DNA of 60,156 nt from IMG/VR virus record IMGVR_UViG_3300032605_000016, positions 1-60,156 of that record. One strand, written 5' to 3'. The position numbers were made by a program, and so were the translations under genes. Of this stretch, positions 1 to 60,156 are shown in pieces. The notes beneath the pieces were generated by a model. The model made no database searches and was not told the origin of the DNA. It was given only the letters and a program-made list of their open reading frames with translations. The DNA is from a virus. Within the stretch, counting starts at the first letter, position 1; every line of letters starts with the position of its first letter.

Positions 1-909
1 TGTATCTTTGGGGTTAAAGACCATTTAGGACAAGCAATTATCTATGGTGACACTGACTCATGCTATTTTACAGCGTGGCCAGCTATCAAAGATGATGTGG
101 CGGCTGGAAAGATGTCTTGGAGTAAAGAAAGTTGTATTCAACTCTATGATAGCATTGCGGATCAAGTTAATGATTCATTTCCGGCATTTATGGAACAGGC
201 TTTCCACTGTCCTCGTGAAGCTGGCGAACTTATTAAAGCGGGTCGCGAACTAGTAGCATCTAATAGTTTGTTTATTACTAAGAAGCGTTATGCTGTATTA
301 ATTTATGACTTAGAAGGCAAGCGCCTTGACGTAGACGGTAAGCCAGGCAAGATTAAAGCTATGGGCTTAGACTTAAAGCGTTCGGATACTCCTAAAATAA
401 TTCAAGAGTTTTTAAGTGAGATTTTGGAAAAGGTATTAACTGGTACAGGTCGTGAAGAAATTGTTGAGCGCATTAGAGAATTTAAGTATGCGTTTGCTGA
501 GCGTCCAGCTTGGGAAAAGGGTACACCTAAACGTGTAAACAACTTGACCAAATATGGTGCGGCTGAAGAAAAAGCAGGCAAAGCTAATATGCCAGGACAC
601 GTTCGTGCGGCACTAAACTGGAACAATCTACGTCGTATGAATAGCGACAATTATTCTATTGCGGTAGTCGACGGCATGAAAACTATTGTATGTAAGTTAA
701 AGCCAAATCCATTGGGTTGGACTAGTATTGGTTACCCTACAGATGAGCAACGTTTGCCTGATTGGTTTAAAGAACTTCCATTTGATGATGCCTTAATGGA
801 AGCTACTATTGTAGACCAAAAGATTGATAACTTATTAAGTGTATTAGATTGGGACTTAGCTAGTGCTACTAATACTGAAAATACATTTCAAAATTTATTT
901 GAGTTCTAA
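1..909 (+). CDS. 43: Family B DNA polymerase, C-terminal part (5' end outside window)
   Basis: Replicative DNA polymerase of the T4 gp43 type. The reading frame is open from base 1 and carries the palm motif C (YGDTDS) about 15 codons in, which holds the catalytic metal-binding aspartates. The thumb follows, with a KKRYA motif near codon 94 typical of family B enzymes. The protein ends in a short hydrophobic peptide, NTFQNLFEF, which resembles the C-terminal clamp-binding peptide of gp43. The N-terminal exonuclease and most of the palm lie upstream of the window. The clamp gene is two genes downstream, as expected for a replication cluster. Identity is secure; only the C-terminal 302 codons are visible. 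Confidence 0.95.
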   Translation, partial: CIFGVKDHLGQAIIYGDTDSCYFTAWPAIKDDVAAGKMSWSKESCIQLYDSIADQVNDSFPAFMEQAFHCPREAGELIKAGRELVASNSLFITKKRYAVLIYDLEGKRLDVDGKPGKIKAMGLDLKRSDTPKIIQEFLSEILEKVLTGTGREEIVERIREFKYAFAERPAWEKGTPKRVNNLTKYGAAEEKAGKANMPGHVRAALNWNNLRRMNSDNYSIAVVDGMKTIVCKLKPNPLGWTSIGYPTDEQRLPDWFKELPFDDALMEATIVDQKIDNLLSVLDWDLASATNTENTFQNLFEF

Positions 910-911
910 TT

Positions 912-1820
912 ATGTTGAGTGATCTCGTATTCTTAAAAAATCAGTTAGATAAATTATCTGCGGTACCTGCCAGAGATATTGCTAATCAGTCATTAAATGA
1001 AATTACATATCTAGCCGCTAGTCTTAATAAACGACAACAGGATATCAACGATGCGTTTGATATGTTTGAACGCGATTTTAATAATTTAAAAACTCAGTTA
1101 GATAAAGATATTAGTGATGCTGAACCACCACTATTTCAAGAAAGTTATAAATCTTATACCGATGTACTTGAATGGGAATTATACGAGGATAGCGCAACAG
1201 TCTTAAAGATCCGTACAAATAATCGTATAAGCATGGACCTATACCGTAGTAGAGTAAAGCTATATGCTGATTGGCGTATGCCCGCACTAATTATCAGACC
1301 TAGCGCAGGACCTTTTATTGAAGATATGGTAGGGCATGATCCATTATACATTGTGGATTTAAAACATGATTTATTATTACCAGCATTAAGCACTTTTAGT
1401 ACTCAATATCAAAATCGACTACGCTCTTATACTATTGTCGAAGATTTTGATCGAGAAATTTTAAGTAAAATACCTAATAATCAAATTGGATTGTGCTTGG
1501 CCTATGATTATTTGGATTATCGTCCTTTTGAAATGATTCAAAAATATTTAAAAGAAGTTTTCGAAAAGCTCAAACCAGGAGGAACTTTCATTATGACATT
1601 TAATGATTGCGACCGAGTTAGTGCTGTTCGATTAGCTGAAAAAAATCATAGATCCTATACCCCTGGTTCATTTATCAAAAATTTAGCCATTAATATAGGA
1701 TATGAAATTGCGTATTCTTATAATACGTACGAAGCAAGTACTTGGCTAGAGTTGCGTAAGCCAGGCGTTTTAGATTCGATTAAAGGTGGACAACCTTTGG
1801 CGAAAATAGTTTCAAAATAG
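912..1820 (+). CDS. Predicted SAM-dependent methyltransferase-like protein
   Basis: 302-residue protein starting 2 nt after the polymerase stop. The first ~90 residues look helical, with coiled-coil spacing of charged residues. The second half resembles a Rossmann methyltransferase: an acidic strand end (YIVDLKHD), then a C-terminal KPGGTFIMTFND stretch like the post-motif III strand of class I methyltransferases. The canonical glycine-rich SAM loop is not obvious, so activity and substrate are unknown. Its position between polymerase and clamp suggests a role linked to DNA metabolism, which is inference only. Confidence 0.6.
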   Translation: MLSDLVFLKNQLDKLSAVPARDIANQSLNEITYLAASLNKRQQDINDAFDMFERDFNNLKTQLDKDISDAEPPLFQESYKSYTDVLEWELYEDSATVLKIRTNNRISMDLYRSRVKLYADWRMPALIIRPSAGPFIEDMVGHDPLYIVDLKHDLLLPALSTFSTQYQNRLRSYTIVEDFDREILSKIPNNQIGLCLAYDYLDYRPFEMIQKYLKEVFEKLKPGGTFIMTFNDCDRVSAVRLAEKNHRSYTPGSFIKNLAINIGYEIAYSYNTYEASTWLELRKPGVLDSIKGGQPLAKIVSK

Positions 1821-1849
1821 TTGTAAAACCTAAATAAACCTGTTATACT
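1821..1849 (+). promoter_or_regulatory. Sigma70-like promoter of the clamp gene
   Basis: TTGTAA at 1821-1826, 17-bp spacer, TATACT at 1844-1849. The spacer contains CCTAAATA (1829-1836), an element shared with two other promoters here (9801 and 16925). The clamp ATG is 27 nt downstream, behind an AAAGGA ribosome binding site. Confidence 0.7.
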
Positions 1850-1876
1850 ATCAACATTACTTAAAGGAAATATTAA

Positions 1877-2599
1877 ATGCGTGATCATCTTTTAGACTTA
1901 GTTTCACATACTTTTGACTTGGGCAGTATTGAACAAGTTCGTGTAGTTGGAACTGACACTGAAACAAATATCTTTGGCAAAGCTGAAGATAATTCGATTG
2001 TTGTAGAAGGTAAAACAATCAATCCAGTAGCAGAATTTATTGGTACATTTGGTATGCCAAATTTAGCCAAACTTAAAATTCTTTTGAACTTACAAGAGTA
2101 CAAAGAAGATGCTACACTTGCTATTAATCGCAGAGCCGACAATGCGCCGGATCAGTTAAACTTTGTGAACAAAGCAGGCGACTTTAAGAATTCATATCGT
2201 TTTATGGCAGCCGAAGTTGCTAATGAAAAGATTAAGACTATTAAGTTCAAAGGTGTTAAATGGAACTTAGAGGTTGAACCAAGCGCAGCGGCTATTCAGC
2301 GTTTGAAAATGCAAGCTACAGCTAATAGCGAAGAAAACAATTTCCAAGTTAAAGTAGACGGCGGTGATTTGAAGTTCTTCTTTGGAGATCATTCAACACA
2401 CGCTGGTAACTTTGTATTCCAACCAGATGTACAAGGTGATCTCAAGCGAGCATGGAGTTGGCCAGTCAAAGCTGTTATTGGCATTCTTGACTTGTATGGC
2501 GATAAAGTAATGCGTATTAGTGATGAAGGCGCAATGCAGATTATTGTTGATTCCGGACTTGCTGTTTATTCTTATATTCTACCAGCTCAATCTAAATAA
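1877..2599 (+). CDS. 45: Sliding clamp (gp45-like)
   Basis: Processivity clamp that tethers the polymerase to DNA and, in T4, also activates late transcription. 240 residues, close to T4 gp45 (228). It has the family's mixed beta/alpha pattern without a catalytic motif and ends in a hydrophobic strand with YSYILPAQ, similar to clamp C-termini. It has its own promoter and an AAAGGA ribosome binding site 8 nt before the ATG. It lies two genes after the polymerase. If late transcription here works as in T4, this protein would link replication to the TAAATA promoters described below. Confidence 0.85.
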   Translation: MRDHLLDLVSHTFDLGSIEQVRVVGTDTETNIFGKAEDNSIVVEGKTINPVAEFIGTFGMPNLAKLKILLNLQEYKEDATLAINRRADNAPDQLNFVNKAGDFKNSYRFMAAEVANEKIKTIKFKGVKWNLEVEPSAAAIQRLKMQATANSEENNFQVKVDGGDLKFFFGDHSTHAGNFVFQPDVQGDLKRAWSWPVKAVIGILDLYGDKVMRISDEGAMQIIVDSGLAVYSYILPAQSK

Positions 2600-3180
2600 T
2601 GTTTGACACTAATATTAGAAGTTTAGTTAAGGCGCTATCATGGCGCCTTACTGGTACTATCGACACATTTATTGTTAGTTTTCTTGTTACAGGAGAACTA
2701 GTAGTTGCTGGTAGTATCGCTTCTATCGAAGTGTTAACTAAAATATGTTTATTTTGGTTTCATGAAAGAGTTTGGAATAAAATTAAATGGGGCAGACATA
2801 CTAAGCCAACCGCACATCCAGATGGATTTGATTGGCGTAAGCCTACTGTTCAAATGCTAGGGCGTTGGCAGCCATGGCACGCCGGACATAGAGCATTGTT
2901 TGACCGTGCTATTGCTAAAACAGGTCAAGTTTGTATTATGATCCGTGATTGCGAAGGTTGGAATGATTCTAATCCATTTAAAAAAGAAGAAGTAGAAAAC
3001 TTCATCCATGCGGATTTAAAGGAAAAGTATGAAGGACAGTATATTATTGTATTCGTTCCTAATATTACAAACATTACCTATGGTCGTAATGTTGGTTATA
3101 AAATTGAAAACGAAGTATTCGACGAGGATACGCACTCTATTTCAGCGACTGAAATAAGAAAACAAATGGGTCTTAAATAA
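2599..3180 (+). CDS. DUF2061 membrane domain fused to a cytidylyltransferase-like domain
   Basis: 193 residues. The first ~65 match the DUF2061 pattern: RSLVKALSWRLTGTIDTF, two hydrophobic segments (about 22-38 and 40-55), then an FHERVWNKIKWGR end. Residues ~82-193 form a nucleotidyltransferase of the HIGH type: GRWQPWHAGHRALFDRA carries the HxGH loop and SATEIRKQM near the C-terminus matches the ISxTxxR motif. This would be a membrane-anchored adenylyl- or cytidylyltransferase; its substrate is unknown. The start ATG overlaps the clamp stop codon, indicating translational coupling. I know DUF2061 beside sulfate-activation enzymes, but this exact fusion is not one I recognise. Confidence 0.75.
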   Translation: MFDTNIRSLVKALSWRLTGTIDTFIVSFLVTGELVVAGSIASIEVLTKICLFWFHERVWNKIKWGRHTKPTAHPDGFDWRKPTVQMLGRWQPWHAGHRALFDRAIAKTGQVCIMIRDCEGWNDSNPFKKEEVENFIHADLKEKYEGQYIIVFVPNITNITYGRNVGYKIENEVFDEDTHSISATEIRKQMGLK

Positions 3181-4862
3181 TGGCGCAAGATAATTTAACT
3201 GCCAAACAATCCGACTATGCTATCTTTTTGCCAGCATTGTCGGGGTTCTACGGTACTTACATAGGAAAACAACGAGGCAGTCAATATGTTGACCAAGCCC
3301 GTATGCCTACTAATATCCAAGATATGGAAATGCTTAATTGGCTTAATAGTCAAAAAGGTTTGTTTACATATAAGTGGAGTTTGTATTCAGCAGGACACGC
3401 CAACTTGGATCTTAACAAACAAGACTGGAATGAAGACATGATTCGTAACAGGGATCGTGCTAACACTTTCATTCTAGGCGATTCGGGCGGATTCCAAATT
3501 GGTAAAGGTGTGTGGGAAGGTGAATGGCGTGATCCTAACGGCCCGGAAGTAGCCGCTAAAATGGCTGAGGCTATAGCTAAAGGCATAGAACAAGTTCCTG
3601 CGTTAAAGCCAGATGGTACACCTAAACATGATAAGAACGGCAACACCAAATATACTAAGATTGACCATGTAAAAGAATATCAAGCTAAATTAGATGCGGC
3701 ACAGAAAAAGCGTAGCCAAGTATTAGCTTGGATGGACGGTATTATGGACTATGGTATGGTACTTGATATTCCAGCGTGGGTAGAGCGTAGTCCAGCTGGT
3801 CGTGCCGCTACCGGTATTGAATCTTATCAGCAGGCCGTCGAAGCAACCAAGTACAATAACGAATATTTTATCAAACACCGCACAGGTGCTTGTAAGTTCT
3901 TAAATGTACTACAAGGTGAAAATCACGCACAGGCCGATGACTGGTATGCTCAGATGAAAGACTTCTGCGATCCAAACATTTACGGCAATAAGGCATTTAA
4001 TGGTTGGGCTATGGGTGGCCAGAATATGTGTGACGTTGACTTAGTATTGCGTAGACTAGTAGCACTGAAGTTCGATGGATTACTACAAGAAGGTAAACAA
4101 GATTGGATGCACTTCTTGGGTACAAGTAAACTAGAATGGGCATTATTGTTGACTGATATTCAACGGGCTGTTCGTAAGTATGTTAATCCTGCTTTCACTA
4201 TTAGTTTTGATTGTGCTAGTCCATTCTTAGCAACCGCTAATGGACAAGTCTACCATCAAATAGATATCGAAGATCGTAAGAAGTGGTGTTATCGTATGAG
4301 TGCTATCGTTGACGATAAAAAGTATGCCACAGATACACGCAAATTTAGCGATGCTGTATTACAAGATAAACTAATTCATCACTTCGACGATAGTCCTGTT
4401 AGTAATAACTTACAGATTAAAGATATTTGCATATATAAACCAGGCGACAAAAATAAAGTAGGCAAAGAAGGTAAAACAAGTTGGGATTCATTCTCTTACG
4501 CATTACTCATGGGACATAATGTTTGGACACACTTAGAATCAGTACAACGAGCTAATCGCGAGTATGATGCGGGCAAATGTCCCAATATGCTTGTAGATGA
4601 ACGCTTTGATACTGTATACTTTAAGGATGTAGTAGAAGCAATATTTGCTGCTCCGGATCGTGAAACAGCTATTGCTATTATTGATTTGTATGATAAGTTT
4701 TGGCAAAGCATTATCGGTACTCGTGGCGCTACTGGTAAGAAAACAGTTAATGCTAGTACTATGTTTAGTAATTTATTTGAAGCAGAGGAACCAGAAGAAC
4801 ACCATATGGATGATTCTGGATTGGATGAAACTAAACTTGACGCACTTGAAAGTGAAGCATGA
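3180..4862 (+). CDS. dpdA: DpdA-like DNA 7-deazaguanine transglycosylase
   Basis: 560 residues with a tRNA-guanine transglycosylase-type barrel. The substrate loop DSGGFQ is at about 101-106. A likely acidic catalytic strand (GMVLDIPAW) is near 192-200, the FNGWAMGGQ loop near 273-281, and FDCASPF near 343-349. Phage DpdA enzymes exchange guanine in DNA for preQ0 or a relative. FolE, QueD, QueE and QueC genes in this window supply that base, which supports the DNA-modifying rather than the tRNA function. A C-terminal acidic tail follows MFSNLFE (about 528-534), which resembles the polymerase clamp-binding peptide. The ATG overlaps the upstream stop by one base. Confidence 0.85.
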   Translation: MAQDNLTAKQSDYAIFLPALSGFYGTYIGKQRGSQYVDQARMPTNIQDMEMLNWLNSQKGLFTYKWSLYSAGHANLDLNKQDWNEDMIRNRDRANTFILGDSGGFQIGKGVWEGEWRDPNGPEVAAKMAEAIAKGIEQVPALKPDGTPKHDKNGNTKYTKIDHVKEYQAKLDAAQKKRSQVLAWMDGIMDYGMVLDIPAWVERSPAGRAATGIESYQQAVEATKYNNEYFIKHRTGACKFLNVLQGENHAQADDWYAQMKDFCDPNIYGNKAFNGWAMGGQNMCDVDLVLRRLVALKFDGLLQEGKQDWMHFLGTSKLEWALLLTDIQRAVRKYVNPAFTISFDCASPFLATANGQVYHQIDIEDRKKWCYRMSAIVDDKKYATDTRKFSDAVLQDKLIHHFDDSPVSNNLQIKDICIYKPGDKNKVGKEGKTSWDSFSYALLMGHNVWTHLESVQRANREYDAGKCPNMLVDERFDTVYFKDVVEAIFAAPDRETAIAIIDLYDKFWQSIIGTRGATGKKTVNASTMFSNLFEAEEPEEHHMDDSGLDETKLDALESEA

Positions 4863-5770
4863 AAAGTCTTATTGTAGGAATGGGCATTGGGCAGTTATAC
4901 AAACAAGTATTAACTGAACTTGGTCATGAGATTGTTACAGTCGATCCTGATTTAAGTAAAGACGCCGATTATTATGAATTGGAAGAAGTATTCAAGGATC
5001 ATGCTTGTTTTGATACTGCTCATATTTGTACTCCTAATTTTACACACGAAGATATTGCTCGTGCTATAGCAAATCATACTCGTATTGTGTTTATCGAGAA
5101 GCCAGGACTAGAGTCAGCAGTAGCGTGGTATAATCTTGTAGACGATTATCCTGATACACGCTTCATGATGGTTAAGAATAATCAGTATCGTGAAAATATT
5201 GCTACACTAACACAACTAGCACACAAAGCAAAAATCATTAACTTAACTTGGAACAACAATGACCGTGTTCCTAATCCGGGTACATGGTTTACTACTAAGA
5301 GTTTAGCATACGGTGGAGTCAGTAGAGATTTACTTCCGCATTTGTTAAGTTTATTCCAATCATTATCTGGATTTAGTTACGACCAAGCAAATATGCTTAC
5401 AGAATCGGCTGAACGCTTTTGGACATTACCTGAACTTACACAAACAGATTATGGCCGTGTAGATGTTAACGGTATCTATGATGTAGAAGATCAAGTGGAA
5501 TTAAGTTATGTGGATACACATGGCTGCCATTGGATTATTGAATCTAACTGGCGCACATTAACTGGTGATGACCGTAGTATTTTAATGACATTTGAAGATG
5601 GTAGCCATTACTACTTCGAACTTGGATTATGTCCAGAAGATGCATATAAGCGTATGATTAGTACTGCTATAGAAATGAAAGACACACCGGCGTTTTGGGA
5701 CCTACAACTAGAATTAGATGTATGGATTCACAAGACTATTGAAAACATTGACATTTACGAGTTAGCATGA
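4859..5770 (+). CDS. Gfo/Idh/MocA-type NAD-dependent oxidoreductase
   Basis: 303 residues. The N-terminus has a Rossmann start (SLIVGMGIGQLYKQVL) and the family's HICTPNFTHED and IFIEKPG-type segment (IVFIEKPGLES, about residue 76), where the lysine usually acts in catalysis. YGGVSRDLLPHLL resembles the family's GGGxxxDxxxH motif and would hold the catalytic histidine. Members oxidise or reduce sugars or sugar nucleotides. The start overlaps dpdA by 4 nt (ATGA) and the next gene overlaps its end in the same way, so it begins a tightly coupled sugar-enzyme run. The substrate is unknown. Confidence 0.75.
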   Translation: MKSLIVGMGIGQLYKQVLTELGHEIVTVDPDLSKDADYYELEEVFKDHACFDTAHICTPNFTHEDIARAIANHTRIVFIEKPGLESAVAWYNLVDDYPDTRFMMVKNNQYRENIATLTQLAHKAKIINLTWNNNDRVPNPGTWFTTKSLAYGGVSRDLLPHLLSLFQSLSGFSYDQANMLTESAERFWTLPELTQTDYGRVDVNGIYDVEDQVELSYVDTHGCHWIIESNWRTLTGDDRSILMTFEDGSHYYFELGLCPEDAYKRMISTAIEMKDTPAFWDLQLELDVWIHKTIENIDIYELA

Positions 5771-6657
5771 AAGTAAGATTATTAGCTACTGACGGCAAAG
5801 GTTCGTTCAGTGAGCTAGCGTGGGACAAGCCAGATAACACCGAAAACGAAATCGAAGTCAAGGCTGTAATGACTGGAGTATGCCGTTCGGACATTGATAT
5901 GATGACAGGTGGATTTGGTCCATTGCCTATTGAAATGAGCGGACACGAAGGTGTTGGTCAAGTTACCCAAGTAGGTGGTAATGTTGTTGATGTTCAAGTA
6001 GGCGATTATGTTGCTACTCGCGGCGAACCTGCTTATGCTGATTACTACAATGTTCGTAAAGATGAATTTGTAGTTATTCCCCAAGCTGATCCTAAATATA
6101 TTATAGAACCTGTAGCTTGTGGTATCAATTTGATTCGTCAAGCACAACACGAAATTGACAAGCGCAACGGTAACATACTAATTCTTGGTAGCGGATTCTT
6201 AGCATGGGTAGCGTATAACACACTTAAGATTGACAAGGTACAAAATGATATTACTGTAGTAGGTCGTAGTAATAAAGACTTATGGGGCGATATTATGGTT
6301 CCTACTATTCCAGAAAAGAAATACGAAATTGTTATCGATTTAAGTTCTGGCTCTGCTGTATTTGATGAAGACTTTTTAGCTAACCAAGCCTTAATTATTT
6401 TTGGAGCACAAAAGAAAGTAACTACAGACTTTGCCAATTTATTATGGAAAGCCTGTACAATGGTATTCCCTAGTCCTCGTAATCCAGAATTTATTTGGCA
6501 TATGAAGAAAGCAGTATATTGGATTCAATCTGGACAACTTGATGTTGACAAGTTCTGGACTAAGTGTTATAATCGTAACATAGAGTGGGATCAGGCGTTT
6601 GCGGATGGTAAGGACCGTCCAAGCGGCTACAGTAGAGGTTATATCAAGTGGGATTAA
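5767..6657 (+). CDS. Medium-chain (zinc-type) alcohol dehydrogenase-like protein
   Basis: 296 residues with the GroES-like N-terminal fold of MDR enzymes: GVCRSDIDMM carries the catalytic-zinc cysteine, MSGHEGVGQV carries the GHE motif, and VQVGDYVATR follows. The structural-zinc cysteine cluster of classical alcohol dehydrogenases is absent. The coenzyme domain is short and has ILILGSGFLAWVAY in place of the usual GxGxxG loop. Neighbouring Gfo/Idh and nucleotide-sugar genes suggest action on a sugar, as inference. Coupled by ATGA overlap to the gene before. Confidence 0.75.
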   Translation: MKVRLLATDGKGSFSELAWDKPDNTENEIEVKAVMTGVCRSDIDMMTGGFGPLPIEMSGHEGVGQVTQVGGNVVDVQVGDYVATRGEPAYADYYNVRKDEFVVIPQADPKYIIEPVACGINLIRQAQHEIDKRNGNILILGSGFLAWVAYNTLKIDKVQNDITVVGRSNKDLWGDIMVPTIPEKKYEIVIDLSSGSAVFDEDFLANQALIIFGAQKKVTTDFANLLWKACTMVFPSPRNPEFIWHMKKAVYWIQSGQLDVDKFWTKCYNRNIEWDQAFADGKDRPSGYSRGYIKWD

Positions 6658-7166
6658 ACACTGAACAAAGACAAGATGTAGTTTACTTTACAGGCTACGA
6701 AGTCGAGCATACTATTGCGTATGGTATGAAAACATTATTTGTAGTCGGTACCCCGCCAGTAAGAGAAATTCTCGAAAAAGCAATCGAAGCTGATTGTAAA
6801 CATATCTATTTTGGCACAAGTCAAAGTTTCAATCCTAAAGCAGTAACGCAGGCAGAATATCGGCCCTGGGATGAAGTTATTATGCCATTGCTAGAAACTG
6901 GGTATTGGATTACATTGGATTTTGATATTAAACACGCAGAAGGTGTTATCGAATCTGGTTATTCTGAATATCCAAGATTTATTCCTATGATTAGTTGTAA
7001 ATTGCCTTACATTAAACAATTTAATTATAACGCTACACTTAAATTAGATGACACAACATGGGGTCATAGTAATCCTGGAGTATGGACGCACCAGCTACAT
7101 GATTTAATGGCCAAAGACAAATATACATACTGGGATCAGTATACTCAAGATGAAGAAATCAAATGA
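6648..7166 (+). CDS. Conserved T4-like phage protein of unknown function
   Basis: 172 residues, starting at a GTG that overlaps the preceding gene by 10 nt. I recognise the pattern (VVYFTGYEVEHT, FVVG, HIYFGTSQSF, YWITLDFDIKH, FIPMISCKLPYI, NATLKLDDTTW) as a family conserved in T4-like cyanophages, but I know no function for it. The alternating strand and helix segments suggest an alpha/beta fold. No signal peptide or membrane segment. Confidence 0.7.
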   Translation: MGLNTEQRQDVVYFTGYEVEHTIAYGMKTLFVVGTPPVREILEKAIEADCKHIYFGTSQSFNPKAVTQAEYRPWDEVIMPLLETGYWITLDFDIKHAEGVIESGYSEYPRFIPMISCKLPYIKQFNYNATLKLDDTTWGHSNPGVWTHQLHDLMAKDKYTYWDQYTQDEEIK

Positions 7167-7759
7167 TTACCGCACAAGAAAAATTCATTCTAGATATGAT
7201 TAAAAAATCATTAATAGGCACAGTCCTAACTAATGAAAAACATGGAGATGCTGGCAGAGATTTTGAAAATAAAATTGAATCTATGGGCATTAACATAAAT
7301 CGTGGTAATGGTGTAGATTGTAAAGAATTTGACTGGGAGTTCAAGACTCGACATGAAAATGCTACCAGTGCTCAAACTGTAGGCACAATGTTGCCAGAAG
7401 ATGTTATCAGTATTGTTAATTGGTATGATACACCTATTCATAAAAAAATTAAAAAACAATTAAGAGCTACATTAGACAAAAATAGTATTATAGTTGATAT
7501 TGACCTTATTGATTTTGATCAGCCTCATGTACAAGATATATGCGAGCAAGCCTATAAACACGCAAGAAATCAAATAATCAAAAATCCTCAAATTGCATAC
7601 ACTTCCCAAAAAGGAGGATTTTATGGTTATTTTGAAAATACAAATCCAACCAAAACAAGATCTTTAGATTGGCGAATTTCCGATAGCAACATGGATAAAC
7701 TTAAAACTATGTCTAAATCTACATTTGGATCAATTTTTGATTACGGAAATAAGGAATAA
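7163..7759 (+). CDS. Putative PD-(D/E)xK-fold endonuclease
   Basis: 198 residues. VDCKEFDWEFKTRHENATS (about 51-69) has a D-x(n)-E-x-K arrangement typical of restriction-like and MutH-like nucleases, preceded by a GRDFENKIESMG helix such as begins that core. The rest is mixed and unassigned. The start overlaps the upstream stop (ATGA). It could be a nuclease that acts on host DNA or one that recognises the modified phage DNA; the sequence does not decide. A second candidate of this type is at 34441. Confidence 0.45.
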   Translation: MITAQEKFILDMIKKSLIGTVLTNEKHGDAGRDFENKIESMGININRGNGVDCKEFDWEFKTRHENATSAQTVGTMLPEDVISIVNWYDTPIHKKIKKQLRATLDKNSIIVDIDLIDFDQPHVQDICEQAYKHARNQIIKNPQIAYTSQKGGFYGYFENTNPTKTRSLDWRISDSNMDKLKTMSKSTFGSIFDYGNKE

Positions 7760-7760
7760 T

Positions 7761-8057
7761 ATGTTACCAAGAAAATGGCGACTTGCTATATTAAACTGGC
7801 TAGGTGCTGGTTATATGACTGTTGAAAGAGATGACTGCTATCCTACTGAAGTTTGTTTAGACGGTAACGACCCATCGATTGATGTTAACGGACTATCATT
7901 TAATGTAATGCCAGCACAAGGTGGCACTATTGTACAACTCCGCAAGTACGATGATAAAAACAGTCGTACCAATTATTCAACCCATATTATTCCGGATGGG
8001 ACAGATGTAGCAGAAACAATCGGAAAAATTGTAGCAATGGAACTTTGGAAACATTAA
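7761..8057 (+). CDS. Hypothetical protein
   Basis: 98 residues from the ATG at 7761, which has an AAGGA ribosome binding site 5 nt before it. A longer in-frame reading is possible but would overlap the previous gene without a ribosome site. It is acidic overall with a basic N-terminus and has no recognisable motif. It is followed after 1 nt by the next gene. Confidence 0.6.
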   Translation: MLPRKWRLAILNWLGAGYMTVERDDCYPTEVCLDGNDPSIDVNGLSFNVMPAQGGTIVQLRKYDDKNSRTNYSTHIIPDGTDVAETIGKIVAMELWKH

Positions 8058-8058
8058 A

Positions 8059-8514
8059 ATGGATCAACAACGACAACAAGCATTATTAGAAAAAGCTAAC
8101 CGCATTAAAGAAAATGCCGAGCGTAAAATTTGGTGTACTTTCCGTAGAGAAGGTATCCATCGTTATCCAGCGGCAGCCACAGATCCTAATTTATGTACAG
8201 CCGGCGAATATGATGTTAGCTTTTTAGCTAGTCCACACAGGCACGTGTTCTGGTTTAAAGTTTGGATTGATGTTTGGCATTCGAATAGAGATTTGGAGTT
8301 CATACAATTTAAACGCTGGTTAGAAAGTTTGTACAGTAAAGATATTTTAGAACTCGATTTTAAGTCATGTGAAATGATAGCCGATGACTTGTATGTACAA
8401 ATAGCCGCCAGGTATCCTGAACGTGCTGTATGGATTGAAGTAGCCGAAGATGGTGAGAACGGTTGCCTCATAAAGTATGAACTTTCTCGCCCAACAAATA
8501 GTATTAAATTTTAA
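8059..8514 (+). CDS. Possible T-fold (6-pyruvoyl-tetrahydropterin synthase-like) protein
   Basis: 151 residues. SPHRHVFWFKVWIDVWHSN followed by LEFIQFKRWLESLY is reminiscent of the beta-hairpin plus helix of QueD/PTPS proteins, and AVWIEVAEDGENG resembles their last strand with its acidic residue. The usual zinc triad is not clearly complete. A QueD candidate exists at 11374, so this could be a second pterin-type enzyme or a diverged paralogue acting on preQ0. Fold assignment by eye only. Confidence 0.4.
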   Translation: MDQQRQQALLEKANRIKENAERKIWCTFRREGIHRYPAAATDPNLCTAGEYDVSFLASPHRHVFWFKVWIDVWHSNRDLEFIQFKRWLESLYSKDILELDFKSCEMIADDLYVQIAARYPERAVWIEVAEDGENGCLIKYELSRPTNSIKF

Positions 8515-8523
8515 GGAAACACA

Positions 8524-8745
8524 ATGGGTAAGCAACAATATAAACCCAGTGCTCGCGCACTATCAGTCCAAGATGACCTTGGTAAGTTTCTAGACTTCTG
8601 CGTTGACTACGGATATCGTTTCAACGAAGGAGACTTGTATAACTTTAAGAGCTATGCTTGGCAACAGTACAACAAATTTATTCAAGGCAAAAATGCTAAG
8701 AATATGTGGGTTGAAGACGCACGTCGTTTAGGAAGACCGATTTGA
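8524..8745 (+). CDS. Small conserved phage protein
   Basis: 73 residues, basic, with AAGGAAACACA before the ATG. It contains DLGKFLDFCVDYGYRFNEGD and SYAWQQYNKF and ends in RRLGRPI. I have seen similar short proteins in T4-like marine phages without assigned function. Its stop overlaps the TTG start of the next gene. Confidence 0.6.
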   Translation: MGKQQYKPSARALSVQDDLGKFLDFCVDYGYRFNEGDLYNFKSYAWQQYNKFIQGKNAKNMWVEDARRLGRPI

Positions 8746-9797
8746 CCGTTTTTTTAGTCGATCTAGAAAGTGTTTCCACTCGTTATACCTGCGAGTGGAA
8801 AACTCACTTACCTAACCTTCTTAGAAAGAGAGGACACGATGTTCAAATTATCGCTGGCCCTGAGGATATTCCTAAAGCCACTACTCCTGGTGCTTTTCTT
8901 AATTTTGGTGGCACCAATATATACAAGGCTAATCAAGTTGAGCAGATGGGCCGTTTATTTTGCTCCGGAGCAGTTAATCCTGGTGATCATTTCATTTTTA
9001 CTGATGCTTGGCATCCTGGCATCATAAACTTAAAATACATGAGCGAGTTGTTACAGATTCCTGTAACCACACATGGCTTATGGCATGCTGGCAGTTATGA
9101 TCCTCAAGACTTTCTTGGACGCTTAGTTGGAGATAAGCCATGGGTGCGTCACGCTGAAAAGAGTTATTTCTTTTCATACGACCACAACTACTTTGCTACA
9201 GATTTTCATATCAAAATGTTTGCTAAAAACTTATTTGATGTAGAAGATAATGGTACCAATCCTTATGTAACACAAACAGGATGGCCCATGGAGTATATGG
9301 AAGCTGAACTGGCTCCTTATAAGAATTTAAAAAAGCGTGACTTAATCTTATTTCCACATCGTATTGCTCCAGAAAAACAAGTAGACATTTTTAAAGATTT
9401 GGCTACACACTTACCACAATATGAATTCGTTGTTTGTCAAGAACAAGAACTTACTAAACATGAATATCACACATTGTTGGGCGAAGCTAAGATTGTGTTC
9501 TCTGCTAACTTACAAGAAACACTTGGCATTAGCTGTTACGAAGGCGCATTACTAGGAGCCATTCCCCTAGTTCCGGATCGATTAAGTTATACTGAAATGT
9601 ATTATAATCATTTCAAATATCCTAGTATATGGACTGAAAGTTATGAAGCGTATAATGTTTATCGTCCAGACTTATGTAAGGTTATTATAGAAGATATGGA
9701 ATCATATGATGTTCGAATTCCATATATCGAAAAACAAGCCAAGGATCTTTCTGAAAACTTCTTTTCGGCTACAAATCTGTTAAAAAATATTACATAG
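8742..9797 (+). CDS. GT-B-fold glycosyltransferase
   Basis: 351 residues starting at a TTG that overlaps the upstream stop. The C-terminal half follows the GT4 plan: RDLILFPHRIAPEKQ (donor-domain start, about 200), LPQYEFVVCQEQ, then SANLQETLGISCYEGALLGAIPLVPD with the ExxxxGxxxxE-type nucleotide-sugar loop near 260-285. The N-terminal half would bind the acceptor, which is unknown. Candidates are a hypermodified DNA base, a virion protein or a host surface glycan. The surrounding sugar genes make a dedicated donor plausible. Confidence 0.75.
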   Translation: MTVFLVDLESVSTRYTCEWKTHLPNLLRKRGHDVQIIAGPEDIPKATTPGAFLNFGGTNIYKANQVEQMGRLFCSGAVNPGDHFIFTDAWHPGIINLKYMSELLQIPVTTHGLWHAGSYDPQDFLGRLVGDKPWVRHAEKSYFFSYDHNYFATDFHIKMFAKNLFDVEDNGTNPYVTQTGWPMEYMEAELAPYKNLKKRDLILFPHRIAPEKQVDIFKDLATHLPQYEFVVCQEQELTKHEYHTLLGEAKIVFSANLQETLGISCYEGALLGAIPLVPDRLSYTEMYYNHFKYPSIWTESYEAYNVYRPDLCKVIIEDMESYDVRIPYIEKQAKDLSENFFSATNLLKNIT

Positions 9798-9800
9798 TAA

Positions 9801-9829
9801 TTGACTTAAACCTAAATAACCTTTATAAT
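9801..9829 (+). promoter_or_regulatory. Sigma70-like promoter with CCTAAATA spacer element
   Basis: TTGACT 9801-9806, 17-bp spacer, TATAAT 9824-9829. CCTAAATA lies at 9811-9818. The ATG at 9840 is only 10 nt past the -10 box, so the transcript would have a leader of a few bases at most. Confidence 0.75.
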
Positions 9830-9839
9830 AAAAGCATAT

Positions 9840-10238
9840 ATGATACTAACAGAACAATTTGAGCGTATAACTTCTAACGAAACTGAGCATACTTTGTTAT
9901 ATGAATCTGACAACTTATACATTGTATGGGTTGCTAAAAAGGATGATCCTAAATTAAAAGGGTTTGTTGATTCAATCGATGAAGAATACTATGCTTGGCG
10001 TTCTACACTACATGGCGCTTCCAAAAGAGGTTCTAAACTTGCTAACGCGGAAACAGAAAGTGAAGAAGTTAGAGGCTATATCTATGGCGTTACAACTGAC
10101 CAAATGGATATGTTTGAAAAGATTGCGCTTATGCCATCAATGAGATATGGCTATAGATTTGAAAAGTTAGACATAAATCAAATGAAAGAACAAGAGCAAC
10201 AAGAAATTATTGACAGATTATCAGAGGAAAACGAATGA
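9840..10238 (+). CDS. Hypothetical acidic protein upstream of folE
   Basis: 132 residues, acidic, no signal or membrane segment. ILTEQFERI begins it and a glutamine/glutamate-rich tail (MKEQEQQEIIDRLSEENE) ends it. It is the first gene after a strong promoter and overlaps folE by 4 nt (ATGA). No family recognised. Co-expression with folE and queD hints at the deazaguanine pathway but proves nothing. Confidence 0.6.
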   Translation: MILTEQFERITSNETEHTLLYESDNLYIVWVAKKDDPKLKGFVDSIDEEYYAWRSTLHGASKRGSKLANAETESEEVRGYIYGVTTDQMDMFEKIALMPSMRYGYRFEKLDINQMKEQEQQEIIDRLSEENE

Positions 10239-11035
10239 CATCATTTACAACAGAAGATAGAGAAAACGCTAAGAAATTAGTAGAAGAAGCACCGTATCAT
10301 CCTGGCTACGAAGATGCCGCAATGATGATGAGCGACAAAGGGTACGAAGAAGCAACCTTAGCCGATGCTATCCGTTTTAATATGAAACGCGATAAGAAAC
10401 GCTTCTGGGCTGGGGATAACATTAGTGAGTATGTAGTCGGGCACAGAGATGAATTAATTGCTAATGCCACTATAGCATTTGAAGGTGTACTAGACGCATT
10501 GCTTATTGATCGCGAAAATGATCCCAACAGTAAAGGCACAGCTAAAAGATTAGCTAAGATGTATTTTAACGAAATTATGGCAGGGCGATATGAGCCGGCT
10601 CCAGATTGTACAGCGTTTCCAAATAATTCAGAGGATAGATATGAAGGTATGTTGGTTGTTCGCAGTGAATTGCGTAGTATGTGTAGTCATCATCATCAGC
10701 CAGTTAGTGGGGTTGCCTATATCGGGATCATCGCTGCCAACAAGCTCATTGGTCTTTCTAAGTATACAAGGATTGCTCAATGGTGTGCTCGCCGTGGGAC
10801 TTTACAAGAGGAACTATGTAATGACATCGCTAAAGAAATAATGAAAGCAACTGATAGTAAAGACGTAGGTGTATATATACAGGCTGTTCACGGTTGTTGC
10901 GAAAATAGAGGTATTATGGCACACTCTAGTCTGACACAGACTACTGTATTGCGTGGAGCATTTAATGAAGATGCTGGCACTAAGAAAGAGTTTATGGACA
11001 ATATCAAACTACAACAGGACTTTGCCCCGAGATGA
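10235..11035 (+). CDS. folE: GTP cyclohydrolase I
   Basis: Opens GTP to dihydroneopterin triphosphate, the first step towards preQ0. 266 residues, about 40 longer than E. coli FolE (222) because of an N-terminal extension. Zinc and catalytic signatures are present: MCSHHHQPVSG (C150, H152, H153), GLSKYTRIAQWCARRGTLQEEL, and HGCCENRGIM (Cys 221/222), then TTVLRGAF. The family normally has CEHH, here CSHH. The enzyme would be soluble and decameric by family. It is coupled to its neighbour, with queD downstream. Confidence 0.92.
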   Translation: MTSFTTEDRENAKKLVEEAPYHPGYEDAAMMMSDKGYEEATLADAIRFNMKRDKKRFWAGDNISEYVVGHRDELIANATIAFEGVLDALLIDRENDPNSKGTAKRLAKMYFNEIMAGRYEPAPDCTAFPNNSEDRYEGMLVVRSELRSMCSHHHQPVSGVAYIGIIAANKLIGLSKYTRIAQWCARRGTLQEELCNDIAKEIMKATDSKDVGVYIQAVHGCCENRGIMAHSSLTQTTVLRGAFNEDAGTKKEFMDNIKLQQDFAPR

Positions 11036-11109
11036 TTGAACAGATACTACACGAAATTTATATATATTGGATTATGTTTGTCGCATTTATACAATATCTT
11101 TTTTCGTAA
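11032..11109 (+). CDS. Possible 25-residue hydrophobic peptide
   Basis: ATG overlapping the folE stop (ATGA) opens a 25-codon frame rich in I, Y, F and L that could form one membrane helix. It is too short for coding statistics, and the coupling is the only support. It may be a chance frame between folE and the next gene. Confidence 0.3.
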   Translation: MIEQILHEIYIYWIMFVAFIQYLFS

Positions 11110-11119
11110 TAATAAAAAT

Positions 11120-11296
11120 ATGATCATTGAACTTATAGGAACTTGGTTAATTGTAGGATTCTTTAGTGCCATTGGTTGGAATGTGGCCGACGAAACAGTT
11201 AACAAACCATATGTTGATCCATACCTTGCTAAAAAGATGGGTACTACCGAAAAGCCAGTAGCTCCTGCTGCTACACCAGAATCTGATAATAAATAG
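11120..11296 (+). CDS. Small single-pass membrane protein
   Basis: 58 residues from ATG 11120. Residues 1-20 (MIIELIGTWLIVGFFSAIGW) are a hydrophobic segment, followed by a polar tail with TEKPVAPAATPESDNK. An upstream in-frame TTG at 11036 would add an unlikely 28-residue extension across folE's end, so the ATG is preferred. Function unknown. Confidence 0.55.
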   Translation: MIIELIGTWLIVGFFSAIGWNVADETVNKPYVDPYLAKKMGTTEKPVAPAATPESDNK

Positions 11297-11373
11297 TTTC
11301 AACCGGTCTTTTGAGCATCATCCCGGTATACAAATTCTGCTGCCTATGCTATAATCTAACATAGGAGAAATAA

Positions 11374-11877
11374 ATGGCAAACCAAGCAATACAATACAAA
11401 TACACAAGTACTAAAGAATATCATGACGCATTTCCTTGCGCTTATCGTCAATGGAGAGCTGATAGTCATTGTAATTTAATTCATGGCTATTCATTTAGTA
11501 TGAAGTTTTATTTTGGTACAAATGATTTAGATGTACGCAACTGGGCAGCCGATTACGGTGGACTTAAAGAATTGAAATCGGTATTAGAGTCACAGTTTGA
11601 CCATACATTGTTAGTAGCAGAAGATGATCCGGAACTTGACTTTTATAAAGAAATGGAAAAACGCAATCTTGCTAAACTAACCATTCTTCCTAAATTAGGT
11701 TGTGAAGGCCTAGCTGATCAACTTTACAAATATGTTAACGGAGTTTACATACCTGATATGTGGGGACAATCCGAAGCTGACCGCTTATGGTGCTATCGTG
11801 TAGAAGTTCGCGAAACAATGTCTAACATGGCGTATCGCGAAGGACACAGGGAATGGAATGAAGACCTCTTCGCCTAA
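11374..11877 (+). CDS. queD: 6-carboxytetrahydropterin synthase-like protein (QueD)
   Basis: Second step of preQ0 synthesis, acting on the FolE product. 167 residues. The T-fold hallmarks are there: an N-terminal zinc region AYRQWRADSHCNLIHGYSF (H32, C33, H37), ADYGGLKELKSVLESQFDHTLL with the Asp-His pair (D76, H77), and a last strand with VEVRETMSN carrying the substrate-binding glutamate. Two usual zinc histidines differ: AHR is AYR and HGH is HGY; H32 may compensate. A strong AGGAG site lies before the ATG. It overlaps the MazG-like gene by 20 nt. Confidence 0.8.
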   Translation: MANQAIQYKYTSTKEYHDAFPCAYRQWRADSHCNLIHGYSFSMKFYFGTNDLDVRNWAADYGGLKELKSVLESQFDHTLLVAEDDPELDFYKEMEKRNLAKLTILPKLGCEGLADQLYKYVNGVYIPDMWGQSEADRLWCYRVEVRETMSNMAYREGHREWNEDLFA

Positions 11878-12142
11878 AATTAACGAAATTTTAGACATTC
11901 TACAAGAAGAGTGTGCTGAAGTTATTCAAGCTATAAGCAAGTGCCGCAGATTTGGGATAGAAGGAGAAAATCTCAAATCTGGGCGCACTCAACGCGAAGA
12001 ATTGATACAAGAATTAGGCGATGTCACTTTATTAATTGAATTACTCAAAGCTCACGAACTATTTACTGAGAAAGAACTACACGATGCTACCTTAAAAAAG
12101 TCAGCTAAGTTAGTTACATGGTCCACTATCTACAAAGATTAA
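11858..12142 (+). CDS. MazG-like nucleotide pyrophosphohydrolase
   Basis: 94 residues. EECAEVIQAISKC (about 17-29) and ELIQELGDVTLLIELL (about 48-63) give the EExxE...ExxD metal site of all-alpha NTP pyrophosphatases. Phage MazG-like enzymes hydrolyse NTPs or dNTPs, or alarmones, to NMP and pyrophosphate. The start lies inside the end of queD, so translation is coupled. A second member of this superfamily is at 24957. Confidence 0.8.
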   Translation: MKTSSPKINEILDILQEECAEVIQAISKCRRFGIEGENLKSGRTQREELIQELGDVTLLIELLKAHELFTEKELHDATLKKSAKLVTWSTIYKD

Positions 12143-12201
12143 GAAAATTATTAAGTACCTATATTATCCAGTAAATAGTACAAACTGTACAAAGGATAAC
12201 A

Positions 12202-13029
12202 ATGGCCCAGTCCAAAAACGATTATAAAATAGCGGTAATGCTTCCTACAAGAGGCAGAACTACAGCATTAAAATTAAGTATTATTAGTGTTTTTAACAGA
12301 GTACTTGATATTGACGGGGTCCAATTATTATTAGCATTTGATAATGATGATGAAGTTGGATTAAAATATTTTTCCGAATCAATCCAGCCTTGGATGGAAC
12401 AAAAAGGAATTCATTATACTGTAATGGTATTTGAACCAATGGGTTATGTTGGATTAAATCGTTACTATAATGGCTTAGCCGCACAAGCATCAGCTGATTG
12501 GTTGTTTGTTTGGAATGACGATGCTTTGATGGAAACTACAGGTTGGGATAAAATTATCACTGATCATACTGGTGAATTCAAACTACTTAAAATCCATGTT
12601 CATCGCGAACATCCATATTCTATTTTCCCTATTGTTCCTAAAGAATGGTATGACTTATTTGGATTCTTCTCACGTCATCAAATGATTGATGCTGAGTTAA
12701 GTCAAATTGCTTATATGCTTGACATTATGGAAATTGTAGAAATTTACGCTACACACGATAGACATGACTTAACTGGTAGCAACGCAGACCTTACATTTAA
12801 AAATCGTGAGGTATTAGAAGGTAATCCTAGTAGTCCAAAAGATTTCCATCATCCTTCATATGGCAATGGCAGATTAGTTGACGCTGAAAAGATTGCTTCT
12901 TATCTAGTGTCAAAAGGTAAAGACCTTTCTTTCTGGCAAAATGTAAAACTAGGTCAACAGGATCCTTGGGAAAAACTTAAAAAGAATGATATTAATAAAC
13001 AAATGATACAAACTCCGGTAAAAAGATAA
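12202..13029 (+). CDS. GT-A-fold (family 2-like) glycosyltransferase
   Basis: 275 residues. AVMLPTRGRTTALKLSI begins the nucleotide-binding fold, LLLAFDNDDEV follows, and WLFVWNDDALMETTGWD holds an acidic cluster like the DxD metal site. LAAQASADWLFVWNDD is close to the family-2 pattern. No membrane helix, so it is cytoplasmic. AAAGGATAACA precedes the ATG, and a GTAC-rich inverted repeat sits just upstream at 12178-12192. Donor and acceptor unknown; it starts the methyltransferase/cupin/SDR run. Confidence 0.8.
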   Translation: MAQSKNDYKIAVMLPTRGRTTALKLSIISVFNRVLDIDGVQLLLAFDNDDEVGLKYFSESIQPWMEQKGIHYTVMVFEPMGYVGLNRYYNGLAAQASADWLFVWNDDALMETTGWDKIITDHTGEFKLLKIHVHREHPYSIFPIVPKEWYDLFGFFSRHQMIDAELSQIAYMLDIMEIVEIYATHDRHDLTGSNADLTFKNREVLEGNPSSPKDFHHPSYGNGRLVDAEKIASYLVSKGKDLSFWQNVKLGQQDPWEKLKKNDINKQMIQTPVKR

Positions 13030-14258
13030 TGAGTAAAATAACTGAAAGCACCCACTTAGATCGCTGTTTAATTACAGGCGAGTTTGTTACAAAAATTTTA
13101 GACTTCGGGCAACACGCTTATGCTGATACATTCATTGCTGAAGATCAGCTTCATATGTCTGAACCAGTATTTCCACTACAACTACATTTAAATTCTAGTT
13201 CAGGGCAAATCCAATTAGGATTCGTTAGCGATGCCGAAGATCGTTATAACTTATACAGTTATAGCTATACATCGTCAAATTCAAAAACTGCCAGAGATCA
13301 CTGGGATGAATATGCTTCTACTATCAAAAGCAAATACAACACTGAGGGATTGGTTGTAGAGATTGGTAGTAACGATGCTTACTTAATTAAACAATTTCAA
13401 GATACAGATACCAAAGTACTTGGGATCGATTCTTCCCAAACTATGTGCGATATTGCCAAAGAAAAAGGAGTCGACTCATTAGCTGCTTTATTCAATATTG
13501 ATACAGCAGTTGAAGTTGCCGAAGAACATGGCAAGGCTTCGGTAATTATAGCTAACAATGTATTCAATCATGCTAACGATCCTGTTAACTTTGCTTCGGG
13601 AGTTTCACAGTTATTAGATAAAGATGGTATATTTGTATTTGAGTTACCGTACTGGGCAAGTATGATTGAAAGTGGTCGATTCGTAGATATGGTTTATCAC
13701 GAACACATTTCTTACTTTACTATTAAGAGTGCTTGGAACTTGCTACAGCAAGTTGGTTTAGATATTGTAGATTTTGATATAGTTGATTATCATGGCGGCA
13801 GTATTAGAGTTATTGCTAAACATACTACTAACAACGGAATGCCATTCTTGGTTCGTGGTGCTATCGAAAACGAAACTGCTATGGGTTTGTTTGATACTAC
13901 TTTCTATACCAAATTACAAGACAAGTTTGAAAAGCAACGCAATGCGTGGCTACTTAACTTTTATCAAATTTTAGCAGATGAACCTGATGCTGTTATTATT
14001 GGTGTTGGGGCGGCAGCCAAAGCTAATACTTGGTTAAACTGGCACAAACTAGATAAAACAGTATTAACTTGTATTACAGATGCTAGTCAATTTAAACAAG
14101 GCAAATACACACCATTAACTCGTATTCCTATTCGTAGCGATGACGAGTTTGCTAAACACGAAAAACCATACGCATTAGTACTAAGCTGGAATATCGGAGA
14201 GCCACTAAAGAAAGCTCTATTAAGCATCAACCCTAACACAAGGTTTATATCACAATGA
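13029..14258 (+). CDS. Sugar C-methyltransferase-like protein (three-domain)
   Basis: 409 residues with the layout of NDP-sugar C-methyltransferases: an N-terminal domain (C13 and GEFVTKILDFG, though the usual four-cysteine zinc site is reduced), a central SAM-binding domain with VVEIGSNDAYLIKQF (about 110-124) and IIANNVFNHANDPVNF, and a C-terminal domain with VIIGVGAAAKANTWLNW (about 322-338), like the GAxxKGxT loop of this family. HEHISYFTIKS is also typical. It probably methylates a keto-sugar nucleotide. ATG overlaps the upstream stop. Confidence 0.82.
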   Translation: MSKITESTHLDRCLITGEFVTKILDFGQHAYADTFIAEDQLHMSEPVFPLQLHLNSSSGQIQLGFVSDAEDRYNLYSYSYTSSNSKTARDHWDEYASTIKSKYNTEGLVVEIGSNDAYLIKQFQDTDTKVLGIDSSQTMCDIAKEKGVDSLAALFNIDTAVEVAEEHGKASVIIANNVFNHANDPVNFASGVSQLLDKDGIFVFELPYWASMIESGRFVDMVYHEHISYFTIKSAWNLLQQVGLDIVDFDIVDYHGGSIRVIAKHTTNNGMPFLVRGAIENETAMGLFDTTFYTKLQDKFEKQRNAWLLNFYQILADEPDAVIIGVGAAAKANTWLNWHKLDKTVLTCITDASQFKQGKYTPLTRIPIRSDDEFAKHEKPYALVLSWNIGEPLKKALLSINPNTRFISQ

Positions 14259-14668
14259 GACATTACAACATTTATAACAATACAGAAGAAGGTTTAGGCA
14301 AACACGCAGACGACCGTGGTTCGATTACCGATATTTTTTACAAAGCAAATATGAATCATGCTTGTATTATTACTAACGCTCCTGGTGCTATTCGTGCTAA
14401 TCATTATCACAAACTTACTACGCAGTATACCTATGTGTTAGCTGGTACTTTACACTATTACTCTAAGCCTGTTGATAGTGATGAGCCAGCCGTTGGAATC
14501 ACTGCCGGTCCTGGGGATATGGTTATTAGCGAACCTAATGAGATCCACGGTATGGAAGCTGGTAGCGATGGCTGTGTGTTTATTGCTTTTGCTGAAGGCC
14601 CACGCGGTGGCGAAGATTACGAGAATGATACATTCCGTGTAGATTCTATTTTACCAAAACATGATTAA
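14255..14668 (+). CDS. Cupin / dTDP-sugar epimerase-like protein
   Basis: 137 residues. DDRGSITDIF, AIRANHYHKLTTQYTYVLAGTL and GDMVISEPNEIHGMEA form a two-motif cupin with metal or catalytic histidines (NHYH and IHG). Similar proteins isomerise or epimerise dTDP-keto-sugars, which suits the C-methyltransferase coupled upstream by ATGA overlap. Identity as a cupin is firm; the reaction is inferred. Confidence 0.78.
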   Translation: MRHYNIYNNTEEGLGKHADDRGSITDIFYKANMNHACIITNAPGAIRANHYHKLTTQYTYVLAGTLHYYSKPVDSDEPAVGITAGPGDMVISEPNEIHGMEAGSDGCVFIAFAEGPRGGEDYENDTFRVDSILPKHD

Positions 14669-15257
14669 ACGAGCAGTTATATTTGGATCTAATGGCGGCA
14701 TCGGTCAAGCTACCTGTGAAGCCTTCACTCGAGCCGGCTATATTGTCAAACCTATTAGCAAAAATCAAGTAAATTTTGTTTATTTAGATAGCGATATTAA
14801 AATACAAGAAATGTTATCAAGTAATGATCCAGATGTTATTGTAAATTGTGTAGGTCATTTCGATAAAACTAATAACGAAACACATTCAAATACATTTGAT
14901 ATAAACATTGGATCGAATTGGTCCATTATTCGTCATTACATTAGTAACGGTACTAAGAAACCTGTAAAGATTATTATGGTTGGATCTAGTGCGTATAAGT
15001 CAGGACGCAAAGACTACATTTTATACGCCGCCAGTAAAGCAGCACTATATAATGTATGGCAAGGTGCCTGTGAGTATTTTAAAGGCAGTGAAGTTACATT
15101 AGGATTAATTAATCCAGTACGCACACGCACTAAAATGATAGATATGAAAACTTCGGCTATATGTTTAGAACCCGAAGATGTGGCACAAGAAATATTAAGC
15201 ATGGCGTCAGCTCAGAGTAATCAACTAGTTGATATGAAATATCCAGAGGAGAATTGA
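14661..15257 (+). CDS. Short-chain dehydrogenase/reductase
   Basis: 198 residues, shorter than most SDRs (about 250). AVIFGSNGGIGQATCEAF carries the GxxxGxG cofactor loop, VNCVGHFD matches the NNAG position, a serine strand MVGSSAYKSG and then YAASKAAL gives the Y-x3-K catalytic pair. LGLINPVRTRTKM resembles the PG motif region. Part of the coupled sugar operon; substrate unknown. Confidence 0.8.
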   Translation: MIKRAVIFGSNGGIGQATCEAFTRAGYIVKPISKNQVNFVYLDSDIKIQEMLSSNDPDVIVNCVGHFDKTNNETHSNTFDINIGSNWSIIRHYISNGTKKPVKIIMVGSSAYKSGRKDYILYAASKAALYNVWQGACEYFKGSEVTLGLINPVRTRTKMIDMKTSAICLEPEDVAQEILSMASAQSNQLVDMKYPEEN

Positions 15258-16034
15258 ATGAAGATTGGTTTAATAGGAAAAGGCACAGTAGGCAAAGCAG
15301 TTTATGAAGGATTAAATCATTTGGGTCACCAAATGAGTTTCTTTGATCCAGCATACGAAGGATCAACACTTAATGATGTATTAGATACAGAATGTGTATT
15401 CATTTGTGTTCCTACTAACCAAGCGCCAAATGGTGATTGCGATACAAGTATTGTAGAAAAGGTAGTTGGCGAATTAAACGACGCTGGCTACAAAGGTTTA
15501 GTAGGACTTAAAAGTACTTGTGTTCCTGGTACTTGCGATAAGCTATCTGCCCAATACCCTAACTTGCGTATTTGCTCCGTTCCAGAATTTCTTCGTGCTA
15601 AAACAGCGTTAGCTGATTTTATGTACAATCATGATTTATTAGTAATTGGCAGTAATCGCGAAGAAGATTATATTATTGTTAAAGCTATCCATGGTAACTT
15701 GCCACAAAATGTTGCTTGTGTTAAGCCAGCAGAAGCAGAAGTTATCAAATACTTCAACAATGTAAATCATTCTGTACAAATTATTTTTGCTAATATTGCT
15801 TATGAAGTATGTAAAGCATTAGGCGCAGATTATAATAATGTTTACAATGCTATTACCAAGCGTGATTGTATTAATCCAGCATATTTGATGTGTAATGAAA
15901 ACTTGCGTGGCTTTGGCGGACATTGCTTGCCAAAAGATACAAGTGCGTGGGCTAACTTAGTTAAGAACTTAGGACTTGACTTCGCTATGATTGAAGCAAC
16001 TATTAAAGATAATGAGAAAATTGTAAATGGCTAA
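15258..16034 (+). CDS. UDP-sugar 6-dehydrogenase-like protein, short form
   Basis: 258 residues, against roughly 390-430 for UDP-glucose or GDP-mannose dehydrogenases. It has the NAD domain (IGLIGKGTVGKAVYEGL), FICVPTN, GLKSTCVPGTC, then EAEVIKYFNN and the catalytic-cysteine loop FGGHCLPKDTSAW near 217-229. The C-terminal UDP-binding domain is missing, and the frame ends by overlapping the epimerase gene. It may act on a smaller substrate or bind its sugar through a partner. The catalytic cysteine is intact, so it is probably not debris. Confidence 0.8.
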   Translation: MKIGLIGKGTVGKAVYEGLNHLGHQMSFFDPAYEGSTLNDVLDTECVFICVPTNQAPNGDCDTSIVEKVVGELNDAGYKGLVGLKSTCVPGTCDKLSAQYPNLRICSVPEFLRAKTALADFMYNHDLLVIGSNREEDYIIVKAIHGNLPQNVACVKPAEAEVIKYFNNVNHSVQIIFANIAYEVCKALGADYNNVYNAITKRDCINPAYLMCNENLRGFGGHCLPKDTSAWANLVKNLGLDFAMIEATIKDNEKIVNG

Positions 16035-16920
16035 AATTTTAATTACAGGCGCTAGCGGATTGCTAGGCACAGAATTTTGTAAACAACTTAAAGCCGCTGG
16101 CAATGAAGTATGGGCACTAGATAATCATAGTCGTAGTTCAAGTATTCCTGATTGTGATAAGTTTGTTGCCGCTGACTTAAATAACACAGTATTGTTTGAT
16201 GAATTATTGCCAACTGATTTTGATTACATTTATCACTATGGTGCTATTAACGGTACAACTAACTTTTACAAAATGCCTAACAAGGTATTAGAAAATAACT
16301 TTGTTTGCGATTTAAACATTTTCAATTTTGCTCGTAAATGTACTAATCTTAAGAGCTTAGTATATGCTTCGAGCAGTGAAATTGTAGCAGATGATCCTAC
16401 GAGTCCAGTTCCAGAGAATTCAGATGTGTTTATTAAAGATATACACAATGCTCGTTGGAGTTATCGTTTGGCTAAGATTACTAGTGAAAACTATTTGGCT
16501 AATTCGGACTTACCTTATGTTATGATCCGTTACTTTAATGTATATGGTGAAAACAGTAAACAAGGTCATTTCTTAGGTGACCAAATTAACAAGATTAAAA
16601 ACGGTATTTTCTCTGTAATCGGCGCACAAGAAACTCGTAGCTTCTGTCATGTATCAGATGCTATCCGTGCTAGTATCTATGTTGCCGAAAACACTACTCG
16701 TGAATTGGTTAATGTGGGCAATGACCGCGAGATTTCAATTGGTGATGCTGTTAAAGTTATTGCTACCGAATTAGGTCATCCAGACGCAGTATTTGAACAG
16801 TTACCAAGTATGCCAGGTTCTGTTGCTAATCGCCGTCCTGATATTACCAAACTTCGTTCGATTATGCCTGACTATAATCCTATGTCGTTTGAAGAAGGTA
16901 TTCGCCAAATTTTATCGTAA
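16027..16920 (+). CDS. NAD-dependent nucleotide-sugar epimerase/dehydratase
   Basis: 297 residues of the extended SDR type. ILITGASGLLGTEFCKQL (GxxGxxG), YHYGAINGTTNFY, VYASSSEIVAD for the Ser/Thr, and RWSYRLAKITSENY for the Y-x3-K pair. RYFNVYGENSKQGHF is the standard RxxNxYGP region. It likely epimerises or dehydrates an NDP-hexose made available by the coupled upstream dehydrogenase. Last gene before a new promoter. Confidence 0.85.
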   Translation: MAKILITGASGLLGTEFCKQLKAAGNEVWALDNHSRSSSIPDCDKFVAADLNNTVLFDELLPTDFDYIYHYGAINGTTNFYKMPNKVLENNFVCDLNIFNFARKCTNLKSLVYASSSEIVADDPTSPVPENSDVFIKDIHNARWSYRLAKITSENYLANSDLPYVMIRYFNVYGENSKQGHFLGDQINKIKNGIFSVIGAQETRSFCHVSDAIRASIYVAENTTRELVNVGNDREISIGDAVKVIATELGHPDAVFEQLPSMPGSVANRRPDITKLRSIMPDYNPMSFEEGIRQILS

Positions 16921-16924
16921 TAGC

Positions 16925-16953
16925 TTGACGACCTAAATACAAGTGTGTATAAT
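16925..16953 (+). promoter_or_regulatory. Sigma70-like promoter giving a leaderless transcript
   Basis: TTGACG 16925-16930, 17-bp spacer with CCTAAATA (16932-16939), TATAAT 16948-16953. Only 6 nt separate the -10 box from the ATG at 16960, so transcription should begin at about the start codon. Confidence 0.75.
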
Positions 16954-16959
16954 ACTTGT

Positions 16960-17514
16960 ATGGACCATACTAATTTAACTTACAAAGACGTAGAATGTTT
17001 AACTCAAGACATTCTACGTCAAATTACGAAAGACGGCTGGAAACCCGATTATGTTGTAGGACTTACTCGTGGCGGGTTACTTCCAGCTGTTCTTATATCC
17101 CAATATCTAGACGTGCCAATGCAAACACTTAAAGTATCATTACGGGATGATCAAGATTGTGTAAGTGATTGCGGAATGGCAAGTGATGCCTTTGGGTATG
17201 TCAACTTAGAAATCCGCAAAGATCACGAATCATATTCTAAGAAAAAGCTACGCAAAAATATTCTTATCGTTGATGATATTAATGATACAGGTGCTACTCT
17301 AAACTGGATTAAACAAGATTGGCAATCAAGTTGCTTACCGCAGGCTACAGAAGTTTGGGAACAAGTTTGGGGCAACAATGTACGAGTAGCAGTACTAATC
17401 GATAACTTACCAAGTAAGAGTGAATTAACTATTAACTATGCTGGTATGGAGATTAATAAAAACGAAGACCCTCGATGGGTTAATTTTCCTTATGAAGGGT
17501 GGTGGAAGAAATGA
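16960..17514 (+). CDS. Phosphoribosyltransferase-like protein
   Basis: 184 residues. VVGLTRGGLLPAVLISQYL and the PRPP-binding loop ILIVDDINDTGATLNW (about 101-116) identify a type I phosphoribosyltransferase, close to hypoxanthine/xanthine salvage enzymes. It joins a purine or deazapurine base to PRPP; a link to deazaguanine salvage is speculation. There is no ribosome binding site upstream, in line with the leaderless promoter. It overlaps the next gene by 4 nt. Confidence 0.8.
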   Translation: MDHTNLTYKDVECLTQDILRQITKDGWKPDYVVGLTRGGLLPAVLISQYLDVPMQTLKVSLRDDQDCVSDCGMASDAFGYVNLEIRKDHESYSKKKLRKNILIVDDINDTGATLNWIKQDWQSSCLPQATEVWEQVWGNNVRVAVLIDNLPSKSELTINYAGMEINKNEDPRWVNFPYEGWWKK

Positions 17515-17804
17515 GTAAATTGTCAAAGAAAAAAGTAGACGTATCTTTTATAGATCCTGAAACTATGAAAGTGGTTTGTACCTTTAACCAGTGTTACAAA
17601 AAATTCACAATCGAAGGCACAGAAGTAATAACATTTGATAGTGGAAAAGAGTTTGTACAAGGATTTCACGAATGTACGGAGTGTGGGCGCAGAGTAAAAG
17701 GCAAAGGAGACGGTAGTCGCGGCTATCAAGAACAAAAAGCACGGAAAGGTGCTAAAGAAGAAAATGAACATGATCAAATGATGAGAGAGGAATTCGGTGA
17801 GTAA
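17511..17804 (+). CDS. Small zinc-ribbon-like protein upstream of queE
   Basis: 97 residues from ATG 17511. Two cysteine pairs, CTFNQC and CTEC, could bind one zinc. The tail is highly charged (RKGAKEENEHDQMMREEFGE). The ATG overlaps the previous stop and its own end overlaps queE's GTG start. No family recognised. Confidence 0.55.
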   Translation: MSKLSKKKVDVSFIDPETMKVVCTFNQCYKKFTIEGTEVITFDSGKEFVQGFHECTECGRRVKGKGDGSRGYQEQKARKGAKEENEHDQMMREEFGE

Positions 17805-18651
17805 ATTAAAAGTAGCAGAACTATTTTATAGTATTCAAGGCGAAGGTCGCTATATGGGAGTGCCCAGTATATTCCTTAGAACTTTCGGCTGTAATTTCCG
17901 CTGTGCTGGATTTGGTATGCCCAAAGGTCAACTTAGCACAGAAGTAGAAGAAATAGCAGAAGTTGCTCATATGTTTACCAAATATGAAGACTTGCCATTA
18001 GTAAGTACAGGATGTGATAGCTATGCTAGTTGGGATCCGCGCTTTAAAGATTTAAGTCCTTTAATGGAGTCAGATGCTATTGCTAATCGCATTATGGAGA
18101 TTCTGCCATTTGGTCAGTGGGGCACTGAGCACTTGGTTATCACAGGCGGAGAACCTTTGTTAGGTTGGCAACGTGCTTATCCAGACTTGCTGAACAATCC
18201 TAAGATGGCCAATTTACGAGAAATTACTTTTGAAACGAATGGCACTCAAAAGCTAAGTCCAGAGTTTAAAGAGTTTTTGATTAACTGGTCATTAGATGGA
18301 GTTGGCAAGCCTAAACAAGTTACATTTAGTGTTAGTGCTAAATTAAGTTGCTCTGGTGAATTGCGTGAAGATGCTATTAAGCCTGAAGTAGTTTGCGAAT
18401 ATCAAGAAGTTGGATACACTTATTTAAAATTTGTAATCTCTACAGAAGAAGATGCCGAAGAAGCACTAGCAGTATCGCAAATTTATCAAGCGGCTGGGTT
18501 TAAAGGCCCAATTTACTTAATGCCAGTTGGCGGGGTTGAAAGTGTTTATACTTTGAATAATCGTCGAGTAGCAGAACTAGCTATGGCAAATGGCTTACGC
18601 TATAGTGATAGACTTCAAGTGGTTCTTTGGAAAAACGACTGGGGTACTTGA
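17797..18651 (+). CDS. queE: 7-carboxy-7-deazaguanine synthase (radical SAM)
   Basis: Third step to preQ0, converting 6-carboxytetrahydropterin to CDG with a 4Fe-4S cluster and SAM. 284 residues from a GTG start. The substrate loop FYSIQGEGRYMGVPSIFLR is intact. The cluster motif is split: C32 and C36 are in FGCNFRC, but the third cysteine appears as C73 in GCDSYASW, which matches the usual CDTxxxW with about 34 extra residues inserted. HLVITGGEPLLGW and EITFETNGTQ follow. MetK is two genes downstream and could supply SAM. Confidence 0.88.
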   Translation: MSKLKVAELFYSIQGEGRYMGVPSIFLRTFGCNFRCAGFGMPKGQLSTEVEEIAEVAHMFTKYEDLPLVSTGCDSYASWDPRFKDLSPLMESDAIANRIMEILPFGQWGTEHLVITGGEPLLGWQRAYPDLLNNPKMANLREITFETNGTQKLSPEFKEFLINWSLDGVGKPKQVTFSVSAKLSCSGELREDAIKPEVVCEYQEVGYTYLKFVISTEEDAEEALAVSQIYQAAGFKGPIYLMPVGGVESVYTLNNRRVAELAMANGLRYSDRLQVVLWKNDWGT

Positions 18652-18894
18652 TTGTATCCACAAGGATTTCATGGTATGCCTATACCTGATTTAATCGATC
18701 CTTTTTATAGAAAGGCATTTTGGGAACTCAAATTTTCTTGGCTACCCCATAAATGTGCGCTAAGTAATAAGTTAATCTGGCTAGAATATGCCTATCGTGG
18801 CGTAGCTGGATGGTCCGGGCCAGGCGAACCAGCGTATCAATACAAATGGCATAGCAGTACCGAACATCTTATATGGAAATTAAAAGGAAATTAA
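18652..18894 (+). CDS. Small aromatic-rich protein between queE and metK
   Basis: 80 residues, TTG start immediately after the queE stop. It is rich in W, Y and P (WLEYAYRGVAGWSGPGEPAY). Its stop overlaps the metK start. No domain or membrane segment recognised. Confidence 0.55.
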   Translation: MYPQGFHGMPIPDLIDPFYRKAFWELKFSWLPHKCALSNKLIWLEYAYRGVAGWSGPGEPAYQYKWHSSTEHLIWKLKGN

Positions 18895-19997
18895 TGAGCT
18901 ATCTATTCACAAGCGAATCAGTATCAGAAGGACATCCAGACAAAGTAGCAGATGCTATTAGTGATGCTATTTTAGATTTAGTAATGAGTAAAGAAGACAC
19001 TAGTCTTCGTTGTGCTTGTGAAACATTGGTAACTACAGATACAGTAATTGTTGCTGGAGAATATAAAGGTGTATTACATTCAGAAGAAGTAGAATCAGCT
19101 ATTCGTCGAGTCATCAAAGATATTGGTTACGAGCAGTCAGGATTTGATTGGCGTACTGTTAAAATTATTAACTTGCTACATGGCCAGTCCGCAGATATTG
19201 CGTTAGGCACAGACAACTTTGGCGCAGGCGACCAAGGATTAATGTTTGGATATGCTTGTAACGAAACAGAAAACTTTATGCCTTCGGCAATTTACTGGAG
19301 TCATAGAATTGTAGAAGGGTTAACACAAGTTCGTAAACAAGGTGTACTTAACTATCTTGGACCAGATGCTAAGAGTCAAGTTACTTTTGAATACAGCGAT
19401 GATGCCAAACCTATTCGTATTGCTAAAGTAGTTTGTTCTACACAACATAATGCCGATGTTGATATCGAAACTGTTCGTAAAGACGTTGGCAATATTATTC
19501 GTAATATATTACCTACAGAATTTGTAGATGAAAAGACAGAATTTTATATTAACCCAACAGGGCGTTTTGTAGTAGGTGGTCCTGATGGTGACACAGGATT
19601 AACAGGTCGTAAGATTATTGTAGACACATACGGTGGATATAGCCCACACGGCGGTGGTGCGTTTAGTGGCAAGGATCCTACTAAGGTAGACCGTAGCGCC
19701 GCTTACATGGCTCGCTATTTGGCTAAGAATATTGTTGCCGCTGGTCGTGCTAACTGGGCTACTGTACAAATTAGTTATGCTATTGGGGTAGCACAACCTA
19801 TGAGTTTTTATATAGAGTCAGACGGTGATAGTCGTGCGTTAACAGAGTGGATTTATAATAATGTAGATTTAACTCCGTTAGGTATTATTAATCGCTTTAA
19901 GCTGTTTAGACCTATATACAGTAAGACTACTAACTATGGTCACTTTGGCAAAAAAGATTTGCCATGGGAAGAAATAAATTTGTTTAAGGATCAGTAA
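18894..19997 (+). CDS. metK: S-adenosylmethionine synthetase
   Basis: Makes SAM from methionine and ATP. 367 residues, close to E. coli MetK (384), so it looks complete. Signatures: SVSEGHPDKVADAISDA (ATP/methionine loop), GTDNFGAGDQGLMFGYA, GGPDGDTGLTGRKII and the GGGAFSGKDPTKVDRS loop. AAAAGGAAATTA precedes the ATG. A phage copy is unusual; the SAM demand here comes from QueE and at least two methyltransferase-like proteins. SAM also inhibits some host defences as a substrate-level competitor, but nothing here shows that role. Confidence 0.95.
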   Translation: MSYLFTSESVSEGHPDKVADAISDAILDLVMSKEDTSLRCACETLVTTDTVIVAGEYKGVLHSEEVESAIRRVIKDIGYEQSGFDWRTVKIINLLHGQSADIALGTDNFGAGDQGLMFGYACNETENFMPSAIYWSHRIVEGLTQVRKQGVLNYLGPDAKSQVTFEYSDDAKPIRIAKVVCSTQHNADVDIETVRKDVGNIIRNILPTEFVDEKTEFYINPTGRFVVGGPDGDTGLTGRKIIVDTYGGYSPHGGGAFSGKDPTKVDRSAAYMARYLAKNIVAAGRANWATVQISYAIGVAQPMSFYIESDGDSRALTEWIYNNVDLTPLGIINRFKLFRPIYSKTTNYGHFGKKDLPWEEINLFKDQ

Positions 19998-20362
19998 TGG
20001 GAATATTTGATTTTTTTAAAAAGAAGCCAATTGCGGCTGTAGCGCAACAACAAGCTAAGTCAGCTAAACAAGTTGCTACTGAAAAAGGCGAAGCATACTT
20101 TGAAGTATTAAGTATGGACATAGATCCTAACGATATTAATTCAGGCGCATTTGAATTTGATTGGAATGACAAAATGATTGCCGATTTGGTTCGCCATGGC
20201 TATATGATGGATCCTAAAGATACAGACGCAGATATTATTGATCGTTGGTTTACCGCAGTATGTCGTAATGTAGTATTAGAAACAGCAGAACAATACGAAG
20301 CAATGTCGCCGCGAGTAGTTAAAAGTCGCGATGTTGGCGATGGCAGGAGTGAAGTAAGTTGA
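19997..20362 (+). CDS. Hypothetical protein downstream of metK
   Basis: 121 residues; MGIFDFFKKKPIAAVAQQQA at the N-terminus suggests an amphipathic, membrane-touching start. The remainder is acidic with FDWNDKMIADLVRHGY and DIIDRWFTAVCRNV. The start overlaps the metK stop by one base. I associate this type with T4-like marine phages but know no function. Confidence 0.6.
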   Translation: MGIFDFFKKKPIAAVAQQQAKSAKQVATEKGEAYFEVLSMDIDPNDINSGAFEFDWNDKMIADLVRHGYMMDPKDTDADIIDRWFTAVCRNVVLETAEQYEAMSPRVVKSRDVGDGRSEVS

Positions 20363-20832
20363 TTTTTAATCACATTCGCAGACTTACAGAAGAAGGTAAA
20401 AAGATTGGTATTACCTTTAGTACTTTTGATATGCTACACGCTGGGCATATTGCTATGCTATCCGAAGCTAAGAACCATTGTGATTACTTAATTGCTGGAT
20501 TGCAAACAGATCCTACTATTGACCGAGATACTAAAAACAAACCTGTACAAAGTATTGTTGAACGGCAAATACAATTAGCCGCTTGTCGCTATGTAGACGA
20601 AGTTGTTGTTTATCAAACAGAACAAGACTTAGTTGATTTGCTTCTAATACTGCCTTTGGATGTTCGTGTATTGGGTATTGAGTATGAGGATAAAGAATTT
20701 ACTGGAAAGAGTGAATGTTATCGACGAGGTATCGAATGTATTTTTAACGATCGTGACCATTCGTTTTCAAGTAGTAGTTTACGCAGACGTGTAGTCGAAG
20801 CTGAAACTTTTAAACTCTTAAAACAACAATGA
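20359..20832 (+). CDS. Cytidylyltransferase-like protein
   Basis: 157 residues from a TTG start overlapping the previous stop. GITFSTFDMLHAGHIAML holds the HxGH nucleotide loop, CDYLIAGLQTDPTIDR follows, and SFSSSSLRRRV at about 137-147 is the second nucleotide motif. The length and pattern fit glycerol-3-phosphate cytidylyltransferase or the RfaE C-terminal domain. It would make a CDP- or ADP-activated small molecule. Substrate not evident. Confidence 0.78.
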   Translation: MIFNHIRRLTEEGKKIGITFSTFDMLHAGHIAMLSEAKNHCDYLIAGLQTDPTIDRDTKNKPVQSIVERQIQLAACRYVDEVVVYQTEQDLVDLLLILPLDVRVLGIEYEDKEFTGKSECYRRGIECIFNDRDHSFSSSSLRRRVVEAETFKLLKQQ

Positions 20833-21371
20833 TATTATATGTAAACGGTGATAGTCACACCACAGCCGCCGAAGCTGTAAATCAATATATTGTTGCCGGC
20901 GATGACGCAAGAATAGCTCATTTAGGCCAACTACCGCATCCTGATAATATAGCAATCAGTTGGGGCAAGATGTTAAGTCTAGCCCTTCGTTATAGTTTTC
21001 ATTGCGAAGCGTATGTTGATAATACCACCGATGATATTATAGCCGCAACAAAAAAATGGTTAGACGAGAAAAAGCAGGATGTTTTAGTTATTATCCAATG
21101 GCCTGCTACTGCTGAAGATGAAGGAAAAATTTGGCAATTTCATTTGGAATTAGCCAACCAAAATATTAAACATATATTTTTTAACAGTAGCCAATCTTTT
21201 AACATCCAACACGATTGGAACAATAGCTTTATATCAGATACTTACGAAGATAAAATTCGTAATGCCAATATCGAAACGGTATCCCCAAATTCTAAGCATT
21301 TTGGTAAAGACGGGCATTCTTTTTGGAACCGTTTACTCCTAAATTACATTATTACCAACAATTTCGTTTGA
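20829..21371 (+). CDS. SGNH/GDSL-like hydrolase
   Basis: 180 residues. VNGDSHT at 5-11 is the nucleophile block, VLVIIQWPATAED sits where block III lies, and HFGKDGHSFWNRLLL near the C-terminus supplies the Asp-His region. Such proteins de-esterify carbohydrates or lipids. The absence of a signal peptide places it in the cytoplasm. Coupled to the cytidylyltransferase by ATGA. Confidence 0.65.
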   Translation: MILYVNGDSHTTAAEAVNQYIVAGDDARIAHLGQLPHPDNIAISWGKMLSLALRYSFHCEAYVDNTTDDIIAATKKWLDEKKQDVLVIIQWPATAEDEGKIWQFHLELANQNIKHIFFNSSQSFNIQHDWNNSFISDTYEDKIRNANIETVSPNSKHFGKDGHSFWNRLLLNYIITNNFV

Positions 21372-21396
21372 CTTTTAATATAAGTTCTGCTATACT
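21368..21396 (+). promoter_or_regulatory. Sigma70-like leaderless promoter of RNase H
   Basis: TTGACT 21368-21373, 17 bp, TATACT 21391-21396; the ATG follows after 6 nt at 21403. The -35 box overlaps the end of the SGNH gene. Confidence 0.75.
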
Positions 21397-21402
21397 GTTT
21401 GT

Positions 21403-22404
21403 ATGAAATATGTTCTTATAGATACCGCTAATCTTTTCTTTCGTGCTAGACATGGAGCCTTTCGTGCTAGTGATACTTGGGAAAAGGTAGGATTTGCCCT
21501 CCATGTAACATTAATGGCCGCTAACAAAATGGCTCGTCGATTTGAGGCGGATCATGTGGTATTTGCTTTAGAAGGGCGCAGTTGGCGCAAAGACTTCTAC
21601 AAACCATATAAGGCTAATCGTGCTGTATCTAGAGCTGCGCTTACAGAAGCAGAACAAGAAGAAGATAAGATGTTCTGGGAAACCTATGATTCCTTGACTA
21701 AATACTTGTCAGAGAAAACAAACTGTAGTGTTATCCGTTGCCCAACAGCAGAAGGGGATGATATTATAGCTCGTTGGATCGCATTACATCCACAAGATGA
21801 ACACGTTATTATCAGCAGTGATACTGACTTTGTTCAATTATTAGCACAAAATGTCAAGCAGTATAACGGAATTACCGACGAATTACATACTATAGAAGGA
21901 ATCTTTGATGCCAAAGGTAGACCAGTCATCGACAAGAAAACTAAAGAACCAAAAACAATACCGGATCCACAGTGGTTACTTTTTGAGAAATGTATGCGCG
22001 GCGATTCGAGCGACAATGTCTTTTCGGCATTTCCCGGTGTCAGAACAAAGGGCACTAAAAACAAGGTTGGCCTTGTGGAGGCATTCGCTGACAAGGACAA
22101 AAAGGGATATAATTGGAACAATATGATGCTACAACGCTGGACGGATCCAGATGGTGTAGAACATCGTGTGTTGGACGATTATCAGCGTAATGTAGCATTA
22201 GTAGATTTAACAGCGCAACCAGATGATGTTAAAGAAGTAGTAGATGATACTATTAAGGAACAAATTAGTCACAAGGATGTAGGACAAGTTGGTAGTCACT
22301 TCCTTAAATTTTGTGGGCGTTACGAACTTACAAAGGTAAGCGAAAACGCAGCAACATTTGGTGATTGGCTTAATAAGCACTACACTGGATCACTACAAAG
22401 TTAA
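21403..22404 (+). CDS. rnh: RNase H / 5'-3' exonuclease (FEN family, T4 rnh-like)
   Basis: 333 residues. Removes RNA primers and flaps from the lagging strand. Metal-binding acids are seen in VLIDTANLFFRARHG (start), AEGDDIIARW (about 126-135), ISSDTDFVQLL and CMRGDSSDNV, and the helix-hairpin region AFPGVRTKGTKNKVGLVEAF follows. Length fits T4 RNase H (305). It carries its own leaderless promoter. Its 3' end overlaps by 12 nt a GIY-YIG gene on the other strand. Confidence 0.9.
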   Translation: MKYVLIDTANLFFRARHGAFRASDTWEKVGFALHVTLMAANKMARRFEADHVVFALEGRSWRKDFYKPYKANRAVSRAALTEAEQEEDKMFWETYDSLTKYLSEKTNCSVIRCPTAEGDDIIARWIALHPQDEHVIISSDTDFVQLLAQNVKQYNGITDELHTIEGIFDAKGRPVIDKKTKEPKTIPDPQWLLFEKCMRGDSSDNVFSAFPGVRTKGTKNKVGLVEAFADKDKKGYNWNNMMLQRWTDPDGVEHRVLDDYQRNVALVDLTAQPDDVKEVVDDTIKEQISHKDVGQVGSHFLKFCGRYELTKVSENAATFGDWLNKHYTGSLQS

Positions 22405-23133
22405 AGACCATCCCTTAGTAGATTTTAACTTTCTGGTTAATACTCTACTCATAGCACTTTGATCTAGATTGTATCGTTCAATCATTTCTCGTTTAGTAGC
22501 AGTAATAGTTTCGTTAGTTATTAGGTTAGTAAATGAATAGATAGTAGGATCATGTCGATAGTTGTCTTTTAGATTACAGCCTCGCTTAATCCAGCCAGTA
22601 AGTTCGTTTACAGACATTTCTTTGCGATCAACTATGCGACATACTCTTACTTTTGAGACTCTCATTTTTGTAAGTGTTGAATCTTTTGCTTTTTTGCCAT
22701 AGTTAGGATTATTGCTACCAGAAAAATCTGCGTGATTATCCTTCATTTTTTGTTTTTGTTTATCTGTTCGTTTAGAACCCTTATGCTTAGTATGCCCAAA
22801 CTTTTTTCGTTCTTCTGTAGAGTATGTTTTACCTATGTTCCATCCGCCTCCACCGTTTTCTATAGTTCTGTTAGCCCAAATTCTGTTGCCAAAATCATCC
22901 ACAGAAGTTGTAATGCGGTATAGGTTGCTGTAATATCTGCCCAAGGACGACATTTCATTACGATTTTTTCCGGAATAAATAACTTGAGTAGTAATATCGT
23001 CTCCATACTGTTTAATATGTTTTTTCCAATCAATCCCCGAACCTTTGTATTCATAGGGATCGTAATGAGTTTGACCTAAATATTTTAGTCCTGTTTTCTT
23101 ATGCGTCTTAATGTAAAGCGTGTAAATAGTCAT
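22393..23133 (-). CDS. GIY-YIG homing endonuclease with NUMOD-like tail
   Basis: 246 residues. YTLYIKTHKKTGLKYLGQT is the GIY-YIG core (degenerate, YIK...YLG), and GRYYSNLYRI contains the conserved tyrosine/arginine helix. The middle has lysine-rich, glycine-spaced helices such as HKGSKRTDKQKQKMKDNH, typical of NUMOD3 DNA-binding repeats. The C-terminus (TITATKREMIERYNLDQSAM) looks like a NUMOD1 helix-turn-helix. A freestanding enzyme of Seg type, transcribed against RNase H, with AAAAAGGAAC upstream. Confidence 0.85.
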   Translation of the reverse strand: MTIYTLYIKTHKKTGLKYLGQTHYDPYEYKGSGIDWKKHIKQYGDDITTQVIYSGKNRNEMSSLGRYYSNLYRITTSVDDFGNRIWANRTIENGGGGWNIGKTYSTEERKKFGHTKHKGSKRTDKQKQKMKDNHADFSGSNNPNYGKKAKDSTLTKMRVSKVRVCRIVDRKEMSVNELTGWIKRGCNLKDNYRHDPTIYSFTNLITNETITATKREMIERYNLDQSAMSRVLTRKLKSTKGWSLTL

Positions 23134-23244
23134 TGCTAATAGTTCCTTTTTAACTGTTAGAGTAGTTGGATCTGCCAGGATCGCGAACTACACTTATTTA
23201 GTTCATATTTATCTTTCGTTAATTTTATTAGGTTACCAAAATAG

Positions 23245-23273
23245 TTGACCGTATGGTTAAATTCTGTTACAAT
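23245..23273 (+). promoter_or_regulatory. Sigma70-like promoter
   Basis: TTGACC 23245-23250, 17 bp, TACAAT 23268-23273, with the MNEKI-family ATG at 23307. It restarts transcription after the oppositely oriented homing gene. Confidence 0.65.
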
Positions 23274-23306
23274 AGTAGCATACAATTAAATTTGGGAATT
23301 AAAGCA

Positions 23307-23519
23307 ATGAACGAGAAGATTAAACAACTTGCTGAACAGGCTGGTATCACTGATAATAATCTAAGCGATGGCAATATGTCGCACGACGATTTAGCCAAGT
23401 TCGCCGAGTTGATTGTTCAGGAATGTGCCGAAGTTGCCAATGACCATAATTCAGAAGCCGAAGGTATTACTCTAGGTGTAGGCAGAGTAATTAAAGAACA
23501 TTTTGGAGTTGAAGAATAA
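23307..23519 (+). CDS. MNEKI-family small protein (copy 1)
   Basis: 70 residues from ATG 23307. It has the family start MNEKIKQLAEQAG, the middle KFAELIVQECAEVA and the end VIKEHFGVEE. Five more copies lie at 39.6-41.1 kb. Predicted mostly helical and acidic. Function unknown; no membrane segment. Confidence 0.75.
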   Translation: MNEKIKQLAEQAGITDNNLSDGNMSHDDLAKFAELIVQECAEVANDHNSEAEGITLGVGRVIKEHFGVEE

Positions 23520-23520
23520 T

Positions 23521-23703
23521 ATGGCTAAAGATATGTTTTGGACTACGGTAACATTTGCTGTATTGTTAACTATATTAGCCTTAGCATTTTGGCCCGCAGA
23601 TGTACGCCATGTAACAGTAAAGTATGATTGTGGTATCGCAGAGATTAGTCCCGACTATCCTGTAGCAGTAAAAGAACAATGTAGAAAAAGGATGACTAAA
23701 TGA
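23521..23703 (+). CDS. Small membrane protein
   Basis: 60 residues; a hydrophobic helix at about 8-27 (TVTFAVLLTILALAFW) follows a short N-terminus, then a polar tail with two cysteines. Starts directly after the previous stop and overlaps the next start by 4 nt. Confidence 0.6.
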   Translation: MAKDMFWTTVTFAVLLTILALAFWPADVRHVTVKYDCGIAEISPDYPVAVKEQCRKRMTK

Positions 23704-24149
23704 GTCTAGTAGCTAAACCCGTAATAGATAAACAGTTTTGGATTTTACAAGAAAATAATAATAAAGTAGGGAACATTGAAGCCTGCGATGGCGGCTATCA
23801 AGTTAAGATTAATAATCAAGTAGTAGCACAATACAAAAGTATTAAATTAGTTGAACGAAATATCAATGTTACTTTTGAAGCTATTATTAAACCTGAGAAA
23901 AAGAAAACAACCAATATAGTACATGGCTTTCCGGCAGCAGGTCGTGTATATAATCCTATGTGGGACGTTCCACAAAAGCTACCAGTTTACACTAAAACAA
24001 AGAAAAGTAAATCTTGGTATGCGGCTGGTTGGTACACAGTCAAGAAAGGTCGTCATTGGGCGGCTATGCAAGATCCTAAATTAATTGTATTACAACGCTA
24101 CCCTTACGAGGGTCCATTTCAAACTAAAGAAGAGGCACTACCTAAATGA
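23700..24149 (+). CDS. Conserved T4-like phage hypothetical protein
   Basis: 149 residues. FWILQENNNKVGNIEA, YQVKINNQVVAQYKSIK, KSKSWYAAGWYTVKK and a C-terminal PKLIVLQRYPYEGPF match a family I recognise from T4-like cyanophages. Its role is not known to me. No transmembrane helix. Coupled to both neighbours by ATGA overlap. Confidence 0.7.
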   Translation: MSLVAKPVIDKQFWILQENNNKVGNIEACDGGYQVKINNQVVAQYKSIKLVERNINVTFEAIIKPEKKKTTNIVHGFPAAGRVYNPMWDVPQKLPVYTKTKKSKSWYAAGWYTVKKGRHWAAMQDPKLIVLQRYPYEGPFQTKEEALPK

Positions 24150-24322
24150 ATTTAATTGAAAAAATTTGGCCGCCAATACTTTTATTGATATTGTTATCCG
24201 TTCCTTTTTTGATTTATCAGCAAATACAAAGAGCTAACCAATGCGAAATGAATGATGGAGTACTTGTTAAATCAGCATCGGGATGGGCTTGTATAGAAGT
24301 GAAAAAGATACAAGAGAAATAA
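24146..24322 (+). CDS. Small membrane protein
   Basis: 58 residues. Helix at about 9-27 (PPILLLILLSVPFLIYQQI), then a periplasmic-type tail with two cysteines (QCEMNDG and GWACIEV) that could form a disulphide. Coupled to the gene before. Confidence 0.6.
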   Translation: MNLIEKIWPPILLLILLSVPFLIYQQIQRANQCEMNDGVLVKSASGWACIEVKKIQEK

Positions 24323-24339
24323 ATGACTAACCCTTTACG

Positions 24340-24960
24340 ATGACTAAGTACAATATGATTTACTTGTACATTAAAACTCATCGTAAAACCGGATTAAAAT
24401 ATTTAGGTAAGACTAATCAAGATCCGTACACTTACAAAGGTTCTGGTAAGCGTTGGTCAGCTCATATCGAGAAACACGGCAATGATGTTGATACAGAAAT
24501 ATTAAAAGAGTGTAAAGATAATGAAGAAATAAGAGCCTGGGGCCTGTACTACAGTGACTTATGGCAGGTAGTAGATAGTCCAGAGTGGGCTAACTTAAAA
24601 CCAGAAGCAGGCGATGGTGGTCCGTTTAGTCATACCGAAGAAGCAAAAACTAAAATAGGCAATGCCAGCAGAGGTAAGCCAGGTAAAAACAAAGGCAAGA
24701 CTTACGAAGAGATACAACAGGATAAAGAAGAAGCAAAGAGAAGAAAAGAAAAACACAGAGAATGGATGAAGGAAAATAATCCGTTTAGAGATAAAGAACA
24801 TTCAGAAGATACAAAAGTAGTGATGCAAGAAAAGGCATTACAACATAGAAGTTCTCTTACAGAAGAAGAGAGAAAAAAGATTTATGGATCACAGCATAAA
24901 GGTAAGCCTTGGTCCGAAGCAAGACGCAACGCACAATTAAAGAAAAAGGAAAAAGTATGA
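24340..24960 (+). CDS. GIY-YIG homing endonuclease
   Basis: 206 residues; the ATG at 24355 is an alternative start. LYIKTHRKTGLKYLGKTNQD is the GIY-YIG core, with YKGSGKRWSAHI and WGLYYSDLWQVV next, the latter bearing the conserved Y and helix. The C-terminal half is very lysine/glutamate-rich with NUMOD3-like KPGKNKGKT and SQHKGKPWSEARR repeats. Sequence is close to the copy at 22393, so they share recent origin. Its end overlaps the next gene. Confidence 0.85.
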   Translation: MTKYNMIYLYIKTHRKTGLKYLGKTNQDPYTYKGSGKRWSAHIEKHGNDVDTEILKECKDNEEIRAWGLYYSDLWQVVDSPEWANLKPEAGDGGPFSHTEEAKTKIGNASRGKPGKNKGKTYEEIQQDKEEAKRRKEKHREWMKENNPFRDKEHSEDTKVVMQEKALQHRSSLTEEERKKIYGSQHKGKPWSEARRNAQLKKKEKV

Positions 24961-25331
24961 CAAACCCGTTTAAGGATTCAGCAAAATTTATGACAGCTTG
25001 CGAGCAGACTATCTCAGGCATGAATGATGATCAGTTTAGACTTTACTCCAAATTGATTACAGAAGAATACGACGAGCTACAAGTAGCTATTGCTAATAAA
25101 AATCAAGTTGAAACTCTTGATGCTTTAATCGATATTATTGTCGTTACTATCGGAGCAATCAATTCGATGGGCGCAGATGGTGAAGGTGCTTGGCGTGAGG
25201 TAATGGCTACTAACTTTGCCAAAATTGACCGTCAACTGGGCAAAGTACGCCGTCGTGAAGATGGTAAAATTCTTAAACCATTGGGATGGGAACCACCTAA
25301 GCTAGCTAACTTTTTAAAGAGAGAACATTGA
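24957..25331 (+). CDS. MazG/HisE-superfamily pyrophosphohydrolase
   Basis: 124 residues from ATG 24957. LITEEYDELQVAI and ETLDALIDIIVVTIGAINS give the E-x2-E...D-x3-D metal site; GKVRRREDGKILKPLGWEPP is a tail common to phage members. A longer frame start at 24909 lies inside the GIY-YIG gene and is not used. It would sanitise nucleotides or adjust pools; coupled upstream and downstream. Confidence 0.75.
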   Translation: MTNPFKDSAKFMTACEQTISGMNDDQFRLYSKLITEEYDELQVAIANKNQVETLDALIDIIVVTIGAINSMGADGEGAWREVMATNFAKIDRQLGKVRRREDGKILKPLGWEPPKLANFLKREH

Positions 25332-25540
25332 GCTTACACTTACAAAAATTTATTGAGCGGGTTCGAGGTAATGATGCTCGGGGTAGTAAAGACTTTGTTA
25401 TGCCAATGAAAGATGCTAAAGGCATGGCCGCGGACTTAACCGAGCTATTACTTGAACTTAGAACCCTACAAACAGCCGCATTAAAGCCCCAGCAGGACCA
25501 GGTTATTGAACTTAAAATTGATGGCGGTGGGTTCAAATAA
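25328..25540 (+). CDS. Small conserved phage protein
   Basis: 70 residues from a TTG start overlapping the previous stop. LQKFIERVRGNDARGSKDFVMPMKDA style N-terminus and LTELLLELRTLQ helix match a short protein common in T4-like cyanophages; function unknown. Ends in an acidic beta segment. Confidence 0.65.
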   Translation: MSLHLQKFIERVRGNDARGSKDFVMPMKDAKGMAADLTELLLELRTLQTAALKPQQDQVIELKIDGGGFK

Positions 25541-25564
25541 ATGAAATAAGTAGGTATATTATGA

Positions 25565-25578
25565 CTAAATAATATACT
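25565..25578 (+). promoter_or_regulatory. T4-late-like TAAATA element, leaderless
   Basis: CTAAATA at 25565-25571, then 7 nt to the GIY-YIG ATG at 25579. No ribosome binding site is present. Confidence 0.5.
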
Positions 25579-26181
25579 ATGTCGAAACCGTTTAAACCTA
25601 CCTGGTTGTACATTAAGCAACATAATACTACCGGTCTAAAATACTTTGGAAAAACTATACGGGATCCTAACAAATATTTAGGATCTGGCGTACACTGGCG
25701 GGCACATCTTAATAAACACGGTCTAGATGTTACTACCGTTTGGTGTCAGCTATTCGATAATAAAGAAACATTAGTCGAATACGCTTTAAAATTTTCTACA
25801 GAAAACAAAATTGTCGAGTCAGCAGAATGGGCTAACATTAAACCCGAAGATGGATTAATGGGAGGTAGTTACGGTACTGTAAAAGAGTCCACTAGACAAA
25901 AAATTAGAGAAAATAGTAAAAACTATAGACATACAGAGTCTAGTAAAGAAAAGATTCGAACTGCTAGAGCAAAACAAGCGCCTACTATGTTAGGAAAAAA
26001 GCATAGTGACGAAACAAAACAAAAAATAAAAGATGCTAGAGCTAAACAAATAATGGTTCCACGAAGTGAGGAATTCAAACAAAAAATATCGTTGCTCCAC
26101 AAAGGTAAAAAGCGTTCTCCAGAAACTTGTAAAAAAATATCTGAAGCACGAAAAGAACTATTCAAAAGGAATTCTAAGTGA
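25579..26181 (+). CDS. GIY-YIG homing endonuclease
   Basis: 200 residues. TWLYIKQHNTTGLKYFGKT is the catalytic core and GSGVHWRAHLNKHG follows. Three NUMOD3-type repeats (KEKIRTARAKQ, KKHSDETKQKIKDARAKQ and RSPETCKKISEARKE) make up the DNA-binding tail. Third enzyme of this kind within 4 kb. Its stop overlaps the next gene's GTG start, so it may have landed between two coupled genes. Confidence 0.85.
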   Translation: MSKPFKPTWLYIKQHNTTGLKYFGKTIRDPNKYLGSGVHWRAHLNKHGLDVTTVWCQLFDNKETLVEYALKFSTENKIVESAEWANIKPEDGLMGGSYGTVKESTRQKIRENSKNYRHTESSKEKIRTARAKQAPTMLGKKHSDETKQKIKDARAKQIMVPRSEEFKQKISLLHKGKKRSPETCKKISEARKELFKRNSK

Positions 26182-26465
26182 GTCGCCCCAAGCCAACCAT
26201 TTTAGCTGAGCTTACAAACAAGCAAACATACAAAACCGAGCAAGTACTTGCTTCGGAAGGAGTATGGGCCGTTTACTTTGATAATAAACCAGTTAATCTT
26301 AAAACTTCTAATTTATTAGTTCAGTACCCTGGACCTAAATATAAAAAAGTAAGTTTTAGTAATCCAGGTCACGCAATCAATCTTGCCAAAAAACTCAACA
26401 CACAATTCAAAACTGATAAGTTTAGCGTAGTGTTACTCAAGCAAGGCGAAAAAGTATATCCTTGA
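26178..26465 (+). CDS. Conserved T4-like phage protein
   Basis: 95 residues from GTG. RPKPTILAELTNKQTYKTEQ, the repeated basic-hydrophobic pattern and DKFSVVLLKQGEKVY belong to a family I recognise in T4-like marine phages. Small, basic, with no known function. Next gene starts 7 nt later. Confidence 0.65.
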   Translation: MSRPKPTILAELTNKQTYKTEQVLASEGVWAVYFDNKPVNLKTSNLLVQYPGPKYKKVSFSNPGHAINLAKKLNTQFKTDKFSVVLLKQGEKVYP

Positions 26466-26472
26466 TATTACT

Positions 26473-26841
26473 GTGCGTAACAAACTCAAACTTACAGAAC
26501 AATTAGTAAATCAACTCCCGGAAGAACAACGCATTAGCGTAGAATCAGCTAGAGTATCATGGTGGTATAATTTGCGTCCAACTGGCGGACTTAGATTAAC
26601 TCAATTAGGTTGGTTTGCTTTAGCCGATACATTAGACCTTGAATTTTATGAATATCGCATTGATGATCCTATGAAGTTTAATCAGCATACAATACTAGAC
26701 CTTGATAGAAAACTTCAAATGCCTTACTATATTATAACTACTAAAGGTGTACCAAAGTCTATTGTTTTTTTTGGTAGTAAAGAAGCAGTATTAGCTAATT
26801 TGTATGGTAGTCTAGAAAAATTTCTTGACAATTATAGCTAA
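26473..26841 (+). CDS. Conserved phage protein of unknown function
   Basis: 122 residues from a GTG. WWYNLRPTGGLRLTQLGWFAL and QMPYYIITTKG...VFFGSKEAVLANLYG are recognisable as a conserved hypothetical family of T4-like phages. Mixed alpha/beta, cytoplasmic. A promoter for the tRNA downstream overlaps its end. Confidence 0.65.
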   Translation: MRNKLKLTEQLVNQLPEEQRISVESARVSWWYNLRPTGGLRLTQLGWFALADTLDLEFYEYRIDDPMKFNQHTILDLDRKLQMPYYIITTKGVPKSIVFFGSKEAVLANLYGSLEKFLDNYS

Positions 26842-26853
26842 CGATGTTATACT
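26825..26853 (+). promoter_or_regulatory. Sigma70-like promoter of a tRNA gene
   Basis: TTGACA 26825-26830, 17 bp, TATACT 26848-26853; the tRNA begins at 26871. The -35 box is in the end of the preceding gene. Confidence 0.75.
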
Positions 26854-26870
26854 TACAATGTAGTAAAGAT

Positions 26871-26946
26871 GGCCCGGTAGCTTAAAAAGTAAAGCGTCGA
26901 ACTCATAATTCGGGGAGTGTGGGTGCAAGTCCTACCCGGACCACCA
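26871..26946 (+). tRNA. tRNA with anticodon CAT (Met or Ile2)
   Basis: 76 nt including an encoded CCA. Anticodon loop CTCATAA on a 5-bp stem. Acceptor pairs GGCCCGG with CCGGACC (one C-A mismatch), discriminator A. The T-loop TGCAAGT is not canonical. Met versus lysidine-dependent Ile cannot be told. Confidence 0.85.
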
Positions 26947-26974
26947 AATGTCTTTAAGTAACAAGGCCTACCAG

Positions 26975-26988
26975 TACTAAATAGATTT
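26975..26988 (+). promoter_or_regulatory. T4-late-like TACTAAATA element, leaderless
   Basis: TACTAAATA at 26975-26983 and 5 nt (GATTT) before ATG 26989. No Shine-Dalgarno sequence. Confidence 0.5.
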
Positions 26989-27204
26989 ATGGAACAGAAC
27001 AAAAAACCAGTTGAACAGTATTATTACTCTGAAGAAGAGTGGAGCAGATTAGGTTGTGGTCCATTGCCAGCAATTCGGAACCGATCAATACTAAATATAC
27101 CTACTAATGCTCATTTGAGTTTTAGAGTGGTTAGATATATTAAGTATCACGCTACGCTTGTTTATATCAAATTGGTTGACAAAATAGGTAAAATAGTAGT
27201 ATAA
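26989..27204 (+). CDS. Hypothetical protein
   Basis: 71 residues, N-terminus rich in Y and E (EQYYYSEEEW), C-terminus basic and hydrophobic. No motif recognised. The cold-shock promoter overlaps its last codons. Support is the open frame and the TAAATA element at its start. Confidence 0.5.
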   Translation: MEQNKKPVEQYYYSEEEWSRLGCGPLPAIRNRSILNIPTNAHLSFRVVRYIKYHATLVYIKLVDKIGKIVV

Positions 27205-27205
27205 T
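27176..27205 (+). promoter_or_regulatory. Sigma70-like promoter of the cold-shock gene and tmRNA
   Basis: TTGACA 27176-27181, 18-bp spacer, TATAAT 27200-27205. The gene has an AAAGGAAG ribosome site before ATG 27233. No separate promoter is seen for the tmRNA behind it. Confidence 0.75.
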
Positions 27206-27232
27206 AGTTTTTAATAAAGGAAGTAAAGTAAC

Positions 27233-27436
27233 ATGGCAACAGGTAAAGTAAAGTGGTTTAATGATGCAAAAGGGTTTGGATTTATTACCCCCGATGCTGG
27301 TGGTGAGGAATTGTTTGCACATTTTTCCGCAATTAGCACAAATGGTTTTAAGAGTTTAAAAGAGAATCAAGCGGTAACATTCGATGTAGTGGCAGGCCCT
27401 AAAGGCAAGCAAGCATCAAATATTCTTCCGCTGTAA
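27233..27436 (+). CDS. Cold-shock domain protein
   Basis: 67 residues, full length for a CspA-type protein. [15 protein letters not shown] holds RNP1 (KGFGFI) and ELFAHFSAI holds RNP2-like residues. Binds single-stranded RNA/DNA and melts mRNA structure. It is next to the tmRNA on the same presumed transcript, so both would act on translation during infection. Confidence 0.95.
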
Positions 27437-27780
27437 AGAATTGTTGTAATTCCTTCGTAGTGAAGGCGCTGTGGACCCGGGTTCGATTCCCGGCATCTCC
27501 ACCGAAGCATATTACCGAACCGAGTTATCGGTAGCGAGGCCAAAAGCTGTAGTATGTTTCAGTGGGGATGACAAGGTTTCGACATGGTGAGATAATGAAA
27601 GAGGCAACACAGTAGGCGATGACTGTAAATCAAGCGAAAAACTTAAATGCAAACGCATCTAAAGGCGAAGTAACTGTTTCAGGTAAGGGAATTCGTTTCT
27701 CTGCTCGTACAGCACAACGCCAAACATTAGCAGTTTAATCACTGCTTTGCGGAGTTATCCGTCGAAACAGAAAATAACAG
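27436..27780 (+). ncRNA. ssrA: Circularly permuted (two-piece) tmRNA
   Basis: The acceptor piece comes first: a T-arm CCGGG-TTCGATT-CCCGG ends in CATCTCC (27494-27500) plus ACC, with the last A not encoded. After a ~60-nt intervening segment with hairpin ACCGA/TCGGT, the coding piece starts at GGGGATG (27564-27570). GGGGATG pairs over all 7 bp with CATCTCC (one G-U). The resume codon GCA (27649) is followed by AAC and a 29-codon frame ending LAV and TAA at 27736-27738. The stop lies in the loop of hairpin AGCAGT/ACTGCT, as in helix 5 of known tmRNAs. Rescues stalled ribosomes. Ends of the mature pieces are estimates. Confidence 0.9.
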
Positions 27781-27806
27781 ATAGGGGCTTCGACCCCTAT
27801 TCTTTT
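27781..27806 (+). terminator. Intrinsic terminator after tmRNA
   Basis: ATAGGGG and CCCCTAT stem with loop CTTCGA, followed by TCTTTT. Confidence 0.85.
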
Positions 27807-27926
27807 GACTTCATTATATGCGTATATTAAACTTAAAAATATGCCAAAACCTAGCAATTTTTGCAGGCCAACGCAAAAAAACAATAAATATTTGTTCAGT
27901 AGTATAAACATAAAGGAACTATTAGT

Positions 27927-28379
27927 ATGAAAAAAGTAATTTTAGCAGTAGCATTATTAGCATCAACTACTTTTGCTTTCGCAACTGACGTTGGTGTTTT
28001 TGGTGGCCGCAACATGGGCTCTAAACAAGATACCGCAGGCGTTTCTGTTGGTCAATCATTTGGCGCAATTGGCGTTCAAGGAACTTTTGATCGTAGTACT
28101 ACCAATGCTGTTGATGTTAATCGTTACACAGCATCTGTGAGTTATGACGTTATCAAACTAGGTCCCGTACAAACTAATGTTCGTGCTGGAGCTGCATTTA
28201 TTGACACACAAAAACCTGGCGTAGGTAATGGTGGTGCTGGATTTATTGGCGCAGGGATTGCCTATCCTGTAGTTAAGAATGTAAATTTGGTAGCTGATTA
28301 TGCCTACCAAAAAGGTAATAACATTACTAAGGCTTACAATGGCAACATCGTAACCGCAGGTGTTAAGTACTCGTTCTAA
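27927..28379 (+). CDS. Outer-membrane beta-barrel protein
   Basis: 150 residues. A clear signal peptide (MKKVILAVALLASTTFAFA, cleavage probably before TD) precedes a barrel of ~8 alternating strands; the C-terminus VTAGVKYSF ends in phenylalanine as BAM substrates do. Glycine-rich strands such as GGAGFIGAGIAYPV support it. AAAGGAACTATTAGT precedes the ATG, almost the same leader as the GIY-YIG gene at 23133. A phage-encoded porin-like protein could block superinfection or alter uptake; that is inference. Confidence 0.85.
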   Translation: MKKVILAVALLASTTFAFATDVGVFGGRNMGSKQDTAGVSVGQSFGAIGVQGTFDRSTTNAVDVNRYTASVSYDVIKLGPVQTNVRAGAAFIDTQKPGVGNGGAGFIGAGIAYPVVKNVNLVADYAYQKGNNITKAYNGNIVTAGVKYSF

Positions 28380-28397
28380 TTTTTACGAGTTAAACTA

Positions 28398-28422
28398 AAA
28401 GGGCCTTCGGGTCCTTTTTTTG
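28398..28422 (+). terminator. Intrinsic terminator after the beta-barrel gene
   Basis: AAGGGCC and GGTCCTT stem closed by a TTCG tetraloop, then seven T. Confidence 0.9.
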
Positions 28423-28426
28423 TTGG

Positions 28427-28436
28427 TAAATATAGA
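28427..28436 (+). promoter_or_regulatory. T4-late-like TAAATA element, leaderless
   Basis: GTAAATA ending at 28432, 4 nt (TAGA) before ATG 28437, directly after the terminator. Confidence 0.55.
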
Positions 28437-28937
28437 ATGAAGATAGTAATCACTGGACATACTGGTTTAGTAGGAAGCAAAATAGTTGAATTATTCCCCA
28501 ATGAAGAAGTTATCGGGTTAAGTCGTAGTAACGGATACGATTTAACTACAAAGTACGACGAGTGCTTGTCTATAATGAAATCAGCGGACATAGTATTCAA
28601 TAATGCCTATTCAGGTACTATACAAGCAAATATCATAAAAGATTTAAAAGATTCAAAAGTAACTTTAATTACTATTGGAAGTATTGCTGGATACTATAGC
28701 ACCAATCCATATCAAGTTAATAAAAAAATAATACACGAAACATATCAATATCATAAACCATTTTATCCAGAAAGATGTTTATTGTTGATACCAGGTTTTC
28801 TTGAAAATAATGCTAGGTGCGTTGAATTAGGTCGTACAGTCATTGATGTTAATCAAGTTATTAACGGTATTAAATATTTTTTAGATAATAAAAGAGTCAC
28901 TATGATAGAATTTGATAATACTAGTAGGAAATTATAA
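28437..28937 (+). CDS. NAD(P)-binding SDR-like protein, short
   Basis: 166 residues. IVITGHTGLVGSKIVELF is the GxxGxxG cofactor loop, IVFNNAYSG is the second strand end, LITIGSIAGYYSTNPYQVNKK supplies Ser and Y-x3-K. It is shorter than epimerases and lacks the sugar-binding C-terminal domain. ATG overlaps the next gene start by one base, so it heads the operon of two oxygenase-like genes. Confidence 0.75.
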   Translation: MKIVITGHTGLVGSKIVELFPNEEVIGLSRSNGYDLTTKYDECLSIMKSADIVFNNAYSGTIQANIIKDLKDSKVTLITIGSIAGYYSTNPYQVNKKIIHETYQYHKPFYPERCLLLIPGFLENNARCVELGRTVIDVNQVINGIKYFLDNKRVTMIEFDNTSRKL

Positions 28938-29584
28938 TGCTGTTATATCATAAAACAAATTTTGATTTCTCACAAGAAGCTAAAGATTGGTTACTTAACC
29001 GATATAAAGATCACTTCAAATTAAATTTCTATCATAATTATGATTGGATTCAAAATCAACTACAACATGAATGGCGAGCATCTATTGCTGGAGAAGAATT
29101 ATTGTCTTACCTTTCTCAATATAATTGCGATACATCTAATCTGATCATAACTGCTCATCTGGCAAATTTAACAATACCATATTATAGTCGCCCGCACGTT
29201 GACGCCGAACAATTATACGGACCTGCTAAAGGTAAAATAACAGTAACTTCAAAATTTAATATAATAGTGCTTGGTAATCCAGAAGATCCTATGCTTTGGT
29301 GGACTAACTTTCACCATACAGATAAACGCTTGTACTATAGTAATGTTTTAAATACACGTACTAATCAAGAATTTAGTAGTTTATCTATGCCAGGACACAC
29401 TAATGAAGAAAAAATGGAGTATCTAGGTCCTGCTACAGATACAGCATCAAATTTACTAACTCCTAGCGCATTTGTACGCACAGATTATATTCATACTATA
29501 AAATTAAGTCCTGGACCAAGATTGGTAATTACTGTGCCTTTCGATAAAAGTATAGAAGAGTTAATCAATGTTACTATTCCATAA
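28937..29584 (+). CDS. 2OG-Fe(II) oxygenase-like protein, type A copy 1
   Basis: 215 residues. RPHVDAEQ (about 94-101) gives the HxD iron pair; a distal histidine lies in IHTIKLSPGPRLVITV, whose Arg fits the 2-oxoglutarate site. FNIIVLGNPEDPMLWWTNF lies between. It shares MLLYHKTNFDFSQEAKDW with the copies at 29568 and 46077. The predicted double-stranded beta-helix is inferred from the HxD...H...R order. Substrate unknown. Confidence 0.7.
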   Translation: MLLYHKTNFDFSQEAKDWLLNRYKDHFKLNFYHNYDWIQNQLQHEWRASIAGEELLSYLSQYNCDTSNLIITAHLANLTIPYYSRPHVDAEQLYGPAKGKITVTSKFNIIVLGNPEDPMLWWTNFHHTDKRLYYSNVLNTRTNQEFSSLSMPGHTNEEKMEYLGPATDTASNLLTPSAFVRTDYIHTIKLSPGPRLVITVPFDKSIEELINVTIP

Positions 29585-30182
29585 AACAGATTTTGATTTT
29601 TCGCAGGAAGCTAAAGATTGGATACTTAATCGATATAAAAATCATTTTAATGAAAATTTTTATCATAATTTAGATTGGGATCAAAGAAAGTTACAGCACG
29701 AATGGCGTGAAGTAAGTGCTGGACAAGAATTATTAAATTATTTGTCGCAATATAATTGTGATACATCCAATCTAATCATAACCGCACATTTAGCTAATTT
29801 AGAAAATCAAGGTTATGGAAGACCCCATGTGGATAACGAAAACCATAAAATTTTAAAAAGTAGATTTAATATATTAATAAAAGGTAATCCAGAAGATCCT
29901 ATGCATTGGTGGACCGATTTTCATCATACTGATAAAAGACTATACTCGATTACTCAAGTAAGTACTCGAACTGGATTACCTTTTACTGGGCTAACTATGC
30001 CAGGAACAACAGTAGCAGAAAAAATGGAATATTTAGGCCCTGCTACGGCTGCAGAATCAAATTTACTAACTCCTAGCGCATTTGTACGCACAGACTATGT
30101 GCATACCGTACATTTGAGCCCAGGACCGAGATTAGTAATTACAGTGGGGTTCGAAAAATCTATAGAAGATCTAATCAATTAA
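29568..30182 (+). CDS. 2OG-Fe(II) oxygenase-like protein, type A copy 2
   Basis: 204 residues, a tandem paralogue of the gene before and overlapping it by 17 nt. RPHVDNEN and VHTVHLSPGPRLVITV preserve the HxD...H...R set. Differences are spread along the protein, so it is an older duplication, not a copy error. EWREVSAGQELLNYL and NCDTSNLIITAHLANL are shared with copy 1. Confidence 0.7.
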   Translation: MLLFHKTDFDFSQEAKDWILNRYKNHFNENFYHNLDWDQRKLQHEWREVSAGQELLNYLSQYNCDTSNLIITAHLANLENQGYGRPHVDNENHKILKSRFNILIKGNPEDPMHWWTDFHHTDKRLYSITQVSTRTGLPFTGLTMPGTTVAEKMEYLGPATAAESNLLTPSAFVRTDYVHTVHLSPGPRLVITVGFEKSIEDLIN

Positions 30183-30209
30183 TAGCATATAATGAAAGTT
30201 CTGGGCTCG

Positions 30210-30220
30210 TAAATACTTCT
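30210..30220 (+). promoter_or_regulatory. T4-late-like TAAATA element, leaderless
   Basis: TAAATA 30210-30215, 5 nt (CTTCT) before ATG 30221; no ribosome binding site. Confidence 0.5.
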
Positions 30221-30475
30221 ATGCGAGCACTTTGGGACAAACATCCTGAACTTCCTTATAGAGCTGTAGCGCCTTGGCCAATAATAGAAACCAATGGAAA
30301 TTTAGATTGGATCGCCGCAGTGGATACTATGGAATATTGGCTTGAAACAACAGTAGGTAGACATTACATACACTGGACTTGGACCATGTGGACATTGGAT
30401 CAACCACACTTATGTGGTGTAAGTTTTGTTCGCGATACCGACTCATCACTCTTCCTTTTAAGATGGGGCAACTAA
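30221..30475 (+). CDS. Small protein of the FxLRW family
   Basis: 84 residues, tryptophan-rich. Its C-terminus (DTDSSLFLLRWGN) matches the signature of the tandem family at 51.3-54.2 kb. It is the first dispersed copy. No known function. Confidence 0.6.
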   Translation: MRALWDKHPELPYRAVAPWPIIETNGNLDWIAAVDTMEYWLETTVGRHYIHWTWTMWTLDQPHLCGVSFVRDTDSSLFLLRWGN

Positions 30476-30490
30476 TTTTACCAAAAGTGG

Positions 30491-30519
30491 TTGACTTTCA
30501 ATGGAAATATGCGTATAAT
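30491..30519 (+). promoter_or_regulatory. Sigma70-like promoter without an obvious gene start
   Basis: TTGACT 30491-30496, 17 bp, TATAAT 30514-30519. Only ~45 nt lie before the next promoter, with no clear frame, so it may drive a short RNA or the same downstream gene. Confidence 0.55.
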
Positions 30520-30563
30520 TGCAACATTAGGTAAATAAAAGTTCAGAGAAGTAAAAAAGAAGG

Positions 30564-30592
30564 TTGACAAAGAATTAATTAAGCATTATAAT
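30564..30592 (+). promoter_or_regulatory. Sigma70-like promoter
   Basis: TTGACA 30564-30569, 17 bp, TATAAT 30587-30592, 9 nt before ATG 30602. Confidence 0.75.
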
Positions 30593-30601
30593 AAACATAT
30601 T

Positions 30602-30763
30602 ATGAAAAATACAAGATTGTCCGTAACGTATCAAATAGCACAAGGTTCAGCACTCTGCTGGAGCCCGGTAGCCTCTTTACGCTCAACAATTCATAATAGT
30701 GGCTTTAATATGATTGAGGCAGGGAAAGATTATAGTAGGGTCCAAGAAGGATATGATGATTAA
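30602..30763 (+). CDS. Possible 53-residue protein
   Basis: Short frame directly after a strong promoter and ended by a terminator, so it is a one-gene unit. The product is polar with one Cys-Trp (ALCWSPVASL). No family recognised. The RNA could also be non-coding. Confidence 0.45.
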   Translation: MKNTRLSVTYQIAQGSALCWSPVASLRSTIHNSGFNMIEAGKDYSRVQEGYDD

Positions 30764-30792
30764 GTAATATTTTAATATCACAAACTTTAAGG

Positions 30793-30821
30793 ACCCGGAA
30801 CTAAACACTCCGGGTTTTTTG
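30793..30821 (+). terminator. Intrinsic terminator
   Basis: ACCCGGA (30793-30799) and TCCGGGT (30809-30815) stem, then a T run. Confidence 0.85.
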
Positions 30822-30840
30822 TTTTTAAAAGGAAAGAAAG

Positions 30841-31008
30841 ATGACAATAGATTATAGTAAATTAAATGATCGTATTGTGGAACAGGCTTATAGTTATTCA
30901 CTCAGTGATGAGCAAAAGCAGAAGTTGATTCAGAATAAGATCGAGCGAGCAAAGGTATTACTTGCTTCGCAGCGTAAAGAAGCTGTTTATTTTCAAATAG
31001 AAGATTGA
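30841..31008 (+). CDS. Small hypothetical protein
   Basis: 55 residues, helical and charged (LSDEQKQKLIQNKIERAKVLL), with AAAAGGAAAGAAAG before the ATG. The promoter for the downstream RNA/tRNA array overlaps its stop codon. Confidence 0.6.
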   Translation: MTIDYSKLNDRIVEQAYSYSLSDEQKQKLIQNKIERAKVLLASQRKEAVYFQIED

Positions 31009-31033
31009 CAAATAAACAGTAAGGTAGTATAGT
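31005..31033 (+). promoter_or_regulatory. Promoter of the structured RNA and tRNA array
   Basis: TTGACA 31005-31010, 17 bp, TATAGT 31028-31033. The next genes on this strand are a structured RNA and tRNA-Tyr. Confidence 0.75.
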
Positions 31034-31039
31034 GTGTTA

Positions 31040-31256
31040 TGTGGGAACGAGGTCCACGCTAGGCACTTAAAACATCTAGTAAACGGGCGGCCTGTACGAT
31101 GAAACTCCTTTTGTGGAGCAAAAAACTACAGCGTAATAAAGCATACTAAAAGACCTGGTCCGTCAATGGCATCGCGGATCGAAGACATGGCGCTTTTCCA
31201 CAGCGCAAAAATGATTGCCTTAGTATGCTTTATTACACGCTTTCTAAAGAGAGCGT
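31040..31256 (+). ncRNA. Candidate structured RNA ahead of tRNA-Tyr
   Basis: No credible frame in ~220 nt after a promoter. GTAATAAAGCATACTAA (31133-31149) and its exact 17-nt inverse at 31220-31236 enclose ~70 nt that hold a further hairpin GCGC/GCGC. Smaller stems flank it: GTGG/CCAC near 31041, CTCC/GGAG near 31106, and ACGCT/AGCGT (31237-31256) just before the tRNA. It does not resemble RNase P, 6S or SRP RNA to me. Ends are estimates. Confidence 0.6.
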
Positions 31257-31261
31257 TATAT

Positions 31262-31346
31262 GGGTGGTGAGCGGCACTGGCGACCGCACCTGACTGTAAA
31301 TCAGACGCCTCTGGCATACTTGGTTCGACTCCATGACCACCCACCA
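31262..31346 (+). tRNA. tRNA-Tyr (GTA)
   Basis: Acceptor GGGTGGT/ACCACCC, anticodon loop CTGTAAA, long variable arm as expected for Tyr, CCA encoded. Confidence 0.9.
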
Positions 31347-31355
31347 AACAATAAC

Positions 31356-31433
31356 GGAACGGTGGCTGAGTGGCCCAAAGCAACAGTCTGCAAAACTGTA
31401 AAGTCGTCGGTTCGAATCCGACCCGTTCCTCCA
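31356..31433 (+). tRNA. tRNA-Cys (GCA)
   Basis: Acceptor GGAACGG/CCGTTCC, anticodon loop CTGCAAA on a 5-bp stem, canonical T-loop TTCGAAT, CCA encoded. Confidence 0.9.
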
Positions 31434-31441
31434 ACAACTAT

Positions 31442-31515
31442 TGCGGGTTGTGATAGCCACACTCCGGTCTCATAAGCCAGGATGGAATAGGGAGCGTTAC
31501 CCTAGCCCGCAACCA
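31442..31515 (+). tRNA. tRNA with anticodon CAT (Met or Ile2)
   Basis: Acceptor TGCGGGT/GCCCGCA, anticodon loop CTCATAA with one stem mismatch, T-loop AGCGTTA (non-canonical), no GG in the D-loop, CCA encoded. It pairs T1-A72, unlike the initiator at 35563. Confidence 0.75.
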
Positions 31516-31520
31516 ACAAA

Positions 31521-31595
31521 GGCTCCAAAGTGTTCATGGACGCACACCTCTCTGTCTAAGAGGAAGAGGGAGATCGTTACTCCCTGGAGTCGCCA
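31521..31595 (+). tRNA. tRNA-Asp (GTC)
   Basis: Acceptor GGCTCCA/TGGAGTC, anticodon loop CTGTCTA (pyrimidine at 37 is unusual), T-loop ATCGTTA non-canonical, CCA encoded. Confidence 0.8.
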
Positions 31596-31601
31596 AGTTA
31601 T

Positions 31602-31679
31602 GTCCTCATAGATTACGATTGGCTAGATCAACACCCTTTCAAGGTGTAGGACCGGGATCGACACCCGGTGAGGACGCCA
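31602..31679 (+). tRNA. tRNA-Glu (TTC), copy 1
   Basis: Acceptor GTCCTCA/TGAGGAC, anticodon loop CTTTCAA, T-loop ATCGACA, CCA encoded. Confidence 0.85.
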
Positions 31680-31685
31680 AGTTAT

Positions 31686-31762
31686 ACTCTGTTCGTCTAT
31701 GTTGGTTAGGACCCCAGCCTTTCACGTTGGTAAGAGGGGATCGTCACCCCTACAGAGTGCCA
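31686..31762 (+). tRNA. tRNA-Glu (TTC), copy 2
   Basis: Acceptor ACTCTGT/ACAGAGT, anticodon loop CTTTCAC, T-loop ATCGTCA. Sequence differs widely from copy 1 though the anticodon is the same, so either decoding or identity may differ. CCA encoded. Confidence 0.75.
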
Positions 31763-31778
31763 GTTAAAGAAAGATTAT

Positions 31779-32162
31779 ATGTTACAAAAATATAGCTGTA
31801 AAATATGTTCTACGGTATTTACACATAAAGAAAAAAGAATCTATTGTGGCAAGCATTACTTAGAAGGAATGCATCAAAGTTACATAGAACGGTGGAAGTC
31901 TGGTTTAGAAGATGGCCTTCGAGGCAAACATCAAACTAGTATGTATATACATCGTTATATAAGGGCAAAACAAAATAATAAATGTCTTATTTGTGGTATC
32001 GAAGAACATAATGGTCTTCCGCTATATCTAGAATTAGATCATATCGACGGGAATTATAAAAATAACAAAGAAGAAAATTTAAGGGCAATATGCCCAAACT
32101 GCCATAGTCAGACGCCTACATATAAGGCTAAAAATAAAGGAAATGGTAGAGACAGAAAATAG
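31779..32162 (+). CDS. HNH endonuclease inside the tRNA array
   Basis: 127 residues. N-terminal zinc cysteines CKIC and YCGKH, then the HNH core: CLICGIEEHNG, LELDHIDGNYKNNKEEN, LRAICPNCHSQTPTY. The last domain resembles the free-standing homing HNH enzymes of T4-like phages. The stop TAG shares its G with the first base of tRNA-Thr. It is very like the copy at 48654, which also sits beside tRNA-Thr. Confidence 0.85.
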   Translation: MLQKYSCKICSTVFTHKEKRIYCGKHYLEGMHQSYIERWKSGLEDGLRGKHQTSMYIHRYIRAKQNNKCLICGIEEHNGLPLYLELDHIDGNYKNNKEENLRAICPNCHSQTPTYKAKNKGNGRDRK

Positions 32163-32236
32163 CCCTTGTATCCTTAGTGGTAAAGGTCCGGTCTTGTAAG
32201 CCGGGTTCGGTGGTTCGATTCCATTCTGGGGCACCA
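32162..32236 (+). tRNA. tRNA-Thr (TGT), copy 1
   Basis: Acceptor GCCCTTG/CTGGGGC with one mismatch, anticodon loop CTTGTAA, canonical T-loop, CCA encoded. Begins in the HNH stop codon. Confidence 0.85.
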
Positions 32237-32244
32237 GTAACAAT

Positions 32245-32322
32245 CTGTGTGTAATGTCAATCTGGTAGACGGCCTGATCTGGAGTCAGGAGGCTGTAGGT
32301 TCGAATCCTACCTCACAGACCA
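32245..32322 (+). tRNA. tRNA-Pro (TGG)
   Basis: Acceptor CTGTGTG/CTCACAG with one T-T mismatch, anticodon loop TCTGGAG on stem CCTGA/TCAGG, CCA encoded. Confidence 0.85.
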
Positions 32323-32330
32323 AAAACAAT

Positions 32331-32406
32331 TCCCTGATAGCTCAGTTGGTAGAGTACGTGACTGTTAATCACGGTGTCGCTGGTTCGAGCCCAGCTCGGG
32401 GAGCCA
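32331..32406 (+). tRNA. tRNA-Asn (GTT), copy 1
   Basis: Acceptor TCCCTGA/TCGGGGA, anticodon loop CTGTTAA, canonical T-loop, CCA encoded. A near-identical copy is at 48435. Confidence 0.95.
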
Positions 32407-32412
32407 CAATAT

Positions 32413-32507
32413 GGAAGATAATGCAGCGGGGATGGTCCTGCGACTGGCCTTGAAAACCAGGTCCTGGTGAAGAGCCGGGTGGGGTTCGACTCCTCTGTCT
32501 TCCGCCA
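32413..32507 (+). tRNA. tRNA-Ser (TGA)
   Basis: Acceptor GGAAGAT/GTCTTCC, anticodon loop CTTGAAA, long variable arm of class II, CCA encoded. Confidence 0.9.
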
Positions 32508-32516
32508 AACAATTAA

Positions 32517-32603
32517 GGAAAGTTGGCCGAGCGGCAAGGCAACAGATTGCTAATCTGTCATTCAGCAATGGGTGGATTGGTTCGACTCCAATACTTTCCG
32601 CCA
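32517..32603 (+). tRNA. tRNA-Ser (GCT)
   Basis: Acceptor GGAAAGT/ACTTTCC, anticodon stem ACAGA/TCTGT with loop TTGCTAA, class II variable arm, CCA encoded. Confidence 0.9.
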
Positions 32604-32613
32604 ATAACAATAT

Positions 32614-32708
32614 GGTAGATAGCACTGGTGTGCGGCCGGGTTTTATAAACCTGGGAGAGTGGTCAGATGGGCTGCAACGGATAGGATCATAACCTATATC
32701 TACTACCA
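32614..32708 (+). tRNA. Unusual class II-like tRNA with predicted anticodon TAT
   Basis: 95 nt. Acceptor GGTAGAT/ATCTACT, D-arm only CAC-TGGT-GTG, anticodon stem CCGGGT/ACCTGG with loop TTTATAA, a variable region of ~26 nt and T-arm ATAGG-ATCATAA-CCTAT. TAT would read AUA (Ile), yet Ile tRNAs have no long variable arm. The assignment is uncertain. CCA encoded. Confidence 0.6.
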
Positions 32709-32713
32709 AACAT

Positions 32714-32790
32714 GGGTCTTTAGCTCAATGGATTAGAGTTCTAGTCTTCGAAACTAGCGGTTGGGAGTTCGAGTCTCTCAAGACCCACCA
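32714..32790 (+). tRNA. tRNA-Arg (TCG)
   Basis: Acceptor GGGTCTT/AAGACCC, anticodon stem CTAGT/ACTAG with loop CTTCGAA, CCA encoded. Confidence 0.92.
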
Positions 32791-32791
32791 T

Positions 32792-32868
32792 GCCTCAATA
32801 GCTCAGTTGGTTAGAGCATTGTGTTGATAACGCAAGGGTCCCTAGTTCGAGTCTAGGTTGAGGCACCA
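32792..32868 (+). tRNA. tRNA-Ile (GAT)
   Basis: Acceptor GCCTCAA/TTGAGGC, anticodon stem TTGTG/CGCAA with loop TTGATAA, CCA encoded. Confidence 0.92.
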
Positions 32869-32888
32869 ACATTAAATAGTAGTACAAC

Positions 32889-32962
32889 GTCTTGGTAGTG
32901 TAACGGTAGCATCGCAGTCTCCAAAACTGTTGGTCGGGGTTCGAATCCCTGCCGGGACGCCA
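32889..32962 (+). tRNA. tRNA-Trp (CCA)
   Basis: Acceptor GTCTTGG/CCGGGAC, anticodon loop CTCCAAA, canonical T-loop, CCA tail encoded. Confidence 0.92.
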
Positions 32963-32983
32963 AATAACTTAAGAAAGAGAATA

Positions 32984-33454
32984 ATGAAGTTTAACATACC
33001 ACAAATCAAAAAGTTTATAGATGCTCAAGGTCCAGACACTAAGATTTATATTGGTGTGGACTCTGAACGAATTAAGCGTGGCAAAGAATGGTATGCTGAC
33101 TATACAGCCGCTATTGTTGTACATATTGACGGTAATCACGGTTGTAAGTTATTTGGTGAAGTGACTAGAGAACGAGATTATGACCGTTGTGATAAACCTA
33201 ATACTAGATTAATGACTGAAGTGTTTAAGGTTAGTGAATTGTATTTAAAATTAGCAGAAGTATTAGAAGGTCGTGCTGTAGAAGTACATTTAGATATTAA
33301 TCCTAACGAAATTCATGCTAGTTCTAATGTTGTAAGTCAAGCTATTGGTTATATCCGTGGCGTATGTAATGTAGAGCCACTAGTTAAGCCACAAGCGTTT
33401 GCGGCTAGTTATGCCGCAGATAGATTAAAAGGTTTAAAAGTAGTAAATGGGTGA
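32984..33454 (+). CDS. DUF458 / YkuK-like RNase H-fold protein
   Basis: 156 residues from ATG 32984 with an AAGAAAGAG site. YIGVDSERI at about 22-30 and HLDINPNEIHASS near 107-119 carry acidic residues in an RNase H-like order; YADYTAAIVVHID and AIGYIRG follow the DUF458 pattern. It may be a nuclease or nucleic-acid binding protein. Its last two codons and stop lie inside tRNA-Leu(TAG). Confidence 0.7.
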   Translation: MKFNIPQIKKFIDAQGPDTKIYIGVDSERIKRGKEWYADYTAAIVVHIDGNHGCKLFGEVTRERDYDRCDKPNTRLMTEVFKVSELYLKLAEVLEGRAVEVHLDINPNEIHASSNVVSQAIGYIRGVCNVEPLVKPQAFAASYAADRLKGLKVVNG

Positions 33455-33533
33455 GTGATGTAATTGGTAGCCATGCTGGTCTTAGAAGCCAGTGCCGCAA
33501 GGCGTGAGAGTTCGAGTCTCTCCTTGCCCACCA
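33449..33533 (+). tRNA. tRNA-Leu (TAG)
   Basis: Acceptor GGGTGAG/CTTGCCC (G-U pairs), anticodon stem CTGGT/GCCAG with loop CTTAGAA, class II variable arm, CCA encoded. Confidence 0.9.
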
Positions 33534-33539
33534 AAATAT

Positions 33540-33568
33540 TTGACAGTAATAAATTATTACTATATAAT
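33540..33568 (+). promoter_or_regulatory. Sigma70-like leaderless promoter of an HNH gene
   Basis: TTGACA 33540-33545, 17 bp, TATAAT 33563-33568, 6 nt before ATG 33575. Confidence 0.75.
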
Positions 33569-33574
33569 ACTGTT

Positions 33575-34039
33575 ATGATTATAGTAGAAGAATTTATTAA
33601 AAAATCTCGCGAAGAACGCAGGGCTCACTTAGACTTATCCGAGCCTTGTTGTGAACGCGGCGGTAACTCTACTAATCATAAAGGTGTATTAGCACAATAT
33701 TTAGATACAACTATTCCAAGCGGGCGCATACTGTTGTGTCATGCTTGTAATAATAGTAAATGTAGTAATCCAAAACATTTGTATTGGGGCACTGATTACG
33801 ATAATATCATCATTGATGGTAAAGAGTTTGGGACACATAAAAATCCTTTTGAACGCCGTGTTGAAAAATATGGTTTAGAAAAAGCATCTGCTATGAATAG
33901 CAAAGTAATGTTAGGTAATACTAATGGATCTGGAAATAAAGGAAAACCAAAGTCGGAAGAACATAAGGCAAAAATTGCCGCTAACAGAAAAGGTGGTAAA
34001 CCTAAAGGTTGGCGCAAGATAGATCAAACGCCCGGGTGA
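33575..34039 (+). CDS. HNH endonuclease with basic NUMOD-like tail
   Basis: 154 residues from ATG 33575. CCERGGNSTNHKG, ILLCHACNNSKCSNPKHLYWGT and DNIIIDG follow the HNH_3 pattern, with zinc cysteines and the catalytic histidine region. The tail (NGSGNKGKPKSEEHKAKIA) is a NUMOD3-like DNA-binding repeat. It has its own leaderless promoter. Its last codons overlap tRNA-Leu(TAA). Confidence 0.8.
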   Translation: MIIVEEFIKKSREERRAHLDLSEPCCERGGNSTNHKGVLAQYLDTTIPSGRILLCHACNNSKCSNPKHLYWGTDYDNIIIDGKEFGTHKNPFERRVEKYGLEKASAMNSKVMLGNTNGSGNKGKPKSEEHKAKIAANRKGGKPKGWRKIDQTPG

Positions 34040-34115
34040 TGAAATGGTATACATAGAAGACTTAAAATCTTCCGCTTTAAAAGGCATGCCGGTTCGAGTC
34101 CGGCTCCGGGCACCA
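34030..34115 (+). tRNA. tRNA-Leu (TAA)
   Basis: Acceptor GCCCGGG/TCCGGGC, anticodon stem AAGA/TCTT with loop CTTAAAA, class II variable arm, CCA encoded. Its first 10 nt are also the end of the HNH gene. Confidence 0.9.
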
Positions 34116-34121
34116 ATATAA

Positions 34122-34153
34122 CGCGAACGGTTCGATTCCGGCCCGAGGTACCA
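34122..34153 (+). pseudogene. 3' fragment of a tRNA
   Basis: A T-arm (CGG-TTCGATT-CCG) and a 3' acceptor strand CCGAGGTACCA are present without any 5' half. The 3' end matches tRNA-Val at 35720. It looks like debris from tRNA duplication or recombination. Confidence 0.65.
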
Positions 34154-34169
34154 AAGTATTAGAAAGTAA

Positions 34170-34350
34170 CATTTTCAGTTCTAGCAATAGAACTAAGTCT
34201 TGGACACGCAGACTTTAAAGCGAGGTGGGAGTAGGTGGAAGCCCTACACAAAATTTGAGGCAGTTGATGGGGGTAGCGTAAGCTACGGTGCAATGCCTCA
34301 ATGTAGTAACGTCGTAACTCATCCTGAAGGGCCCTGCCGTTACGACACCA
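34170..34350 (+). ncRNA. Candidate multi-hairpin RNA with a tRNA-like ACCA end
   Basis: Consecutive stems: AGTTCT/AGAACT (34177-34194), AAGTCT/AGACTT (34195-34215), GTAGG/CCTAC (34231-34247), TTGAGGCA/TGCCTCAA (34255-34301) enclosing GTAGC-GTAA-GCTAC with a GNRA-type loop, and GTCGTAAC/GTTACGAC (34311-34346) directly followed by ACCA. There is no open frame. The last stem plus ACCA resembles a tRNA acceptor. I do not recognise the family. Confidence 0.65.
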
Positions 34351-34352
34351 AT

Positions 34353-34426
34353 GCGGGATTAGTTTAATGGTAAAACAGCAGATTTCCAATCTTCGGTCAA
34401 GAGTTCGATTCTCTTATCCCGCTCCA
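34353..34426 (+). tRNA. tRNA-Gly (TCC)
   Basis: Acceptor GCGGGAT/ATCCCGC, anticodon loop TTTCCAA, discriminator T, CCA encoded. Confidence 0.92.
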
Positions 34427-34440
34427 AATTAAAGGAACTT

Positions 34441-34956
34441 ATGAGTTTTTTGAAGGATGTAGATTATCAACCCGTAGTTGATTGTTTAGTTAAACTTGGC
34501 AAGCAACTTAATAAGCCATCTTATAGATTTCTCAAAGGCGAAGTTCTAGCATTAGCATTAGAGAAAGCAACAGACGGAAGATTAAAGTATGTTGACCAGG
34601 AAGGATATGATAGCATTGATTTAGAAACTAATACAAAATATGAATTTAAATCAGTAGCTGATATGTTTTCACCGAAGAATACAATTACAGGACGAGTTTC
34701 ACTTCAAAATACTAATAAGTCTAAATTTAATCAATCATTTGATTATTTGTTATGTATTCAGTCAGCCCCGCATAAGTTTGCTATATCGCAATTATCGTGG
34801 GACGAATGTAATAGGAATCTTGAAACAAAAAGCGGGCAGTTTAATTTAAAACCAGGACTGCCTGTTGCTAATTGGATATGTAAAGATTCTACAGTAGTAA
34901 ATAACTTACAACCTATTACATTAGATGTTAGGAAGTTATTAGAAAGTATTTTATAA
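34441..34956 (+). CDS. Putative restriction-endonuclease-like protein
   Basis: 171 residues with AAAGGAACTT before the ATG. YDSIDLETNTKYEFKSV (about 60-76) shows a D-x(n)-E-x-K pattern of the PD-(D/E)xK fold; an LKGEVLALALEKA helix precedes it as in that superfamily. TITGRVSLQNTN and FDYLLCIQ follow. It is wedged between tRNA-Gly genes, where homing genes tend to sit, so a homing role is possible. Confidence 0.5.
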   Translation: MSFLKDVDYQPVVDCLVKLGKQLNKPSYRFLKGEVLALALEKATDGRLKYVDQEGYDSIDLETNTKYEFKSVADMFSPKNTITGRVSLQNTNKSKFNQSFDYLLCIQSAPHKFAISQLSWDECNRNLETKSGQFNLKPGLPVANWICKDSTVVNNLQPITLDVRKLLESIL

Positions 34957-34960
34957 ATTT

Positions 34961-35034
34961 GCGGGTATGGTGTAATGGTAACCCGAGACCTTGCCAAGGT
35001 TTAGTTGAGAGTTCGATTCTCTCTACCCGCTCCA
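34961..35034 (+). tRNA. tRNA-Gly (GCC)
   Basis: Acceptor GCGGGTA/TACCCGC, anticodon loop TTGCCAA, CCA encoded. Confidence 0.92.
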
Positions 35035-35049
35035 AAGTAATTAAAAATT

Positions 35050-35496
35050 ATGAATAACGGAAAATATTATACAGAATCTTATAAAGCTGGTCAAATAGCA
35101 AAAGTAAATAGAAAGTATGGTCCAGTAAAAGATCATACTAAAATTTGCGGATGCTGTAATAAAGAATTTGTTTGGACTGGTAGACAAAATACCAAACAAT
35201 TTGAAACAGCTAGATTTTGTAGTAGAAGTTGTGCTAATAACAGAAGCTCTTGGTGGAAAGACAATGCCACACATTATGCGACTATAGCAAAACAGCATCA
35301 CGAACACAAGTGTATTATTTGCGGGTTTGACAAGATTGTTGCTATCCATCATATTGATGAGAATAGAAAAAATAACAAGCCCAGTAATTTAATACCGCTA
35401 TGCCCAAATCATCACGAGATGGTTCATAGCAAATGGAAACACGAAGTATTGCCATTTATTAATGAATGGCAAAAGAATTTAGGGCTGTTGGTATAA
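35050..35496 (+). CDS. HNH endonuclease
   Basis: 148 residues. An N-terminal zinc site (CGCCNKEF ... FCSRSCANN) and a C-terminal HNH core: CIICGFDKIVAIHHIDENR, then LIPLCPNHHEMVHSKWKHE. No ribosome site is seen; it lies 15 nt after tRNA-Gly. Its last five codons and stop are read from the 5' end of tRNA-Ala, so insertion or maintenance is tied to the tRNA. Confidence 0.85.
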   Translation: MNNGKYYTESYKAGQIAKVNRKYGPVKDHTKICGCCNKEFVWTGRQNTKQFETARFCSRSCANNRSSWWKDNATHYATIAKQHHEHKCIICGFDKIVAIHHIDENRKNNKPSNLIPLCPNHHEMVHSKWKHEVLPFINEWQKNLGLLV

Positions 35497-35556
35497 TTGG
35501 GAACACACCTGCCTTGCACGCAGGAGTAGGGAGTTCGACTCTCCCACGGTCCACCA
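35482..35556 (+). tRNA. tRNA-Ala (TGC)
   Basis: Acceptor GGGCTGT/ACGGTCC with wobble pairs, anticodon stem CCTGC/GCAGG with loop CTTGCAC, CCA encoded. It overlaps the HNH gene by 15 nt. Confidence 0.9.
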
Positions 35557-35562
35557 ATCTAT

Positions 35563-35636
35563 CGCGGGTTGGAGAAGGAGTATCTCGAGGGTCTCATAAG
35601 CCCTAGTCTCTGGTGCGATTCCAGAACCCGCAACCA
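35563..35636 (+). tRNA. Initiator tRNA-fMet (CAT)
   Basis: C1-A72 mismatch (CGCGGGT/ACCCGCA) and a GGG/CCC anticodon stem, both initiator hallmarks, with loop CTCATAA. CCA encoded. An extra initiator could matter given the many predicted leaderless mRNAs. Confidence 0.9.
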
Positions 35637-35642
35637 AACTGT

Positions 35643-35716
35643 TGAGGTATAGTGTAACGGCAGCACCGTGCCCTTTGAAGGCATTAGTCTAAGTTCAAAT
35701 CTTAGTACCTCTACCA
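35643..35716 (+). tRNA. tRNA-Gln (TTG)
   Basis: Acceptor TGAGGTA/TACCTCT with a weak first pair, as usual in Gln; anticodon loop CTTTGAA, CCA encoded. Confidence 0.88.
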
Positions 35717-35719
35717 AAT

Positions 35720-35793
35720 GCCTCGTTAAGTAAACGGTATACTGCCCTCCTTACAAGTGGGTCTCGGTGGTTCGACACCATCACGAGGTACCA
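35720..35793 (+). tRNA. tRNA-Val (TAC)
   Basis: Acceptor GCCTCGT/ACGAGGT, anticodon loop CTTACAA with one stem mismatch, CCA encoded. Confidence 0.88.
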
Positions 35794-35809
35794 ATTTTAG
35801 AAAGTGAAT

Positions 35810-36028
35810 ATGTTTAAAGTTTATTATACTGTGGATAATAAACCACACGCAGAAGTGTTTGATGATTTAAGTATGGCATTATCTGCGTCTCAATTCCATC
35901 GTAGCCTTGGACATACCTTTGTTACGATGTGTAGTGAAAATCCTAACTGCACGAGTAAACTAGGAGTAGACGAAGTAAAAGATGTCGACAACTATGATGG
36001 TTGGATATCAAGAGGTAGAGCACCCTAA
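35810..36028 (+). CDS. Small hypothetical protein
   Basis: 72 residues from ATG 35810 (a GTG two codons earlier is possible). FKVYYTVDNKPHAEVFDDL starts a beta-rich protein; two cysteines lie in CSENPNC. Its final codons and stop overlap the 5' end of the next tRNA. Confidence 0.55.
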   Translation: MFKVYYTVDNKPHAEVFDDLSMALSASQFHRSLGHTFVTMCSENPNCTSKLGVDEVKDVDNYDGWISRGRAP

Positions 36029-36095
36029 GCTAACCTAGTGGAAGCGCCAGCTCTAAGAGCTGGATGGCTTGGAGCGTAACCAAGAGGGTGCACCA
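36020..36095 (+). tRNA. tRNA with unusual anticodon loop (TAA predicted)
   Basis: Acceptor GCACCCT/AGGGTGC and T-arm CTTGG-AGCGTAA-CCAAG are good. The anticodon stem CCAGC/GCTGG holds loop TCTAAGA, giving TAA with C instead of T at position 33. A TAA anticodon means Leu, but this is class I in form, so identity is unclear. CCA encoded. Confidence 0.65.
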
Positions 36096-36109
36096 TAGAC
36101 ATATTAGGT

Positions 36110-36182
36110 GTGGCCTTAGTGTTAGCGGTTAGCACCTCGGATTGTGATTCCGATAGGGTGGATTCGAATTCCACAGGTCACC
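36110..36182 (+). tRNA. tRNA-His (GTG)
   Basis: Acceptor GTGGCCT/AGGTCAC, discriminator C, anticodon stem TCGGA/TCCGA with loop TTGTGAT. CCA is not encoded, unlike nearly all the others. Confidence 0.88.
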
Positions 36183-36216
36183 CCTAATATGTTTTAAATT
36201 TTAAAAGGAGAATGGC

Positions 36217-36636
36217 ATGGTTTTAAACAAGCTAGTTGGAAAACGCATTAATGGTATTTTCCTAAACGAAGACCATGATAGAGTTGCATTTCGTACCATC
36301 GAAGGAGAAGTATTAGGATTTTATGTATGTGGCGATTGTTGTAATACTGTTTACATTAATCACTTTCAAGGTAGAGATGTAATTGGAGAAGGTAACACTT
36401 TTGATTTGCTACGTGGTGCGTTAGTTACTGCTGTAGAAGAAAAAGAGTGGGTCAATGTTGAGACAGATGACGAATACGCAGAAGTAGTCGAAGATGGCTT
36501 CTTTACTATTCGCACTAACCGTGGATATATTGATTTTGAAGTACGCAACGAACACAACGGTTACTACTCGGGCCATATTGAAGATTGGACCGATGTTGTA
36601 AATTTAGAGGAACTAGTTCCACTAACAGATTTTTAA
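36217..36636 (+). CDS. DUF7448-like phage protein
   Basis: 139 residues, AAAAGGAG before the ATG. LVGKRINGIFLNEDHDRVAF, GDCCNTVYINHFQG and a beta-rich second half with FTIRTNRGYIDFEVRNEHNGYYSG match the DUF7448 pattern seen in many phages. Two adjacent cysteines may bind metal. Function unknown. Confidence 0.65.
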   Translation: MVLNKLVGKRINGIFLNEDHDRVAFRTIEGEVLGFYVCGDCCNTVYINHFQGRDVIGEGNTFDLLRGALVTAVEEKEWVNVETDDEYAEVVEDGFFTIRTNRGYIDFEVRNEHNGYYSGHIEDWTDVVNLEELVPLTDF

Positions 36637-36648
36637 AGGAGAAGTAAA

Positions 36649-36849
36649 ATGAAAGCAAGAAATATATTTGCTGTACTAGCAAATAAACGGAAAGCGGGCT
36701 CGCACCGCAAGAGCAATAAAGCTCTACGCAAGCAAGAAAAACAATCCAGGTGTGATGAAACTGGCTATCATATTCGGCTTTTACCCGAACTTTCAGAGTT
36801 CAAATCTCTGCGCCTGGACCAGTTTATATTGAAGCACATTAATCCTTAG
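36649..36849 (+). CDS. Small basic protein whose frame runs through tRNA-Lys
   Basis: 66 codons with a good AAAGGAG site. The first ~33 residues (RKAGSHRKSNKALRKQEKQS region) are strongly basic and look real. The rest of the frame is simply the tRNA-Lys sequence. Either the protein ends in tRNA-encoded residues, or the gene was cut by tRNA insertion. Confidence 0.4.
   Translation: MKARNIFAVLANKRKAGSHRKSNKALRKQEKQSRCDETGYHIRLLPELSEFKSLRLDQFILKHINP
36746..36821 (+). tRNA. tRNA-Lys (TTT)
   Basis: Acceptor CCAGGTG/CGCCTGG, anticodon stem TTCGG/CCGAA with loop CTTTTAC, T-loop TTCAAAT, CCA encoded. Confidence 0.9.
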
Positions 36850-36901
36850 TAGTGGCACCATATCTGACCGGTATGGGCTTCCGCTTGTTGGAGGAAGGTA
36901 A

Positions 36902-36955
36902 ATGAATCCGCTCGTCACGGTTCTTCTAGTGTGTTTCAATATAAGCTGGCGTTAG
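36902..36955 (+). CDS. Possible 17-residue peptide before tRNA-Arg
   Basis: ATG with a strong GGAGGAAGG site 3 nt upstream, reading 17 codons into tRNA-Arg(TCT). The ribosome site can pair with CTTCC upstream (hairpin CTTCC/GGAAG) and follows a stem CCATATC/GGTATGG at 36856-36874. It might be a regulatory upstream frame. Weak support. Confidence 0.3.
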   Translation: MNPLVTVLLVCFNISWR

Positions 36956-37020
36956 TACAATGGATAGTACAATCGGCTTCTACCCGATGAATATGGGTTC
37001 GATTCCTGTACGCCGGACCA
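36946..37020 (+). tRNA. tRNA-Arg (TCT)
   Basis: Acceptor CTGGCGT/ACGCCGG, anticodon stem ATCGG/CCGAT with loop CTTCTAC, CCA encoded. Confidence 0.9.
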
Positions 37021-37098
37021 AAAGATATAATTTTGGCAATATTATTGTCAACTTAGTGTAACTCTTAAGCGTTAATATAGTATGCTTAGGAGAAACTC

Positions 37099-37284
37099 AT
37101 GTATACCCACCCTGTTACAAGTATTAACACTCGCGACTTTAGTAATAATAAGCCAGAAAAGCTCAGCCGAGTTGGCACAGTCTTTGGATTCCAATCGCTT
37201 AGAATGGGTTGCCCCAACTGCGACAGCAAACGGTCGGGTCCGTGCTATCATCACAAGAACGAAGGCAAAACTACATCTACCTAA
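37099..37284 (+). CDS. Small zinc-binding-like protein, 5' part of a possible frameshifted gene
   Basis: 61 residues from ATG 37099 with AGGAG 8 nt before. HPVTSINTRDFSNNKPEKL begins it and GCPNCDSKRSGPCYHH looks like a zinc site. The frame stops at TAA 37282-37284, but the next frame stays open and continues with clearly coding sequence. Confidence 0.6.
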   Translation: MYTHPVTSINTRDFSNNKPEKLSRVGTVFGFQSLRMGCPNCDSKRSGPCYHHKNEGKTTST

Positions 37285-37483
37285 GCGACCGTTAGCTCGT
37301 GTATTTTTAAATGATAACGATGATGACTATTACGATGAAACTCCAGAGTTTCAAATTGGATATCGTCGTCCAGAGCTAGTCGACCAAACAGCTGATGTAC
37401 AAGACATTTCGGATGAAATGAAAATTAGACTTGTGTTAGCAAGAAAAAAGGCTTTAGAAAAATATAAAGAGGTTTGGGGATAA
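37271..37483 (+). CDS. Downstream half in the +1 frame
   Basis: PKRPLARVFLNDNDDDYYDE and the helical C-terminus DEMKIRLVLARKKALEKYKE look like real protein, but no ATG or ribosome site exists near the start. The frame is +1 relative to the gene at 37099 and overlaps its stop (CCT-AAG against ACC-TAA). Either a +1 frameshift joins them or an indel has split one gene. The start given is only the beginning of the region I trust. Confidence 0.5.
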   Translation, partial: LHLPKRPLARVFLNDNDDDYYDETPEFQIGYRRPELVDQTADVQDISDEMKIRLVLARKKALEKYKEVWG

Positions 37484-37507
37484 TACTCTACGCCTTTTTT
37501 CATTTAC

Positions 37508-37583
37508 GGAAATGTAGCTTAGTTGGTAGAGCAGGTCCTTCATACGGACAAGGTCGGGGGTTCGAATCCCTCCATTTCCACCA
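37508..37583 (+). tRNA. tRNA with anticodon CAT (elongator Met likely)
   Basis: Acceptor GGAAATG/CATTTCC, anticodon loop TTCATAC on GTCC/GGAC, canonical T-loop, CCA encoded. Confidence 0.88.
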
Positions 37584-37586
37584 GAA

Positions 37587-37615
37587 TTGACAAAAAAATA
37601 CTTTTATAGTATAAT
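37587..37615 (+). promoter_or_regulatory. Sigma70-like promoter
   Basis: TTGACA 37587-37592, 17 bp, TATAAT 37610-37615, upstream of the phosphoesterase gene at 37646. Confidence 0.78.
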
Positions 37616-37645
37616 GTTTTATTAACTTAGAGAAAGGAGCATAAT

Positions 37646-38251
37646 ATGCCAGCAGTATTTTTAGTTAGCGATACACACTTTGGTCATGCCGGTGTATGTC
37701 GCTTCACTCGTAGTGATGGGGTTACAAAACTTCGCCCGTGGGACTCTGCTGAGGAGATGGATGAGGCCATGATTACAGCATGGAACGAAAGAGTACGACC
37801 TAACGACAAAGTTTACCACTTAGGTGATGTTGTTATGAATCGAAAAGCATTGCCTATTATGGATAGACTTAACGGAGACAAGGTTCTTATTCGTGGTAAT
37901 CACGACATTTTTAAAGATGAGGACTACCGGAAATACTTCCGTGAACTTCGTGCATATCATGTGATGAATGGAATGATTCTTAGCCATATTCCTATTCATG
38001 AAGAATCGCTAGGTAGATTTGGTTGCTCAATCCACGGCCACCTCCACGCCAATCGTGTAATGAAGCCACGCGGAGTTGATGCCAAGACCGGCAAAATTCT
38101 ATATAGCGACGAGATTGATCCACGATATTTCAATGTGTCCGTTGAACAACTACCCGACTTTGCTCCAATCTTATTTGAAGATGTATTAAAGAGGATTAAA
38201 GAGCAGGGAGGGGAAGTCGGATTTAAGAATGGGAATGGACCCGTAATGTAG
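37646..38251 (+). CDS. Calcineurin-like metallophosphoesterase
   Basis: 201 residues. All five metal motifs are seen: SDTHFGH (8-14), GDVV, RGNHD, ILSHIP and HGHLH. AAAGGAG precedes the ATG. The family hydrolyses phosphomonoesters, phosphodiesters or cyclic nucleotides, so it could cut signalling nucleotides or RNA ends. The last residues, GFKNGNGPVM, are shared with an unrelated membrane protein at 41232. Confidence 0.9.
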   Translation: MPAVFLVSDTHFGHAGVCRFTRSDGVTKLRPWDSAEEMDEAMITAWNERVRPNDKVYHLGDVVMNRKALPIMDRLNGDKVLIRGNHDIFKDEDYRKYFRELRAYHVMNGMILSHIPIHEESLGRFGCSIHGHLHANRVMKPRGVDAKTGKILYSDEIDPRYFNVSVEQLPDFAPILFEDVLKRIKEQGGEVGFKNGNGPVM

Positions 38252-38271
38252 TCCTTCCTCGGGTCCATTCC
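38232..38271 (+). repeat. Perfect 12-bp inverted repeat at gene end
   Basis: GGAATGGACCCG (38232-38243) and its exact inverse at 38260-38271 span the last codons and stop of the phosphoesterase. No T run follows, so it may be an RNA-stability or processing stem. A second hairpin with an ACCA end (38273-38310) comes next. Confidence 0.7.
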
Positions 38272-38387
38272 GGGCCATGGCTCAACAAGCCGTGGAAAGA
38301 TTGGCCACCAAACAATAAAACTGTAGCCAAAAAGCCACATACCCACCCTGCCTCTCACAGAAGCACACTTTAGTGGGTTTTTACGAC

Positions 38388-38416
38388 TTGACTCTTAATA
38401 CTGAAGATAGTATAAT
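38388..38416 (+). promoter_or_regulatory. Sigma70-like leaderless promoter
   Basis: TTGACT 38388-38393, 17 bp, TATAAT 38411-38416, 6 nt before ATG 38423. An ACCCAC/GTGGGT stem with T run just upstream may terminate earlier transcripts. Confidence 0.75.
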
Positions 38417-38422
38417 AGTAGC

Positions 38423-38692
38423 ATGAGTCAACTACTATACCCACATCTTTGTATTGCTGTAGATACCGAACCGTTTTATGCGGATTTGGTGCGTCGCTAT
38501 ACTAGTCTAGGCACAGGTAAGAATCAGGACAGACTTGAGATCCGTAAAGAAATCGCTCAACGATGCGAAGGCATGAGTCAGTGGTTAGTTGATCATGGCT
38601 ATCAGTGTGGAACCGATTATCAGCAGACCGAATTGGGCTATAGATTTGCTTCCGAGCAGTTGGCAACCTTTTTCCGTTTGGCCTGGAGTTAA
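38423..38692 (+). CDS. Small protein, FxL-W-type C-terminus
   Basis: 89 residues with a helical middle and a C-terminus (SEQLATFFRLAWS) like the FxLRW family. Two cysteines. Starts without a ribosome site at a leaderless promoter and is followed after 2 nt by the next gene. Confidence 0.6.
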   Translation: MSQLLYPHLCIAVDTEPFYADLVRRYTSLGTGKNQDRLEIRKEIAQRCEGMSQWLVDHGYQCGTDYQQTELGYRFASEQLATFFRLAWS

Positions 38693-38694
38693 CG

Positions 38695-39057
38695 ATGATT
38701 AGGTATTCTACAAATTGGATGGGTGTTATTAACTTGCAATGGTATATAGATCGCGGATTGACCAAACGGGTCACCCGAACACTAACAGAAGATTCCAAAC
38801 TCACTGGCAGAAAAGCTGGTGAATCATTTGAGTATGATGAGATACTACAAAGTTATTCATGTGGTCGTATTGATTGTTGTGGCACAGGGTTAGGTCCGTG
38901 GGGTGCGGAAATTGGTGTTGATCCTATGAAAGATTCATCGTGGGCTCAATTTGGTAAATGGTTAGAAACTATTGAAACTGATGACTTGTGGACTATGGAC
39001 CAATTGGTTGAACAGTATGAAAAAACAAATCCTAAAATTGAATGGTGGGTAGAATAA
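38695..39057 (+). CDS. Conserved phage protein of unknown function
   Basis: 120 residues. MIRYSTNWMGVINLQWY and CGRIDCCGTG (three cysteines) with WGAEIGVDPMKDSSW resemble a hypothetical family found in T4-like phages. No transmembrane segment. The next ATG overlaps its stop. Confidence 0.6.
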   Translation: MIRYSTNWMGVINLQWYIDRGLTKRVTRTLTEDSKLTGRKAGESFEYDEILQSYSCGRIDCCGTGLGPWGAEIGVDPMKDSSWAQFGKWLETIETDDLWTMDQLVEQYEKTNPKIEWWVE

Positions 39058-39347
39058 TGGGCACAGCAACTACACGAATTCGAGCAGGTAATTCAGCCGC
39101 CTGGTATTATACATACGCATTTTGTGAAGAGAACTTTGGACCGGCTGGAGTTCAAAAAGGCCGCCGTTGGTTTGCTAGATTGATCACCCCGGTTACAATA
39201 GAAGCATATCACGACAAGAGCTGGGGCAGGACCCGGCACCGCCGCAGTCCTGTGGCTGACCGGTCCGAAGATTACACCGTGGTCTATTTTAGAGATCCTG
39301 CAGATGCTGTATGGTTTAGACTAAAATTTGGAACAGAACAATGGTAA
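39057..39347 (+). CDS. FxLKF-family small protein
   Basis: 96 residues from ATG 39057. CEENFGPAGV and the C-terminus DPADAVWFRLKFG match the members at 51524 and 53892 (RNW...FGP and FxLKY). Basic centre with SWGRTRHRR. Confidence 0.65.
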   Translation: MGTATTRIRAGNSAAWYYTYAFCEENFGPAGVQKGRRWFARLITPVTIEAYHDKSWGRTRHRRSPVADRSEDYTVVYFRDPADAVWFRLKFGTEQW

Positions 39348-39622
39348 TGAACGCAAATGAACTAGCTGATGAAATAAAAACCATGCTTGCCGGCGCAGAA
39401 TCCTACTATGGAAATGCTGAAGCATATTTAATAAAAGCTGAGGCAAAGCTACGCCAGCTACAAAAGGAACGAGACCTGCTGTTCTCGGCACACTCACACG
39501 AAATGGTTCGAGCAGATGAATTACAAATTGAAGTGGACCGGTTGACCATGTTGGTGGAAGCAATGACCACTGAATGTAATAGATTATATCGTGTCATTGA
39601 ATTGAATGGAAAATTAATATGA
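39341..39622 (+). CDS. Coiled-coil protein
   Basis: 93 residues; ATG 39347 is an equally good start. Heptad-like pattern throughout (LADEIKTMLAG ... LRQLQKERDLLFSAH ... VDRLTMLVEAM). Probably a helical oligomer. Overlaps the first gene of the MNEKI array. Confidence 0.6.
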   Translation: MVMNANELADEIKTMLAGAESYYGNAEAYLIKAEAKLRQLQKERDLLFSAHSHEMVRADELQIEVDRLTMLVEAMTTECNRLYRVIELNGKLI

Positions 39623-39858
39623 ACGAGAAGATTAAACAACTTGCCCTTGATGCTGGCATAGGATTTACACTTTGGGACGATAGTGGCAGAGAAATGATAG
39701 ACAACTATACTCCTGAAGAATACTTGGAGAAGTTCGCCGAGTTGATTGTTAAGGAATGTGCTTTACTGTGTGTTAGCCGTCCAGGACCTGGCGATGATGT
39801 TAGAAGTAGAGAACATTGTAGCGAACAGATTTTACAACATTTTGGAGTTGAAAGATGA
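39619..39858 (+). CDS. MNEKI-family small protein (copy 2)
   Basis: 79 residues: MNEKIKQLALDAG, KFAELIVKECALLC and ILQHFGVER. First of a tandem run in which each ATG overlaps the previous TGA. Confidence 0.75.
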   Translation: MNEKIKQLALDAGIGFTLWDDSGREMIDNYTPEEYLEKFAELIVKECALLCVSRPGPGDDVRSREHCSEQILQHFGVER

Positions 39859-40094
39859 ACGAACGAATTCGAGAACTTGCTGAACAGGCTACAACTTATA
39901 TTGAGCCAACATCAAACAGCGGCGAAGGTTGGATTTTTGATAAAGAAAAGTTCGCCGAGTTATTGTTTAATGAAATCGCTAATACGGCTGTAGTTAGCGA
40001 CGGCATGTTTAACGGAAACGAGCGTCGTTTATCTGTGGAACTGCGGTTAGGTGATATGGTTAAGAAAATTTCAGTTTTCGGAGTTGAAGAATGA
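39855..40094 (+). CDS. MNEKI-family small protein (copy 3)
   Basis: 79 residues: MNERIRELAEQATTY, EKFAELLFNEIANTAV and VFGVEE at the end. More diverged in its middle than copy 2. Confidence 0.72.
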   Translation: MNERIRELAEQATTYIEPTSNSGEGWIFDKEKFAELLFNEIANTAVVSDGMFNGNERRLSVELRLGDMVKKISVFGVEE

Positions 40095-40390
40095 ACGAGA
40101 ATATTAAAAACCTTTGGGACACGGCTTTAAAAGAGTTTTCAAAGGAACATCAGTTTGCTACCATTATGCTTCCCGAGCCCTTAAGAGAAAAGTTCGCCGA
40201 GTTGCTGGAGAAAGAGTTTGAAGCCAAATACTTTAGCGCAGGCTACATCCAGGGTCGTAGCGATGGAACAATTGAAACTGTTCGGGAATGTATAGGAGTG
40301 GTTGACCAAAAGGATTACCAATCGTGGGATCAAGAATGGCGAGAAGAATTGTCTAATAGTATTAAACAACATTTTGGAGTTGAAGAATGA
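40091..40390 (+). CDS. MNEKI-family small protein (copy 4)
   Basis: 99 residues, the longest copy: MNENIKNLWDTALKE, EKFAELLEKEFEAKY and SIKQHFGVEE, with an additional YIQGRSDGTIETVREC helix. Confidence 0.72.
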   Translation: MNENIKNLWDTALKEFSKEHQFATIMLPEPLREKFAELLEKEFEAKYFSAGYIQGRSDGTIETVRECIGVVDQKDYQSWDQEWREELSNSIKQHFGVEE

Positions 40391-40488
40391 CTGATACAGA
40401 GTATGTAGAGAGAATGAGTTGGTGGTCTATTCCTTATGGTATATCATGGATAGTTTTAGGTGTATTACATTTTTTAGGATACTTTTAA
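40387..40488 (+). CDS. Very small membrane protein
   Basis: 33 residues; a hydrophobic helix (PYGISWIVLGVLHFLGYF) makes up the second half. Overlaps copy 4 by 4 nt and ends 1 nt before copy 5, so it is embedded in the array. Confidence 0.5.
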   Translation: MTDTEYVERMSWWSIPYGISWIVLGVLHFLGYF

Positions 40489-40489
40489 T

Positions 40490-40720
40490 ATGAACGAGAA
40501 GATTAGAGAACTAATGCTCGAAGCAGGATTTGCTGCTCCGGAACTTGCTGGCCGTGCTAACTTGTTAGCAGAATTGATTGCCCGTGACATTTGCAAGATT
40601 ATTAAAAGTCAGAAAATTGCTGAACCAGCTGCCGGCTATCAAGACTGGGAAAACGGATACAATGCATCAGTTACTCACGCAGTAGAACAAATTAAACGAC
40701 AATATCAGAAAGCAAAATAA
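40490..40720 (+). CDS. MNEKI-family small protein (copy 5)
   Basis: 76 residues: MNEKIRELMLEAG, LLAELIARDICKI. The HFGVEE end is replaced by IKRQYQKAK. Confidence 0.68.
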   Translation: MNEKIRELMLEAGFAAPELAGRANLLAELIARDICKIIKSQKIAEPAAGYQDWENGYNASVTHAVEQIKRQYQKAK

Positions 40721-40721
40721 A

Positions 40722-40889
40722 ATGGCCGTAAAATCATGGTTTCTATCAGTAGTAGATACATCAACTCACAAGCCAGTTATACATAAAATGTTCTTTACTG
40801 CACCCGAGATGAATAAGTTTATTAAAGAACAAAACATCGTCGAAGAATATAAAAAGCCAGCTTTCTGTATTGTTAAAGAGAATTATTAA
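40722..40889 (+). CDS. Small hypothetical protein
   Basis: 55 residues (AVKSWFLSVVDTST ... KKPAFCIVKENY), not of the flanking family. It fits exactly between two array genes with a 1-nt gap and a 1-nt overlap. Confidence 0.5.
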   Translation: MAVKSWFLSVVDTSTHKPVIHKMFFTAPEMNKFIKEQNIVEEYKKPAFCIVKENY

Positions 40890-41146
40890 TGAACGAGAAA
40901 TTTAACGAACTCTCTGCATTAGCACAAGAAAAACTAATTGACCCTATCACTGGCGAAGAATACTATTCATTTAGTAGAATGAAATTCGCCGAGTTAATTG
41001 TGCGGGAATGTGTTAGTGTTACTGATGATTTAGTAAATCGTAATGTAGATGGCAGTTGGACCAGCAATGAACTATACACAGATTACAATGGTGCTTTACA
41101 TGAAGTTAAACGAAGAATTCAAGACCATTTTGGAGTTGAACTATGA
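40889..41146 (+). CDS. MNEKI-family small protein (copy 6)
   Basis: 85 residues: MNEKFNELSALAQEK, KFAELIVRECVSV and RIQDHFGVEL. Last copy of the array. Confidence 0.72.
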   Translation: MNEKFNELSALAQEKLIDPITGEEYYSFSRMKFAELIVRECVSVTDDLVNRNVDGSWTSNELYTDYNGALHEVKRRIQDHFGVEL

Positions 41147-41232
41147 TGGAATATTTACAATACTACTTGCCCTATGTGGCGGGCTATATCATTGGCTCCG
41201 TAATAACCTATTTTATTATGAGGCAACGATAA
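41143..41232 (+). CDS. Very small membrane protein
   Basis: 29 residues, one hydrophobic helix (YLPYVAGYIIGSVITYFI) and a basic end (MRQR). Coupled by ATGA to both neighbours. Confidence 0.5.
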   Translation: MMEYLQYYLPYVAGYIIGSVITYFIMRQR

Positions 41233-41381
41233 TGGATCAACAAGTTAAAGTCGTGGGATTTTTGTTTGGTGTAGTGGCCACTATTATGCTGTTCTTTGGT
41301 GGCTACAGGTTAGGACAGCGTCAGACAGGAGCCGAAGGTGGAACTATAGGATTTAGGAACGGCAACGGTCCCGCAATGTAG
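41232..41381 (+). CDS. Small membrane protein with GFxNGNGPxM tail
   Basis: 49 residues from ATG 41232; helix VGFLFGVVATIMLFFGGY, then a tail ending GFRNGNGPAM. The same tail ends the phosphoesterase at 37646. The tRNA-Leu follows 4 nt after the stop. Confidence 0.6.
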   Translation: MDQQVKVVGFLFGVVATIMLFFGGYRLGQRQTGAEGGTIGFRNGNGPAM

Positions 41382-41385
41382 TATT

Positions 41386-41473
41386 GCCCCGGTGGCGAAA
41401 TTGGCAGACGCACTTCTCTCAAAAGGAAGAAGGAAAAACCTAGTTGTGAGTTCGAATCTCATCCGGGGCACCA
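41386..41473 (+). tRNA. tRNA-Leu (CAA)
   Basis: Acceptor GCCCCGG/CCGGGGC, anticodon stem CTTCT/GGAAG with loop CTCAAAA, class II variable arm, CCA encoded. Confidence 0.92.
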
Positions 41474-41476
41474 CCA

Positions 41477-41490
41477 CTAAATAGAGTACA
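41477..41490 (+). promoter_or_regulatory. T4-late-like CTAAATA element, leaderless
   Basis: CTAAATA 41477-41483, 7 nt before the queC ATG at 41491. It begins 4 nt after the tRNA-Leu CCA. Confidence 0.5.
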
Positions 41491-42117
41491 ATGAATATTA
41501 CTTGCGGACCAAAAGACGACCAACGCACTATATCAATTACTCTTCCTAAAAAGAAATCTAAAATAGGAGTATTAGTTAGCGGCGGCACAGACAGCGCAAT
41601 CTTATATTACTTGCTATTATTAGAAAACAAACTAAGAGGTAATGTACACGAAATACTGCCTATCTCTATAATGCGTAAAGAAGGATCTAGATATTGTAGT
41701 AGCTTAGTTGTTGGACACATCAATCCGCTATTTCAATTGCCATTCCAAGATCCACAGATAGTTGGCGACAATACTCTCCCAGAAGAACAACAAGTAAAAT
41801 CGGCAGTAGACGAAGCTCTTACATTAGGGTTTAATATAGTATATGCTGGCGTGATAGAACAGTTGCCACAACATATGGTTAATTGGGAGCCAATACCTAG
41901 CAGAGAAACCGCTAGATTTAAAACCCCATTTCAGAAAATTAATAAAAGTCATATCATAGATATGATATGTAAACTTAATCAACAAGTATTATTTTATATT
42001 ACTCATAGTTGTGCCGATGAAAAATATCAAGTAGGCAGATGTAATGTTTGTAACGGTTGTACTGAAAGAGCGTGGGGCTTTGCTCAACTTGATTTAACTG
42101 ACCCTGGTACTATATAA
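41491..42117 (+). CDS. queC: QueC-like preQ0 synthase
   Basis: Last step to preQ0, ATP-dependent conversion of CDG. 208 residues. The PP-loop is VLVSGGTDSAILYY (about 28-41; the family has SGGxDS). A C-terminal zinc site runs from C171 in SCADEKYQVGRC through CNVCNGCTERAWGF, spacing Cys-x9-Cys-x2-Cys-x2-Cys, against x8 in E. coli. The middle is diverged, so a related nitrile or amide-forming PP-loop enzyme is possible. Its stop overlaps the convergent sulfotransferase gene by 24 nt. It is far from folE, queD and queE and under a late-type element. Confidence 0.8.
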   Translation: MNITCGPKDDQRTISITLPKKKSKIGVLVSGGTDSAILYYLLLLENKLRGNVHEILPISIMRKEGSRYCSSLVVGHINPLFQLPFQDPQIVGDNTLPEEQQVKSAVDEALTLGFNIVYAGVIEQLPQHMVNWEPIPSRETARFKTPFQKINKSHIIDMICKLNQQVLFYITHSCADEKYQVGRCNVCNGCTERAWGFAQLDLTDPGTI

Positions 42118-42690
42118 CTTTTTTATTACATGAAGAAGCAACGGGTAGTTAAGCGGTAACGGAGTTCTTTTAGTTGGCGATTTAAATTCTTCAAAATCTT
42201 CGTAATATAATTCTAAGTCGGCAGAAATCTTACTGATAATCATGTTATCAAATTCAACACACTCAATACTTTTATTAACTCTATCTATATTAATTTCAAT
42301 ATTATGTGAGGCTAAATTATTACAAGTGTTATCATCAACATCCTTATAATCCCATAAATCTCTTTCATTTGCTACATAATGACTTGCTGTTTGTTCTATA
42401 ATATCTTTACGAGTTATTTTAATTTTGAATACTTCGTTAGAAAACATTTTAGCAATAACATGAGATGGATAGACATTTAATGAGGTGCCCATTAATTTTA
42501 AAATATAATCATCATTGCCACTGTCGAATCTATCCATAAAATTTTTCATTTCGTCAACAAAAAAATTAGGTTCGTTATAATATTTAAGATTAGGATAAAG
42601 ACTTTCCAAATGATGCCCTAGCGCAGTACTACCAGTTCTAGGACTAGCAAATATAATAATAGGTTTTTTAGTAGCATTAATATTAATCAT
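42094..42690 (-). CDS. Sulfotransferase-like protein
   Basis: 198 residues. IIIFASPRTGSTALGHHLE carries the 5'-phosphosulfate loop of PAPS-dependent sulfotransferases near the N-terminus. A YYNEPNFF segment follows and KITRKDIIEQTASHYVA resembles the region with the 3'-phosphate Arg/Ser. It is cytosolic. Translated from the same transcript as the oxygenase-like gene at 43211 (4-nt overlap), so the two may act on one substrate. Target unknown. Confidence 0.7.
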   Translation of the reverse strand: MININATKKPIIIFASPRTGSTALGHHLESLYPNLKYYNEPNFFVDEMKNFMDRFDSGNDDYILKLMGTSLNVYPSHVIAKMFSNEVFKIKITRKDIIEQTASHYVANERDLWDYKDVDDNTCNNLASHNIEINIDRVNKSIECVEFDNMIISKISADLELYYEDFEEFKSPTKRTPLPLNYPLLLHVIKKLYSTRVS

Positions 42691-43211
42691 ATAAACAAAT
42701 CTTGAAATTTATCAATTGCTTCTTGCCAAGTTATATTTTTACTATAGCATCGTAAACTAAAAGCGTACCTTCCGTTATATCCCGAAGGACGATGTGGAAC
42801 CGACGCATCTGTTAAGTATGCTCCCGGCATAGTTTTATAAACTTTAATTGGTTCTACTTTGGCAAAACATTCACTTCGCTTACTACCTATATCATCATAT
42901 TCTGCTGGGTGCTGATCCACATCTTCGGGTCTCCAGTATTCCATAGTACCGTATCCGTTGTATATCCAATTAATGCCCCATACGCCAGGTCCGTCAATGT
43001 GTATTATTCCTTGATAATTATTTTTATAGAAAAAGTTAACAAAATCCCATTCAATACCACGCCATGATAACCATTCGGGTTTAACTAGATCTTTGGGATG
43101 GTATTGTTTGTACAATGTTTTGTCTTTGCCTATTAGTAATTCTTTCTTTCCAAAATCTGTAAGAATTTCATCTAATGGTGGCAAATCCAATTTATACATA
43201 AATTCAGTCAT
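42687..43211 (-). CDS. 2OG-Fe(II) oxygenase-like protein
   Basis: 174 residues. GIIHIDGPGVWGINWIYNG gives HxD, and SVPHRPSGYNGRYAFSLRCY the distal His and Arg. It shares the INW(I/V)Y-G-GTM(E/Y)(Y/W)W middle with the copies at 43768 and 47362. Its ATG is 4 nt after a minus-strand TAATAAATA, so it should be leaderless. First gene of a two-gene unit with the sulfotransferase. Confidence 0.72.
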   Translation of the reverse strand: MTEFMYKLDLPPLDEILTDFGKKELLIGKDKTLYKQYHPKDLVKPEWLSWRGIEWDFVNFFYKNNYQGIIHIDGPGVWGINWIYNGYGTMEYWRPEDVDQHPAEYDDIGSKRSECFAKVEPIKVYKTMPGAYLTDASVPHRPSGYNGRYAFSLRCYSKNITWQEAIDKFQDLFI

Positions 43212-43240
43212 GAACTATTTATTAGGTAATAAATACTGCT
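43212..43240. promoter_or_regulatory. Back-to-back late-type promoters (pair 1)
   Basis: Plus strand TAATAAATA at 43227-43235, 5 nt before ATG 43241. Minus strand TAATAAATA at 43224-43216, 4 nt before the minus ATG at 43211. The two copies are an inverted repeat with a 2-nt centre, and no ribosome binding site exists on either side. Confidence 0.6.
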
Positions 43241-43813
43241 ATGGAATTATACAAATTTTTAACAATAGATAATCAAGAACTTATATCAAATAAGTTATAC
43301 GATTATGTAGTTAACCATACAACAATACTTGAAGACAAATACGATTGGAATACGCTTAATCTAGAAGAGGTGTTGTCTTTTGTTCCTGAGTTAATAGATT
43401 CTTGTGCTAAATTAGTTAATTGTCCCATTAAAATGATTTCTATAATACACAGAACGCCAGGTGACGATGGCAAAATTCATATTGATCAAGGTCCTGCCAA
43501 ATATAGACTGTTAATGCCTGTTAAAAATTGCCAAGGTAGTTATACAAAGTTCTATGCCTTAAACGGTAATCAAGTAGAAGAACGATTCAATCCCAACGGT
43601 AATAGTTTTTTAACTATATCCGCAGTTAATCCAATGCCAGAAATTGGTTCTATTGAATTAATTCAACCTGTTGTGTTTAATTCAAAAGTACCGCATGGAG
43701 TTTATACTAATCCAAACTTAACTGAGCCAAGATTAAGTGTTACTATTGGTTTTGGTGATTACCCGATTCATTTAGTTTTAATGAATTCAGAAAATACAGT
43801 TACAGCTTCTTGA
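43241..43813 (+). CDS. 2OG-Fe(II) oxygenase-like protein
   Basis: 190 residues. GKIHIDQGPAKYRLLMPVKN (HxD, about 78-80) and SKVPHGVYTNPNLTEPRLSV (distal His and Arg). Its closest relative here is the product at 44324. The 3' end overlaps the convergent oxygenase gene at 43768 by 46 nt, so their mRNAs are complementary there. No ribosome site. Confidence 0.72.
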   Translation: MELYKFLTIDNQELISNKLYDYVVNHTTILEDKYDWNTLNLEEVLSFVPELIDSCAKLVNCPIKMISIIHRTPGDDGKIHIDQGPAKYRLLMPVKNCQGSYTKFYALNGNQVEERFNPNGNSFLTISAVNPMPEIGSIELIQPVVFNSKVPHGVYTNPNLTEPRLSVTIGFGDYPIHLVLMNSENTVTAS

Positions 43814-44331
43814 AAAGTTAATCTTTCTTTAGTACTGATTGTTTCAAATACCAGACTTATACAAAATCTTTCAGTATCACTATTAACTACTCTGTGAGGA
43901 CATCCTACTTGTACTAAACTAGGTTGTCCTACTTTTTGTGAATGTACTAACTCTACTTCTGGTTCATTATAATATAAAGCGTAAGATTTAATAGCTGTAG
44001 TATTAAGAACTGTGGGCGTATAATTTTTGTTTGTTTTGTACCAATACATTGTGCCGTTGCCATAAACCCAATTTAATTTAGCATAGTCACCTGCTACTTC
44101 TGTATCACTATGTATATTCCCGCCACCATAAGGTTGTCTATAAAAAATTTCAACTAATCTTACAGCTAACCCCAGCTTATTTAAAAATTCTACTAGCTCA
44201 ACACTTAGGTCACTAATATTAATTTGAAAATGTCCTGTTAGTTCGTAATTTTGTTTTAAAAATTCAACAGGAGATAGTTCTGATTTGAACAGTGGTAAAT
44301 CTAGGCTAAGATCAACACAATAATTATTCAT
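43768..44331 (-). CDS. 2OG-Fe(II) oxygenase-like protein
   Basis: 187 residues. GGNIHSDTEVAGDYAKLNWV (HxD) and GCPHRVVNSDTERFCISLVF (His, Arg). Similar to the copies at 42687 and 47362. Third gene of a minus-strand operon beginning at 45438, coupled by an 8-nt overlap. Confidence 0.72.
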   Translation of the reverse strand: MNNYCVDLSLDLPLFKSELSPVEFLKQNYELTGHFQINISDLSVELVEFLNKLGLAVRLVEIFYRQPYGGGNIHSDTEVAGDYAKLNWVYGNGTMYWYKTNKNYTPTVLNTTAIKSYALYYNEPEVELVHSQKVGQPSLVQVGCPHRVVNSDTERFCISLVFETISTKERLTFQEAVTVFSEFIKTK

Positions 44332-44863
44332 ATAATAGATATTCTATATCTTCGACAAACCCCATTGTAAAAGATATGCGTGGATTATTTGGATTATTAC
44401 TCACTACTTGATGCGGTTGATCATTTCTAAATATCAAAGGTTTATCAAGATAATATTGATCAACATGAGTACATTTAGATGGATCTAATTTCAATAACGG
44501 GATACCATTAGGTTGTAAAACTTTTTCAGGTGCCGCGCTAGTAGTAAAAAACCTAGTTTCGGTATTTTCACAATTTAATACTGGTATGATTATTCTACAA
44601 TTAGAATTTATGTCGTGGTCTATGTGTAAAGTTCCGGTAGCATAATCGCTAACAAAAAATGCCGCATATCTTAATGTAATGTTTAAAGGAGCTAGCATTT
44701 CGCTTAATTCAGGCACATCTTTTAAAAGGTCAGTTAAGTCAACTGATTTCCAAGACGAAGTTCTTTGGTCCACTAAAAATAGTTGACTGTGTTTGTTTAT
44801 GTAATCGTTTAATTTTGCGGAAACTGTTTCAAAATTTAAATCTAAGTATTTGTAATATTTCAT
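44324..44863 (-). CDS. 2OG-Fe(II) oxygenase-like protein
   Basis: 179 residues. GTLHIDHDINSNCRIIIPVL (HxD) and DQPHQVVSNNPNNPRISFTM (His, Arg). The pattern HIDxxxxxxRxxxPVxNC is shared with 43241. Middle gene of the minus operon. Confidence 0.72.
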   Translation of the reverse strand: MKYYKYLDLNFETVSAKLNDYINKHSQLFLVDQRTSSWKSVDLTDLLKDVPELSEMLAPLNITLRYAAFFVSDYATGTLHIDHDINSNCRIIIPVLNCENTETRFFTTSAAPEKVLQPNGIPLLKLDPSKCTHVDQYYLDKPLIFRNDQPHQVVSNNPNNPRISFTMGFVEDIEYLLYE

Positions 44864-45438
44864 CTTAGTGTAATAGCATCAATGGGTGGCAGTACAGGAT
44901 CAGTATCTAATGTTTCCCATGCCCAGGGCATTAATCTAATGCTAATACCAATCGCTGGACTATCACTAGTATTGCGTAAAGCATGGAAAGTACCAATATC
45001 ACTTAAAAATGGTTTGTCACAAACAACGCTTTCAATTTCCTTAGCATACTTATAATGTATCATAGGAACTGTTTGCCAGTTTTCTGATTCTCCGTAGTAA
45101 AATATTTTTGAAGGATCGGCAGGTTCAAACCAAGACCATATTAAATTCTCACAATTCTTCAAAGGTAAGAATATACATCTGTGTAGTTTTCCTGGATCTT
45201 TAGTTTCTTTGGGTTTGTCTGAATGTATGTTTATAGCTTTGTTGGGCGGAAAGTACACTAACATAATTCTTCGTCTATCAATTTTAGACACATTAACTTT
45301 TAATAATTCTAAAATTTTTTGTTCAGTTTCTTTGTTTATAGGAACCACTTGTTCGCGATCCTTATTTTGTATTGTAATAATAGATAAGATTTCTTCAATT
45401 GGTGCCGAATCCCAATTGATTAATTTATAGTGGTCCAT
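44860..45438 (-). CDS. 2OG-Fe(II) oxygenase-like protein
   Basis: 192 residues. AINIHSDKPKETKDPGKLHR (HxD) and GTFHALRNTSDSPAIGISIR (distal His; Arg is displaced to the end of the strand). IFLPLKNCENLIWSWFEP links it to 44324. First gene of the minus operon, with a minus-strand TATAAATA 5 nt before its ATG. Confidence 0.7.
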   Translation of the reverse strand: MDHYKLINWDSAPIEEILSIITIQNKDREQVVPINKETEQKILELLKVNVSKIDRRRIMLVYFPPNKAINIHSDKPKETKDPGKLHRCIFLPLKNCENLIWSWFEPADPSKIFYYGESENWQTVPMIHYKYAKEIESVVCDKPFLSDIGTFHALRNTSDSPAIGISIRLMPWAWETLDTDPVLPPIDAITLR

Positions 45439-45462
45439 AAAAATATTTATATAAATATCACC
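45439..45462. promoter_or_regulatory. Palindromic bidirectional late-type promoter (pair 2)
   Basis: TATTTATATAAATA at 45444-45457 is a perfect palindrome. It supplies TATAAATA on the plus strand, 5 nt (TCACC) before ATG 45463, and TATAAATA on the minus strand, 5 nt before the minus ATG at 45438. Exact match to the T4 late consensus on both strands. Confidence 0.7.
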
Positions 45463-46080
45463 ATGCCAAATGATAACTTACTCTTTGCTAGTGTGAATTT
45501 AGTTGCTCTAGATCAAAAAGAGGCGGCTGAACAAATTTTAAACATTCCAGACAGATATAGTTTTTGGGACGACTATAGACATACCAAAATGATTCCTTTA
45601 ATGAGCAAAGGTGGCATGATAGCGTCAAATAGTTTGCCGGGAGAATTTAATTGGAACGCCCATACTCCAAAACTTATTAGCGATTGGTTTGATAATGTAG
45701 TATTTCCGTGGATGGGCATGAAGTCTAGAGTTATGGCATTAATTACGCAACCTGGAGTAGCTAACTACGAACACATAGATTGTGATCCACACGAGCTTAA
45801 TACCAAACAGCACAAATTTAGAATTATATTACAAGGGCGCACTGATACTTTATATTTTATAACCAAAGATGGTAACAAGTACGCTCCAAGTGCAGAAGGT
45901 CCTTTTCTAATGGACGGTGGCTGGGCTCATGGTATGGTTAATACTGCCGACGAAGTTAAGGTTACATTAGCAGTCGGTGCTCCGTGGACCGGAAACGAAC
46001 AATATAATAATATCGAAATACTAATGAATCGTAATGATTACGAAATGCCCAAAGACCTTACCCCTTATTGGAAAAAATGA
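45463..46080 (+). CDS. 2OG-Fe(II) oxygenase-like protein
   Basis: 205 residues from ATG 45463; an in-frame GTG at 45430 would place the start upstream of the promoter and is rejected. YEHIDCDPHELNTKQHKFRI (HxD) and GGWAHGMVNTADEVKVTLAV (distal His; lysine where Arg is expected). Coupled to the next oxygenase-like gene. Confidence 0.68.
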   Translation: MPNDNLLFASVNLVALDQKEAAEQILNIPDRYSFWDDYRHTKMIPLMSKGGMIASNSLPGEFNWNAHTPKLISDWFDNVVFPWMGMKSRVMALITQPGVANYEHIDCDPHELNTKQHKFRIILQGRTDTLYFITKDGNKYAPSAEGPFLMDGGWAHGMVNTADEVKVTLAVGAPWTGNEQYNNIEILMNRNDYEMPKDLTPYWKK

Positions 46081-46709
46081 CTTTCTTTCACAAAACAGAT
46101 TTTGCTTTTTCTGAAACTGCTAGACAGTGGATATTGGATCGATACGAAGAAAGATTCAATCGAAAATTCTTTCACGACTTAGATGTTACACAGTACGAAT
46201 ATCAAAACGAGTGGCAAAATAGTTTAGCAGGGCAAGAATTAAAACAGTTTTTATCTAAATATAACTGCGACACAAGTTACTATGGCATAAATGTATTTGT
46301 TAGCAATATGCCTTATGCTATTAAAAGTAATCCACATATGGACGCAAAGTTCAGCAAGGGTAATGCTTACAAAATTAAATCTCGATTTAATGTAATGGTT
46401 CAAGGTAATCCCCAAGACCCAATGGTTTGGTGGGGCAATATGGAATACGGCGATTCTCGACTAGTTGATTGGAAATTTCATAGTATTACCGGACAAGAGT
46501 ATGTAAGCAAAGCAATACCAGGATCCAATCCAGAAGAGCGGTGGGAATATCTAAAAGAACCTACATTATCCGTTCCAAATTTATTAACTCCTAGTGCCTT
46601 TGTAAAAACCGATTGTGCCCATGCTGTAGTATTAAGCGAAGGGCCCAGATTAATTGTTACAGTAGCAATAGACAAATCGGTAGACGAAATCATCAAACCG
46701 CTTGACTAA
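46077..46709 (+). CDS. 2OG-Fe(II) oxygenase-like protein, type A copy 3
   Basis: 210 residues from ATG 46077, chosen because MTFFHKTDFAFSETARQW aligns with the starts of the copies at 28937 and 29568. NPHMDAKFSK (HxD), then AHAVVLSEGPRLIVTVAIDK (His, Arg). NLLTPSAFVKTD is also shared. It is 16 kb from its paralogues. Confidence 0.7.
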   Translation: MTFFHKTDFAFSETARQWILDRYEERFNRKFFHDLDVTQYEYQNEWQNSLAGQELKQFLSKYNCDTSYYGINVFVSNMPYAIKSNPHMDAKFSKGNAYKIKSRFNVMVQGNPQDPMVWWGNMEYGDSRLVDWKFHSITGQEYVSKAIPGSNPEERWEYLKEPTLSVPNLLTPSAFVKTDCAHAVVLSEGPRLIVTVAIDKSVDEIIKPLD

Positions 46710-46730
46710 CATCGAGTATTGTAGTATAAT
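46702..46730 (+). promoter_or_regulatory. Sigma70-like promoter
   Basis: TTGACT 46702-46707, 17 bp, TATAAT 46725-46730. Drives the small gene at 46755 and probably the omega-like gene. Confidence 0.75.
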
Positions 46731-46754
46731 ATAACTTACATAAAAGGAACCATC

Positions 46755-46919
46755 ATGGCAAAACCACAACAAACAGCATCAGAACTTTCGCGCACATTAG
46801 CGGGTCAATGGTCTAAAACTGAAAAACGAGCAGAAGCTAGTCGCCAAATTATGGCTAGTAAGAAAAAGACTTATGAAATCCTTAAAGCATTCCGTAACAC
46901 ACAATTTTTAACAAAGTAA
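46755..46919 (+). CDS. Small basic protein
   Basis: 54 residues with AAAAGGAAC before the ATG. Helical and basic (LSRTLAGQWSKTEKRAEASR, ASKKKTYEILKAFR). May bind nucleic acid. First gene of the promoter at 46702, ahead of the omega-like gene. Confidence 0.6.
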   Translation: MAKPQQTASELSRTLAGQWSKTEKRAEASRQIMASKKKTYEILKAFRNTQFLTK

Positions 46920-46941
46920 TCCAACCACTATAAAGGTATAT

Positions 46942-47241
46942 ATGAAATTAGTACAACAACCACTAACTGGCGATAAAATTGTTCCACGCTTGGTTCCAAC
47001 CAAATATGATCCAACGGACACCACCGGGCGCACATCTGAAGCGGCTGCTAAAGTCGTTGGCCGATATGAATTAATTTCAATTGGTGCCGCTCGTATTCGC
47101 GAATTGCGTACCGGACATACTCGCAAGGTTAAGTCGGCTTATGGCGATTTAGTTACAGTACTATTAGAAATTGAAGCAGGCGAGATCGATGCTGGAGAGT
47201 ACTTACTAAAATCTACAGCGCCGCCCAAGCGTCATAAGTAA
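46942..47241 (+). CDS. RNA polymerase omega-subunit-like protein
   Basis: 99 residues, close to E. coli RpoZ (91). AAAKVVGRYELISIGAARIR aligns with the family's NRFDLVLVAARRAR helix, then LVTVLLEIEAGEI aligns with TVIALREIEEGLI. Omega clamps the beta' subunit and helps assembly and promoter choice. A phage version could replace host omega and steer polymerase to phage promoters. Assignment rests on these two blocks, so an unrelated small helical protein is possible. Confidence 0.65.
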   Translation: MKLVQQPLTGDKIVPRLVPTKYDPTDTTGRTSEAAAKVVGRYELISIGAARIRELRTGHTRKVKSAYGDLVTVLLEIEAGEIDAGEYLLKSTAPPKRHK

Positions 47242-47252
47242 AAAAGAATTAC

Positions 47253-47345
47253 GGAGAGCTGGCCGAGCGGTCGAAGGCACCCGCCTACTAAGCGGGCATG
47301 GATCTAAACAGTCCATCTGGGGTTCGAATCCCTAGCTCTCCGCCA
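47253..47345 (+). tRNA. tRNA-Ser, anticodon ACT predicted
   Basis: Acceptor GGAGAGC/GCTCTCC, anticodon stem CCCGC/GCGGG with loop CTACTAA, long class II variable arm, CCA encoded. ACT is rare for Ser (GCT is usual), though the structure is otherwise normal. Confidence 0.88.
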
Positions 47346-47349
47346 TAAT

Positions 47350-47361
47350 CTTAAATATAAG
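47350..47361 (+). promoter_or_regulatory. T4-late-like CTTAAATA element, leaderless
   Basis: CTTAAATA 47350-47357, 4 nt before ATG 47362, immediately after the tRNA. Confidence 0.5.
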
Positions 47362-47928
47362 ATGAATCAGTTTTATACTCAAACTACATTACCTGCGCCA
47401 AACATAAATTACAAAAAAATATGGCCTAATAGTCCTACAGATATTACAGATAATATTCCGCGATGGAGAGCTTACCCGTTAATAGGTGCTAAAAATTTAT
47501 TTTGGACTAAGGAAATTAGAGAGAGTTTGTCAGCTGAAAATATTTTTCCTACTGTAGTTAGAATTTTTAGATGGCGACCCAATGGATCTTTTCCTTGGCA
47601 TATCGACGGAACTAATTCAGAAACTACTATGTTTGCTATCAATTGGGTATTAGAAGGCACTGGCCTTATTCAGTGGAATTCAAAATTAATATTACCTAAA
47701 CCTGATAAAAATTATAAGCATTTGGCGGCTGGTACCAAGGATAGTACTCTACATGATACATACGAGGAATCAGCATTTGGACATGGCTGTTTAGTTAACA
47801 CTACTATACCTCATAGAGTTGTTAATAACAGCGATGTACATAGAATCACATTATCGATACAATTTGGTAATCATTTTACTTACAAAGAAGTTCGTGAAAA
47901 ATTATCAGCACTTGGATTTATAGCATAA
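47362..47928 (+). CDS. 2OG-Fe(II) oxygenase-like protein
   Basis: 188 residues. SFPWHIDGTNSETTMFAINW (HxD) and NTTIPHRVVNNSDVHRITLS (His, Arg). Related to 42687 and 43768. No ribosome site, consistent with the TAAATA element. Confidence 0.72.
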   Translation: MNQFYTQTTLPAPNINYKKIWPNSPTDITDNIPRWRAYPLIGAKNLFWTKEIRESLSAENIFPTVVRIFRWRPNGSFPWHIDGTNSETTMFAINWVLEGTGLIQWNSKLILPKPDKNYKHLAAGTKDSTLHDTYEESAFGHGCLVNTTIPHRVVNNSDVHRITLSIQFGNHFTYKEVREKLSALGFIA

Positions 47929-47949
47929 TTATTAAAATAGAAAGAACTC

Positions 47950-48165
47950 ATGTTTATACATTTAACTTCAGCATCTACCGAATTCAACAACAAACCTCTT
48001 GCGCTTAACACCGATGTAATAGTTTCTATGATCATGGATGATGTAACTAATCCTGACGGTAGTATTGATCGCAAAACTTTTATATTTTGCCCACCATACG
48101 GTACTTGGGAAGTTAGAGAATCCGTAGACGAAATTTTAGCCATGATCAACATCGCTAATAAGTAA
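47950..48165 (+). CDS. FlbD-like small protein
   Basis: 71 residues. MFIHLTSASTEFNNKPLALN followed by CPPYGTWEVRESVDEILAMI resembles the FlbD-type pattern (I-x-L-T ... V-x-E-S-x-D-E-V). Beta strands then one helix. Role in phage unknown. Confidence 0.5.
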   Translation: MFIHLTSASTEFNNKPLALNTDVIVSMIMDDVTNPDGSIDRKTFIFCPPYGTWEVRESVDEILAMINIANK

Positions 48166-48184
48166 AAATAACAAAGGAACTTAC

Positions 48185-48424
48185 ATGGCAACCAAAGGTG
48201 GAAATCAAAAAAGTCGTAAAGCAGATCCAATGCGTACCAAGAATGGTAAAGAGCGTTTGGGTCCGTTGAACATTGAGCAATTAGAAAAACTATTATCAAA
48301 CGCTCGTAAAAAGAATATTGCTAAAATTCATCGTAGAATTAATGAATTAAAAAGTCGTCCAGGATTCGTCAAAGCAGTAGAAGCAGTATCCGCAGAAGCG
48401 GTGGTGGAGTCGGTAGTAGAGTAA
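48185..48424 (+). CDS. Small basic hypothetical protein
   Basis: 79 residues, AAAGGAAC before the ATG. A lysine/arginine-rich first half (KGGNQKSRKADPMRTKNGKE) suggests nucleic-acid binding, the C-terminus is acidic and alanine/valine-rich. Confidence 0.55.
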   Translation: MATKGGNQKSRKADPMRTKNGKERLGPLNIEQLEKLLSNARKKNIAKIHRRINELKSRPGFVKAVEAVSAEAVVESVVE

Positions 48425-48434
48425 GTAGTACAAT

Positions 48435-48510
48435 TCCCTGATAGCTCAGTTGGTAGAGTAACGGACTGTTAATCCGCAGGTCCCTGGTTCGAGCCCAGGT
48501 CGGGGAGCCA
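48435..48510 (+). tRNA. tRNA-Asn (GTT), copy 2
   Basis: Same acceptor and anticodon loop as the gene at 32331; differences are confined to the anticodon stem, variable loop and T-stem. CCA encoded. Confidence 0.95.
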
Positions 48511-48524
48511 AAATTAGAAGTATA

Positions 48525-48598
48525 GCCCCTTTAATATAATGGTAATATGCTAGATTTGTAATCTTGACATGGCAGTTCGATTCTGTCAAGGGGCACCA
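48525..48598 (+). tRNA. tRNA-Thr (TGT), copy 2
   Basis: Acceptor GCCCCTT/AAGGGGC, anticodon loop TTTGTAA with one T-T stem mismatch, CCA encoded. An HNH gene follows it here, whereas one precedes copy 1. Confidence 0.88.
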
Positions 48599-48653
48599 AA
48601 AAAATTTTAAATATTACAGGTAGAACATAAATAAAAGTAAGGAGTGATATACC

Positions 48654-49070
48654 ATGAAAACTTACACTTGTAAAACTTGTAATACTGAATCTAGATTTAA
48701 ACATAGTAAAAGTAACATATATTGTTCTATTAAATGTCAATCTGTGGATCGGCAAGCGCAATTTATTAGTAAATGGTTAAATGGCGACGAAACCGGTACT
48801 GGAGTTAATGGAACTAAATTATCAATTAAGCGTTATTTGTTGGCCCAACAAGATAATAAATGCGCTTACTGTGGTATTACTGAACATAACGGTAAGCCTA
48901 TTGTATTAGAATTGGAACATAAGGATGGCAATAGTCAAAATAATCTTCCAAAGAATTTATGTATGATTTGTCCAAATTGTCATAGTCAAACACCAACTTA
49001 TAAAGGTGCTAACCGCGGCAACGGAAGACACGCAAGACGAGTTAGATATTCGTTGGATAAGAGTTATTAA
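48654..49070 (+). CDS. HNH endonuclease
   Basis: 138 residues, AAGGAGTG before the ATG. CKTCNTESRFKHSKSNIYCS is a zinc ribbon; CAYCGITEHNGKPIVLELEH, then MICPNCHSQTPTYKGANRGN form the HNH core. Clearly paralogous to the enzyme at 31779. Its stop overlaps the next start. Confidence 0.85.
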   Translation: MKTYTCKTCNTESRFKHSKSNIYCSIKCQSVDRQAQFISKWLNGDETGTGVNGTKLSIKRYLLAQQDNKCAYCGITEHNGKPIVLELEHKDGNSQNNLPKNLCMICPNCHSQTPTYKGANRGNGRHARRVRYSLDKSY

Positions 49071-49387
49071 TGGTAACTAAGAAAAATATAGACCCAGGTA
49101 GACCCATTAGTCGTCCTATGGCAGCCGAAGTTAAAAATACTAACTGGGGCAAACAATTAACTAAAGCTGAATGGCGCAAGTTAATGAAAAAATTAGATGC
49201 TAAGAAAAAGGAACGAGAAATGTCAAAATTATCAGATACACTAGCTAAAGCATTAGCAAAGAAGCAGGGCAAGACTCATGTAGATGGTTCTGAAGTTAAT
49301 GCTACTGTTGAAAAGAAAGTTAAAGTAAAGCCTTCGGCTGGTCCAGCTAAAAAGCCACCAACCCGTAGTGCTGGTCGTGGCCGTTAA
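49070..49387 (+). CDS. Lysine-rich basic protein
   Basis: 105 residues, about a quarter lysine or arginine; coiled-coil-like centre (EWRKLMKKLDAKKKEREM) and a KPSAGPAKKPPTRSAGRGR tail like bacterial histone-type tails. Probably binds nucleic acid. It converges with the gene on the other strand (4-nt overlap). Confidence 0.6.
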   Translation: MVTKKNIDPGRPISRPMAAEVKNTNWGKQLTKAEWRKLMKKLDAKKKEREMSKLSDTLAKALAKKQGKTHVDGSEVNATVEKKVKVKPSAGPAKKPPTRSAGRGR

Positions 49388-49882
49388 TATTCAAATAGCA
49401 ATTTTTTAACTTCATCAAAATATAAATCTCCGCCAACATTTCTTAATGTTAGTACAGTTCTTGTATTAGTTGATATTGAGTTATCCCAGGAATGATAGAT
49501 ATCAGTATTGAATAAAATACATTCGTTCGCTCCAAATACTGTTGTTTTTACTGGTGCTGGTTCTATAATTGGATAACGAATGCGACTGTACCCATTATAT
49601 TGTTTTGGCGCTCGACTTAGAGATTCATCACTATACCATTTTGTTTTACAACAATCATCTAATACAGTCAATGTAACATTGATACCGCAACGCATTTTAC
49701 TCCCGTCTTTATGAATCGATGATTTAATTCCTGGTTCTGTAATAAACAACGCTACACGATTAGAATCAAAATTTATAGAATCTTTCATAGGCATTTTGTT
49801 TACATATATTAATAATTTGATCAAGTCCTTGATGGGTAAATCTAATGTAATAAGGGCTACAATCTTCAATAATAGTGTACAT
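49384..49882 (-). pseudogene. Frameshifted 2OG-Fe(II) oxygenase-like gene
   Basis: The minus-strand ATG at 49882 sits 4 nt after CTAAATA (49893-49887) and opens MYTIIEDCSPYYIRFTHQGL, which stops after 38 codons. The +1 frame then carries MPMKDSINFDSNRVALF, SSIHKDGSKMRCGINVTLTV (HxD) and DIYHSWDNSISTNTRTVLTL (His, Arg) to the stop. The switch falls near 49790-49810, at an A-rich stretch (AAACAAAATG). Either a real +1 frameshift, an inactivating indel or a sequencing error. Confidence 0.6.
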
Positions 49883-49901
49883 TCTATATTTAGCACCCAG
49901 G

Positions 49902-49930
49902 TTGACGACAAATTGATATATTGCTATAAT
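49902..49930 (+). promoter_or_regulatory. Sigma70-like leaderless promoter
   Basis: TTGACG 49902-49907, 17 bp, TATAAT 49925-49930, 6 nt before ATG 49937. It diverges from the minus-strand CTAAATA at 49893. Confidence 0.78.
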
Positions 49931-49936
49931 AGCTGT

Positions 49937-50131
49937 ATGAACTTAGAAAATGCCGTTGACATCATCCTCGATTTTTCAGAAGCTAATCAAGTAGATCCTT
50001 TGAGAGGGATCGAACTTATGGTTAAGCATTTTCGACAACTTTCGCCCACAGAATTAAGAGCAATACGGGTGTTTATGGATGAATCTAAGCAGGTTGACAA
50101 TAAATTCATTAAATCGTATAATGTAGTTTAG
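49937..50131 (+). CDS. Small helical protein
   Basis: 64 residues from ATG 49937, acidic and helical (NLENAVDIILDFSEANQVDP, LSPTELRAIRVFMDES). No ribosome site; leaderless promoter. The next promoter overlaps its 3' end. Confidence 0.6.
   Translation: MNLENAVDIILDFSEANQVDPLRGIELMVKHFRQLSPTELRAIRVFMDESKQVDNKFIKSYNVV
50094..50122 (+). promoter_or_regulatory. Sigma70-like promoter of the MoxR gene
   Basis: TTGACA 50094-50099, 17 bp, TATAAT 50117-50122; AAAGGAAACACA precedes the ATG at 50168. Confidence 0.8.
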
Positions 50132-50167
50132 TAGTTAAATTAATCACTTATAAAGGAAACACAGCCC

Positions 50168-51253
50168 ATGTCAGAAACTAGACAAGTAACATCGGTACAA
50201 GCCAAACGCTCTTTGCTCAAGGCTTTCAAACACAAGCGTCCACTATTTTTGTGGGGGCCTCCAGGTATTGGTAAATCAGAATTGGTAGCTGATATTGCTA
50301 CTGAATTAGGTGGCCATATGATTGACTTACGTCTAGGTCAAATGGAGCCGACAGATATTCGTGGTATCCCGTTTTATAATAAAGAAGTTGGCAAGATGGA
50401 TTGGGCCGAGCCTATTGATTTGCCATCCGAAGAATTAGCTAGTCAGTATCCAGTAGTTGTTCTATTCTTAGACGAAATGAACTCTGCGGCTCCTTCAGTA
50501 CAAGCTGCGGCATATCAACTAATTTTGAATCGACGCATTGGCAAATATAAATTGCCAGATAATGTTGTTATGGTTGCGGCTGGTAATCGTGAGTCAGACA
50601 AAGGTGTTACATATCGTATGCCTACTCCGCTAGCTAATCGTTTCATTCACCAGGAGATGAAAACAGACTTCGCTAGCTGGCAAGATTGGGCCGTTACTCA
50701 TAACATCCACAAGGATATTATTGGTTACTTAGGCTCTAATAAACAAGACTTGTATGACTTTGATCCTAAATCTTCAAGTCGTGCGTTTGCTACTCCTCGT
50801 AGTTGGTCTTTTGTAAGCGAAATTTTATCAGAAGAAGATGGTGATGAAGATACAATTACTAACTTGATTTCTGGTACTATTGGTGAAGGACTTGCTATTA
50901 AGTTTAACGGACACCGTAAGATTGCTGGTCGTATGCCTAAGCCAGAAGACATTTTGTCTGGTAAAGTTACTACCCTAGATGTTAAAGAAGTTTCAGCTAT
51001 GTATTCTCTAGTTATTTCTATGTGCTATGAGCTCAAAGATGCTGTAGAGAAGAAAGTAGCAGACAAAGACTTCCACACTATGGCAGATTACTTCTTTGCT
51101 TACATGATGAAGAACTTTGAAACTGAATTGGTAGTTATGGGTGCTCGTATTGCGTTAACTGTGTACAATCTTCCATTCCAACCAACTAAGTTGAAAAACT
51201 TCGATGAGTTCCATAAGAAGTATGGCAAGTACATCTTGAACGCATCAGCTTAA
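50168..51253 (+). CDS. MoxR-type AAA+ ATPase
   Basis: 361 residues. LFLWGPPGIGKSELVADIA is Walker A (about 27-45), VVLFLDEMNSAAPSVQAAAY Walker B with sensor helix, VVMVAAGNRESDKGVTYRMP sensor 1 and PLANRFIH the arginine finger. MoxR ATPases act as chaperones with a von Willebrand A partner; one is encoded at 54252. The region between holds the FxLKW small-protein run. Likely remodels a metal-bound or complexed target; the target is unknown. Confidence 0.9.
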   Translation: MSETRQVTSVQAKRSLLKAFKHKRPLFLWGPPGIGKSELVADIATELGGHMIDLRLGQMEPTDIRGIPFYNKEVGKMDWAEPIDLPSEELASQYPVVVLFLDEMNSAAPSVQAAAYQLILNRRIGKYKLPDNVVMVAAGNRESDKGVTYRMPTPLANRFIHQEMKTDFASWQDWAVTHNIHKDIIGYLGSNKQDLYDFDPKSSSRAFATPRSWSFVSEILSEEDGDEDTITNLISGTIGEGLAIKFNGHRKIAGRMPKPEDILSGKVTTLDVKEVSAMYSLVISMCYELKDAVEKKVADKDFHTMADYFFAYMMKNFETELVVMGARIALTVYNLPFQPTKLKNFDEFHKKYGKYILNASA

Positions 51254-51262
51254 TAGCTAACA

Positions 51263-51318
51263 GGAGGGTGGTGTAGTGTTTGTACACAGGGCTGTGTTCG
51301 CACCGCCCTCCTTCCTTT
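51263..51318 (+). terminator. Strong hairpin, terminator or tRNA-like
   Basis: GGAGGGTGGTG (51263-51273) pairs with CACCGCCCTCC (51301-51311), followed by TTCCTTTT. Inside, GTGTTCGCAC looks like a T-arm, and GTGTAGTGTTTGTACAC like a D-arm, but no anticodon arm is present. Best read as an intrinsic terminator. Confidence 0.65.
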
Positions 51319-51326
51319 TATAAGTT

Positions 51327-51527
51327 ATGAACTACGAATTTTGCTCCGAACTAGATGCGCCAGAGTTATGTGTTATTATGAATAATAACTGGTGGCAAAA
51401 GAATAGAGACTCTATTATTGAGTGGCTAGGGGCTGATCCTAAGGATGTTGGTATGAATGGTGCTATGCTGTTTATTAAAGAACCAGAGCGTCGTACTTAT
51501 TTTTTACTTCGTTGGCCACAGCAATGA
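51327..51527 (+). CDS. FxLRW-family small protein
   Basis: 66 residues, acidic. VIMNNNWWQKNRDSIIEWLG resembles the protein at 52046 (VDYNWWADNEREILNWM), and the end is RRTYFLLRWPQQ. First member of a run of seven after the terminator. Confidence 0.65.
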   Translation: MNYEFCSELDAPELCVIMNNNWWQKNRDSIIEWLGADPKDVGMNGAMLFIKEPERRTYFLLRWPQQ

Positions 51528-51793
51528 ATTATAACTTACACAATACCAAAGATAAGAGAAATTTCAAATATGGTGTACAAGTACACGGTATGTTGAACTT
51601 TCATGAAGCTAGGAACTGGTTTAGCCAAACTTACGGTCCTTGTGAAAGTTTAGCCCACGGTGAGAAAATCGATAACGAACATTGGTCGTTTCATATAGTA
51701 TATCAAATATACATGATATATGTAAAAGGCGATGAAGAATTAAGTTGGTTCAAATTAAAGTACGGACAAGAAGATAATGAATTACTATTATGA
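51524..51793 (+). CDS. FxLKY-family small protein
   Basis: 89 residues from ATG 51524. HEARNWFSQTYGPCESLAHG, then ELSWFKLKYGQ near the end. The RNW...(F/Y)GP block is shared with 39057 and 53892. Coupled by overlap at both ends. Confidence 0.65.
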   Translation: MNYNLHNTKDKRNFKYGVQVHGMLNFHEARNWFSQTYGPCESLAHGEKIDNEHWSFHIVYQIYMIYVKGDEELSWFKLKYGQEDNELLL

Positions 51794-52049
51794 AATTCCC
51801 GAAAATATTAGTGTATTAGGTCGTCCAGGTGGTGGCTATTATATGCTTACCGATTGTAGTCCGGCGCAAGGCGGTCGTATGAATCATGCTATTCACGATT
51901 TTGCTTTTAAAGATGCTATTAGGGTTTGGCTGGAAAATGCCAACGGAGTTACACTAGTAAAGGCTCCTCGTGGTAATACTTCTTGGGGTGAAGTAGATCC
52001 AAAAGAATTTACTTGGATTAAATTGAAAGCAAGGAAATTTGGAGAATGA
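51777..52049 (+). CDS. FxLK-family-like small protein
   Basis: 90 residues. GRPGGGYYMLTDCSPAQGGR and the end PKEFTWIKLKARKFGE. It overlaps the previous gene by 17 nt. The signature is weaker than in its neighbours. Confidence 0.58.
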   Translation: MNYYYEIPENISVLGRPGGGYYMLTDCSPAQGGRMNHAIHDFAFKDAIRVWLENANGVTLVKAPRGNTSWGEVDPKEFTWIKLKARKFGE

Positions 52050-52291
52050 TTAATCGCCCTGGTACCCCAGCTATATTAAAAACAAGTAGATTTCAATTAG
52101 CGAATAGCCCAGCTAGTCCTTTACCAGGACTAATGATTGTAGATTATAATTGGTGGGCCGATAACGAACGGGAAATACTAAACTGGATGAACGAGCGTTT
52201 GCCGCGGGGTATCGAACATCAACAAGGTATGGTATTACAGTTTGATACTGACTTTGATCGTATTAACTTTTTAATGCGCTGGGGACCATGA
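52046..52291 (+). CDS. FxLRW-family small protein
   Basis: 81 residues. VDYNWWADNEREILNWMNER and the end DRINFLMRWGP. Close to the protein at 51327. Confidence 0.65.
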   Translation: MINRPGTPAILKTSRFQLANSPASPLPGLMIVDYNWWADNEREILNWMNERLPRGIEHQQGMVLQFDTDFDRINFLMRWGP

Positions 52292-52497
52292 GCGAAGAAT
52301 ACAGCTATAGTTGGCGGGACTTTCAACATAAAATTGATACTAAAGTTGAATCACTAGAAAAAAGTTTTGAGATGCAACAATGGTGTATGGAGAATTTAGA
52401 TGACCGTTGGGCTACAACACCTCCTGTTGGAGAACTACAATCTTGGTATTTTATTGACGGCTCCGAAGCCACGATGTTTATGTTACGGTGGGTATAA
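52288..52497 (+). CDS. FxLRW-family small protein
   Basis: 69 residues. FEMQQWCMENLDDRWATTPP and the end DGSEATMFMLRWV. ATGA overlap at the start, one-base overlap at the end. Confidence 0.63.
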   Translation: MSEEYSYSWRDFQHKIDTKVESLEKSFEMQQWCMENLDDRWATTPPVGELQSWYFIDGSEATMFMLRWV

Positions 52498-52889
52498 TGG
52501 AACGAGATTTAGAAGACGATATGAAAAATTCTCCTTGGTTCATAGAAAAAATCAAAGAGAATCGTTACGCTCAAAATATCTATGCCGCATTATGTAATAT
52601 GCGCTGGCAGCCACAAGAAGTTTGGCCAGTACTTAATGATGAGTACTGGACTTGTAGTTGGCGTAGTGCCGGCGGCATTGTAGCCGAGTTGCGTAATGAT
52701 ATAGCAGTTGAAGATTATATGGATTGGTACTGTTCAGGAATAGGCGGTGTAGCATCTTATGACTACTTAGAAGATGAACAGCAAATGGCTATAAAGCAGT
52801 ATGTACCGGAAGGAACTGTTACTGAAGAAGTAGCCGAAGATTTATTAAAATTAGGGTGGACGCCGAGTCCATGGCCCAAAGATGAATAA
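52497..52889 (+). CDS. Conserved T4-like phage protein
   Basis: 130 residues. MKNSPWFIEKIKENRYAQNI, YAALCNMRWQP, CSWRSAGGIVAELR, MDWYCSG and EGTVTEEVAEDLLKLGW match a family widespread in T4-like cyanophages. Function unknown. It lacks the FxLRW end. Confidence 0.72.
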   Translation: MERDLEDDMKNSPWFIEKIKENRYAQNIYAALCNMRWQPQEVWPVLNDEYWTCSWRSAGGIVAELRNDIAVEDYMDWYCSGIGGVASYDYLEDEQQMAIKQYVPEGTVTEEVAEDLLKLGWTPSPWPKDE

Positions 52890-53199
52890 CGATTGGCAAA
52901 AAAGACTGAAAAAATTTAGTCAGCAATTACCCGATACAGCTAAAGACGAATATTATAATAGTCAGGCGGCAAGAATAGATACTATTATCGGAGATAGTAA
53001 AACTATTTGGATGCAGATTGTATCGGCTAAAAAGGAGTTTGATACTACAGATCACCCACAAGTTGATTTTTATTCTTGGTTAAATGATAACTATGGTGTT
53101 AAATTAAAATTAACTCCTAACGGAGAAATGAGTTTGGAAAATGAAGTTACCGATGAACAAAAGTATCTTATTTTTATGTTGAAACATCAAGGAAAATGA
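52882..53199 (+). CDS. FxLK-family small protein
   Basis: 105 residues. VDFYSWLNDNYGVKLKLTPN and the end TDEQKYLIFMLKHQGK. The longest member of the run. Confidence 0.6.
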   Translation: MNNDWQKRLKKFSQQLPDTAKDEYYNSQAARIDTIIGDSKTIWMQIVSAKKEFDTTDHPQVDFYSWLNDNYGVKLKLTPNGEMSLENEVTDEQKYLIFMLKHQGK

Positions 53200-53405
53200 T
53201 AGATTGGAGTGCGTTATTTGCTAAGTTAGTATCTATGATTATGTCATGGGCAGATGCCAGCAACCTACGCAACCGTGTTTATAAGTTAGAAGAAGAAAAC
53301 GAAATTATGCGTACAGCATTAGATGATATTAGACGAATGGATGTAGAAGGCCGTATGGGTTGGCACGCCAAACGAACATTAGATCAGTTAGAGGGTAGAG
53401 AATGA
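53196..53405 (+). CDS. Small coiled-coil protein
   Basis: 69 residues: DWSALFAKLVSMIMSWADAS, then RNRVYKLEEENEIMRTALDD with heptad spacing. No FxLRW end. Coupled to both neighbours. Confidence 0.58.
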   Translation: MIDWSALFAKLVSMIMSWADASNLRNRVYKLEEENEIMRTALDDIRRMDVEGRMGWHAKRTLDQLEGRE

Positions 53406-53698
53406 AAATTCAAATTAAACCTAACTTAATAATATTTGAAGAGCCATACGATTGGTCCTATGTTCGGGATCAAATTAAAAAAGATTTTGGTGAGCATATT
53501 TTTGCTATTTCTTGGCGCCTTAAAAGAGAACTTGGTTTTACAGTTAGACATCATAAAGCATTAGTCCCTTGGTACGAAGATTCAACTAGATTCAGCTATT
53601 CAGATCAAATTCACTTGGATTTTTATAACGAATCAGCATTATCTTGGTTTGTACTTAAATATATAAATGTCCAAACGGAGAATGAACAGCTCATTTAA
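53402..53698 (+). CDS. FxLKY-family small protein
   Basis: 98 residues. IIFEEPYDWSYVRDQIKKDF and the end NESALSWFVLKYINVQTENE, as at 51524 where ALSWF is ELSWF. Confidence 0.63.
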   Translation: MKIQIKPNLIIFEEPYDWSYVRDQIKKDFGEHIFAISWRLKRELGFTVRHHKALVPWYEDSTRFSYSDQIHLDFYNESALSWFVLKYINVQTENEQLI

Positions 53699-53861
53699 AC
53701 TTAACGGTACCATTTATACTATAAAATATGCGTGGCCGCCTGTAAGAACAACTAGCGGCGGTATCGTTTGGCTAACCACTTATTATCAATATTATACCCT
53801 ACGAAACACTTTAGTAATTATTGACCAGTTCGAATTTACAATAAGAATGATTCGTTATTGA
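53667..53861 (+). CDS. Small hypothetical protein
   Basis: 64 residues, aromatic-rich and basic; ATG 53682 would shorten it to 59 and reduce the 32-nt overlap with the previous gene. No motif recognised. Confidence 0.45.
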   Translation: MSKRRMNSSFKLNGTIYTIKYAWPPVRTTSGGIVWLTTYYQYYTLRNTLVIIDQFEFTIRMIRY

Positions 53862-53886
53862 CAATAAAATCAATCTGTATTATACT
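53858..53886 (+). promoter_or_regulatory. Sigma70-like leaderless promoter
   Basis: TTGACA 53858-53863, 17 bp, TATACT 53881-53886, 5 nt before ATG 53892. Confidence 0.75.
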
Positions 53887-53891
53887 GTAGT

Positions 53892-54197
53892 ATGAATTAT
53901 AAAGTCACCAAATTAGATCGAAGACATACTTGCTATAATATTATGAAGTATCATGTCGAAATCACACTTGATATTTGGGGTAGCGAAAACAGAGTAGCAA
54001 AATTTATGGAGTATCGTAACTGGTGTTGGGATACCTTTGGCCCTGGAGTAGAACGTAAGTGGATTACATTAGGTGTGGGTGAAAAGGGCTTAGAAACACT
54101 GAATTCGTGGGCATGGCACACGGAACACAATGAAATGCGATTATACTTCAAATCCGACGCAGAACTAGCACTTTTTACCCTAAAATACACTGGTTGA
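53892..54197 (+). CDS. FxLKY-family small protein
   Basis: 101 residues. EYRNWCWDTFGPGVERKW and the end SDAELALFTLKYTG. Own leaderless promoter; the next promoter overlaps its stop. Confidence 0.65.
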   Translation: MNYKVTKLDRRHTCYNIMKYHVEITLDIWGSENRVAKFMEYRNWCWDTFGPGVERKWITLGVGEKGLETLNSWAWHTEHNEMRLYFKSDAELALFTLKYTG

Positions 54198-54222
54198 CAA
54201 AGAATTCATATAATTGTATAAT
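54194..54222 (+). promoter_or_regulatory. Sigma70-like promoter of the VWA gene
   Basis: TTGACA 54194-54199, 17 bp, TATAAT 54217-54222; the ATG is at 54252 behind AAAAAGGATACAGA. Confidence 0.8.
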
Positions 54223-54251
54223 AGTAGTATAGTTAATAAAAAGGATACAGA

Positions 54252-55538
54252 ATGTCTACAGCAGGTACTACAGCAAACACTAAAGAAAAAGACAAGTACA
54301 AAGACTTGCTAGGTCCAATGGACCCTAAGTTAGATGCTATAGTTCGCGAAAAATTGATTACTGCCCGTGTGGGTTTATTGCTTCGTGCTAGCTTCTTTGG
54401 TAATTTAGCTACTCGTTTAAAGTTAATCAATGCCGACGAGTGGTGTACTACAGCCGCCACAGATGGTCGTAATTTTTACTACAATTCTCGCTTTATTGAA
54501 ATGCTTCGTCCAAAAGAAATTGAATTCTTATTTGGACACGAAGTATTACATTGTGTTTACGACCACATGGGTAGACGAGGCGACCGAGACCCAACATTAT
54601 CTAACATTGCCGCGGACTATTGCGTTAATCAGGACTTGATTAAACATCGTGTGGGTGAAAAGATTACTACCGTTCCTTGTTTATATGATCCAAAATACGA
54701 CGGTATGAGCTACGAACAAGTCTACGATATCTTGTACGAAAATGCTGAAAAGATTAACATGGAAGATCTCATCGACAAATTGCTCGATGACCATTTGGAT
54801 GGCGAAGATGACGGCGAAGGTGGTAGTGGCAATGGTGATCAACCAGGTAAAGGTCGTCCCAAATTGTCGCAATCTGAAAGAGATCAAATTCGTGATGAGA
54901 TTAAAGAAGCTGTACTAGCGGCCGCGGCCGCATCAGACGGTGCTGGTAACTTGCCAGCAGGCATACGCCGTATGATTCAAGATATGACAGCTCCTAAAAT
55001 GGACTGGCGTGAATTGTTGCGTATGCAACTTGAATCTACCATTAAGTCTGACTTTACTTGGATGCGAGCAAGTCGCAGGGGTTGGCATATGGATGCTGTT
55101 ATGCCAGGTATGCAATTGGATCCTATGATTGATATTGCTATTAGCATTGACGCATCAGGATCTATTTGCGAAAAGATGCTTAAAGACTTCTTAGCAGAAG
55201 TACAAGGTATTATGGATACCTTTCCAGCATACAAGATTCATATTGTAACTTTTGATACTAACACTTACAATCCACAGCAGTATGATAGTGATAACTTGGA
55301 TACTATCTGCGATTACGAAGTACAAGGCGGCGGCGGTACAGACTTTGACTGTGTATTTGATTATTTTAAAGCAAATGATATCCAACCTAAGCGTCATATT
55401 ATGTTTACAGACGGATATCCATGCGGTAGTTGGGGCGATGAGTTGTACTGTGATACTGTGTTCATTATGCATGGTACTACTAGTATTGTTCCGCCATTTG
55501 GCCAATATGCTTATTACGAAGAAGAAAAGAGTCACTAA
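54252..55538 (+). CDS. VWA-domain protein with metallopeptidase-like N-terminus
   Basis: 428 residues. The N-terminal domain holds FLFGHEVLHCVYDHMGRRG with an HExxH motif (H96-H100). A charged glycine-rich linker follows (about 190-215). The C-terminal domain is VWA with a MIDAS DASGS near residue 300, a threonine in GGGGTDFDCV and FTDGYP. This is the DUF2201-like layout found beside MoxR ATPases; the partner is 3 kb upstream under a matching promoter. Possibly a metal-dependent peptidase or chaperone adaptor. Confidence 0.88.
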   Translation: MSTAGTTANTKEKDKYKDLLGPMDPKLDAIVREKLITARVGLLLRASFFGNLATRLKLINADEWCTTAATDGRNFYYNSRFIEMLRPKEIEFLFGHEVLHCVYDHMGRRGDRDPTLSNIAADYCVNQDLIKHRVGEKITTVPCLYDPKYDGMSYEQVYDILYENAEKINMEDLIDKLLDDHLDGEDDGEGGSGNGDQPGKGRPKLSQSERDQIRDEIKEAVLAAAAASDGAGNLPAGIRRMIQDMTAPKMDWRELLRMQLESTIKSDFTWMRASRRGWHMDAVMPGMQLDPMIDIAISIDASGSICEKMLKDFLAEVQGIMDTFPAYKIHIVTFDTNTYNPQQYDSDNLDTICDYEVQGGGGTDFDCVFDYFKANDIQPKRHIMFTDGYPCGSWGDELYCDTVFIMHGTTSIVPPFGQYAYYEEEKSH

Positions 55539-55717
55539 TGAATTATATGACCAAAAGAATCTTATTAGGCGCAGGATTGACCATTGTTTATTGGGGTTGT
55601 TTGTTTAACTACAAAGAAACGACCGAAACTGTGTTACAAGTTCTAGGTGCTTGGTATATTGGACTAAAAATATTTGATATTACTGTATGGTTGTCTCCCA
55701 AGGAAACTAATCAATGA
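55538..55717 (+). CDS. Small membrane protein (two helices)
   Basis: 59 residues; ILLGAGLTIVYWGCLF and LQVLGAWYIGLKIFDITVWL are hydrophobic. ATG overlaps the VWA stop. First of a run of small envelope genes. Confidence 0.6.
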   Translation: MNYMTKRILLGAGLTIVYWGCLFNYKETTETVLQVLGAWYIGLKIFDITVWLSPKETNQ

Positions 55718-55875
55718 TTACACAGTTTGAAAAATGGTTATTCCTAGGCATCGGTTTTGTTATCGTTGCTATGATGGTAGGGGGTGGCCTAGCAATGAAA
55801 AGTTCTAAAGAATGTAGATTAGAGTTGGTCAAGACTGGTCGTAGTGCTGAAGAGATTGTAAAACTATGTCCATAA
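55714..55875 (+). CDS. Small membrane protein
   Basis: 53 residues; helix WLFLGIGFVIVAMMVGGGLA, then a polar tail with two cysteines (ECRLE and KLCP). ATGA overlap at the start and 10-nt overlap at the end. Confidence 0.6.
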   Translation: MITQFEKWLFLGIGFVIVAMMVGGGLAMKSSKECRLELVKTGRSAEEIVKLCP

Positions 55876-56111
55876 ACTTTACTGTCGGTGACACTCCTTG
55901 GGTAACCTTACGCAAAGGTGATCCTAGTTTTCAACTAAACGGCCCTTATACTTTAGCTAATCGTGCTAGCATCGAAGTTACAGACCGTTGCCCAAAGCAT
56001 ATTGCTGATAATATTGTCTGGGCTGTTGAAAAAGGGTGGGTTAAGGCTATAGCAGTTGTGCCAAAAACTGATCCTACATTAATGTGGGATATGTTAAAGG
56101 AAAAACAATGA
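55866..56111 (+). CDS. Hypothetical cytoplasmic protein
   Basis: 81 residues. VGDTPWVTLRKGDPSFQLNG and VDPT-like end MWDMLKEKQ; a helix DNIVWAVEKGWVKAIAV. No membrane segment. Function unknown. Confidence 0.55.
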   Translation: MSINFTVGDTPWVTLRKGDPSFQLNGPYTLANRASIEVTDRCPKHIADNIVWAVEKGWVKAIAVVPKTDPTLMWDMLKEKQ

Positions 56112-56557
56112 CTGGCTGGGCAACCATAGAGCGTATTCGACGCTTAGAAGAATTAGCCGCTAAATTAGGGCTAAAGATTCGCGAACCAGAGAATCATACT
56201 ACAGCGTATTCTCATTCTACAGCGTCTTGGACAGGTACATGGATTGACGAAATGTCGGGCGATAATATTAGTTTAACTCCTGTAGATAATCATCATCCTT
56301 GCTGGTCGCGAAATGCGGCTGTGTTTACTGGTACCATCGAAGAAGCTAGATACTTTTTACAAGGTATGGAGTTTGTTTATATTACAGACGATGCTATTGG
56401 ATTAACTAACGATAAAAAACGCAAGGCAGCAATTGAAAAATATGTTGAACGCAGACGCCGAGAGGATGAAGCTAAACAGAAAAAAGAAGAACAGAAAAAA
56501 ATATGGGACTTATTGAAGTTTGGCAACAAAGAAGAAGATGAAGAGGCACCATTTTAA
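56108..56557 (+). CDS. Hypothetical protein with charged helical tail
   Basis: 149 residues from ATG 56108. A globular first part (ASWTGTWIDEMSGDNISLTP, NAAVFTGTIEEARYFLQGME) and a long charged helix with RRREDEAKQKKEEQKKIW. Coupled to neighbours. Confidence 0.58.
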   Translation: MTGWATIERIRRLEELAAKLGLKIREPENHTTAYSHSTASWTGTWIDEMSGDNISLTPVDNHHPCWSRNAAVFTGTIEEARYFLQGMEFVYITDDAIGLTNDKKRKAAIEKYVERRRREDEAKQKKEEQKKIWDLLKFGNKEEDEEAPF

Positions 56558-56718
56558 TGAACAGAACTTTGGAATTTTTAATTGTAGCATTGTATAATCT
56601 TGCGTTATTAGGTGGCGCAAGTTATCTTTATTATTATAAAGATGGTAGCGGGTGGTTATTTGTACTAGCAATATGCTTTGGTGCTAGTTGGAAGGAAGGA
56701 AGAAAGGAAACAGAATGA
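56557..56718 (+). CDS. Small membrane protein (two helices)
   Basis: 53 residues; FLIVALYNLALLGGASYLYY and WLFVLAICFGASW. Polar tail. ATG after the previous stop, ATGA overlap at its end. Confidence 0.58.
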   Translation: MNRTLEFLIVALYNLALLGGASYLYYYKDGSGWLFVLAICFGASWKEGRKETE

Positions 56719-57053
56719 AGGATTTTTTTGAATTAGTATTTTCAAGTATTATTGGCATTGTATTATTTGTATTGGTAGTTTTTGGATTAAGTTATGGCGG
56801 GTACGAGTCATATAAATTCTTTGCGCCTAAATATCGCGCTGTGGATAATCAAGTGTTCAAACAATCTGAACAGTACAACGATGGTATGATTCGTGATTTG
56901 GAAAACTTACAGTTGGAATATGTTAACGCAGATAAAGAACATAAAGATGCTGTTCGTGCCATTGTATTACATCGCTTTAGTGTGTATCCAGAAGATAAGA
57001 TGCCGCCAAATTTGCGTAACTTTTATAACGATTTAAGATCAGGAAAACAATAA
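56715..57053 (+). CDS. Membrane-anchored protein
   Basis: 112 residues from ATG 56715. One N-terminal helix (SIIGIVLFVLVVFGLSYGGY, about 10-29) anchors a polar helical domain, probably periplasmic. No known family; it precedes the lipoprotein gene by overlap. Confidence 0.6.
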   Translation: MKDFFELVFSSIIGIVLFVLVVFGLSYGGYESYKFFAPKYRAVDNQVFKQSEQYNDGMIRDLENLQLEYVNADKEHKDAVRAIVLHRFSVYPEDKMPPNLRNFYNDLRSGKQ

Positions 57054-57553
57054 TGAAAAATAAAATCTTTACAGTAGCACCATTTATTGCCATTTTAGGT
57101 TTGTCATGTTTGCTAACAGCTTGCGATGATAATCCAACCTCAACACAGATTGAGCGTCGTAAACAAGAAGAATTAAGCAAACAAGGTGTGGAGTCAGTTG
57201 GCTTCCCTGCTATTACTAACTTTGCAGAAAAGCGTATGATGAAAGACATCATCGAGTTGCGTGATCAAAATACGCCAACTACTACTTACATTGTAGACTT
57301 AAATGGCAATCGTCATAAACTATGTGACTCTGTTGGGTTTGGATTACCTTATGCTACACAATATACTAACCCACAGCGTATTAGCGATTACGCCCATGGC
57401 GTTGCTGCTATACCGCAAGCAGATCCGAATGGATTGTATAGCCCTGCGTCAGCAGAAGGTACTTGGGTATTGTGTGTAAATCCTAAGACTAAAAAAGCAG
57501 CTCCATTGTATATTGAGCCTCGCATTATTGTTTCACCTTTCCCACTGGATTAA
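57053..57553 (+). CDS. Lipoprotein
   Basis: 166 residues. The signal peptide ends in the lipobox LLTAC (cysteine 25), followed by DDNPTSTQ; aspartate after the cysteine favours inner-membrane retention in enteric bacteria. The mature part is beta-rich with two further cysteines (KLCDSVGF and WVLCVNP). It could modify the host envelope, for example to exclude other phages; inference. Confidence 0.8.
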   Translation: MKNKIFTVAPFIAILGLSCLLTACDDNPTSTQIERRKQEELSKQGVESVGFPAITNFAEKRMMKDIIELRDQNTPTTTYIVDLNGNRHKLCDSVGFGLPYATQYTNPQRISDYAHGVAAIPQADPNGLYSPASAEGTWVLCVNPKTKKAAPLYIEPRIIVSPFPLD

Positions 57554-57555
57554 TT

Positions 57556-57720
57556 ATGGAAAAATTTAAATTTTGGTATCTAGTAAATCAAACTAAAATT
57601 ACATGGTTTGTTATTGGTTGGTTAAGCCTTAATGTTGTTGAATGTCTTGGCCGCGGAGATTATCTCAATGCCTTAGTTAGTGGTGGAATAATTTGGTTAA
57701 ACTTAGCGTTAAACAAGTAA
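57556..57720 (+). CDS. Small membrane protein
   Basis: 54 residues; ITWFVIGWLSLNVVECL and ALVSGGIIWLNLAL hydrophobic segments. Last gene of the envelope run, ended by a terminator. Confidence 0.58.
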   Translation: MEKFKFWYLVNQTKITWFVIGWLSLNVVECLGRGDYLNALVSGGIIWLNLALNK

Positions 57721-57739
57721 AAACACTTCTCAGTTTTAC

Positions 57740-57775
57740 CAAAATGCCCTATAAATGGGGCATTTTATTTTTTGT
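57740..57775 (+). terminator. Intrinsic terminator
   Basis: AAAATGCCC and GGGCATTTT stem around ATAAAT, followed by ATTTTTTT. It closes the membrane-protein operon. Confidence 0.92.
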
Positions 57776-57790
57776 GGGTGCGGATCTTTA

Positions 57791-57802
57791 TTAAATATCT
57801 AT
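57791..57802 (+). promoter_or_regulatory. T4-late-like TTAAATA element, leaderless
   Basis: TTAAATA 57791-57797, 5 nt (TCTAT) before ATG 57803, just after the terminator. Confidence 0.55.
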
Positions 57803-58051
57803 ATGGAAAATACAAATCAAATCACAGTAGCGGATCTAGATGCTGTACGCAACATTTTAGATCTCGCGGCATCTCGCGGAGCATTCCAGGGAGCCGAACT
57901 AACACAAGTTGGAGCTGTCTATGACAAGCTCACAGCTTTTCTAAATTCAGTAGTAGCAAAAGCTAAAGCAGCACAAGAAGCTGCCGAAGCCGACGGTACT
58001 GCTGATGAAGATACAACCGCAGCATCGTCTGATAGCGTCCAAGGAGGATAA
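57803..58051 (+). CDS. Conserved T4-like phage small protein
   Basis: 82 residues. TNQITVADLDAVRNILDLAA, SRGAFQGAELTQVGAVYDKL and an alanine/glutamate-rich tail match a short family in T4-like cyanophages. Helical. Followed closely by the next gene. Confidence 0.7.
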   Translation: MENTNQITVADLDAVRNILDLAASRGAFQGAELTQVGAVYDKLTAFLNSVVAKAKAAQEAAEADGTADEDTTAASSDSVQGG

Positions 58052-58052
58052 C

Positions 58053-58805
58053 ATGGCACAGATTAAACACGTAGGAAAAAATGGAGACCGCAAAGTCTTA
58101 GTATTGTATCGCGAAGTACCACAAGAAGATCATATGTGCTTGGTCATCTATCCCGAGATTCTTAATGCTTCTTGGCAAGATGCTATCCAGCGTGTAGTAG
58201 AAAGCGATGTAGGTCAGCAAGCTAATCAGTTAGCCGATGCTTTACATCGTTCTATGCTTCCAGATGGTCGTCCTATTCTCGAAACATTACACAACGAGCG
58301 TATGATTAAAAAGATTCGTACTGCTGATGTTATTATGACCCCGGCAACTGGCGCAACTATTCGTTTAGATGAACTTAACAAAATGGTTAACGAAATGAAT
58401 AAAGGCGACGAAGCTCGTAAGAAAATGGAACAAAATGATGCCTCACGAGGTATGGTTGATCCAAGTGTTAAACGTGCTGCCGAAGCTCAATACAAAGAAG
58501 AACAACTTGCTAAACAGCAAGCCGCAGAGTCACGCTTTGTTGAGCCAAACAATCTTAATGCCCCACAAGATGGCGTTTTAAGTGACCGTCAAATCGCTGC
58601 TAATATGCTAGCACAAGCCAAACGCATGGAAGTAGAAGCTAATTCTATGATCGCCGAAGCTGCTCGTATGAAAAAAGATGCCGAGCGTATGACTCCTGGT
58701 GTGAATTTAGGTGAAGCTACCTGGACTCCTCCACAAGCCGAAGCTCCTAAGCGTCGTGGCCGTCCACCTAAAGCAGAAGCCGCGGTGAGCGATGCATCCA
58801 ATTGA
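58053..58805 (+). CDS. Conserved T4-like phage protein with AT-hook-like tail
   Basis: 250 residues from ATG 58053, with AAGGAGGATAAC, the best ribosome site of the window. The N-terminal domain (VLVLYREVPQEDHMCLVIYP) recurs in T4-like phages; the middle is helical (AKRMEVEANSMIAEAARM); KRRGRPPKAE at the end is AT-hook-like. May be structural or DNA-associated. Confidence 0.7.
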   Translation: MAQIKHVGKNGDRKVLVLYREVPQEDHMCLVIYPEILNASWQDAIQRVVESDVGQQANQLADALHRSMLPDGRPILETLHNERMIKKIRTADVIMTPATGATIRLDELNKMVNEMNKGDEARKKMEQNDASRGMVDPSVKRAAEAQYKEEQLAKQQAAESRFVEPNNLNAPQDGVLSDRQIAANMLAQAKRMEVEANSMIAEAARMKKDAERMTPGVNLGEATWTPPQAEAPKRRGRPPKAEAAVSDASN

Positions 58806-59094
58806 TGAGTTATTGGACCAGTGGGAAATTATTGTTAAAGAAGTAAACAAAACAGATGTACCACTGGAATGTATTAAAAAGATTGTAATTAAGTTAAATG
58901 ATGGTAAGCAACGCACAATTAACTTACATACACTTATCAAACAAGGTTTACAAATTGAAGATATCGAGTCATTAGTTTCCAGAACATTTTCTGAAATGGA
59001 CTCTGATATTAAAGACGTAGACTTTGTTGTTGATATTAAAAGCGTGGCTGCCTTAGTTCAGCCCGAAACAGATAAGTTATTAGGAAAACTTTGA
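58792..59094 (+). CDS. Conserved T4-like phage protein
   Basis: 100 residues. IDELLDQWEIIVKEVNKTDV, IKKIVIKLNDGKQRTINLHT and VAALVQPETDKLLGKL match a conserved family in T4-like marine phages. Acidic. Its stop overlaps the TTG of the thyX remnant. Confidence 0.72.
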   Translation: MHPIDELLDQWEIIVKEVNKTDVPLECIKKIVIKLNDGKQRTINLHTLIKQGLQIEDIESLVSRTFSEMDSDIKDVDFVVDIKSVAALVQPETDKLLGKL

Positions 59095-59329
59095 AAGTCT
59101 CATTAGTATCATCGTCACAGCCAAGTAAGGAACTAGCAGAACAAGGCATTGTAAATGCTCAAGAGCTAGTTGCTTACTGCGCTCGTGTTAGCAATCCTGC
59201 TAACCAAAACAACATATTGAATTACGCTCTGGCCCAGAGACTCAAAAGGAACATAGAGAAGTAGCACAAGCCTGTGCCGCTGCCTTGGAATCAATCTTTC
59301 CAATGGTTACCGAATTCCTTGTAAAGTAA
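59091..59329 (+). pseudogene. thyX: Degraded thymidylate synthase ThyX
   Basis: A TTG overlapping the previous stop begins KVSLVSSSQPSKELAEQGIV, then QELVAYCARVSNPANQNN, the conserved N-terminus of ThyX. It then jumps to another frame with RSGPETQKEHREVAQACAAA, the C-terminal substrate region of ThyX, ending at TAA 59327-59329. Some 120-150 central residues, including the FAD motif RHRxxS, are gone and the join is out of frame. Product is not functional. Confidence 0.8.
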
Positions 59330-59347
59330 GATAAGCCATGCTATAAT
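59319..59347 (+). promoter_or_regulatory. Sigma70-like leaderless promoter
   Basis: TTGTAA 59319-59324 inside the thyX remnant, 17 bp, TATAAT 59342-59347, 5 nt before ATG 59353. Confidence 0.7.
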
Positions 59348-59352
59348 ATAGT

Positions 59353-59691
59353 ATGGCTGGCATAAAATATTCAAATCGATCCGAAGAAGCTGACAAGCTA
59401 TTCAAAGAACCTGAATGGAAACTTATTGGCGACAAAACTGTAATGTTTTCCGATGTTAAGGTTCATCAAATTAATATGGGCGATGTCGAAGATCCAGATT
59501 TATATGTAGCGCAACCTATATGGGAATGGCAAGAGACTGAAGCAGGCCGTTGGGTTATGGAACACGCTGTCGAAAAACCTTTTTGGCACCGTGCGTTGAA
59601 TCCTTATAATTTTGGTTGGACCTATTACATTATTGCTCGATTATCCGAGCAAGATCAAACTTATTGGGCACTCAAGTGGAAAAACTCTTAA
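59353..59691 (+). CDS. Conserved T4-like phage protein
   Basis: 112 residues. VHQINMGDVEDPDLYVAQPI, WEWQETEAGRWVMEHAVEKP and QTYWALKWKNS match a conserved small protein of T4-like cyanophages, usually near structural genes. Function unknown to me. Its end loosely resembles the FxLKW signature. Confidence 0.72.
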   Translation: MAGIKYSNRSEEADKLFKEPEWKLIGDKTVMFSDVKVHQINMGDVEDPDLYVAQPIWEWQETEAGRWVMEHAVEKPFWHRALNPYNFGWTYYIIARLSEQDQTYWALKWKNS

Positions 59692-59906
59692 ACAAACCTT
59701 TAGACTTTTATATAAAGTGGTTAGCTACTTTTGTTGCTCTTACTCATGTAGTGTTAACTGCACACGATGTTGCTCCTTACTATAAATTTTCAGGTTTATT
59801 AAATGCTAGCCTATGGGTTATGTTAAGTTTCTTATGGAAGGAGCCTTCTTTAATCATATTAAACTTAATCATGGTTGGTATTTACATTCACGGACTATTT
59901 GTATGA
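59676..59906 (+). CDS. Small membrane protein
   Basis: 76 residues from GTG 59676 (the open frame extends upstream but only through the previous gene). KPLDFYIKWLATFVALTHVV, LNASLWVMLSFLW and LIILNLIMVGIYIHG form three helices. Conserved in T4-like marine phages. Confidence 0.65.
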   Translation: MEKLLNKPLDFYIKWLATFVALTHVVLTAHDVAPYYKFSGLLNASLWVMLSFLWKEPSLIILNLIMVGIYIHGLFV

Positions 59907-60156
59907 AAATATTAGTAACCGGTGGATTAGGTTTCGTAGGACACAATGTAGTTCGTGTACTCGAAAGTTTCCGCCACGACGTTGCTATTATCGATAACAA
60001 AACAACTTACGGCGTTATTCCACAACCAGAATTAGATTACTTAATGCTTGAGCGTATGTGTCGCATTAAAACTCGTGATATTTGTATTGCTAGCATTGAA
60101 AAACCTTTTGATGATAGCATATTCGAAGGTGTAGATGTTGTAATACACTTAGCTAG
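59903..60156 (+). CDS. NAD-dependent epimerase/dehydratase, 5' part
   Basis: 84 codons to the window edge. MKILVTGGLGFVGHNVVRVL is the GxxGxxG loop, VAIIDNKTTYG the second strand with its acidic end, and DVVIHLA the HxAA-type strand. Fits a UDP-glucose epimerase-like extended SDR. It overlaps the previous gene by ATGA. The catalytic YxxxK lies outside the window. Confidence 0.85.
   Translation, partial: MKILVTGGLGFVGHNVVRVLESFRHDVAIIDNKTTYGVIPQPELDYLMLERMCRIKTRDICIASIEKPFDDSIFEGVDVVIHLA

Follow-up and report, generated by a model that had tools for sequence, protein, structure and literature searches.

Back-to-back putative T4-type late promoters between divergent oxygenase-like genes of a lake virus

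Two symmetric elements and the genes that flank them

The window, by which we mean the whole stretch of 60,156 nt analysed here (IMG/VR virus record IMGVR_UViG_3300032605_000016), derives from a lake virus and corresponds to a 133-kb contig, G002, with 100% identity over 51.8 kb. This contig carries T4-like gp20, gp21, gp23, gp6, gp46 and gp47 and encodes the gp55 late sigma factor (phrog_12791), of which the related contig G004 also holds a copy (4.5e-72). When the G004 capsid was used as the query, the nearest cultured capsids were those of the T4-like jumbo phages Vibrio 2.275.O, Phosso, PA5oct and Serratia BF (62-67% identity), while a DNA search for the locus directly in cultured phages gave no match. 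The virus encodes a permuted (two-piece) tmRNA of the betaproteobacterial type at 27401-27829 (RF01850, RF04321), which suggests that the host is betaproteobacterial. ARAGORN gave 31 hits between 26871 and 48598, namely 30 tRNA genes and the tmRNA; some of these have homing-endonuclease-like HNH genes in their vicinity or between them.

Two short symmetric elements, here termed A and B, lie between divergent genes of this window:

42687..43211, minus strand: oxygenase-like protein, 174 aa (HID...H...R, motif read in sequence); divergent partner in element B
43216..43224, minus strand: putative late-promoter box TAATAAATA of element B, 4 nt to ATG 43211
43227..43235, plus strand: putative late-promoter box TAATAAATA of element B, 5 nt to ATG 43241
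43241..43813, plus strand: oxygenase-like protein, 190 aa (HID...H...R, motif read in sequence); element B
43768..44331, minus strand: oxygenase-like protein, 187 aa; downstream in the minus-strand run begun by element A
44324..44863, minus strand: oxygenase-like protein, 179 aa; downstream in the same run
44860..45438, minus strand: oxygenase-like protein, 192 aa (HSD...H...R); divergent partner in element A and first of three minus-strand genes
45444..45451, minus strand: putative late-promoter box TATAAATA of element A; predicted +1 at 45438 (A of ATG)
45450..45457, plus strand: putative late-promoter box TATAAATA of element A, at predicted -13..-6; predicted +1 at 45463 (A of ATG)
45463..46080, plus strand: predicted 2OG-Fe(II) oxygenase-fold protein, 205 aa; no Shine-Dalgarno, begins 5 nt past the box

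Both elements can be read directly in the sequence. In element A (45444-45457), TATTTATATAAATA, two 8-bp boxes share a 2-bp overlap and together form a perfect 14-bp palindrome. Its plus-strand copy of TATAAATA (45450-45457) is followed by TCACC and the ATG at 45463, and its minus-strand copy (45451-45444) by TTTTT and the ATG at 45438, giving a spacer of 5 nt on either side and predicted starts that are 25 bp apart. Element B (43216-43235) is TATTTATTA-GG-TAATAAATA, with 9-bp inverted arms around a 2-nt centre and predicted starts 30 bp apart. The preliminary description had reported the palindrome with TATAAATA on both strands, 5 nt from a divergent ATG in each direction, and two outward-facing copies of TAATAAATA with a 2-nt centre, 4 and 5 nt from their ATGs; both readings are exact.

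All four ATGs that flank the elements open ORFs, of 174-205 aa. The predicted structure of the 45463 protein displays a 2OG-Fe(II) oxygenase fold, and a Foldseek search with this model matched non-heme hydroxylases, AlkB-type proteins and prolyl hydroxylases at a probability of 1.00. An invariant HxD with a downstream H is present in this protein, and similar HxD...H...R motifs were recognised by eye in the other ORFs around the two elements; Pfam and PHROGs searches of the oxygenase-like proteins returned no significant match. The oxygenase label given earlier to these genes is upheld by the predicted fold of the 45463 protein and the motifs of its neighbours. Elsewhere in the window (28937-30182), a tandem pair of genes, about 73% identical to each other, resembles the protein encoded at 46077-46709.

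The box itself is scarce. Only two copies of TATAAATA were found in the window against about 10 expected, both inside element A, and ATAAATA occurs nine times against 33 expected, a nearly fourfold depletion such as one would expect if misplaced copies do harm. The box is depleted genome-wide and on both strands. Single boxes nevertheless stand ahead of other genes of the window, and one box with a conventional leader represents a contrasting class:

26978..26983, plus strand: single late-type box TAAATA, 5 nt before ATG 26989
28427..28432, plus strand: single late-type box TAAATA, 4 nt before ATG 28437
41478..41483, plus strand: single late-type box CTAAATA, 7 nt before ATG 41491; TAAATA-N4-ACx-ATG class
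47352..47357, plus strand: single late-type box TAAATA, 4 nt before ATG 47362 (oxygenase-like gene)
48628..48633, plus strand: late-type box with a conventional leader, 20 nt to ATG 48654, AAGGAG Shine-Dalgarno between

Only a minority of divergent neighbours, 13 of 58, have a box on each side.

Spacing between box and start codon

Late boxes of T4 occupy positions -13 to -6, and phage Aeh1 uses the variant CTAAATA (PMC1524935); a spacer of 5 nt therefore sets the predicted +1 on the A of the ATG. With start codons chosen by homologue alignment and open frames, the TAAATA-to-ATG distance (d) in seven related contigs peaks at 5 (50), 7 (25) and 4 nt (17), with a second hump at 16-24 nt. An unbiased hexamer scan of these seven relatives placed TAAATA at d=5 first, above the Shine-Dalgarno words (50 seen, 0.71 expected), although neighbouring hexamer peaks depend on one another, since permutations of the box share words. 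For the virus of the window taken by itself, TAAATA at d=5 ranks second among positional hexamers, and 16% of all TAAATA copies in the related genomes are located 4-7 nt before an ATG.

Among the relatives, none of the 104 genes with a box at 3-8 nt carries a Shine-Dalgarno, a zero that is partly forced by lack of room, as against 44 of the 63 genes with a box at 16-28 nt. In the close class the box thus occupies the ribosome-binding region and takes the place of the Shine-Dalgarno, as would suit a non-Shine-Dalgarno translation-initiation signal, i.e., an A/U-rich ribosome-binding element, rather than a promoter. Such a signal would not be expected, however, to recur in identical form at 16-28 nt together with a Shine-Dalgarno in those 44 genes, nor ahead of gp6 in three genomes, where it is followed by a leader. 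Furthermore, the box coincides with that established for late promoters in T4 relatives, and its depletion extends to both strands of the genome. The d=7 class, TAAATA-N4-A-C-T-ATG, moreover calls for an additional A five bases past the box (92%; the following C, 84%), as expected of a start site, and would fit initiation five or six bases past the box, with a leader of 3 nt. A translation signal is, in our estimation, improbable. The conserved ACT of the d=7 class can be seen, for example, at 25566-25581 and 41478-41493 of the window.

Since TAAATA resembles TATAAT, and since bacteria commonly have bidirectional sigma-70 promoters (PMC12825309), the boxes might instead be host sigma-70 -10 elements, that is, early promoters placed back to back like those of E. 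coli. Yet TAAATA boxes showed no enrichment of a -35 element (5% versus 4% in shuffled sequence), and the same genomes hold clear TTGACA-N17-TATAAT promoters at another spacing, d=6, and ahead of gp55 and gp44. A sigma-70 -10 identity was rejected on the lack of a -35, and we rate this explanation marginally below the translation signal. For the genuine TTGAC-N17-TATAAT promoters of G002, G003, G004 and G006, the distance to the ATG peaks at 6 nt (14 genes), which would be the leaderless register of sigma-70, and some non-late genes look leaderless too. Hence, two promoter types with different box-to-start distances would both set their predicted +1 at the start codon.

The identity of the boxes as late promoters, as first proposed, is favoured by the presence of gp55 in the same virus, by the lack of a -35 and by boxes ahead of late genes in the relatives, where gp20 is preceded by a box at d=7 and gp6 by one with a leader. 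No late box was found directly upstream of gp23 (major capsid) or gp21 (protease) in G004 and G002; the operon logic is incomplete in this respect, and these two genes may be read through from upstream in the freshwater relatives. BLAST searches with KVP40 gp33 and HTVC008M gp45 gave no match in the contigs of the relatives, which are incomplete. Close spacing was not enriched in PA5oct, BF, Vibrio 2.275.O, Phosso, 121Q or phiM12.

Conserved boxes around a drifting centre

Back-to-back pairs are present in G002, G003, G004, G005, G006 and G008 as well as in HTVC008M. Against a block of G003 that is 71% identical to the window, identity reaches 93-95% in the boxes but 64-75% in the flanking ORFs. 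The genes of pair A keep their divergent boxes across the relatives, with centres of 2, 4, 6 or 22 bp, and overall the centres vary between 2, 3, 4, 6, 8 and 22 bp, while each box keeps the distance to its own ATG. Comparison of homologous loci thus reveals conserved boxes but a centre whose length is not kept (2-22 bp).

This drift bears on the possibility that the palindrome is an operator, at which a dimeric repressor or activator would control both divergent genes from promoters located elsewhere. The perfect 14-bp dyad of element A, the 9-bp arms of element B and the symmetric centres of several relatives would all suit such a site. However, a rigid dimer site would not tolerate a centre that differs in length for the same pair, as it does for pair A and for one structural pair (2, 3 and 4 bp), whereas the box-to-ATG distance is retained; in addition, most d=5 TAAATA boxes are single and unpaired. 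A rigid dimer operator was rejected because the gap between the boxes drifts among relatives, and an operator of any kind appears to us as unlikely as the sigma-70 reading. Because the inter-box spacing drifts while each box-to-ATG distance stays fixed, the elements are better described as two promoters than as one dyad operator. On the sequence evidence, the palindrome is a by-product of two identical boxes that face apart. The symmetry that was emphasised at the outset is real, but is not in itself the functional unit.

A search of IMG/VR with CAT-N5-TATTTA-Ng-TAAATA-N5-ATG retrieved 101 stretches at g = 2, 74 at g = 3 and 82 at g = 4, compared with eight for a reversed-motif control; considerably more than a hundred environmental phage sequences besides this one thus share the layout. 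Both ATGs open ORFs in 82/101, 50/75 and 65/82 of the matches (197/258), against 1/8 in the control. After clustering, 179 elements represent 63 gene-pair types and 104 protein families, including 23 cases of a head closure protein opposite a DNA end protector and 25 of a virion structural protein opposite a head-tail adaptor. In the latter pair the centre measures 2, 3 or 4 bp, and protein identity across these spacing classes reaches 91%. The first dozen pairs (2, 4, 6, 8, 22 and 24 bp) had given the impression that only even spacings were used, a notion rejected on the 74 stretches with a 3-bp gap.

An AT-rich coincidence in short intergenic regions is conceivable in a region of 32-34% GC and for a box of merely 8 bp, but has a negligible probability given that the window has two copies of the layout CAT-N3-7-TATTTA-N0-10-TAAATA-N3-7-ATG where Markov simulation predicts 0.006 per window, that the reversed control yielded 8 stretches rather than 74-101, and that the boxes are conserved above the level of the ORFs. 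The preliminary description had considered such symmetry unlikely to be due to chance, and the simulation bears this out.

We consider it probable (approximately 0.8) that each element consists of two independent T4-type (gp55) late promoters placed back to back and that each promoter gives rise to a leaderless mRNA. The elements combine an 8-bp box or close variant, the lack of a -35 and a virus-encoded gp55 with boxes on both strands that overlap or abut, each ahead of a gene; the Shine-Dalgarno is absent, and the spacing sets the predicted +1 on the start codon. The leaderless, divergent use proposed earlier is likewise favoured by the sharp 5-nt peak, the missing Shine-Dalgarno and the conservation of boxes around a drifting centre. 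We infer that gp55, on the host RNA polymerase, would recognise (T/A)ATAAATA or CTAAATA at -13/-12 to -6 without a -35. With the box 4-5 nt before the ATG, transcription would start on the A of the AUG or no more than one base away from it, and both divergent genes would be made as leaderless mRNAs that are translated without Shine-Dalgarno pairing. The gp55-polymerase could bind either box, presumably in one orientation at a time at element A because its 8-bp boxes overlap by 2 bp, and late output would there be shared between the two oxygenase operons.

Another conserved back-to-back element is found at G004:90680-90710, with equivalents in G002, G005, G006 and G008, and reads TATTTAATTAAATA in some of them. 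Its genes had been taken for an oxygenase and a neck protein, an assignment that was rejected as the 276-277-aa partner is a fatty-acid desaturase (PF00487) opposite an unrelated 191-aa protein.

Relation to known promoter systems

The box resembles that of the T4 late promoters (gp55/gp33/gp45; PMC2988020, PMC1524935), which likewise use TATAAATA, or CTAAATA in Aeh1, without a -35, and the likeness extends to the gp55 homologue of the same virus and to the boxes ahead of gp20 and gp6 in its relatives. In T4, KVP40 and S-PM2, by contrast, no TAAATA was found at 4-8 nt before an ATG; their boxes are spread over roughly 19-34 nt, which leaves room for a leader, whereas the distance here is 4-7 nt and the mRNAs are predicted to be leaderless or nearly so. 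Unlike this virus, these three phages have no back-to-back pairs by the same test. Bacterial and phage leaderless mRNAs offer a further parallel, similarly having the AUG at the 5' end, as predicted here, and no Shine-Dalgarno.

The bidirectional sigma-70 promoters of E. coli described by Warman, Grainger and colleagues (PMC12825309) are also short symmetric DNA read both ways, and binding in one orientation excludes the other. The elements described here differ from them in sigma factor and box, in their predicted starts (25 and 30 bp apart, versus 18, 10 or 23) and in that both transcripts would begin at the start codons of protein genes.

Our search of the open literature, extending to few subscription journals, found neither leaderless placement as a genome-wide habit of T4-type late genes nor common back-to-back use. 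While the box as such is already known from T4 late promoters, its leaderless placement genome-wide and its common use in back-to-back pairs appear to be new. T4-like late transcription is a textbook system, and the same box would here be placed such that promoter and start codon merge, raising the question as to why late phage proteins would come from leaderless mRNAs. With slightly better than even odds, a large set of aquatic T4-like phages may conduct late and some early expression through leaderless mRNAs (sigma-70 at 6 nt, gp55 at 5 nt), with divergent pairs served by mutually exclusive back-to-back elements of ~30 bp that balance late output. The spacing would allow late genes to be called in uncultured phages, including host-derived ones such as oxygenases.

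In a published study, pelagimyophages were searched for late promoters without success (PMC7029224), and the close spacing would provide a direct way to annotate such promoters and to fix start codons. The Pelagibacter phage HTVC008M, Mosig and Melnitz share TAAATA 5 nt before the ATG, in 11, 6 and 3 genes, respectively, d=5 being the peak in HTVC008M; all three are cultured, and the claim is testable now. HTVC008M, an ocean phage, is only distantly related (gp23 37%, gp55 about 30% identity), and its d=5 boxes precede gp2, gp4, a tail-tube/baseplate gene, gp25 and gp3 at their annotated starts. Its back-to-back pair is located between gp2 and gp4, at 18914-18945.
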